Shown here piece after piece: positions 1 through 64,000 of a stretch of 64,000 nt of DNA. A program made the translations under genes and the position numbers. Within the stretch, counting starts at the first letter, position 1, and every line of letters begins with the position of its first letter. Source of the stretch: Glandiceps talaboti (lineage: Eukaryota > Hemichordata > Enteropneusta > Spengelidae); assembly GCF_964340395.1 (NCBI RefSeq), contig NC_135563.1:17850151-17914150 (forward strand). Direction: 5' to 3'. The notes beneath the pieces are model-generated. The model worked only from the letters and a program-made list of their open reading frames with translations, was not told the origin of the DNA and made no database searches.

Positions 1-161
1 CACCGATAGAATGTATCATTCTCGCAAACCACTAGAGCTGTTATTTCTTCCGCGACTTTTACTTGGACGGTGCCGTAAAAGAGGCTATGTTTTACGATGG
101 TGATAATGTTTATGCTACATTGTTCATGAATGTGTTTTTGTGAGTTGGTATATACCAGTGT

Positions 162-218
<57 letters not shown>

Positions 219-219
219 A

Positions 220-274
<55 letters not shown>
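162..274. repeat. TATATG hexamer then TG dinucleotide microsatellite
   Basis: About nine copies of the hexamer TATATG run directly into about 25 copies of TG. Reading frames across it give only Tyr/Thr or Cys/Val repeats. The remainder of 1-630 shows no gene. Confidence 0.95.
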
Positions 275-278
<4 letters not shown>

Positions 279-454
279 CTTTGCTCTGTGAAGTGTTCAA
301 TTGTCAATGCACTGCGACACCACACCCACGATAGAAATGTGAAGAGTTATTATTGCAACTATTCCGGTAATGATTCAGTAATTAAAAAAAAAGTTGAAAT
401 GTGTTGTGTAGATGAGAAAAACATAGACGTATATTGTGCCTTCAATTATCATAC

Positions 455-460
455 TTTATT
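455..460 (-). promoter_or_regulatory. Candidate polyadenylation signal of the tectonin-like gene
   Basis: TTTATT on the plus strand reads AATAAA on the minus strand, about 170 nt beyond the stop codon at 631-633. The position suits a short 3' UTR. The hexamer is common in AT-rich DNA, so use is inferred. Confidence 0.4.
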
Positions 461-630
461 TCAACTAAAACTAATACTAAAGCCTTCAATGTATAGGAAG
501 GACATCTGACTAAAAGCTTCGAAATTCTCTTTAATTTCTCAGGACATTATCACATTAATATTGAAAAGCTATTGCTTTGGGACTACGTTAGCTTTATAAC
601 AGCACGTGTGAATAACACACAGCTCATATT

Positions 631-1289
631 TTAGTCAGTTTCGCCGGCGAATTTGCGCAAGTTTTTGTGAGATACAATCGACTTGACATGCTGGCTTTTA
701 TCCAACATCGGCCCCCACTTCTTATCTTCAAGGATATGGAGACCACCGTCACAGGACCCAATTCCGAATACGGTGTCATCAGGTTGTATGGAAATATCTA
801 CGACATCGATATTTCTTCCACCAGTAACACGCGACCAAACTCCCTGAATCCCAGGGCGTTGTTTCAGCACGCCTCGCGACGTCACACCAAGTATTGTGCC
901 GTTCGAGTACGCTGCGATAGAGACACAGCTATAACTGCCAGTAACTGCTTTCCAGTCGTCGTCATCGTCCAATATCTTGTTGCGTTCAACCAGTTTTTCA
1001 TCGGTGGTTACACCAACTATTTTGTCATCGATGACAGCAACATCTAGGAATTTATAATCAGTGTGACTCTCCGAAACCGGTACCGGTGTCCAACTACCGA
1101 CACTCGGGGATTGTTTAGTGTGTAGTTTGTCATCTGGACCAACCCCTACCAAAGTCCCTTTATCCAAAGTATCACCTGGGATAATGGCAATGGATTTGAT
1201 ACAACAACTATCCTGGTTAGTTTTACGCCATTCACCATTAATATGACTTCGTGTAAGAAGAGAACCTGTACAATCCACCCCAATCATTG
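631..1289 (-). CDS. Tectonin-like gene, coding exon 2 (propeller repeats)
   Basis: The exon starts with CA, completing a split codon, and carries all five repeats to TAA at 633-631. An in-frame ATG (1287) two bases in could be mistaken for the gene start; a start there would lose the signal peptide. Confidence 0.75.
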
Positions 1290-2163
1290 CTGTAGCTGTC
1301 GATATAGAATATTTTGAACTTGTCGGTGAAAGCGCAACTAGATTTCGACTCTAATGTTCATTTGTTTTCATAAAGCTAGTTATATTCGAGTTGTTCATTA
1401 AATTACGACACGGTCATAAATTGTCATTTGCAACAGGTTACCACATCTAAACTTGGAAGTATCATTACATAGAAAATGCAATAGCAAAATTCACCCACTC
1501 CCTCTCTACCGACTTACGCACGGGTACCCATCTTATATACCCGGGGTAGTACGGACAAATTTACAAATAAACCACCCTACCTGCCTACTTATATGCCTGC
1601 GTCACTAGTACATACCTACACATACATACCTAACCTTTCATATATTTAAAGACACATTTGGCATAAAAGCAACACATAAAATATTATAGAATCTGCATTG
1701 ATATTCGTTATTTCAGAAAAAAAAAACAGGAAAAGAAACACTCCTAACCATTGAGAATATTGTTCTCCGACGCTTGGCTAGCTTGCCAATAGATTAGATA
1801 AGAATTCCACACGCTCACAACAGTGAAAATTATACTGAACGTTTACATCAAATGATGATTGATAAATTTCAGGTTTATTATAAGGACAGTATGCCCAAAA
1901 TATGACATTGGCCGTGAATATAAACTTGGGGCCGATCCCGTGACAAATACAACGACGAAAAGTCATCTATCGGCTAGCTAACACATGAACACAGACACAA
2001 ACTAAAACGGTATGATTGAATCAATACCAACGGTCAATGTACATCAATGTACATCGTAGTAAGTTAAACTCAAGTTTGATATGGACTTACCGTCATGAAT
2101 TGCTCCATAGGCAATTCCAGTCAGGAGCTGGATATGTAATATTGCAGCAACGTAAAACCACAT
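631..2163 (-). CDS. Secreted tectonin-like (five-repeat propeller) protein, two exons
   Basis: Predicted 243-aa secreted protein, joined from 2163-2091 and 1289-631. Exon 1 encodes a signal peptide (MWFYVAAILHIQLLTGIAYG) and ends GAC G before GTAAGT. Exon 2 follows a TCGACAGCTACAG acceptor and completes the codon as GCA, directly before ATG ATT, so the junction is in frame. The mature chain holds five repeats of about 40-45 residues, each opening with a hydrophobic-G-V/I pattern (MIGVD, LVGVG, IVGVT, ILGVT, VFGIG), followed by a short L-x-x-R/K strand and, in most, a W about ten residues later. This is the layout of tectonin/Hyd_WA propeller blades, found in tachylectin-like and fish-egg lectins. 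A role in sugar or microbial-surface binding is inferred only. An acidic DDDDDW loop in repeat 3 is unusual. The family call rests on pattern, not alignment. Confidence 0.65.
1290..2090 (-). other. Intron 1 of the tectonin-like gene
   Basis: An 801-bp intron with no supported feature. A 62-residue open frame at 1778-1966 (minus) has no suitable splice context or recognisable motif. Confidence 0.6.
2091..2163 (-). CDS. Tectonin-like gene, coding exon 1 (signal peptide)
   Basis: ATG at 2163; 24 codons plus one base. The donor is CATGACG|GTAAGTCC. A good acceptor (CCATTTTGCAG) lies just upstream of the ATG, so an untranslated 5' exon probably exists. Confidence 0.65.
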
Positions 2164-2264
2164 ATTGAATTTTGATAACTGCGTTCTGCAAAATGGATGA
2201 TACAAACAATATAACGTTAATCCTGCTTTGTAGCATGCATTTGAACAAGTTCTGCAATGTGTAC

Positions 2265-2470
2265 TGTGTGTGTGTATGTATGTGTGTGTGTGTGAGTCTG
2301 TATCTATCTATCTATCTATCTATCTAGCTGCATGTATGTATGTATATATGTATGCATGCATGTATGCATGTATGTATGTATGTATGTATGTATGTGTGTG
2401 TGTGTATGTATGTATGTATGTATGTATGTATGTATGTATGTATGTATGTATGTATGTATGTATGTATGTA

Positions 2471-2522
<52 letters not shown>

Positions 2523-2536
2523 CGTGCGTGCGTGTA
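2265..2536. repeat. Compound microsatellite: TG, TATC, TATG, TG, TGCG
   Basis: A mosaic of TG, TATC, TGCA/TATG, a long TATG run, a long TG run and a short TGCG run. The steps between related tetramers suggest repeated slippage with point changes spreading inside one array. Confidence 0.95.
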
Positions 2537-2937
2537 ATACACATTCTCAACCGAGGATCATAAAACCATTTATTATTTCAGTGTTAATGCATAAACGAGT
2601 GTGATAATCTCCCACAAGATAAGAGATAAACCAAACTCTTAATGTAAATGATCTCTTGCCAATTATGAGATTAGGGGCGTTTTAATTTAGATAAGAGGAG
2701 GAGAATGGACAAGATGTCTTTATTTAGTCAATAAAGAGAGAATTACATGAGAAAGAGAATATTAGCCAGGGAAAGAAGAAAACAAGTTTTATATCACCAC
2801 ACAAAAATCAATGAGTCAATTGATCAATATCACACACAAAATAAGTTTTATTTCATCACAAAAAAATGAATATTCAATCGATCAATCATTCAGCTAAATA
2901 ATAAATCAATCAATCAATAAATCGATCAATCAGTTAC

Positions 2938-3078
2938 ATGCTCGCTGGCCCCTGTGGTATATCACTTTTTAAGTGTTCTGTTGTCTATATTTTGTGTGTA
3001 AATTGTATTTTTGTCTCTTTTGGGTGAAGCTAAATAGAAGACATTTCCGATGAGGACAATAAAGTTATCATGTTTAAT
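2938..3078 (+). mobile_element. Probable LINE 3' UTR and tail fragment
   Basis: The block has the look of a non-LTR retrotransposon 3' end: a CTGGCCCCTGTGGTAT start shared in part with 33150-33165, a T-rich body, and a GAGGACAATAAAGTTAT terminus followed by ATTGAATTGAA repeats. No coding part remains. Identification is by style of terminus, not by a library match. Confidence 0.4.
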
Positions 3079-5258
3079 TGAATTGAACCGTGAATTGAAT
3101 ATGTTTAAGGGGTAAGAAGTGTACATATTACTAATGCCTTTTCATTCTTCTATCTCAGATCCAAGAACTAAAAAAAAGAGCGCGTCTTTTCAAAGCACAT
3201 ATGCTTCACAGATTTGGATGCCATCCACAGTTCACCAATTTTACTGTGACTGTATCCTCGAGAAACAAGAATTTTCATGAAACCTTCCTCAATAAAGGAC
3301 AATCGTTTTTCTCCCGATGTAAACGAGGCTTTGACCGGGGGCTTTGACCTATGTTGTACTGTCGTCAAATTGTGAAGCGGGAATGTGCCGATTTGAAGTT
3401 TAAACATTGATTGAATAGAGTGATGAATATTTCACTCAAACGAAGAAAACTAAAATCAGGATGCTAAGTTGTAGTAGTATGTGGTCGTAGTTCGTAGAAT
3501 TTTTCATGACTATATCTACCATGCATTGGGACATGGATTATTCTGCATACACATTGATTGTAAAGTTTAGTGTTAAAACAATCAAGCAATTACGAAGTTT
3601 TAAAATGTGTTACGTGCGAAATGAATTGCAGTTCCCGTCTTTTTGTAGACTGTGTAATTCAAATACAGTCCAATGAAATGATAACGATACATTTCTTCAA
3701 GGAAAGAAGGAAATGCGAAATCCGCTCAAAGACAATACTGTTGTGTCTCTTTTTATGACTACATACTCAATGAAGTCACTGTATCAGAGTATTTTCGATG
3801 ACGTCATGTGAACATTTTGTATTAAGCTTCGTTATAAACGTCATTTAAAATTTACAGTAGCAGCATAGTACGTGTTTCAACCGTTGTAAATGCGCAATTG
3901 TCTTATCTGATCATCGGATACCAGAAGAGCGGGATAGTTAGCCACCAACAGCAACAATGCAACAACAATTTTGTAAAAACGAAACTACTCCATCCAGATC
4001 AAATTGTCGATTGTTTCATTTCTTCCAGTCGTTGTTAATGAGTGCATAGGGGCGAAATAAGCACATTGATTTAGTCCTATTTTAGTCAATTCTAGTAGTA
4101 ATCTGTAGTAGTCACTAACTTTACATATAAATCTATCACATAAAGGGTAAACAAGCTTAGCCTGCTGGACTTTGCTACTTTTAAACTCATACTAGACACG
4201 AACATATATTTAAAAAAAAACAAAAAAAACAAAACTTTCTTACCGTAGTTGTAGCAAGTGACGTTGTAACAGTGCTGTAGGTCTGTACCAAACTGTTCCT
4301 ACCAATGTCAGGTCGACTGGAGGTACGCAATTATCTTGAGTCTTTTTATAACAACAAATCGCATTATTCTCTTTCCCACCCCTCAAACATGTCTAAAATG
4401 CTGTTCTGTTAACCCGTTGACCACCCCTGATTATAATCTGACGGCGAAGGAAATCTAGTAAACTTTTAGAACAGACGAATGGGCGAATCAAAAGTAACGG
4501 AAAGAGCCGATATAGTGACAGCAGAGGGCACAGACGCCAAAATGTTTGTAAAGGAAGGGAAAACGATGTAAATAAGACACCGTATGGTATATGATATATA
4601 GATAACATATCGTCGTCCTTTTACTGGACATTAGATAAGTGTCAACTCTGAACAATGTAAGGTATACAATATTGATAGACATAAAGAGATAGTCTTCTAA
4701 TTGATGTCATGTAACTAAATTATACTTCATATTTTGTTCATATACCGGATGGACTATTATTGTGTGGGAACTAGTAGTGGCTTTAAACCACGGGAGATTC
4801 ATTATTTTCTATCAATTGAAGTGATCACAGATGGCAATATAATAGAAAGTCCATATGTTCAGAAAACAAAAAGAACCGTATGATAACATTTTATACAAAG
4901 GAATGTGTCATATTTTTGTTGTTGATATTTTGAATAATTATGATCTATATTACTCAATGTCTCACTCCAGGTGAATTCGTTCGAATACTGTTACAATACA
5001 AGTCATTTGAGTTGAAATAAATCGACGTCAGGCGCGACAGGTTCCTTATAATTCTGTATATACATTGACGTTGAAAAAGATTTTCCTTTTATGCTTGTTG
5101 GTGTATTTTTTTAATTGTAACGAGTCATTTGCATAATTAATGATTTAGGTTATTAGGTGAAAGGTTTAAATTTGACATAATCTGGTATATTCATCCGAGA
5201 AAACAAAGCTTTCACGATATCAGATTTAGGACCAACAGACCTCAGGAAAAAATTTCAG

Positions 5259-5301
5259 TTTAACCACAGATTCTGACAAGGAAGCCTGTCTGTGGTTTAA
5301 A
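5259..5301. repeat. Short inverted repeat (TTTAACCACAGA type)
   Basis: Left arm TTTAACCACAGA at 5259-5270 pairs with TCTGTGGTTTAAA at 5289-5301, one bulged base, 18-nt loop. It may be the core of an old foldback element; no target duplication was identified. Confidence 0.6.
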
Positions 5302-6668
5302 TCAGATCTGGTCTTTCAACAACTACAGTAGATCTCCAGAGGCACAGTATTTTTCTTAGGTCTCCGTCAACGACAGTATTTGCGATGGTTGTTTGGTTGT
5401 CTGTCGTCCACCATTATTGGTCAGTCCAACGTCACTCAATACATTACCTTGAATTTCATTTTCAACAGACTACAAATATTCCCTTTCCAGGAGGAAGTCT
5501 GAAACAAACTTAAACTTTGAGAAAGAAAAGTAAAATAAAAAAAAGAAGAATTTTTGACAAATACAGTGTTATAGTTCATTCTCATCTCATCTCTTCTAAG
5601 GATGGAGCAAGTACGACTGGACGAGATCGCTTTTATAGTGGCTAGGGAGGGAGGGACCTAGGTGTGTTCCTCCTGCTACAGAAGCATTGGAAAGTTCTGA
5701 TCCTTTTACCAAATCTAAATCGTTGCATAATTTTCAGACTTTTCTTGGTACAGAGTGGTTGAAACACGGAATAAATACCGAATGAGTGAGCGTTCTATGT
5801 AGTTTGATATGCTAAATTCTATATACTATGTAACGTTAACTGAAGATGGTTCCTCTATCACTATTAGTTATTGGATATTAAGCTGACGTGGTTATTTTAA
5901 CATCACGGGTGGCGTTTGAAATAAATTACAAAAAAAAACTTTCTCAAAAAATTAGGGGGCTTCAGTCACATTTAATCTGACGCTGCCTTTGCAAAATTGT
6001 AGCTGAAAATAGTCCTGATCACGATATAAGTTATTGCAGTATTTGGTCACCCAAGCAAAAATTCTCGCAAAAGTTGCCCTTATGATTTTGCAACTTTCAA
6101 CATCTGTATGGCAACATTTGTTTCATTTCTTAATGATGTAAATTTTTCAAAAAGTTCAGAGACAGTATTCCCTCTCGACAATTGTCCAACGGACCCACAA
6201 GTCTCGCCTAAGCTGTTTTAAGTGTGTCTGCTAATACCTCAAATTGTAAATAATATATGAACAAATATACAGATCGCGACGTCAAAGAATACGTTTATTA
6301 TCAATTTGTTATTGAAATATCAAAAGGGTACGAAAAACAGAATCTACTCAGATTTTAAATTGGTCCAATTCATTTACCAGTTGGGTTGCACTAAAAAGGA
6401 CTATTGATCATAAATGACGATTCAAATGTCAATTCAAATTGATAAGGTTATGTTAATTGGTAGTATAGCTAAGTAGATAGATAGAGTAGGGCTTTGATAA
6501 ACTTATTGCTGTAAATATGCTAGTGTTAGCTAGTTCACTTAAAGAGTTGTGGATTTATCAGTAAGCAATGTCTATGACTGATCAATCGTTTGCTTTCTGT
6601 TCTATATCAGTTGAGACAAGGATATTTTTCAAAATACAGTATAGTCAATCCAGCTATTGAAAATAATG

Positions 6669-6763
6669 TGTGTGTGTATGTATGTATGTATGTATGTATG
6701 TATGTATGTATGTATGTATGTATGTATGTATGTATGTATGTATGTATTGCATGTATATGTATG
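6669..6763. repeat. TATG tetranucleotide microsatellite
   Basis: A nearly pure TATG array preceded by a short TG run and followed by interrupted copies. Open frames in all three plus frames are repeat artefacts. Confidence 0.95.
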
Positions 6764-8012
6764 TATGTATGTTCGCAATTGCATGCGTTGCTTGTCATTG
6801 GACCCAAGTCATCCAGCATCTAACCCTATACCTCTGTAGACTCGTTTCAACAAATATTATTATGACATCAGAGAATTGTTTTCACTTGACATATAACATC
6901 ATGATGTCATCGTCATTAATCGTCAATCAAAACAATTTATATAAGACCCCGTGTAAACCATAAGTGAGACTGAGTCTGAGACTCTCATTTTGAAGGAAGT
7001 CCAAAGTGAGACGGTATCTGAGACTGGATTTGAGAGTCGTATGATGTAAACAATAAACAGTGGACAGCAACTGAAGTCATCGCATTACCAATGGATGCAG
7101 CTAGCTAAACACGGCACATGATCAGACACAAATCATGGTCACTCAGCCCAACTGTGCACAAATTGAAACACACAAACCAACCACATGCATTGCATACAAC
7201 AACGATTCAACAGTGATGTCTTTGAATACGAAATGAGACACGTATGTGTAGTTGAACAGATCGAGGTTTGAATTACACGTAAGATGTCTGGGCTACACAA
7301 GCCGAAGTACTAGGCTGTGAGGCTACCAATTACCCGTGTCAAAGACGATCTCAGGTTTGCTTGCAATTACAGTCTATTTGATAAATGAGAGTCTCAAAAG
7401 CAGTCTTAAACACGGTCTGACTTGGCATGTTCTTCGTTTTGAGAGTCTCAGTTCTGATCTCACTTCTCCTGTATTTGGGGTCTTACATACCTCATACACT
7501 TCACGATTAAAACACATCAATTGTAGGGTGATTTACATTTATTCAAGACAATGAAGCCAACATTTAGATAAGCCATATCATAGGGCTGGGATGGAATGAC
7601 AGCGATTATACCGGAGTTCCGACCTTGCTACTGCGGAAACAAAGCCTTCAATTACATGTAACAGTCATAGACACAAAATAAAACTACTAGAAAAGAACGA
7701 CTATTTTCCACCTGAATGAAGTACTATATTTAGAAATACAATCATACCTCCACAAGCATAACTTATTGAAACAATTGAAAGGCAACTTTGAACAGTTTGC
7801 CTCATATTTCGAAAACCGCGACAAGAGGGACAGAAACACGCATAGTAGTGAGGTCAAACAAATATTGGGTATAAATCCCATTATATTTTCGAACGCGTTC
7901 AACTTGGCTGGCCTATGGTATAATAGCATAGTATTGGTTATTATCTTAGCATAAATGTTAGTATACTTAAAATGTCACCCCGTAGGTAACATTTGCCAAT
8001 CTTCTACCTTCA

Positions 8013-8575
8013 CTACTTCTCTTTCTTTTTTGAAACAAATACCCTTTCACCAGAGTTGACAGACGATGAAACGCATTCCAGATTGACAGTTGACATCATT
8101 TCAATGGCCTTTTCCTGACCCCACATGGCCCCCAAACCCATACCGCCTTCAAAAAACAAAGAAACTGGCATACAGTGCAGCAAACTAAATATATATGATA
8201 TTGGTGCCATGGCATTATCGATGTTATCAGCATGTTTGGTGTGTGAGTCGTCCTCCATCATAATGAAGTAACCACCAGTCTTCAGTACACGTGATATTTC
8301 TTCGAGAGACAAGTCTGGCCTCGCTTGGTCATGGATAGAATCTACGGCATACACCAGGTCAAAGGTCGATGTCCAGTCAGACGACAGTTTGGTAGCATCT
8401 CGGTGATGGAAAGTAACGTTGTCAAGACTCATGGCCTTTGCACGAGACTTTGCTTCAGCTAAAGCTGACTCTGAGAAATCTACGCCATGGAATTCTGTCT
8501 TCGGGAAGGTTCTTGCCAGGATACACGTAGCAGCACCTTGACCACAGCCAATGTCACATACTTTACCACCAGACT
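8013..8575 (-). CDS. Methyltransferase exon 4 (SAM-binding domain)
   Basis: Acceptor TTTCGCTAG; completes GAG (Glu) and runs through the whole catalytic fold to TAG at 8015-8013. The chain ends in a basic SKKKEK tail. Confidence 0.92.
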
Positions 8576-9432
8576 CTAGCGAAACAATGATGCATGCATG
8601 CTTATAACAAACATATTGAAAAAGCTACTGGGGGCATTGGGAGACTTATGGTAATGTGGCATTCACATAGATAACTTTTTCACGAAAAATCAGTAACCAG
8701 ATTACTCTTTTCCCATCAAAAGTTCCTTTTACATGAGGTCGATAAAGATGGGTTGCAATGTCCAATTTTCCAAGGTACACTCTAGTTCAAAAAGTCACTC
8801 AAGATGCATCCGTTTGTTTTGTTTAGCATGACAATTGTAAAAGGTATATTGTCGTCACTCTTTGCTGTTACTGTTTCATGCGCCCCAAAATCATTTTGTC
8901 TTGATCTGCAGCGTTTACACGAATCTCATCACGAGTTCTTAATTTCGCCAAAAACTATTCGACTGTTAAGCTAAAAACAATAGTAACATTATAATGTCGC
9001 ATGCCGGTCCATTCACAGTTACCTCGTTTTATCCACGCATTACACGGGTGAGATTTAACGTTTCCAGTCGTATCGTGTTATATTTATGATTATTTATGAT
9101 GTCACTGATACATCCAAATATACCCCCAATATAATTTCTTAGTTGTATACTACTTACCTAACATTTCCTTTATTTCCTTTTCACTGGTAATAAATGAAGG
9201 TGGTGTATCTCTGTACCTCTCCGAAGAAAATTTATCTTGCCATGAATGATATCGGATGTACTTCTCATAGGACAAACCTATACAGTAATCAATGATAACG
9301 TAAATCATTATAATATTTAAGATTAGCCTAAATAATTGCCGTCTGTCTGTCTGTCTGAATATATGTATGTCCGTCTGTCCGTCCGTCTGTCTGTCTGTCT
9401 GTCTGTCTGTCTGTATGTCCGTCCGTCCGTCC

Positions 9433-9488
<56 letters not shown>

Positions 9489-12308
9489 TTCCATCCGTCC
9501 ATCAGTCTGTCAATCAATCAATCAATCCAGTCGATTGAAGACTTAACAAAATTCGTTACCTCGTGGTCCTTCTGTGGTAGCACACTGTAGTATATCCTGG
9601 TAGACTTCCAACAGAAGTGGAAGAGACTCTGCCATCACCCCAATATTCTCAAGACCCTTCTTATTACACAAGACTTCAACTCTACTCGGTGTTAGATAGT
9701 ATGTCTCATTGTCTTTATCTATATGCACGATGCGTCCAGTTACCATGGCACCCAGCCACTCTCTTACATATCTAAGTAGGTTATACAAGAAATTTATGTT
9801 ATATCTCATTGGATACAATCACCATCTTAAAACTGCCCACGACATACATACATACATACATACATACATACATACATACATACATACATACATACATACA
9901 TACATACATGCATGCATACATACATACATGCATGCATACATGCATGCATGCATACAGGCAGGCAGGCAGGCGTATAGACATGTATGCATGTATGTATGTA
10001 TACTATGTATGTATGTATTACATAGTATACATACATACATGCATACATGTCTATACTCCAGTTATTTATTTACTTGGTTATATTGTAGTTTGGCAAGGTC
10101 ATTTGAATTTTTCACGACAAACATTTGACAAGATCGACTCTTTCGCACTTGGATAATCTTCATTGCACAGGGATTGACCTCATTCTCCTGTAGTGGTCAG
10201 AGATTTGTCTACGTCAGCTATCCTCCCTAAATTAGTAAACAAATGTCAGCCGTCTGGGACTCTTTAATACTTCACAAACAGCACACATGGCGTTACGTGC
10301 ATGAGCGATTTTTTAAAACGTTTTTGGTTTCCTTAATATGACAGTCCACCATCGACAATAAAGTGTTGGTTATTGCTGGCTATTCATTTCTAACTACTCT
10401 TAAAAGCATTTTCATGTCATTTTGTCTGAGTTTCCCATATGTGCTCTTTTGTATAATGTAGACTGTGATTTATAATCCTGAGATGTCTCAAGCGTTACGG
10501 TAGGTCACCTGTATCTTATTAATGTAATGTGACGCCATGTTTTAAGCTTCTTATGGCCCTCTATGACCCATTATATGTGAAAATGCGCTTTAAAAGGCAT
10601 TGTCCACTTACTCGGGTGACCCTAAAACGAATGACAGCATTTACAGTACGTAAATAGTGGAAGGACACCCTTTTCAACATTCAGTTAGTTGAATGACACC
10701 CTCTGCACTGTTAAACAAGTGGAATGACAGCCACCACTCTATAACATATATAAACTTTTGAAGAAAGAAAAGGGACAGTCATAACTTTATCTAGGGATAT
10801 TAACTTTGATATGTGGAAATGACAATCCTTAAATCTGCACTACTTGCAACTGTGACATAAAATAACCAAAGATATATTCACTAAAAATTGTTCAGTTACT
10901 TATTTATATAGAAAAATATCGTGTCTGTTAATCGTGTCTGCCTTCAATTTTGAGTGCGGTGATACTTCGTAGAGCTGACATAGCTTTTATGACATTTTGG
11001 ACGCACTATAAAATGTATTCAATGACGGAACTTTTATCAAATTAAGATTGCAAACCATATAATTAATCAGTCAAACTTGAAATATAGTAGTGATAGCCTT
11101 AATGTAAAGCATGAGACGTGAGAGGTATGGTGGTACATTAATTAATTTTCGTTTTATTTCACATACAAATTTGACACTTCTTTAGGACATGATATTGTCT
11201 TTACATTTGTATACTGGATATTGTGACTTAATAAAATGTATGAAATGCATGGAAAAGACCAATCTTAACATCATGGAAAGGAAAAGCTAAATATAACACT
11301 GCTGTCGAAGAGGTTTCTATAGATTTGGGTGACTGCTGTCATATCATAGACTCTACCTCGTGTAGTCTATGATCAAAGAATCAGCACATAGAAACTATTG
11401 TTTGAAATGTCTTTTCCTACACATGTAACATGAAACCATTTTCGGCAATAACAACACATCATTTCTTCCATAGTTCATAATGCACCAGGGCAATTTGTAG
11501 CAAAACAAATTGACATACCTTTACTTAGGTCAAGTTAGTTTGACCTGTAGTGGAACTTGGAACAAAATTATGTCATCTGCCCTCAAAAAGGTAAAGTGTT
11601 GCTTCAGACGATTGAAATGAGGCAAGCAATTTCCTTGCCTACATTTTCTTACAGGTACTTTTCTTTCACTCATAAGATCTTTGATTACTAATATTGTTAT
11701 CCACTTCCTTACATCACTACTCAAGATTTCACGGTATAACTTGCCTGTATTACAGTAATGAAAAATCCTAATTTCAAAAAAGTAGATGTATGAACTTAAT
11801 GAATAAAAGTAAAATACAACAATATAAAATATATTTAAAAAATAAAAATACATTTGCATTATAATATGAAATCGAAATTACAAAAACATTCACATGCATA
11901 TTTATCCATATCTTGCAGGCCTGTACACTATCAAAACAATGCACACAGGTTTTATATACTCCCTCAAAAGTCTAAATATGGCAATAAGTAATACATGTAT
12001 ACACACGCTAGCCTAGGACCTGTATATACATGACTATAGGCATACAAGTAAATGTACCGTGTCATATAGAAGTATTATTTTTTATGTTCAAATTAACAAT
12101 CAGCACGTACAAAATATTGTTTTGAAATTCTTTTTTTTCCTGCACATGTAACACGAAACCATTTTCGGTAATAACAACACACCATTTCTTCTCAGTTGAT
12201 AATGCACCAGGGCAATTTGTAGCACAACAAACTGACAGATCTTTACTTATATCATAATTCATTTCTCATATAAAAAACATTATCCTCACAGACCCCCCCT
12301 TCCACACA

Positions 12309-12391
<83 letters not shown>

Positions 12392-13089
12392 CACTGAAAT
12401 GTATGCAAACGGCAAAATAACACATAGATGTCGCGACATGTCGTTTGTATCATGACAAAGTTGATAGATTTGGAAAGGTTGAACCCGTGACCTTGATTGA
12501 AATGCACCAGATATATCCCGCTGCGTTTAAGGTCAAATGGACCATTTCCACCGTCTGGACAGATCGTAATCATTCACACGTCCATCCTGTCATTTTAGTT
12601 CTAAATAGCAGGCAACAAACATACCCCTTTTTTCAAACAAATTTATCGTGACCTTGAAAACACACACAGCTACATTAGTCTTTGTGTTATCAGAACGTAT
12701 GTCTAGGTCAAATATATTGATCTACAAAGCCGATAAAAAAAAACCCGCATCATTCACGATTTCCGACTGGAAAAAAACGTATAACGACTTAGAAGAATTG
12801 CATGTAACACTGACAGAACTATACAAAAAAAAAAGAAATGGAAAGGGGTTGGTAACATAAGGTGAGAGAATAGAAAAGTATTCAAGCCGCACCTTTCCTT
12901 AAGTCCTGCCAGGTCTGCTATTTCCTGCGAGGTCTTAGGTCCGCCAGCTTTGCCCATAACTGAAAACAGACCCGTTGCCGATCCAATAGCTAAACCAGCA
13001 GCCAGGAATCCTGAGCGAACAGTTTCAAACATCCTGTTATCAAATTCATCCAGTGTCTCGTCTTTTTCATCATGTTGTTTCGCCGCCAT
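8013..13089 (-). CDS. SAM-dependent methyltransferase with N-terminal winged helix, four exons
   Basis: Complete 363-aa model from exons 13089-12893, 9771-9560, 9277-9158 and 8575-8013; all junctions join in frame with GT-AG borders. Residues about 15-110 form a winged-helix domain (TSQEIADLAGLKERYVREWL and a short wing before YYLTPS). The C-terminal half is a class I Rossmann methyltransferase: motif I DIGCGQGA at 184-191 binds SAM, D209 in HGVDFS sits at the end of strand 2, DLVYAVDSIHD is motif IV, and LKTGGYFIMMED is the strand 5 region. This arrangement matches the family annotated as Rv2258c-like SAM methyltransferases in marine invertebrates. The substrate is unknown. The protein is cytosolic by appearance, with no signal peptide. 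The ATG at 13089 has a strong Kozak context (AAGATGG). Confidence 0.9.
9158..9277 (-). CDS. Methyltransferase exon 3
   Basis: Acceptor ACTGTATAG; encodes a 40-residue linker helix region (LSYEKYIRYHSWQD) and ends ATGTTAG|GTAAGTA. Confidence 0.9.
9339..9500. repeat. GTCT/GTCC microsatellite in methyltransferase intron
   Basis: Interspersed GTCT and GTCC tetramers in the 282-bp intron between exons 2 and 3, making up over half of that intron. Confidence 0.95.
9560..9771 (-). CDS. Methyltransferase exon 2
   Basis: Acceptor CCTACTTAG; the first base completes AGA (Arg). It encodes the rest of the winged helix and the linker, ending CCACGAG|GTAACG. Confidence 0.9.
9843..9965. repeat. CATA microsatellite grading into CATG and GGCA repeats
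   Basis: About 17 CATA units followed by CATG-interrupted copies and a short GGCA run. Confidence 0.95.
9973..10055. repeat. Perfect 37-bp inverted repeat with 9-nt loop
   Basis: The arm at 9973-10009 is the exact reverse complement of 10019-10055; the loop is TGTATGTAT. The arms contain non-repeat words (TATAGACATG, ACTATGTA) that also match perfectly, so this is more than CATA/TATG self-complementarity. Confidence 0.9.
11390..11540 (-). repeat. Dispersed repeat with PHD-like Cys/His signature, copy 1
   Basis: Read on the minus strand it encodes a zinc-finger-like pattern (CFATNC, then MMCCYCRKWFHVTC) resembling a PHD finger. A second copy in the same orientation lies at 12100-12265. The flanking minus frame at 11541-11860 may belong to the same element. 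It is a degenerate repeat of uncertain class; PHD fingers occur in several transposable-element proteins. Confidence 0.5.
12100..12265 (-). repeat. Dispersed repeat with PHD-like signature, copy 2
   Basis: Long stretches are near identical to copy 1 (for example ATGCACCAGGGCAATTTGTA on the plus strand). It starts about 710 bp away in the same orientation, so it is either a tandem duplication or two insertions. Degenerate. Confidence 0.6.
12308..12390. repeat. CA dinucleotide microsatellite
   Basis: About 40 copies of CA in the first intron of the methyltransferase gene. Confidence 0.97.
12893..13089 (-). CDS. Methyltransferase exon 1
   Basis: Starts ATGGCGGCG; 65 codons plus two bases, donor GGAAAG|GTGCGG. 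The frame stays open 15 bases upstream but without an ATG. Confidence 0.9.
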
Positions 13090-13118
13090 CTTGTCAGCCA
13101 ACAAGAGATGACCTCATA

Positions 13119-13127
13119 ATATATATA
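13119..13127 (-). promoter_or_regulatory. TATA-like element 30 bp before the methyltransferase ATG
   Basis: Minus-strand TATATATAT preceded by GGGG. If used, transcription would start almost at the ATG (13089), giving a near-leaderless mRNA, so it may be fortuitous or serve a minor start site. Confidence 0.3.
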
Positions 13128-13616
13128 CCCCTAAGTTCATTACAATGAATCCGTTCGTTTAAAATACCCAAAGTTGAGTTTCAAGTTTACAAGCTATTTG
13201 CCTCTAGTGAAAATGTTTGCATAAAACGTCATTGAACTATACTACTATCTGTTGATGCATTCCTTCGATGGCATTGAAATCTCGTAATTTGATAAATGAT
13301 GACGTAAGTATATTGACAGGAATGGGGTGTTGATTTAATTGAGATCATCATTGTCTTAATTTTCCTTTTCTGTTCTAAGTAAATGAGAAGAGAAGGGAAG
13401 AAAGTTATATATGTCTCAGGCAGACTTAGTAAGTAACAAGAAGGCACTCGCATGAGTCCATCTACTATGTGATGGCACCCCTTTGTCATTTCCTATCTTG
13501 AGTTGCATTGATTTTACTTTGATTACATTGGTATGTAAAGGCACGAGGATCAATCACCAGACTCTTGCATTAGTGTTATCCTACCAAAGGATTACAGAAA
13601 GATCGCTCCTTTGTTC

Positions 13617-13775
13617 AGGACAACTTTTTTTATAGCTCTAGTCTGCAGGACAACTTTTTTATAGCTCTAGTCTGCAAGACACCTTTTCTATAGCTCTAGT
13701 CTGCAAGACAACTTTTCTATAGCTCTAGTCTGCAAGACACCTTTTCTATAGCTCTAGTCTGCAAGACAACTTTTT
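13617..13775. repeat. 29-bp minisatellite, about five copies
   Basis: Tandem unit TATAGCTCTAGTCTGCAAGA followed by CAMCTTTTC. Copies differ mainly as CAACTTTT or CACCTTTT in an alternating pattern, suggesting that a two-unit block was duplicated. Confidence 0.95.
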
Positions 13776-15320
13776 TCACACCTACATTTTAATCTTAATC
13801 AGAACTCTGCTTTTAACGCTTTCACTCGCTAACAAATAAAGCCAACGATTTTATTCAGACATTTATTTCAAGTTTGGACTGTATATACACGTATACAGTA
13901 CACATAAAATGTCAGTAACCACTTTTTAGGAGGCAACACGTCAGTTTTCATACTTCCGACCATCACAAAAAGAGAAATGCCACATTCAGTATGATATTTT
14001 CTAGTTATTGGTTAATGGTTATTGAAAAAAAAATGAGAAAACAGGAGAATAAAACTGATCAATGTTCAGCGTAGTGAAGCATTTTTATATTCAATAATGA
14101 AGAGTAGTAATAACATATGTCGGGTAATAAAAATTACCGTCCAAATAGTTTATGTAGTAAGTATGGCTACACATACACCACATGATAGCTTAGACTCTTT
14201 CACAGTCTCGAGCACGTAGCTAACAGAAAGAGACTGTTTTGTACGTACCGTTATTTTTCCCGCAAGTTTTGGTCTTCCTGTACTGTGCGCCCCCATCGAC
14301 AGCACAGGACTAACCATTCGGTGACGTAAATTATTGCGACCCACAGTGTTATTGCGACTTGTTTAAAATGCAGCCTGATACATCGGATTAGTTAATTGGT
14401 CTATGAAAGCACGCCAAAATTGCTAAACATGAAGTTCATCAGTTGAAACGATAACAGTTGAAATTAGATGACAGTTTGAACTGTTTAATCGAGGGGGCCC
14501 ACTGTGTTCTTAACTAATCTTGCAATAAAAAGAAAAGAACGCCACAATATCTGTGTAAACTTTGCAATTAATGTAACTAATATTGAAATACGCATGTATC
14601 ACCCAGATAGGTTATTCTTTGATAGTGATACAGCTCAGAAAGAATATTTTATGGCGAGATTGGTAATTAATTAGGAAATGAGAGTTTATATTTGTTATGT
14701 AAATATTTCATTTTTACTTAGTCGCCCAATTCTACCACGTATATACATATATGTATTTTATTGATCAAACTTTATTGAGATGATTTTTTTCATATTGAAC
14801 ATATATTTATCAATAATACATAATTTATTTAGAATAGTTATTATTTCAATATTCAATAATGTCCACCGACAATTGAGTAACAGATCAACAGGTGGTTTGC
14901 ATAATTACATGTTTGTCGAAAAATACATGTTAATTCGTTGCACCATGTCGTCAAGTGAAGATATTTATCTTCTTTAATTCCTGTCGTGTCCGTAGCAAAT
15001 GTGTTGGATAAAGTGACCTATTTTTACTTGCAGAGGTCGATCACCTGACCAAAGGACAATCACGTGACCAATACCTGTGCACATTTGAACCACCTACGTG
15101 CACAGCATTGCTGCTAAACTATAGAAAGTGGTGTGGATGGAAAAATAAATTACCTGTATCGTAATGCTAAAAATATTATATGTCAAAATGTTTGTAACAG
15201 CCACATTTTTCCAGTTTAAATAAGCAAATAAACAAACGAGGAAACAAACGAACGAACATACAATTCACGTTTAAATTACTAATAAAAATTGTTCATGTCT
15301 TGCTCTATCCAAATTGGAAG
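13776..15320. other. Intergenic, nothing supported
   Basis: AT-rich sequence without a convincing exon, repeat array or RNA gene. Confidence 0.5.
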
Positions 15321-15585
15321 CTAGGTATCAAAACCTACACCGTTACTGTTCTCCCACAGGTAGTCTAGTCCGGCCCATATATTTGGATTGTCTGCTTCTG
15401 ATACGTGTGTAGCATAACACGACCCTCTGTAGTGGTTGACACTACGTAAATATAGAACGTTGACCAGTGGAATCTGAAATGGCTGTGATTGTTTATGATT
15501 GGATAGGGTCATAGCGGTCAACGAATATAGGTCAAATCGACCACCAATCAGAGGAAAACCCGGCGTATTGATTATGGTCCAGTAC
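15321..15585 (-). CDS. Unrecognised terminal exon
   Basis: A clean acceptor (TCTGATTTCCAG) is followed by an uninterrupted 87-codon frame to TAG at 15323-15321. The composition is protein-like, rich in W, Y and N (GFPLIGGRFDLYSL, NIWAGLDYLW). It would take two bases of a split codon from an upstream exon that I could not locate between 15586 and about 20000. No family is recognised. It could be the last exon of a minus-strand gene, a fragment left by duplication, or chance. Confidence 0.35.
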
Positions 15586-15867
15586 CTGGAAATCAGATCG
15601 AAAGAAGTTAGAGCTTACTCGCGTCGTCACAAGTAATACAACTACTTTTTGACTATCACTGCGATTATATTTTTTGTGTAACTCGGGCAGTGCTTGTCAA
15701 GTCTTTACAAATAAATCTTGCGAAGAATATGTCTAAGTTCGTTTGCCAAGTTATTGAATATTAGGCCACAAGTTGATTGGGAGAAGACTCTACATTATCG
15801 TTGAAGATTACAAGAGCTCAGAAATCCCCTGTTGCCGATTTACGGAAATACGTGGTCTTTACTGGCT

Positions 15868-16245
15868 GGTTTGGTATATCCGTTAAAAAGAACACCAGAA
15901 AAACAGATTCAGCAAGTTAATTGTGGAATATACCAGTGGTCTCTGCTGGCAGGGATGGCATCACCATGATATATAAGTATAGCTGGGTAAACCACAGAGT
16001 TTTTGCAAGGTAATACACATATTAGTAAGTTTCCCTTCTATTGTCGGGATAATGGCAGGTTTGGTATATCCGTTAAAAAGAACACCAGGAAAGCAGATTC
16101 AGCCAGTTAATTGTGGAATATACCAGTGGTCTCTGCTGGCAGGGATGGCATCACCATTATATAAGTACAGCTGGGTAAACCACAGAGTTTTTGCAAGGTA
16201 ATACACATATTAGTAAGTTTTCCTTCTATTGTCTGGATAAATTCA
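15868..16245. repeat. 190-bp tandem duplication containing an exon-like frame
   Basis: Two near-identical blocks, 15868-16054 and 16058-16245, differ at few positions. The second has an open plus-strand frame running from an AATGGCAG acceptor-like site to a GCAAG|GTAATA donor-like site (YPLKRTPGK, IYQWSLLAGMASPLYKYSW). The first copy carries a two-base length change that closes the frame. It may be a duplicated exon, half of it decaying, or a non-coding duplication. Confidence 0.7.
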
Positions 16246-17961
16246 GTAATTATGATTAATCCACAAAGATGTTCTTATAAGGAAGATTTTCAATAAAGAT
16301 TGGTTCTAACTAAGATTGGATGAGAAATGTATATCTGGTGTTTGGAATAACCAATTCTGTTATACATGATTTTGCTAACAGTCTATGATTTTGAAAGACG
16401 AGTCACATTGGGTAGAGAAATAAATAAAGTTTTACACATACTAAATCTATGTGTCTGATATTATATCATTGTACTATTAAGATCCTGTATTTAATACGAT
16501 TCTAATATAAGTGAAAACTGCAATCTTATGGTTACTGTATTCCCTTCCGTGTAACGTCTTACTGCACACATTTTTGCTGGTGGTTTGATATCCATTTACG
16601 CAATTTCTTCGCTTTCATTTGGCTTATTCCGAAAAAAACCTTCAAGTTTTTATCTTTATTATTTGAACAAATACTGGTGTTCTATGTATTGGAGTCGCCT
16701 GTATATAATAACGTTTGCCCCACTGTACATTGATGATGGTATCCAACTAAAACATGAAATTAAGCAAACCACCTGTTGATCTGCTACCCAATTGTCGTTA
16801 GACATTACTGAATTGAAATAACAGTACTAAATATGCAACATAAATAAACATATCTTAGATATGACTTATCATCTCAATAAAGTCTGACCAATAAAATACA
16901 TGTACATCAAAAGATTGGGCAAATATTCTTTCTGAGCTGTGTGTCCCTATCAAACTGATAAACCTATCTGAGCGATACATGTGTATTTCATCGAAGCTTC
17001 TAACAACCACTCTTACAATAGTATGTGTGCATGTACACAGTGTGATAAATGAAATGCAATGATAGTCGTCGTTGACAAACAACCACAGTGGTCATCATAT
17101 CTAGTGATCCCAATACCATGTGTATGTTTAGTGAAACCTTGGCTAATCAGATTCACCCGTTCAATTTACTACTACAACTCTGCTAAGGAGGCGTCCCAAT
17201 CAGATATGAAACAGTGTGGAAAACCACTTTTGAGCATGACACTTCAAGTAACATGACATCAACACCATGTGGTATTTTTTAGTAATTCATTTAAATGACA
17301 CTGTTCAAGCTTATATATTCAAATGAAAAACCTAATGTTGCTTGTTTTCATGTTACTATAAATTTATGACTAACCCTGTAAACAGACCCCTGACTTAATA
17401 CTTGTATTTCAGACTTAAGTGAAGACTAAGTTACAATAAAGTTTATGAGTCATAAGATGGGATGAACTTTGACCCCGGTCAAGCGTCATTCACCTGTAAC
17501 AGGGATGACGTTATCAATATATAGGAACGGCGTGACGGACCATGCTAACTTTGATAGTGCTGTTACTGCGCACGGGTACAGAACAAATCATACTCTATAA
17601 TTCAATGTAACATAACATTTATAGGAAAGTTGTGAATATGTGAAAATATATACAAATACATAACTGATTTCGAGTTGTATATAGCAATGCAGGTAACACC
17701 CCTAAGAAATAAGTACTATACATTTACACTCGTGTGATATTTTGTCTTTAGGACAGCCAACTGCTCGCAATTCGGAAACAGCTCTTTAATATATAAAAGT
17801 TTACACGCCTATCGTATGAAAACACTACAATATCATCAGTCATTATAGTTTTCTTATTCCCATCGCATTTTCTTTCTCAGCCAGTGATAAGAAAATTATG
17901 CACAATCTAACGTTCACGTTCTCGTTCCGTTCATAATGTTGTATACTTAAATCGGATAAAT

Positions 17962-18560
17962 TTGATTAAAGACTTACTGCATTGTGTAGATATAAATGAA
18001 CACATACAGTTTTTGTAACTGTAAATGGGTTGTGCGATATAGAACATTTTCACAAAGCACTGATTGTGTTTTCAATATTCTCTTTATCTGTCCAAGAATA
18101 ATTTTACTAAAAACCAAACTACTGTTGTAAAGTGAATCCTCAAAACGCTATTATTCGAAAGAGATGTATACGATAAATATTATAATATAAAAAAAAATCT
18201 TTCTTAAATTTCGCAATCGTCACTCATTCACACGTGAATCCACTTCTGGGCTCTAATCCAGCCCAAAAGAACGATTACGGAATGTATTGAGAATTTTAAT
18301 CAATAAGATTATCTTGACGATTTCTTTGGTAGACAAAATGTTCATGACAAAGCATCCCTGTATAGCTGTAGTTGTTTTTCTTTCGGATTAATGACGTCAC
18401 AAGAATAATGGTTATTCGAATTGACCTCATTCTGCTGTATATTTCAATCCGAAGTAGGGGTACCACCGTAGGAAATTACTGATACGATATTACCCGAACG
18501 TTAGATTAAAGATTTACTGCACTCTGTAGATATAAGATATGAGGGGGTACCACCGGAGGA
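17962..18560. repeat. Pair of short direct repeats
   Basis: GATTAAAGAYTTACTGCA plus about 16 further bases recurs at 17962-17996 and 18507-18541. A GGTACCACCG word recurs around the second copy. Probably remnants of one dispersed repeat. Confidence 0.5.
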
Positions 18561-19460
18561 AATCTATCCCGTTAGACTCATGATACACAACTAACTATGC
18601 TGATCCTGCAGTTTGACTTTTACACTGTTTCCTTCTAAGCTGTGGTGTTTACATCAGTTTTATTTGATGAAAAAAAATGTTTTTTAATAATCAGTTTTTA
18701 TTAGATTTATACATTTAATTACCTAGTAAATAAAAGATATGTAAATTTCCATTACGCAAATCTAAGGTAAACACAAAACAAATGTAACCCGTTTAGAAAT
18801 AGGAAACTGAAACAGAACAATCATTTTCCGATTTCTCTCCCCCTTTCAATTAACCAAAAAACACTAAACTTATTACCGTTTCGACTGACCTAAATATAAG
18901 GATTTATGAGTTAGCTATGTCTAAAATTAATTTACTTTCTTTGAGAATGAAAACAAGTCCTCAATTTTCTCTTTAGAAAAATAACAATACCTGTTCTCAC
19001 ATTGAAAAATATATTATACAATTTTGTAAATCGCAACTTTCGTAAGTGCAGTGTAGAAGTTCGGGGAGATACTCACTTAGATTATACTATATGACGTCAT
19101 AACAGGAAATATTTGTATTGTCAACATTTCTTGAGTCATTGAATCTTCTTACCAGAAGTTCATTATAAAATACCCATACTTTTAACTGTTGTGAAAATAA
19201 GAGAAACATAAAATATATCTTGGAGTATTTTTAATGTACAGGAAAATCCCAAACTAATTGTACTCATGCCATGTTTGACAGTTTATGTATTTATAATATG
19301 CCAAACTTTCAATTAAATACATATTCTGGAATAACCATAAGATATTAATACAACACCATTATAATAAGTCAAGAACTCTTTAAGAGATTTAAAATGTACA
19401 CAGTAAACGACCGCTCCTTAGGTTTAATTTGATTCAAATCATGAGCAAAATAAGTTGCGA

Positions 19461-19509
19461 CCCCCCCCCCCCATTTCACACCATTAGAATTTTCAAGCCC
19501 CCCCCCCCC
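19461..19509. repeat. Two poly-C runs
   Basis: Runs of about 12 C each, separated by 25 bp, unusual in this AT-rich setting. Confidence 0.9.
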
Positions 19510-20624
19510 TCTTCGCACCCCCGATTGTTTTCGTGCACCCACCCCATTTTCTCTTCAGCTTACCACCTCCTATCGTAGATTGTGCTCGTTCCCTAACTAG
19601 TATGCAAATAATGGTCGTCAGGACTTCTAACCGTCGGAGAAAATATGCAAGTCAGTGTTGACAGCGAATATCGAAAAGAAGTGTTCATTCTGACTCATAT
19701 ACAATGTAAATAGTAACGGTGTCCCGCTCTGTCGTATCAAGATACCACAATCCAACTCAATATTTGTGTTTCAAAGTTTAGAATAAAGTTATTTTAATCT
19801 CCTTCTATTAGCTGGTATCACATCGATTGCAACATATACAATTGTCGATGATTACTCATTATCGTGATTGCACGACCTTTGACCTTAAAGCTTGCTGTGT
19901 AATTGTGTGCTTCGTCTTTAGCAATCGTAGGATCTCATACCACTATTTTTAGTAGTCTGGGGTAGGATTGAGCATCAATAAAAGGCCAAGTTTATTTTTA
20001 AAAGTCCAAGTTTAAAAAAATATATAAACGCGGTACATACCCGACGCTACCTAGCCAGTTTTCCCTGCCAACCCTTATTTTGTTATGTCGCCTTGAGAAA
20101 AATAGTCGAAAATATTCATGAAACTCACGCAAATTAGACATGATGCGCTTTCCTAAAACCGTAACCTAAAAAAGGTGTAGAATACCGAACTATTTTTTAA
20201 AAGTTTGTCTTCGGGACCATATGATTCACTTGAATAATAAGACTTCAGGTCGGAAATAAAAAAAAAGTTTACGCCACAAATAACTGAAGAGTCTACGGCA
20301 CAAATAACTAAAAAAAGCTCTTTACAAGTCTGTGATGACTTCATGTGAATCACACATTTAAAAAGATCACCATTTGTTCTGTTGGCGTAAACATACTAAT
20401 CTTTGATATTAAACCTATCAAGGAAAAATAACGTCATTTCAAATACATCGATAACGTCAAGAAATAAAAATAAGATATACAAGTGGACATTTCCATCAAA
20501 GAGGTGAGCATCGTCCTTTCCGGCCGATAAGTATGATTTTCGAATTTGACTTTCTAGTTGCATTTTCACTTGTGATGGTATATCCAGACTTTAGATCATG
20601 TAAATGGTATTGTCACTGTGTGTA

Positions 20625-20632
20625 TGACGTCA
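20625..20632. promoter_or_regulatory. CRE palindrome TGACGTCA upstream of the cytokine-like gene
   Basis: Perfect CREB/ATF site about 420 bp before the proposed TATA box. The same octamer occurs at least eight times elsewhere in the window, so it carries little weight alone. Confidence 0.3.
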
Positions 20633-20889
20633 CCATTGCATGCTCGGTGTCAACACACCTTTCGCAACAAGCCAAGCCTAATAACTGGTAATGTAAACCC
20701 GGATTTTGGCGATACTTGTAATATGTCGATGAACACACCGTTAAGATCTACGTCTATAGTAAGTAATAACACATGCTTTTGTCTTTTGAGAGAATACGAG
20801 CTAAAATGCAACCCACCTGAACGAGTGCCACTGTCAACGCGGTTGCATAGTCCAAAATTCAGATCAAACAGTGTGTACACGTGTGTGAC

Positions 20890-20900
20890 GGGGATTCCCC
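20890..20900. promoter_or_regulatory. Perfect palindromic kappa-B site GGGGATTCCCC
   Basis: An 11-bp match to the strong NF-kappa-B/Rel consensus, about 150 bp upstream of the TATA-like element and 286 bp upstream of the proposed start codon of the cytokine-like gene. Vertebrate IL-6-type promoters are regulated through kappa-B sites. Function here is inferred. Confidence 0.5.
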
Positions 20901-21042
20901 ACTAAACAGCACCAATAGCCGAGCCATTGGTAGTACCTCCCACGTAATTTCCTTGTTGGTCGCGGTGCTTTATAATTCACTTGTAGCTTTTCTTAGCAGT
21001 CCGGGAAGGGTAAAACCATTACTAGCATACTGGTGGGCCAAA

Positions 21043-21048
21043 TATAAG
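21043..21048 (+). promoter_or_regulatory. TATA-like element of the cytokine-like gene
   Basis: AAATATAAGC lies about 130 bp before the proposed ATG at 21176, leaving room for a 5' UTR near 100 nt. Confidence 0.4.
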
Positions 21049-21175
21049 CTCCATCATTCGATACACATGTCATATTGAGTTCTCTCCAATTGCAAGATAC
21101 AGTTCAGAAAAAAAGTTTGGATAAATCTACATCAACTTTACTAATATCAAAATCCAACCACTAGTCAAAATAATT

Positions 21176-21179
21176 ATGG
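21176..21179 (+). CDS. Cytokine-like gene, proposed coding exon 1 (ATG G)
   Basis: Exon 2 opens in phase 1 and has an upstream in-frame stop without an ATG, so a short upstream exon is required. ATGG|GTAGGTGT supplies a start, the right phase and a good donor 192 bp upstream, and it yields an excellent signal peptide. Confidence 0.45.
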
Positions 21180-24100
21180 GTAGGTGTATCATTCGTTCGT
21201 TTTATTCTAACTGTCTGTCTCTTTAATGGCCTGATTTCTGTAACTCTATGTCAGGCTTGAAGGGTTAATGTCTTTCAGATCTTTTTTCTGTCATTCAAGT
21301 TACAGTCCTTAAAATATATGATAGCATTCAAACAAGATCCTTAACTTAATTATTTGTCTTTTTCATTTCAGTCCATATCTTAAAGCTCATTACAACTTGT
21401 ACTTTAGTAACATTTCTCGGAGTATCAGCAAGGCCAGTGAGGCATGAGCGATCGTGTGAAGAAATTTCGGGGACATCAGAAGCTCGGATACTCGTAAACC
21501 ACATCATTGCACTACAATTGGATATCAGCAAACAACATAGTATTTACTCGGTAAGTGTGATAGCTGTCATAGTATAATAGAGTCGGTCTTGATTTATCAA
21601 AAGCATAAGGAGCCATCTCTGTAATTTTTTTTTATATGTAAGGTGTACAACAAAGTTTTTAAATTGTATATCATTTGCTATAAAAGCTAGAAGAGAGAAA
21701 AGTTTTATGCGTACAATACCGCACATAGGTATACATACCGTGGAGACTTTCCTTGCCCTGTTTACTCGACATTCTTGTACTTATGGTGACTCATAATCTC
21801 ATTAGAGTAACGTACAATGTCCGTTCAGCCCCCGCCGTAAGGGTTGTTGGTGCTATACTCTGTTACTAAATTTAGAAAGGTGAATGGCGTGACGTCATCC
21901 CTTCGCTTGGTGTGCGAGATATATCACCTACTCGACTCCATCATACAAATGCTCGAGTTCGAAGGTCAAAAACTTTTAGTGCTACCCTGCCTTGCCTTGC
22001 CTTGCATACAAAAATGGTAACAATTCACTAAATTTTATCAGAATGTGCGTAAAATGAAGGCCGACTAGTCTAAATGAAAATATAATTGTTTCGAAGAAAC
22101 ACTAAACTGAAGGAAGACACCATTAGGTGTGACACGCATGCGTATTATACTCCAATTTAGTCAATTACTTGCTTCATACTTCATTTTCTACTCCTTGGTT
22201 TCCGATAGAAATAGCTTGGTCTTCTCATGCCTATTTCTTTACTTTTATAGGAAAGTTATGGCAGTGATAGTAAATACAATGACGAAATGCAGAAGCTTTC
22301 CGCCAACGGAGTACCCAGCTTTCCACGTTCCGTAACAGTGAGACAGTCTATCGAAACGTTACAGGTAGGTCACTCGTTTGAAGTTGAATACGGAATAGAA
22401 GTGGACTCGTCGTACCACATACAACGAACTAGTTGTCTGTGGTCGTACTCACAACACTGTGAGTCACGCTTACTATATAACCATACAGTACTGTAAATGT
22501 TTTGTCGTCTGGTGTGGTGTAAACACGCGTTTATTTGTCACAAGGATTCTCACACGAAATCGTGACAGGGAACAAGCATCTTGACGTTCATATTTTAATA
22601 CTAATAACAGTAAGGAAACAATCGTAGATTTGTGGCACGCACCTATGGCCGGTTCATTGACCACGGTTTAAATGTCATTAAAATAACTTCGTACAAAGAG
22701 ACCTTCATACGGCTAAAGGTCAACTTTGTTTGCTAAACGAAAAATATACCGCACTACACTCTCCTTGAGTGATATCAGAGTGTCAGAACAGTTGATATAT
22801 CAGGGCAATGCAGTCCAATGCAGTTCATTATCAAGGAGAATTGTTCAATATTAAGATATTTACAGAAGTGTGTGTGTTAAAAGCTTGTGGATACACTATA
22901 AGGTCCCTGTTTCAATATTAGATTGAGTACGAGGGGTTTGGATATATTGGAATCCGTAAAATCACAAGAATGTGTTCGTATTTTATATGTATCTTATTCT
23001 CATAAAGAAGTCATCGATTTAATGACCAAAAAATCCTGTAGTATATTTTGATCATAAAAATGGAAGTGAAACACTCTGCCATAAAGTGGATTGCTACATG
23101 TGTTTGACCGAAAAGTTTATTACCCCAAACCCCAACGCGACGGGGATAAAACTAGCCTCGTTGTGATAAACAAGGAAACGTTTCACACAATACCAATACC
23201 AACTCAGATCTTCACCGGGGCGGTAACGACTATGCAGCGTACACTTTACGCCTCTGCGTTTTTTTTCTGCATTGTTCGAGCCGTGGCTGATTTGAAGCGG
23301 TTCAGATTTAACTGTTATATTGGTATTTCTAACGTGTTTTTTGCCTGAAGATTATGTCATCATTGTTTTGCGTTAAGTGCCCCATACGCTTTGTCTACGA
23401 TACTGTATGGGAAAAGCACGCTGACTCATTCTAATGTACAATGTCGTAACTACGCTTTAGTAGACTGGGACAACTCGATATAAATTCATTTAGGATGAAC
23501 ACACTGGTTTTCCACTTCTCCCCGTGCATATTTCCATGTCATATGAAAGTACTTATTATTAACATATCATAAAAGATCTAAGCAGCGAATATAAAAAATT
23601 GAACGCTCAAGTTCGCCAAGCCCTTTTACTTCAACTATCTTCTTTCAATGTACGTGATTATGTTTTTTATCATTCAACGTCATCTCATATCTAAACTGTC
23701 TTTAATACCTGTCAAGTTTACTTTTGACAACTAACTGCAAGAAGTAAGACTTAAAATACATGTATATTTTATAGTGATGACGATTATAACACAAGCAACA
23801 GATCTATGTTTTGTAACAATTTAAATGTCATTGTACGCTTTCGGTCAGGTCAATCCTGTCATAGGCCTGTGGATTTCTAGCTGTGTATTTATATGAAAAC
23901 ACTTGTTTCATAATTAAAGTATTGGGATTGTTGTGCTATCATTTCCTTACTTGAAATTTGACTGGCATTTTCCCTTCATTCTTTTATAGGATATTAGTCG
24001 TATTTACAGTCAACTCCGCTCTGATCTCATCACTTACCAAAACTTCTTAGACGAGTTGTTGGATAACTTGGACGAGGAGGATGTAGCATTGGAAAATATG

Positions 24101-25182
24101 CAAATTACACAAGGACAAATAATAGCAAAGCTGACGTCACTAGTAAGTCATTTATACGATGTCTAAGAAAAAATAAAATGATAACCATACGTTGCCTTGT
24201 TAGGAAAGAGAATCTTAGTATAATTTTTTTTGCTTTGAAGTGTATTTTGTGATGTGTTCACTGAAGTTGGCGTTCTGTTTGAACAATATACATTTTTGTA
24301 CATGTATTACGAGATCATGCGCATGCCTAGATACTTCGTTTTATTTCATCGACGTAGGATAAAAAATATTTATGAAAGTTACTCGAACGTTGGATTTTAA
24401 TTTTTTCTATGAGTATGGTGTACGTCGTAGGACAGTACGACACAGGTGTAGACTTTACACGACTCATGGGACCGGAGAGGGCGCTCTTTCACAACACGGT
24501 TTTCATGATGTACACTCTACACATTTCGACGACAACTGTTTAACCGGTCAATGTATTAGTAGAAGTGCAAAGTTTTAGATACGTTACCTATTCTTATACA
24601 CACACACGCACACATTCCAACACGTGGTTTTTAGTATCTTTTATTAGAATAATAAGCCCTAGAGAAGACAACAAGTGACAAAACTATATATGTTTTCATT
24701 TACAGCTTCACTGTCTAGGTGTTGAAGTAGCTGATGGGGACACTGTAGATGATACAGCTCTAACCATGATAGACACCTATCAACCTATAGAGGATTTGGT
24801 GGCTAATTACATCCACAAACTACGTCTATACGTCATCAGTGCAAAACAGGTCGCCGAAAAGTCACAAGACACATATGAAAACATCGCAGAGGAAGACGAC
24901 GACGATGATGATGATGACGACGACGACAACAACAAAGACGATGATGAAGATGAAGATGACGATGATGATGATGATGATGAAAAGAGAAAGAAGAAAGAGG
25001 AGAAAAAGAAGGCAAGGAAGGCAAAGAAGGACAGAAGTGGCAAGAAAGAAAGAAAGGGCAAGAAGAACAGGGATGGCAAAGAGAGAAAGGGAAAGAAAGA
25101 TAGAAAGGGGAAAAAGGAAAGAAAGGGCAAGAAAGCACGCAGCGGTAAAAAGGATAAGAGTTTGAAGCATAAGCAAGCTTAA
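21176..25182 (+). CDS. Class I helical cytokine-like secreted protein, five exons
   Basis: Proposed exons 21176-21179, 21372-21550, 22251-22364, 23990-24142 and 24706-25182 give 308 aa. Intron phases are 1-0-0-0. Residues 1-21 are a signal peptide (MVHILKLITTCTLVTFLGVSA). The mature chain has helix A (about 36-62, ARILVNHIIALQLDISKQ) in exon 2, an AB loop ending GVPSFPRS in exon 3, helices B and C (about 90-155) in exon 4 and the start of exon 5, and helix D (about 166-207) in exon 5. It has only two cysteines, C30 before helix A and C153 at the end of helix C, the positions bridged in LIF and OSM. The tail is about 35 acidic residues and then about 60 basic K/R/G-rich residues. Tiny phase-1 first exons, followed by phase-0 introns, are typical of GH, EPO, IL-6 and G-CSF genes. 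The first exon (ATG G) is inferred; exons 2-5 are firmer. Another four-helix secreted protein cannot be excluded. Confidence 0.65.
21372..21550 (+). CDS. Cytokine-like gene, exon 2 (signal peptide, helix A)
   Basis: Acceptor TTTTTCATTTCAG, donor TACTCG|GTAAGTG; 179 nt. Contains the cleavage region GVSA|RPVRHE, then C30 and helix A. Confidence 0.75.
22251..22364 (+). CDS. Cytokine-like gene, exon 3 (AB loop)
   Basis: Acceptor ACTTTTATAG, donor TTACAG|GTAGGT; exactly 114 nt (38 codons, phase 0 both ends). Human IL6 exon 3 is also 114 nt as I recall. Polar sequence, no cysteine. Confidence 0.75.
22365..23989 (+). other. Intron 3 of the cytokine-like gene
   Basis: A 1.6-kb intron with no repeat or exon recognised. 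Introns 2 (700 bp) and 4 (563 bp) are likewise plain. Confidence 0.6.
23990..24142 (+). CDS. Cytokine-like gene, exon 4 (helices B and C)
   Basis: Acceptor TTCTTTTATAG, donor TCACTA|GTAAGTC; 153 nt, phase 0. Two strongly amphipathic segments are separated by an acidic turn (LDELLDNLDEEDVALENM), as in the helix B/C exon of IL-6. Confidence 0.78.
24706..25182 (+). CDS. Cytokine-like gene, exon 5 (helix D, acidic and basic tail)
   Basis: Acceptor TTTCATTTACAG; 158 codons to TAA. Begins LHCLGVEVAD, then helix D (YQPIEDLVANYIHKLRLYVI), then an Asp-rich run from GAY repeats and a Lys-rich tail of GKK and RKGKK units. Confidence 0.8.
   Translation, partial: LHCLGVEVADGDTVDDTALTMIDTYQPIEDLVANYIHKLRLYVISAKQVAEKSQDTYENIAEEDDDDDDDDDDDNNKDDDEDEDDDDDDDDEKRKKKEEKKKARKAKKDRSGKKERKGKKNRDGKERKGKKDRKGKKERKGKKARSGKKDKSLKHKQA
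24895..24981 (+). repeat. Coding GAY trinucleotide repeat
   Basis: GAC/GAT repeat in frame within exon 5 encodes the poly-Asp run. Synonymous mixing of GAC and GAT shows it is not a recent pure expansion. Confidence 0.9.
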
Positions 25183-26396
25183 GTTATAGGCTAGCTGTCT
25201 GGGACATGTATGCAGTGTGTACATGTTGGAAATTAGATTACATGGAACTCCTATGGCAGTTCGGTATCCAGAGTATAATATATTCAGAATGAATATTTAT
25301 AAACCCAAAATAACACAAACATATCAAGATGTCATATCTGAGTGATAACATTAAATTTTAGTACTCATTCTTAAATATGTTATACTCTGGACTCAATGTG
25401 ATCTAATTGGTGAACTTTTTATTTTGACCCGTACGGGGAAAGATAATATTTGATCTTTCCCTGTTGCCAAGTATTGTATGGCTCGTGTAGCCGTCGTAGT
25501 ATTTGTTATACAAATAACTTAATATACGAGTCAATTTTATGACTTAATGTAGAACTTTTGTATAAGTGTTTTTGAAAGTGGCACAAGTTGAGTATATAAG
25601 CTATTTGACCCGGGTGAAAATACTATCAAAAAACCTCAATTAAGCCTTTTTAGTGGATGCATGCCTTCAGGGGAACTGAAATCGTGTTCTGCCAAACGCA
25701 AATGATGGTATCAGTCAGCAGAATGCACTAGGTACTTTTACTCTACAGCAAAAACCAACAAAACGTACAACTCAACTTATGCCCCTTTTACACAAGTGCT
25801 TGATATTAATGAAGTAAACATAGTTTATATAATATATGCAATGTAGAACTTTAATCTTTAAGTATTTTTTAAAACAAATGTTTGGTATTAGTGGGGGTAG
25901 ATATAGCTTATATAGTCTACACAATGTAGAACTTTTACTTAAATGTTTTTAACTCAATCAGTGGGGTAAATCGCAGACAAGGAACTGCCTGTGGGGGGTA
26001 AATACAGTACAGTTATAATGGTAGCAACACTTTACACGTAGAACATACAATATTAGTAAGAACTTAAGAGCAACTGATTGTATTTTAACCTCTAAAATCT
26101 AGCATCAAAATGCCATACTTAAACATTTGTATTTTCTTATATATTTTTACAATTTGTTATAACTGAAATTTTTTAAAGAGAAGAATACCAAATAACAAAC
26201 ATGTATATCGTAAACATTTATATTTGACGTCACCTTTTAAAGGATGTTATTTGCATAGTTATATTCAGAATTATTATAATCAGAATTTCCATTTATTTCT
26301 ATGAAATATAAGAAATATCAATATTTATATCTATTGAAAGTGATAAATTTATATATCATAGTAGATGATGTATTTATAGTATATCTTTGCGTGGAG

Positions 26397-26458
26397 CTTG
26401 TCTCATTCCTGTTTACTTAGAGCAAACATACGCACTGGTGTTTTTTCGTGGGTTGTAT
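26397..26458. repeat. Dispersed repeat fragment, copy 1
   Basis: CTTGTCTCATTCC followed by GAGCAA, ACGCAC and GTGTTTTTTC words in the same order as at 33217-33277. About 80 percent identical by eye. Confidence 0.55.
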
Positions 26459-27857
26459 AATTCAGTTTATACAAATACTAATATCTCAAGTAATTACATA
26501 ATTTATGTTAAAATCTCGTAAAACGAGATAAGTGTCTTCCTACAAATCTATATACGTTCATTTATGAAGCCTTATTGAGACTTAATTTATTAAGACAGTT
26601 TTATATTGATATTTTTTGTCAAGTCTGCAAATTTTCAATTTCGAGTACTAAGTTTGAACATCTTTACATGTTCAGCGTATATGACATATCATGACGTCAT
26701 GTTTTAATAATTTATATATTTATTCATATATTTATTATGTGACTTTTTTTATCATAAGACTCCCATTAATTATGATATCAAGAGAAATTCAAGATTTTCA
26801 AGAGATTTAGAAATTTGTATTTTTACTGTTTGATTCAAATAAGGCAATTGTTGGTTTGTACTTAGGATTCTTTAAAGGAGAAATTAATTTAGTTTCGTTT
26901 TATTACTCTATTGTCAATTAGTAGAACTAGATAAATTAGTTTAAGGTAACAGCAACATCACCAAATAAGTTGAGTTGGTGTCTTTTAAAGTGAAAATATT
27001 TTTAATCAAAGTACAATGTCTTAGGATTGCAAATCCCAGACATACACAGATTTTAATCAAACTTTGCAAAACTTTTTTTTTGTGGGGGTGATTTTTATCT
27101 AAGTGCAAAATCTCAGGAGTGCAATTTATCAGATATACACAAAAGTGTCATTATCATTGTTAGCTATTTCAGTATTTGTAACAACTTTCACTTTTCTACC
27201 CTACGTGGAATGTATGAGTGCTTATACAGAACTATAGTGTCAATGACCGATTAGAATAAACCATGTACGGGGTTGAGTAACTGTTTGTACCGTCACGGTG
27301 ATAAGATTACACCCACATTCAACTTGTTTTACATGGTACTACAGAGTACAACATGTGTTGTCTGGTCTCAAGTTGAGATTACAATTTTCTTTAAGAATAT
27401 TTAATGGCTGGTTCAAGAGAACAATTTCAATCCACAAGGCTGATTACAATATTTATATTATTAATATTTTTGTATGCATTCTTTCAAAATAGTCAGCGGG
27501 GGTCGACACCAAAATTCAAGTGAAAGTATGCAATTTTTAAAACAAAAATGTGTTACTGTATTCTTTTAAATATGTACTTCAATTTTATACTTAGGTATTT
27601 GTGTGCTGAAATAAAGATTAATATAAAACAAAACTATATAACCGTTTTAATCATTTGAATTGTTTGTCTGGAATGTGATAGCTAGTTTTGAAACAACCAG
27701 TCACATGGGTTGGTAGTCACCGAGTGTATATGTACATGCAGTATACTTTGGTAATGATTCACAGCGACTCGTGTTTACAAACATGTTTGTGTTGCCAAAG
27801 GGTTTTGTAACACATTGAATATACCTTAACTGACGAATTATAACCGAGAGGATAATC

Positions 27858-27859
27858 CG

Positions 27860-27905
<46 letters not shown>

Positions 27906-27936
27906 CGTCGTCGTCGTCGTCGTTGTTGTTGTTGTT

Positions 27937-28013
<77 letters not shown>

Positions 28014-28018
28014 AGTCG
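27858..28018. repeat. GTT/GTC trinucleotide array in alternating blocks
   Basis: Alternating homogeneous blocks of GTT and GTC repeats (GTT, GTC, GTT, GTC, GTT). Open frames across it are poly-Gln/Arg or poly-Asn/Asp artefacts. Confidence 0.95.
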
Positions 28019-29155
28019 TTGTGAAATCCTATCACAGTGATTCTTACACATTAACAAACAACACGATTTTGAAATCAGTTCGTCATATTCTCTGGGATAA
28101 CCCGTCATATTTTAGAGCCATGTTCTTATCCCCTGTTCAGTGTGACTTACTTCCTTACTGCCCTTTCATGTTTGAGTTCTCTGACTCTGTTTGATAGATG
28201 CCAATGAGAAACTACGTATGTTAAGACAGTAAGATTGAATGAATGCAGTTTTTACGACACATTATCTAAATGAGATTAACAAAAACTTGCCACCATACAG
28301 ACATCTAAACATTGAGACATTTATGTGTGTGTCTTTACTTCATTTAGACCATGGTCACTATAATATATCCATTGCATGAAATTGCGGTATTGCTATCTTA
28401 AGTGTAGAATGTGCAGTTTCTTGTTGGTTTCTGCTTGGGTGTCAAACAGAGCCAGTGAACACTCACGTACATTGGACGATACATCTGTGACATTTGTGAC
28501 TTCAAGTATCTTGTTACGGTACCGACAGAGGGCGCTAACACAAATGGTGGCATGTTCCCAAAGCATGCTAAGCTGCCACCCCCATGGGTCAGCATTTGGG
28601 AGTGTGAATATTGTCCGCAGTGCTAGCCATATTATACTATAGCATGTATAGAGGAGCTTGCCAACAATTGCACATTCTCATTTCAGTCGGTTGTGGCGCT
28701 GCTCCCTATTCAAGATAATGCAAACACTTCCATGTCTCATCCTTCTGTAACCATGGTTACGTGCGATCAATAATACACCATACAGACAATATTTGACGTT
28801 CATACACCAGATCTTTATTGAATCAGAAATTACATAAATTTGCTGTGAGGCGTAGATAATGATAATAAATTAGAAATGGGTTTTCAACTACCATTCTGAG
28901 TACTTCAAAGTGTTTTCCACATCTATAGAATTTGTGGTTTATTTCTCTTTAGACACCTATACATGAAGTTTCCATACGTCACATTCCAAGAAGAGACCCT
29001 TGCCAAGATTGAACACTTGATCTCCTGTTTGAATTTCGTCATAGCAAGATCACGTGCTCTATGTGAATTAAGATTCTCTTCCATCATTTCCGCTGACGTT
29101 GTTCAGAGACGCACATCAAGTCGACGTCGCTGTGTACGCGATTTCAACTAGAAAA

Positions 29156-29626
29156 ATGAAGTTGGTTACCATCCTTCTCGCCGTATGTTCCTGTACGACT
29201 GCCCGTATCCTAAGACAAGAAGCTTTGTTGCAAGCCGATGACAGTCCTAGCCAAGATGAACTTACTGAGGCACAAGCTGTGAGAGTTGAGGAAGTTAGCC
29301 TAACACCACATCAAATTGATGATATTGCAAACTCACGGGAAACAATCGAGAGATATGAAAAGAATCCAACGTTGGTTAAGCAAAATCAATTTAGTACAAT
29401 TGTGCCACTGACACAAGATCAACAGGCCAAGATTCTCCGAGAGTACCCGTACTTCTTCAAAGCACAAACACGTTCTGATGGTGACATCAGTTTCAGACAG
29501 TCTGCCTCAAATACGGGAGCAGAAATTCCCCAAGAAAATGGCATTCGTGTATGTCCAGTGTCAACTGATTGGCAGGCCATCACACTCGCGATCACCCCTG
29601 AGAACCAACTCGTTCAGGTTGTACAG
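29156..29626 (+). CDS. Neurotrophin/Spaetzle-like gene, exon 1
   Basis: ATG with A at -3 (GAAAAATG). Encodes the signal peptide, prodomain and first knot strand, ending ...LVQVVQ. Open frame continues 57 nt upstream without an ATG. Confidence 0.85.
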
Positions 29627-31924
29627 GTGAGTTCCAATGCCATGTCCTTCATGGCCTTGATGTTTATAGATTCCACACATATTCGATGAAAAACACTCCG
29701 GAAAGTACTAATCCGGACTAACAATATTTGAAGTTTTGTATTTCTAACAGTTCTTTCCGTACATGAGAGGTCATCGTCCATGTAAGATATAAGATTTACA
29801 ATAAGTAAATAAAATGTGTGTGCCTAAGCACTTGGCCTTTAGTTGCTTGCCTAAAGGGCGGACCAAGTGTCGTGACGCCGATCATACAGGAGTGAGTGTA
29901 AACGGATGTCCTTTTTCCCACACCTCGTTCTTATTCGGAAAGTGCTGAAAGTCGATAGTTTGGTCTCCAGTAAACCTCTTACTCAACATACGAGAATCGG
30001 ATTTCATTCGAATTCTAATTCGCTGAAAACACATAGTATGATCTTTGAATATTCTGTTACTTGATATCGCAGTGGGTCAATGTTCCTATAATATAATGAC
30101 CTTTGGTCTCACCAGATGAAAAACAGAAACTTTCAACTCCCACAATTAATAAACACAAAGTGCTGTGGCTAGTTTTAGAAATATGCGCTCCGATAACGTT
30201 ACGCATAGTTCCAGATTTACATTATTCTGTACATGATTACGTTATTAGACGGAATAAGTCGAGACTCGATTCTGACAATGCTCTTCTCCCCCAATGTGTT
30301 TGGGGACAACGTCAACTCGGGTCCCTACTCTGTCTGCAAGTAGGACTAGCAGGCACTATGCTCAGCCATAGGTCAACTTATAACACTTTCACTTGCATAT
30401 TTTATTAACGACAAGCTTTTTATTCTCACACTTTAGTATTTTCAAGTTATCAGCTTTTGTCTTCCTGAAATGTCAGTTTAGCAATATTTGATAATGTTAG
30501 ATAAATCATTATACAGAACTTGGAATTTTTGTAAACTTTTTTTTCTTTTCATTTTTTGGTCAAAGCTCAGACCACTAAAGGAAGTGGCCTGAGGTCAGAG
30601 TCGTCGTTTTGGCTTTTCTGAAATGGCGTTGTAACACAACTGTATAGTTTATGTGTTATTTATATATGCCATCATTTTACTTTTGGTATGGACAGTACCT
30701 TCGTCCCGAGTCAATTATGTCACGTTTTGAATGTGTATCAACTTGCCTATTTTTATCATATACCATCAATTGTCTGCTGTTAGCCATATTGCTATCTTTG
30801 CAATGCACACCATCAATTGGCTGTTACCACGGGCGTGGTCTTGTTGCTAGGCCTATTTGCATATATTTTTTGAATGTTTATTCACTTACATATTAATCCC
30901 CATTGTTATTTGCAACATACATCATTTGGCTGTGCTATAGGCGGGTTCTTGTTGCTAGGCATATGTGCATACATTTTAAAAGCCTTTATTTATTTGCCTA
31001 GCAATACCTGTGTTTATCTTTGCAACATACACCGTCATTTGGCTGTTGCTGTGGGTGTGGTCTTGTTGCTAGGTATTCATCTTTGCATATTTGCATATCA
31101 CTGATGGGATCATCATGTTATCAACAATTCTTAATCTAAAAAAGAACGTTCCCGCCAAATTTCAGACCAATCTCCCCAGAAGTTTTTGAGTTTGTTTTTT
31201 CGACCAAAAATGACATTTTGACCCAAATTTTACACCTGTTATGCGATCATTTTGCTTTGTACGATTTTCCAACTAGACGCCAAAAGTACTATCCCCACCA
31301 AATATCAATGCAATCAGCTGGGTGGTTTTTACTTTAAGTTGGTTGCATACACAGTGTCAAGGACACACAGACAGACACACACGCACAGAGACTTTACCAT
31401 GCGTATAGCATTACTGAACAAAATCTAACAAAATCATATAAAAATCAGTTATACCCCACGCAATCAAGCTGAACACGTTTGAACAAAAAATATAGGATTT
31501 ATACCCTGACCGTGCTACGTCACAACATCGTGCATCTGCGTCATTGCATTGATTCTGCAGTACTTGAAGTATGACGAGTTTAACCGTTCGACGTCGCCAT
31601 GGTGTAGTGATTTAAGAATTGGACAGTGGCATATAGTAGTAGGTAGTAGGTGTGTAGCGTGTTGGTAGCAAATGAAACGAATCTTACCCATCTTGAAATA
31701 ATTCTGTTTTTTTTTCTTCTACTGAACAGCTTCCAGACGTGATGTATGAGCAGCTAGTGTTTGAAGAGACGTGCACAACTACAACGTGTAATGGTGTAGC
31801 CAACAGTGTGTGTGCAGCTGTGCCGAGATACGTACGAGCTGTTGTAATTGACTTGGTTACAAACGGAATAACTATCACCGATATAACAGTCCACTGCTGT
31901 GCTTGCCACACTCGGTTTCCATAG
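29156..31924 (+). CDS. Neurotrophin/Spaetzle-like cystine-knot growth factor precursor, two exons
   Basis: 221-aa secreted precursor from 29156-29626 and 31730-31924, joined in phase 0 (GTACAG|GTGAGT to CTGAACAG|CTT). Residues 1-16 form a signal peptide (MKLVTILLAVCSCTTA). A prodomain of about 115 residues follows, then a cystine-knot domain. VCPVSTDW at 132-139 aligns with the VCDSVSVW region of NGF, YEQLVFEETC with the YFFETKC region, and the C-terminal ITDITVHCCAC with RIDTACVC. Mature cysteines are 133, 172, 177, 185, 213, 214 and 216: six for the knot plus one extra. The CC-x-C ending is closer to Spaetzle. The fold predicts a dimeric extracellular ligand for a Trk/p75 or Toll-type receptor. 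There is no clear RxKR furin site before C133. An AATAAA lies at 32089. Orthology between neurotrophin and Spaetzle is unresolved. Confidence 0.85.
30796..31103. repeat. Three tandem copies of a 111-bp unit
   Basis: Copies begin at 30796, 30908 and 31018, each with TTTGCAAYRYACA, a TTGGCTG word, then GTTCTTGTTGCTAGG or GTCTTGTTGCTAGG. They diverge by roughly a fifth. Confidence 0.8.
31104..31425. repeat. Dispersed repeat with CAAATTTCAGACCAATCT motif
   Basis: Contains words typical of a repeat seen in many marine invertebrate genomes (CAAATTTCAGACCAATCT, CACCAAATATCAATGCAATC, then ACAGACAGACACAC). It follows the 111-bp copies directly, so both probably form one non-autonomous element. Class unknown. 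Confidence 0.45.
31730..31924 (+). CDS. Neurotrophin/Spaetzle-like gene, exon 2
   Basis: A pyrimidine-rich acceptor (TTTTTTTTTCTTCTACTGAACAG) leads into 64 codons carrying six of the seven mature cysteines, ending CCATAG. Confidence 0.87.
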   Translation, partial: LPDVMYEQLVFEETCTTTTCNGVANSVCAAVPRYVRAVVIDLVTNGITITDITVHCCACHTRFP

Positions 31925-32088
31925 AGCATATCACAATCAACAAAACCTCGCAAGATTCACCTTCAAAGAAGCAATTCTCTGACTTTTTATGAACATATAC
32001 ATTTATCATTTAAAACAAGGCAATAATATCACGTGAAATGGGCAATAACTTACGAACCTCCAGGAGCAAGATCAATAGTCCAATGCAG

Positions 32089-32094
32089 AATAAA
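32089..32094 (+). promoter_or_regulatory. Polyadenylation signal AATAAA
   Basis: Lies 165 nt after the stop codon of the neurotrophin/Spaetzle-like gene. Confidence 0.55.
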
Positions 32095-32649
32095 AAAAAA
32101 TAATTTCATTTACTGTTGGGATGGTGGACAATTTTGTTTTTAATGGATCTCTTTTACATCCCTAAATACAACTGTTTTTGAAAAATGATGTCAAATTGGG
32201 AATTTTCGGCATAGTAAAATGCATGACACTAAAATACAGTAAAATGGCAATAACAGCTATTTTTCTCACCACACACCGTCTATGTATTCATAGCACTGCA
32301 TACCACTACACAGATTTGAAATTGATTTGCTATCTGAAATATTTCAATGTTAGCAAATGTAGTTAGAAGGGGAAGGTTGAGGCCTAACTGTAAGAATCTA
32401 GGGTTTTTATCCTACATTGAACTATTGATCTCGGCCCTAATCAAACGTTTTAAGATGGTTACGAGATGTTTATCTTGTGTATACCTCATATAAGTACACC
32501 AATCTGATAACAGCTGCTGACGGCTACACCGATAGGCCTGCCAACGGTGGCGCTTCCTCTTAATGTATGTAGGTATATGTGTATAAGTCACATACATAGT
32601 ATATGCAGTGTAAGTATATAGTACTATATATGTAGTAAAAAACATAGAC

Positions 32650-32654
32650 ACAGA

Positions 32655-32692
<38 letters not shown>

Positions 32693-32766
32693 TACATACA
32701 TACATACATACATACATACATACATACATACATACATACATACATACATACATACACACACACTCA
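32650..32766. repeat. CA and CATA microsatellite
   Basis: CA run followed by about 17 CATA units and a short CACA/CTCA end. Confidence 0.95.
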
Positions 32767-33216
32767 CACATGTACATCGTCGCATCAGTACAGTAAGGTC
32801 TATACAATTGCATAGCAGATACGGCCTTTCTGCACTGACGCGAAATAGCATGGAGTTCGCATGTTCGTCACATATATCGTTTGGTGATACAACTCGCGAA
32901 ACAACATCGGTGCCTTGCTTGCTAGAATGAGCTATTAAAGGAAAGACTTCATGAAAGAACAACGTTAGGTAAAAACAACAGTACAACTGATACAAAAACA
33001 ACATGGGTTCCTCTGATATAGGTTCAGTGGACGCTTTCTATGAGTTTTTTTTTTATATCTATGGAAATTGTAGTGAAACGCAGTCGTACTCCACTGTTAT
33101 GTTGCATTCTATTCTTGTCTGTGATTCTATCAGCAATTTTATTGGCGCCTGGCTCCTGTGGTATTTACATTTTGAGAAGTTATCGAGGCTAATTACATTA
33201 CATGAAACTTATGAAA

Positions 33217-33277
33217 CTTGTCTCATTCCAGCTTACCCGAGCAAGCAAACGCACCAGTGTTTTTTCTCGGGTTGTAC
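33217..33277. repeat. Dispersed repeat fragment, copy 2
   Basis: Matches 26397-26458 in the same orientation. An adjacent CTGGCTCCTGTGGTATTT (33152-33169) resembles the start of the LINE-like tail at 2938, which suggests a retrotransposon 3' UTR. Confidence 0.5.
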
Positions 33278-36200
33278 TGACTGACAGAAAGAATACAACG
33301 CTGAAAGACTACCATAGCAAGGGTTCTTAAAAGACAGTTCAAAATGCAAACAGACTTTGAGAAAAATGATCGTATACCGTGACTGTTCCGAACTCAGTGA
33401 TAGTTTGTAACAAAACTGTAGATGTGTGATCGTGTAATGATTTTGTACACTCCATCGACGACTAGGCGATGTCTATGCAAATTATGACAAAGTCTATAAG
33501 AGTTATTATACATTGTATGTTAATTATGACGACGTAATTTATGCAAATTACGATACGATATATATGAACCATGACACACATCGCCCATATTTATGATGTA
33601 CATGCCGTCTCTCAGGCTGAAATATGACGTACTTTACGTACTTGAGTGATGACGTAGATAGTGTAATTATTATGTGAATTACAGTTTACATGACGACACC
33701 GGATTTGATGAAGGTTGAATATGGAAGGTCATATTTTGTATTATTTCTCCTTTCTCTATACAAATATATATTCCTTTTCTCACTTTCTTTGAAGTGTTGC
33801 AGTTTTATAGGCAAAAATATTGTCCAGGTCATTTCATGAATTGGTTAAATTTCGTCAATTCGACTCTTCATATATTCACACAGCGCAGTAAATCAGGTCG
33901 TTAATACACACAGCAGTTCAACTAAATGCACGGCCAGAAGTTGTATTACATTTTTGTACCTGCAAATAATGTTAAAACTGCACTTTTGCTTGTCCTACCG
34001 TACCGCTTGGCGGCATTGCAGCAAAGAGACATGTTAGCGCTGTCGAGCTTGAAATTTGATGTCGACTTAGTTCCTGAACATTTTGGCATTTACTGGGTAT
34101 ATTTAGGATGAAGCTACAGTTGACTTGGGAAACAAAGTCTGTCTCGGCAAATCTCTACATTGCCGCTACGTCATTTTACTGCTTGGCTCGACAAAAATCA
34201 CAGTAACTATTAAAACTTTGCCACATTTCCTCGTCTGACGTGACAAAATCTTGCCTGCATTGCTACATTTTCAAAGCACGTTGCTAACGATCTGGTGGCA
34301 ATCATCACCAAATCTTTAAACACCATATACCCTTTCAGGCATACCAATGGAGTAAATGTAACAACTGTACTTCAAATGTTGTCATACCAGACCAAAATAT
34401 GTAGCATTGAAGTAAGATTTTTTCTGCCAGACAATTATTTGTTTCAAGTCAACAGGCATCCATTACTGTAACATTGCGCGGTAAATATTTCTGTTTTAGA
34501 GAGATGTAACCTCTATTGTAACCTCAGCGTTAACCTTCATCCTAAGGTATGAATAATAAAAAAAACCAGCTCGTTGCCAATTTAATGGAGTCTCTAACAA
34601 TGTTTTATTTGCGGTAAGTGTCACTGGTGTTTACCTTGTAAAGTAAACTTCTCTTCTTCAGGATATGCCTAGCGTACCTGGCTATTGGACTCGGTCCTTG
34701 TGTATACAAGTTTACGAGTTACTTGGTACCTCTCTGCTGCTGGTCGTCAACATCTTATTTAGATCAGTTCAGCTTCATATGAATGAATGATATATCACGA
34801 TTTATACACATTTACCCGGCAGCTTGTATACACACTTGTTCGATATTAATAATTAGGTAGTATGCCTCAACATTTTTCACCATTCAGTCAACGGAAATTC
34901 GAGTGACCTAAGGGGCCTTGTCTCTGGGCGTCGAAGCCAATACCCTTAGCTCACGAGTATTTTCCGGCTGAAGAAGTATCTAGGGGCCTTCCGCAAGCAT
35001 TATGAAAAGTAAAAAAGGCGATTTTGAACTTTTTGACTCATATCTCTAGCACCACAGAAGTCATAGACGCGCGTTATCGTAACATAGAACGATTTGGGTA
35101 TACATCCCATATTTCGCGTTCAACTTGGCTGTGTTTATATCGTATTAGGAGTATTAATGGAAAAGCTTTACTTTTACAAGTCCCCATTCTATTTATATAC
35201 CATTCTCATCAGCGTTCTCAAAGATATAGTGGGCCAATCGTCGCAAATCCAGCACCTTTTTGCGGCAACATCACGGTCGTGGGTGGTTCTGCTATCTACT
35301 GTTGCCACAAAAAAGGCAATGTTATTGTGCATACCTAAGTTAACTTCTTTTTCTCTGAAAATACATTGTTAACTGTCTGGTTATGCTCTGTGTCATAATA
35401 TAGGCGCCTTCAAGACGCCATGCTAGCAAGGATAGATGCGAAAAACATCCATGGCCGTAGGTGTGCTTTCTTAATTACTAAAAAGACAGCTGCAGCCTTA
35501 GGGATTTTTGTCACTTCACGCAGTTTCCCTCGTTAGAGCAAACCAACATGATCTTCAATGTTGCTTTCTGGCGCTGATTTAGTGCAGTGTTCTCACAGCA
35601 TTTTGAGAAAAACAAACCCTGATTCCATAGGTTACACTGAACGATGTCCAGGTACGCACAGTGACATGCGTGATGGACGATGACAACGAACCAAAGTAAT
35701 TTAAAATAATGAGATTAGAGTTTGTACTGACGTCACCAATTTTTATCTACCATTCTATTATACACACTATACAAAAATCTTCATGTCATATTTGAAAAGT
35801 TCAACTCAGCAGAAGTAGTAAAGTTTGATCTCGTCCTGCACGTTGTATATGTAGGAGACTGATTTCCCTGAAAATTAAACTTTATCATATGAACGCTTCT
35901 GCTTTATTTGTCTTTTTGAAATGATAAAAGAAATCTGGAACCGGGAGTTCACAGTCAGACCTCGTGATGTTGAAAAGAGTACGCATCAGCAATAAAAGTG
36001 TATATGTAACGCAAAACTTTATTGTAATCAGGACTATTGACAGTACAATATGTGATATCGAATTTATGCAAATTGTTAAACCCGTACTAGCTGCAACTAG
36101 GACATTTTTCTTCATGATATATACATTAAAAATAGTCAGTTTTATTTTTAAAGAAAAAGAAAAAAGACTTGAAGTTTATATCTTGAGTGACAGCTTGGTT

Positions 36201-37264
36201 TTAAACCTGTCACCATGTCAAAACTGCACTAGTTTGTAACTGTAATATCATATTTTGACGACAATCCATTCACGCAAATGCATAATTAGACATTGCACAT
36301 CTTGATCAGTTGGCGATCTAAACCATCAGTAGTGCAGCAACACGTTGAAATCACGATTACCGTTGAGGGCGCTGATTTGTGTATGTGGACCTAAAATCAA
36401 TTTGATTTGAGTAATTTTACCATATCATATTATACAGCTGCAAAAAATACGTTCACCCACGTGTGATTCAATACCGTTCAGGGTGTACCATATTACGAGT
36501 AAGTAATTATATCTATAAAAAAAAATGTTTCAAAAAAATGTCCCAGTTGCAGCAAGTGTAGCTTTAATGCATAGATGTACTTTCAACAGGATTGTTCTGG
36601 CAACATTTTGAACAATTAAAAAGCTCAATGTGCTTGCAATAAGCTATAGTAACCAAATGTAGAATATTATACATAAATATTGATATTGAAGCCAGCCTCT
36701 ATTGCATAGAAATATGCACGCGTGGTGCAATATATGATTATATAACAGAAACCGATCTAAGGTGATGCCACACGAGTTAAATGTGTAAACACCAACATGC
36801 AGTATAATGGTAAGAAAAAAATTACAAAATTTTGTAATAGCAATTTTTAATTGAATTTAACAACAATACAGTAAAAAATATTAATAATACACTATCATCA
36901 AATAAACGCGAGTCTACGAATATTATTTATTGCTTTCCTTACACTGATCCGAACATATTTCAATATCGGAAGGTTTTTCAAATCTAAAACGCGGTAAATT
37001 TTGTGACTTGGCAGTAGGAACCACTACCACTAATCGATTGACTATCAAAGCACTATGATCGTAAGGAGGACACACATGGGCGCCGCGAGTCTGTTAATAC
37101 TATAATAGAAATATAACGGTGCAAATTTATCATCCCAGGACCCGTCGACAAAAAACTGCGTTCACACGCAAGACAAGGAAATATCAGGATTGATGTTGGA
37201 AACGTGTACAAGCACAACTCATGATGAAAAAAAGTGGCAGATTTGAACGTTTGACGACATAAAA

Positions 37265-37687
37265 TGACGTATTTGCTGCAAATCGAAGACATGGTTGCTC
37301 TATACTTGCGGCAAATTAACGCCGCATTTACTGCACTAAATTTTAGTACAAGGAATTGATAATTATTTGCTGCTCATTTAATTGCTGCTGCAAATGAATG
37401 ACGTATTTGCGACAAATTGACATGTATTGCTTCCCATTTACGGCAAATTAACAACGTATTTGTTGCAAGTGTTAACTGAAATACGACTAATTGACAACAT
37501 GTTTGCTGCACGTTTATGACTATTTGGCGGATTTGCTGGTCATGTTATAGCAAACTGACGTATTTGCTGTTCATCTACGGCAAACTGACGTATTTGCTGT
37601 TCATTTACGGCAAACTGACGTATTTGCTGTTCATTTACGGCAAACTGACGTATTTGCTGATCATTTATGGCAAGCTGATAACATATA
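37265..37687. repeat. 30-bp minisatellite with degenerate leading copies
   Basis: Unit CGGCAAACTGACGTATTTGC plus TGTTCATTTA. Four nearly perfect copies at 37555-37675 are preceded by about eight decayed copies. Each unit is ten codons, giving an artefactual repeat peptide. Confidence 0.9.
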
Positions 37688-38699
37688 TGCTGGATGATTA
37701 ATCGATATGACTTACAATTGAATGAAAGTATATCCTCAAAGTCAAGATGACATTCATTTAGTATTTGTATAACCCTGTGTCTCCAGCAATATTCCTGTTT
37801 ACATTCATCACTAAGGAAATGAATTGGTTGCTTTTTTTAACCACATCAAAATGTAAATTGCCACCTCGTAGAAATCAGAACAGTTTGTTGTTATATTCCC
37901 GATATTCAACCCTTGTTGTTTCCAAAACGTAAATGTCAAATCAAAAATCCAATTACTCGCTTGCATCTATAAAGAGTTCGAAAGGTCATCGGAATACAAT
38001 TAATTCATTTTACGGAAAGGCCAATATATTTTATTAATCACACACTTTTATCCAAAGAATATTACTTGTATCCCCTTGGGAGGATTTTCAAGAGCTCGAT
38101 TAATGATTAGAATAAAACTCTTCAAATACGTTTTTTATTCCAACGACAGTGTGGCATCTAAATAACACATTTTTAGGATTTTAAAATATATATCATTTTA
38201 AATGTTCAAATACACTGTATTACGTGAAATTTTCAACGCTTCGTGTATTGCATAAGATGACCCGAGGCGTCTTGTTCTATGTTGACCCTCTAGCTTGAGC
38301 GAGGTAAAATGTTATTACAGGTACTGAGAATTGATTACAATGTAATGAGTAATGGAAAAACAAGCGAGAGAATAATATTTTAATAGCTAGGAAATAAATT
38401 ATTGTGTGACGTCACTATTTATGATATCAATTTTATGTAGTAGAAATATTGTAAGATACAAAGATAATATACCGACACTGTTTATATTAACTGGTCTATC
38501 TACAAATGGGCATTATGGAATTCCGTATTGACTCGGCTTTTCTTTCCTGTAACAAGATATACCATAAAGTCAGCTGTTGTCTACAAGCTATGTAAATACC
38601 TTAAGCAATTACAATACACAGTCTAAAACTATTGCGACGTGTATCGTCGTACGTAACGGAATATTTGAGTATTTGAAATGAAAACAAATACAATGACGT

Positions 38700-38705
38700 T
38701 TTATT
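38700..38705 (-). promoter_or_regulatory. Candidate polyadenylation signal of the PLP-enzyme gene
   Basis: TTTATT on plus (AATAAA on minus) about 200 nt past the stop codon at 38903. Confidence 0.45.
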
Positions 38706-38902
38706 GGTAAAACTTCATATATTTTACACACTCTCATATACTCTTCTTAGGTGATTTAATAATCCGATCATTCTCCTCCTACTAGAAATGTTATCACGGT
38801 CTTTCCAAGCTTCCATTAATTCAACCTCGTTTCAGCAAGAAAATGGCAGAAGGCTTCGTAATGTGCTCAATATCAGGGAGTTGATAACGTCGATCGGGAC
38901 GA

Positions 38903-59187
<20,285 letters not shown>

Positions 59188-60215
59188 TGTCCTACATAAA
59201 TAATCAAAATGAATTATTCATCTAATGTAAGTTAAATTTAATAGTGCTGTAATGTTTTACAATAAATTAGTCACTCAGTATAAAGCTCTCATCAGTGACT
59301 GTTACATCTGAGGACCTTCATTTGTTTTCATTTTCATACTCGGCTCCGTTTCATTTGAATGAATGGTTGTTGGCTCAGTGGTCTAATCTCATACAAGAGA
59401 CCGATATGAAAATGACGACACTTCTGGGACAAGGAGATTTGTGGATCCTTTGCCAACACAGACAGACATATTTAAAATGTATTGCACAAATTCAAATCAA
59501 TTTACGGTAAGAGTTACGTTCTTTAATGCGACTGAATAATTACTTGACAGCTATTAAATTATGCCCTGGAGAATACTGACTTGGGTAAAGTATGCACTTT
59601 TCCTACTTTTGTTGGTTTTCAACACGATAGAGTTATTGTACACTAACCATTAATCACTGTAAGAATGTCTGAAGTTGTTGGGTTTTACAACTCACAGTGA
59701 CACATTTGTCTCTTTCGAAATTACTGTAAAGAAACACATTTCTCTCAATTGTGTGTATTACACCTAGCAACCGACAACATAGCTGTCATGATGTCATTTC
59801 TGCAAACTACACTCTGTACCTTGTTCCTAGCCATCAATATTGTTGGACCCTTGATAATTCTGTTGTAATTATCGATTGCAGAATTCGATTTACGGTTACG
59901 TTACGTGTTTATGTACCATTCTATGTCGTGGGAGTGTAAGAACTATTTCCTTGAAGTGTAGTACATCACGAGTCTCACGGAAAACAAAATAGTTTTATAT
60001 TCCTGTTAAGGGTCATTGGAATTCCGTGCGTCGTTATACTCTTAACGACTGGGTTGTCCGCGAAGCGAATAACCCGAAGTTACCTGACTTTTAGGTTAGT
60101 TGTTGCCCTTCGAGAACACTTGTATTGTTTTGACCTTGCCCGGTACATGAAAGCGCGACATTTCCTATAACCATTCTCCCTGTGATTGGAAGGCAATAAA
60201 AGTACTTCATGAATA

Positions 60216-60341
<126 letters not shown>

Positions 60342-60801
60342 ATAGACACACGTATATATATTATACATTTAGGCATCATCAAACTGTATATGCAAACATA
60401 TGGATGTATAAGTGTATATGGATGTAAGTACATATTCAAATACTGTAATTTTATGTACATTTCTATGTACATTAATAAATAATGTATATTTTATTTTATT
60501 AGGTCATACATATCATAATGTCAAGAATGATTTATGGGCCTGTCACTTGATAATATTTTGTGTATCACACTTTTGTTCCGACACCCTTTGATATATATTG
60601 GAAATATGAAGTTGTTGAATTTCTCGTATTACATTGGGTGTATCCTTGTCTATTTCAGGAAGTTATTTAATGTATCGCACGTTTCGACAAATACTGGTTA
60701 TTTGGTAAATGAAATTTCCTATTTACATAGCTTATGACTAAACAATTAGAAATATCGCAGTCCTTTCCTGACAACTTTGTGAATAACGACTCACACATTG
60801 G

Positions 60802-60814
60802 AGGTCAAAGGTCA
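60802..60814. promoter_or_regulatory. DR1 nuclear-receptor motif AGGTCAAAGGTCA
   Basis: A perfect direct repeat of AGGTCA with one-base spacing, the consensus for RXR/HNF4/COUP-TF dimers, 1.6 kb upstream of the PLP-enzyme start codon. Function is inferred. Confidence 0.35.
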
Positions 60815-61971
60815 AAATTTAGAACATAATATCATTAAAGTGCAGAAGTCTAATTTGGCACATTCATCTACATGCCTAGGGTAGTGTTGTTTAAATAACG
60901 CTGATAGCAGCTGCGTACCATTATACGAGAAATGACGGTATGAATGATAAATAGGCTATTGACAGTGACAGGTGTCGTAATAATAAATACAGTACGGGAA
61001 GAATGACGTAATGCCAAAAACAAGGCTCTGAGGCCAAGGGAAATACAACGCAGTGCAATCAAAAGTTGAAGAGCTCAGCGCTGTAATTAGTATGAAGGAC
61101 GCAGTTCACGTGATCGTTCAAGGCATATGGATGCACCAAAGAGAATAACAACGTAGTGAAAAGCAATCCGTCTACAACTATGGGAAGTGTGGTGCATTTG
61201 AGAAGCAAAGGCCCTTGGCCAACGGAAATATTGATGTCCAATATGTTATAGATATATTATATCCAATAACATAATACCTTAAATGGACACAAGCTGCGTT
61301 CTGAACGTGTTTGGGCATATTTTTTACTGCATATTTAAAAGGTTCTCACATTATTGTACCTACTGAAGCATACTTAAGCACCACTTGCAATTGACTGAAC
61401 TCAATCTTATATTAAGATATAACGCATAAACGATCCGATGATGTAATTTTTTATACGTATCAAAAGATGTTCTGGAAATCTCTACTATACAATCAACAAT
61501 GTCATAACACAGGTGTAAAGTCACGTGCATCGACATTAAACATTTTACTGGGATATAGTTTTATCTAAATATTTTCACTTGAAATTTTTTTTTTTTATAA
61601 ATTCAGCTTGTGCCACTGTCTATCATATTATCATGACTGGGATAATTAATTTCGACAATTCTATATTTATCAACACTAGACAGGTCATTTTCTTTCTGAT
61701 AACACAAAAATAGGAATATTTTAAATAAGATTTGCAGGTACATTTTCTGGTTACCAAATTAACCTTCACCTACATTGTAACGTGTACTGTACAATACACA
61801 GTATCACATTACTTTTACGAAAGGTTATTGGTGATCTATTTGGTCTATTAATATCATTTATATTACCATGTTTTCATGCAAATATTCGTGGATACGTCAT
61901 ATCTTCACGTTTCTCCGCTGATACAATTTAACAGGAAAATAATGAACAGAAGGAGAATGGAATCATTATTG

Positions 61972-62050
61972 AATTGTATTGAATTGAATTGAATTGAATT
62001 GAGATTTATTCCCACAACAAATAAACATTCAGAAAACAAATAAATGATAA
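61972..62050 (-). mobile_element. Probable retrotransposon tail with AATTC repeats
   Basis: On the minus strand, GGGAATAAATCTCAATTC followed by further AATTC units looks like a LINE or SINE 3' terminus with a pentamer tail. No coding part is visible. Confidence 0.4.
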
Positions 62051-62256
62051 CATCCAAAAGGAAAACGATTTCAAGTTGTGAGTGAGAGACTAGAAAATAG
62101 TTTTGATAAAACTAATCGAGTCTAGCCACTCAATTTCAAAAGCATCGAATTGCATTATCACATAAAAATGTGGTGACTGTAGTTGCTCAAATGATAACAT
62201 ATTATTTAACTTTGCTATGATACAACATATGGCATGTTTTGCCACATAGCATAATT

Positions 62257-62475
62257 CTATCTATCTATCTATCTAATAAATTTATATAGCGCCAAATATC
62301 CAAAGAAAACAATGTTCAGTGGCGTTTAGAGTTAGAAAGGAGATGAAAAAGCTCTCTGAAATATGTGGGATTTCAAGCGTCTTTTGAAAATGTTAACATT
62401 GGGAGAGGTTTTAATGTCCAGGGGTAGAGAGTTCCAAAGTTCAGGAGCTGCTGAATTACACATAGGGCCTGTAAT
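62257..62475 (-). mobile_element. 5'-truncated LINE: reverse transcriptase C-terminus and 3' tail
   Basis: The minus strand encodes PELWNSLPLDIKTSPNVNIF followed by KRRLKSHIFQRAF and a stop at 62334-62332. This is the characteristic end of Jockey/CR1/L2-type reverse transcriptase proteins. A short 3' UTR follows, ending GGCGCTATATAAATTTATTA and an ATAG repeat tail. Truncated at its 5' end near 62475, as is usual for LINE insertions. Confidence 0.75.
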
Positions 62476-63115
62476 GTGCCATACTCTATACCATTCTGTC
62501 GTAATTTACACTTGACAGAACACTGTCTCAACGCTTTGATGCTATGTTTACTTAGAACATTGCTATACCGCTTAGTCTAATTGCTTCACATTGATTCGTA
62601 AAAAAACACATTCAAAAGTGCGCCGAAAAAATCATTGCGTATAATTGTGTACGGTAAAGCATGGAAGTATCACACCACATGGGTGCTACTTCCATGGATA
62701 ATAAAGTGATATTCGATGTCGTCAGCCCTGAACGTGAATAGTTAGCCGTAGCGCGTAAAGAAAAGGGACACAGTAGTAGTAGTACACAGATGTCGGATTC
62801 GGAAATTGGAAATTTGTTATTCATGGTGCCAGGATCACACAAAGTTGAGTTCAAAGAATACAACACCCATGATGCAAACGGAAAAAAGTGTAACTACACT
62901 TTTATCACAATAAGTAATATTCTCCAATCCTTGAGGTTGAGGTAGAATATGGTATCAATCCTATTAAAATACTATTTCGTTTAGGCCTGTGTTCGCGAAA
63001 CCGCTAAGTAAGTACTGATTGATAGAATGTAAATAAACAAGGTGGTCATCCAATTTTAAAATCAGGAATATGTAGTAATGCATGAATAATTCCATAAAAT
63101 TTTATTTACGAATTA

Positions 63116-63120
63116 TATAC

Positions 63121-63157
<37 letters not shown>

Positions 63158-63164
63158 CACATAC

Positions 63165-63211
<47 letters not shown>
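63116..63211. repeat. ATACAT hexamer microsatellite
   Basis: About 15 hexamer units, the complement of the TATATG-type array at 162-216. Confidence 0.95.
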
Positions 63212-64000
63212 CGAATAAGAATCCCAATTATAATTTGCTAAAATTTGATAAAAAAAAAACAAATTTACGAAATATAGAGTCTATGGGTCTACCTCATTTA
63301 CCTACATTGCAAATTGATTACACAGTGTGTATTTCCAATCGACGGTGACTATATGGTATCCCCTGTGAGTCAATATGTAATAACACTATATGCAATTTAA
63401 CTGAACAAATTGAACGTACCATATCCCAGTCTTTTAGCGTCATTATTACTAAATACATGATATTTAAAAAAGTGACACATCACAGACTGATAATGGAGAT
63501 GTGTGAACCACTAAGCTTATAACAATTATGTTAATGAATAGACTGCAATGTTAAACATGTCTTATGCATTCAATCATTCCAACAATAAAAACTGTCTGCC
63601 CAAAAAGAGTTCAAGTGTGTGTAAACCTGTACATACATCCATTACATAATGTATTATGTAGGTGAATTGAAGAGGTCGGGTGACTTGTCATGATAAGATC
63701 CTTCACTTTAATTTGTTAAGTCCTTTTAAGAGTCTATGCCCCTGGGAACCACGATAAGTGGATTAATATTTCTATATGTAATTTGCTAATTGGTACATCA
63801 CCGACGTGAACACATTCTATTCAAAATGGCAATTATGGCATTTTGAAGACAAGAAATACTACTTAAAATGACGATAAGTTGTGGCTTGAAAAGAGACTGT
63901 CCATACCACGTAATGTTTACTGACAAGTTACGTGATGTGCGGTTTACAACTCGTTTGCAGCATTTCTTTAACTTGGTGACGTCAGAATGATTAGCGGCAC

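Follow-up and report, generated by a model that had tools for sequence, protein, structure and literature searches.

The gene at positions 21176-25182 (forward strand) of the window, the whole 64,000-nt stretch of enteropneust hemichordate DNA that was analysed, very likely codes for a divergent, G-CSF/IL-6-like member of the class I long-chain helical cytokines that acts through gp130-type receptors. Judged from its sequence, the product is probably secreted and serves in signalling, as IL-6 and G-CSF do. The observations are the gene structure, a similarity to G-CSF over predicted helices B and C, the coincidence of the intron-4 position and a set of gp130-type receptors that the genome also encodes. 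Membership in the IL-6/LIF/OSM/GH superfamily, as put forward in the original prediction, was supported by the B-C similarity, the intron-4 position and the receptors. The nearest relative among the sequences compared was G-CSF rather than LIF or GH, OSM lying outside the comparison.

The five exons of the original prediction were confirmed, with coding lengths of 4, 179, 114, 153 and 477 bases and intron phases 1-0-0-0. When joined as predicted, they give a single open frame of 308 amino acids without internal stop. Exon 1 (ATGG, 21176-21179) holds the start codon and the first base of codon 2. It is inferred from the frame and the donor GTAGGT (6 of 9) and is the weakest element of the gene model. 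Exon 2 (21372-21550) encodes the signal peptide, C30 and predicted helix A (about residues 38-58). Exon 3 (22251-22364), of phase 0 at both ends, encodes the AB loop, a G-V-P-x-x-P motif and the first turns of predicted helix B (from about residue 91). Exon 4 (23990-24142) covers residues 100-150, with most of predicted helices B and C, an acidic turn and the L-x2-Y-x3-L signature, much as the claim of two helices and an acidic turn on this exon had stated, helix C ending in exon 5. Exon 5 (24706-25182) encodes this end of helix C (C153), the CD loop, predicted helix D (about 176-205), the charged tail and the stop. All four exons after the first lie on the plus strand like exon 1, all four introns are GT-AG, and the acceptors have 8-9 pyrimidines in the 10 positions ahead of the last four bases. 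The donors of introns 1-4 score 6, 7, 8 and 7 of 9 on a simple consensus, scores that 12.9% (6), 2.9% (7) and 0.2% (8) of the GT dinucleotides in the window attain. The gene has the class I layout, a small phase-1 first exon followed by phase-0 introns, with B and C on one exon. Neither Rfam nor tRNA scanning yielded a match in the window. A genome-wide protein search (five candidates scored) returned four matches, all of them the gene's own exons, and no paralogue was seen.

The N-terminus of the protein is hydrophobic, small residues stand where cleavage would be likely, and the signal peptide claimed earlier was recognised by inspection and hydropathy as a putative leader of about residues 1-21. 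This fits a secreted protein of the superfamily, which would carry a signal peptide ahead of a helical domain some 160-220 residues long; the leader was taken from inspection and hydropathy and the helices from low-confidence models. These helices were present in both AlphaFold models, one of the protein alone (AlphaFold2 pLDDT 41.8) and one aligned with 18 mammalian G-CSFs (57.5), the latter alignment leaning towards G-CSF from the outset. Structure comparison of the two low-confidence models by Foldseek and VIA-align gave no match at E <1. A prolactin chain (E 8.3), the sole cytokine in the structure-match lists, was not counted as evidence. Helices A and D carried no signal alone and both models were unusable, so the up-up-down-down bundle stays a prediction. 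Residues 212-308, on the same exon as predicted helix D, consist largely of D, E, K, R and G, being D-rich at about 212-242 and then K-rich at about 243-308. The DNA of this tail contains imperfect repeats with units of 3-18 bases. A Pfam CDC45 match (1.2e-5, under its cut-off) fell on the tail, vanished without it and was rejected.

The sequence signal is concentrated in the B-C region. A block of 51 residues spanning predicted helices B-C matches mammalian G-CSF without gaps, and against 87 distinct G-CSF blocks it scored 37.9 (z 5.3), which no shuffle reached among 2000 local and 2000 full ones. Scores for 33,567 placements on genuine reading frames averaged -49 (sd 13); none was as high, and the sole score above 15 was the gene's own exon 4. 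IL-6 scored 3.4 on the same block scale. Just ahead of helix B, the G-V-P-x-x-P of the candidate aligns with G-I-P-x-x-P of G-CSF. For the whole protein, the Smith-Waterman mean against 24 of 120 G-CSFs gave z 5.6, with 0 of 300 shuffles as high; single G-CSFs gave z 1.4 to 7.0 (median 3.3). By Smith-Waterman, IL-6 (z 11.9) is nearer to G-CSF than the candidate is (z 6.6). The match was first noticed by eye, and the comparison with 17 sequences came afterwards, which brings in some selection; G-CSF had the highest z among these 17, with nothing for GH and z 0.75 for LIF. In raw score, syntaxin (85, z 3.5) exceeded human G-CSF (74, z 5.8), and the APOE control gave z 2.6.

Against a G-CSF profile, hhalign scored the candidate 21.3 (highest of 150 shuffles, 18.9), level with IL-6 at 21.0; its own statistics gave probability 2.3% and E 0.021 for the candidate and 2.2% and 0.022 for IL-6. 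Other cytokines scored 31.0 (IL-23A), 19.3 (CLCF1), 16.2 (CNTF), 13.1 (IL-2) and 13.3-14.5 (LIF, GH, EPO), and the helical controls 18.5 (APOE), 14.1 (ferritin), 12.8 (syntaxin) and 12.2 (tropomyosin). In a HMMER profile search with G-CSFs, the candidate ranked third of 2002, two shuffles standing above it. Helix A alone and helix D alone were equalled or exceeded against G-CSF by 261 and 253 of 400 shuffles, respectively. A Pfam scan of the protein found no cytokine family at E up to 10, the candidate lying below the GCSF and IL6 cut-offs, and a PDB sequence search gave no match. In a database of 5.8 billion proteins, which includes nr and UniRef, no homologue was found among 129 and 54 candidates. 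The Pfam IL6 and GCSF profiles were silent over the whole genome, the exon in the window included; they were silent in controls too, and absence is therefore not implied.

The PROSITE pattern of the IL6/GCSF/MGF family is C-x(9)-C-x(6)-G-L-x(2)-[FY]-x(3)-L. Of this pattern, L-x(2)-Y-x(3)-L is present in the candidate, with S, I and D replacing the two C and the G. Therefore, the protein was not classed as an orthologue of IL-6 or G-CSF. The two AB-loop disulphides characteristic of IL-6, G-CSF and MGF are also absent, C30 and C153 being the only cysteines of the mature protein.

Intron 4 of the candidate follows exon 4 at a distance of 40 residues downstream of D111, the signature residue of helix B. 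In G-CSF, where introns were placed through splice isoforms (15 of 120 proteins examined), the distance is 39 or 40 residues, as the isoforms leave Q149 and Q150 undistinguished. The G-CSF gene structure puts this intron at Q150, which corresponds to 40. The distance in IL-6 is also 40, taking its usual exon lengths and a sequence checked against PDB.

The search for gp130-like receptors suggested in the original prediction led to three gp130-type genes in the same genome, one of them without a WSXWS exon found. R1 (C7, plus strand) has Ig, EpoR_lig-bind, WSEWS, fn3 and, by eye, a hydrophobic segment, which is the gp130-type layout of an Ig domain, a C-x-W/WSXWS module, fn3 repeats and one transmembrane helix. 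Its assembled Ig-D1-D2 clears the Pfam EpoR_lig-bind cut-off (E 3.7e-8) and matches CRLF1 (4.7e-14) as well as IL-11RA, gp130, IL-6R and G-CSFR chains. For R2 (C7, minus strand) the C-x-W exon was found and the WSXWS exon was not, and R3 (C17, minus strand) has C-x-W and WSKWS exons.

The protein might instead be a secreted, helix-rich non-cytokine, whose G-CSF match and intron coincidence arose by chance and were met because cytokines were sought. The narrow reach of the signal, limited to B-C and the immediately preceding residues, the selection in the comparison, the z values of syntaxin and APOE and the unusable models all speak for this explanation. However, the B-C block stands apart from the real placements, the position of intron 4 owes nothing to the sequence score, the phases also fit the cytokine pattern and a fitting receptor type is present in the genome, and chance is considered improbable. 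It is very unlikely that the gene encodes an acidic, lysine-rich extracellular matrix or mineral-binding protein in which the D-/K-rich tail is the working part and the N-terminal helices a mere scaffold. The composition of residues 212-308 and the repeats in their DNA would suit such a protein, but about 190 residues precede the tail and are split in the cytokine exon pattern, and a short Asp/Glu-rich extra segment also occurs in carp G-CSFa1, according to the excerpted text of its description (PMC6389648). A helical cytokine of independent origin in this lineage, or one from the GH/EPO or Unpaired-type branch that only resembles G-CSF, is the most remote explanation. EPO does beat shuffles, over a stretch running from late helix C into helix D (z 4.3, 3.7), and relatives in other phyla were not found in the 5.8-billion-protein database, yet G-CSF had the highest z of the sequences compared and GH gave nothing.

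As a G-CSF/IL-6-like ligand, the protein would be secreted, fold as an up-up-down-down four-helix bundle, and bind and pair at least one gp130-type receptor, which would lead to JAK-STAT signalling. More tentatively, C30 and C153 may pair as a disulphide, and the acidic-then-basic tail may either tether the protein to the extracellular matrix or undergo cleavage at dibasic sites. We lean slightly towards a pre-chordate origin shared with the vertebrate G-CSF/IL-6 ligands. On this view the last common ancestor of hemichordates and vertebrates already possessed both the ligand and gp130-type receptors; the B-C exon has since been conserved as the core, helices A and D have diverged until no longer recognisable, and the charged tail was gained. 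Cytokines of this kind are known so far mainly from vertebrates, and gp130-like receptors are present in invertebrates where IL-6-like ligands have mostly not been found. If true, the signalling pair would be older than chordates, the three receptors would have a concrete ligand to pair with, and the exon layout and B-C exon would offer a way to find further ligands where whole-protein searches fail.

Features of its mitochondrial genome suggest that the source animal is an enteropneust hemichordate; an echinoderm, considered first, was rejected on this basis. In excerpts of the published accounts, a type-I helical cytokine gene was not detected in acorn worms (2022 review, PMC9010856) and IL-6 was confined to vertebrates in a survey from 2026 that took in 18 phyla or subphyla (PMC13203501). 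No report of a hemichordate class I cytokine was among the literature matches listed, which covered titles and abstract openings, with subscription papers mostly outside their scope. The statement that the superfamily is scarcely documented outside vertebrates thus held overall, with two exceptions in the same excerpts: amphioxus GHl, a type-I helical cytokine of 208 aa described as GH-like (PMC9010856), and insect Upd (Drosophila Unpaired), ligands of Domeless, which is called an IL6R homologue (PMC13203501). GHl is likened to the candidate as another invertebrate protein and by its description, not by sequence, and the Pfam scan of the candidate gave no Unpaired match. In LIF and OSM, helix D opens with an FxxK motif, and a disulphide joins a cysteine before helix A to one at the end of helix C. 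The candidate has its C30 and C153 at those same two places, whereas the FxxK motif was not seen and sequence similarity to LIF is absent. IL-6 has phases 1-0-0-0 and coding exons near 19, 191, 114, 147 and 168. The candidate shares these phases and similar exon lengths and is level in hhalign score, but a direct comparison of the two sequences gives no more than chance similarity (z 0.2) and the IL-6 cysteines are missing. From G-CSF (CSF3) the candidate differs in its identity of 16-24% (multiple alignment), the lack of AB-loop cysteines, an intron 2 offset by about 8 residues (further on), unrecognisable helices A and D and the long acidic/basic tail. The G-CSF genes of carp, human and mouse have five exons, as given in the excerpted text (PMC6389648). 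The likeness to G-CSF lies in the ungapped B-C block, the G-[VI]-P-x-x-P ahead of helix B, a phase-0 intron 3 at most 2 residues apart and intron 4 at the matching residue.

The five-exon gene at window positions 21176-25182 (+), as laid out in the original prediction, was borne out: its exons join into one uninterrupted frame of 308 residues, and all introns are GT-AG, in phases 1-0-0-0. The donor score (out of 9) was 6 for intron 1, and 7, 8 and 7 for introns 2, 3 and 4. The candidate protein starts with a hydrophobic leader (MVHILKLITTCTLVTFLGVSA), which is followed by about 190 residues, mostly helical by reading, and by a C-terminal part of about 97 residues consisting of an aspartate-rich and then a lysine-rich stretch. 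To our knowledge, such a charged tail is unusual among cytokines; matrix retention by the tail, or its removal by proteases, would be a guess. No paralogues were seen when the protein was searched against the 590-Mb genome, as all four matches were its own exons. No homologue was found in Pfam, among PDB sequences, or in a database of 5.8 billion proteins, searched twice (129 and 54 candidates, none with E ≤ 10), which includes nr and UniRef entries, as shown by a G-CSF search. The Pfam IL6 and GCSF profiles were also silent against the genome, the window's own exons included, and this silence is not proof of absence.

A match to G-CSF was first spotted by eye, between SQLRSDLITYQNFLDEL of the candidate and SQLHSGLFLYQGLLQAL of human G-CSF. 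In a panel of 17 sequences, made up of 11 long-chain cytokines, IL-2 and 5 non-cytokines, the best score went to human G-CSF, in a version identical to PDB 1rhg (z 5.8 and 5.5; 0/500 shuffles in each direction), followed by EPO (z 4.3 and 3.7). The top control was syntaxin (z 3.5 and 2.9), which exceeded human G-CSF in raw score (85 vs 74). Against single mammalian G-CSFs (24 of the 120 fetched), z ranged from 1.4 to 7.0 with a median of 3.3, and the mean score against these 24 corresponded to z 5.6, with none of 300 local shuffles as high. In hhalign, the candidate scored 21.3 against G-CSF, compared with a shuffle maximum of 18.9 (n = 150), although the program's own statistics were a probability of 2.3% and E of 0.021. 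The same test gave 31.0 for IL-23A, 21.0 for IL-6 (probability 2.2%, E 0.022), 13.3-14.5 for the superfamily members LIF, GH and EPO, and 12.2-18.5 for four non-cytokine controls. By Smith-Waterman, IL-6 (z 11.9) was clearly nearer to G-CSF than the candidate (z 6.6). A HMMER profile of G-CSFs placed the candidate third of 2002, behind two shuffles.

The signal sits in a 51-residue ungapped block spanning helices B and C. This block scored 37.9 against 87 distinct G-CSF blocks, a value reached by 0/2000 local and 0/2000 full shuffles. As a real-frame control, the G-CSF block was slid over open frames of at least 51 residues in 228 kb of the genome (some loci overlapping); none of the 33,567 placements (mean -49, sd 13) reached 37.9, and the lone placement above 15 was the candidate's own exon 4 continued into its intron. 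The top placement of IL-6 scored 3.4, with the register matching. Helix A and helix D, each alone, gave no signal against G-CSF (261/400 and 253/400 shuffles equal or better). A multiple alignment can be drawn across all four helices at 16-24% identity; outside the B-C region this alignment alone carries no evidential weight. The helices appeared in the expected order in AlphaFold2 models of the candidate alone (pLDDT 41.8) and with 18 G-CSFs (pLDDT 57.5, pTM 0.32); neither model was good enough as a search query, and structure searches with these low-confidence models gave nothing useful, for or against the predicted fold.

Intron positions in CSF3, the G-CSF gene, were located from splice isoforms, for which 15 of the 120 fetched G-CSFs were examined. 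In the numbering of one G-CSF protein, P0002, they follow L65, L101 and either Q149 or Q150, two glutamines indistinguishable by isoforms; the gene structure indicates Q150. In the isoform P0069, an insertion was placed after residue 103, two residues from CSF3 intron 3. From the signature residue G111 of G-CSF to Q150 there are 40 residues, and the candidate likewise has 40, gap-free, from D111 to the phase 0 intron 4 (after L150). In IL-6, exon lengths on a PDB-checked sequence also give 40 residues from signature to intron. Intron 3 lies 11 residues upstream of the signature residue in the candidate and 9 in G-CSF, and intron 2 falls about 8 residues beyond that of G-CSF in the multiple alignment. 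Five exons and four introns are described for G-CSF of carp, human and mouse in a passage of PMC6389648.

The gp130-like receptors, proposed as a check in the original prediction, were found in the same genome. A genome search with the Pfam EpoR_lig-bind profile, run to E 10, yielded six weak exon hits (best 0.007, 0/6 above cut-off); two prokaryotes among the 14 control genomes were also hit. Reading of the flanking DNA placed three of the six within receptor genes: R1 (about C7:19179318-19200507, +), R2 (C7, about 19222-19209 kb, -) and R3 (C17, about 18473-18452 kb, -). R1 comprises a leader, an Ig domain, a C-x-W module, WSEWS and fn3 domains, for which three exon pieces exceed the Pfam cut-off and four fall short of it. 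It also has a hydrophobic segment with the Box 1-like AKPIPEVKLPEV after it (segment and likeness both judged by eye) and a long cytoplasmic exon. Once assembled, Ig-D1-D2 of R1 clears the EpoR_lig-bind cut-off (E 3.7e-8) and matches CRLF1 (4.7e-14), IL-11RA, prolactin receptor, gp130, IL-6R and G-CSFR chains; the Ig domain is also matched by titin and other Ig proteins. R3 has WSKWS, and no WSXWS exon was found in the DNA read around R2. Just upstream of R2's real D1 exon, at C7 about 19219570-19220400, the beginning of the receptor D1 exon (WILTSNSMFISLTVKPVLAVNHSCH) recurs in a tandem array with a spacing of 83 bases. Hemichordate receptors of the gp130 kind were already known, as an excerpt of PMC13203501 includes a Saccoglossus IL6R.

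Near the candidate, at window 29072-31921 (+), lies another secreted-ligand-like gene with the leader MKLVTILLAVCSCTTA, whose cysteine-rich C-terminal part on two exons is coagulogen-like (Pfam E 6.5e-5, just under cut-off; PDB 1aoc E 0.033; NGF faint, E 0.13). On the minus strand are a tectonin-domain open frame (634-1350; Pfam E 1.4e-5, below cut-off) and SAM-dependent methyltransferase domain frames at 8016-8624 and 12757-13113, the latter with an additional Rv2258c-like winged-helix domain; the two are perhaps exons of a single gene. Also on this strand, open frames resembling pieces of a D-threonine aldolase/alanine-racemase-like enzyme lie about 13 kb apart at 44973-45314 (Ala_racemase_N E 0.006, below cut-off) and 58747-59217 (by eye). 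Minisatellites with units of 29 and 30 bases occupy 13619-13774 and 37531-37678, the second readable as a QFAVNEQQIR peptide repeat. Elsewhere in the assembly, COX1 recurs three times, 15,435 bases apart, in contig C40 (51,222 bases), and the mitochondrial genome is therefore repeated there head to tail with a 15,435-base unit. Its G+C is 53%, the codons AAA and AGG are scarce (7 and 5 occurrences vs 54 AAG in 11 stop-to-stop frames, overrunning genes), and, by eye, ATA falls at positions of isoleucine. Passages of PMC3121625 give AAA and AGG as missing in Balanoglossus, with coding genes of 50-52% A+T, and part of PMC2697986 gives ATA=Ile as common to echinoderms and hemichordates. The order cox1-cox2-atp6-cytb-cox3-nd3-nd4L-nd4-nd5-nd6(minus)-nd1-nd2 is vertebrate-like except for cytb, which lies between atp6 and cox3, and speaks against an echinoderm; in the two hemichordates that PMC2697986 covers, cytb instead adjoins nd5. 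Taken together, the mitochondrial features suggest an enteropneust hemichordate.

The candidate is most likely a secreted, G-CSF/IL-6-like member of the class I long-chain cytokines, predicted to act on gp130-type receptors. Unlike the IL-6/G-CSF family, it has neither the signature cysteines and glycine nor AB-loop disulphides, and it scores below the Pfam cut-off. Since these three strict family features failed, it was placed in the superfamily only. No published hemichordate class I cytokine was among the matches listed in the literature search. An excerpt of PMC9010856 reports a type-I helical cytokine gene as undetected in acorn worms (oddly grouped there with urochordates), and one of PMC13203501 confines IL-6 to vertebrates. 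The purple sea urchin is without apparent cytokine receptor signalling in a passage of PMC3296744; in contrast, the PMC13203501 excerpt lists IL6R for it. The expectation that the superfamily is scarcely documented outside vertebrates stands with exceptions; the class I helical cytokines or gp130-like receptor ligands described there in these excerpts are the insect Upd ligands (PMC13203501) and amphioxus GHl (PMC9010856), the latter accompanied by several further type-I helical cytokine genes in amphioxus.
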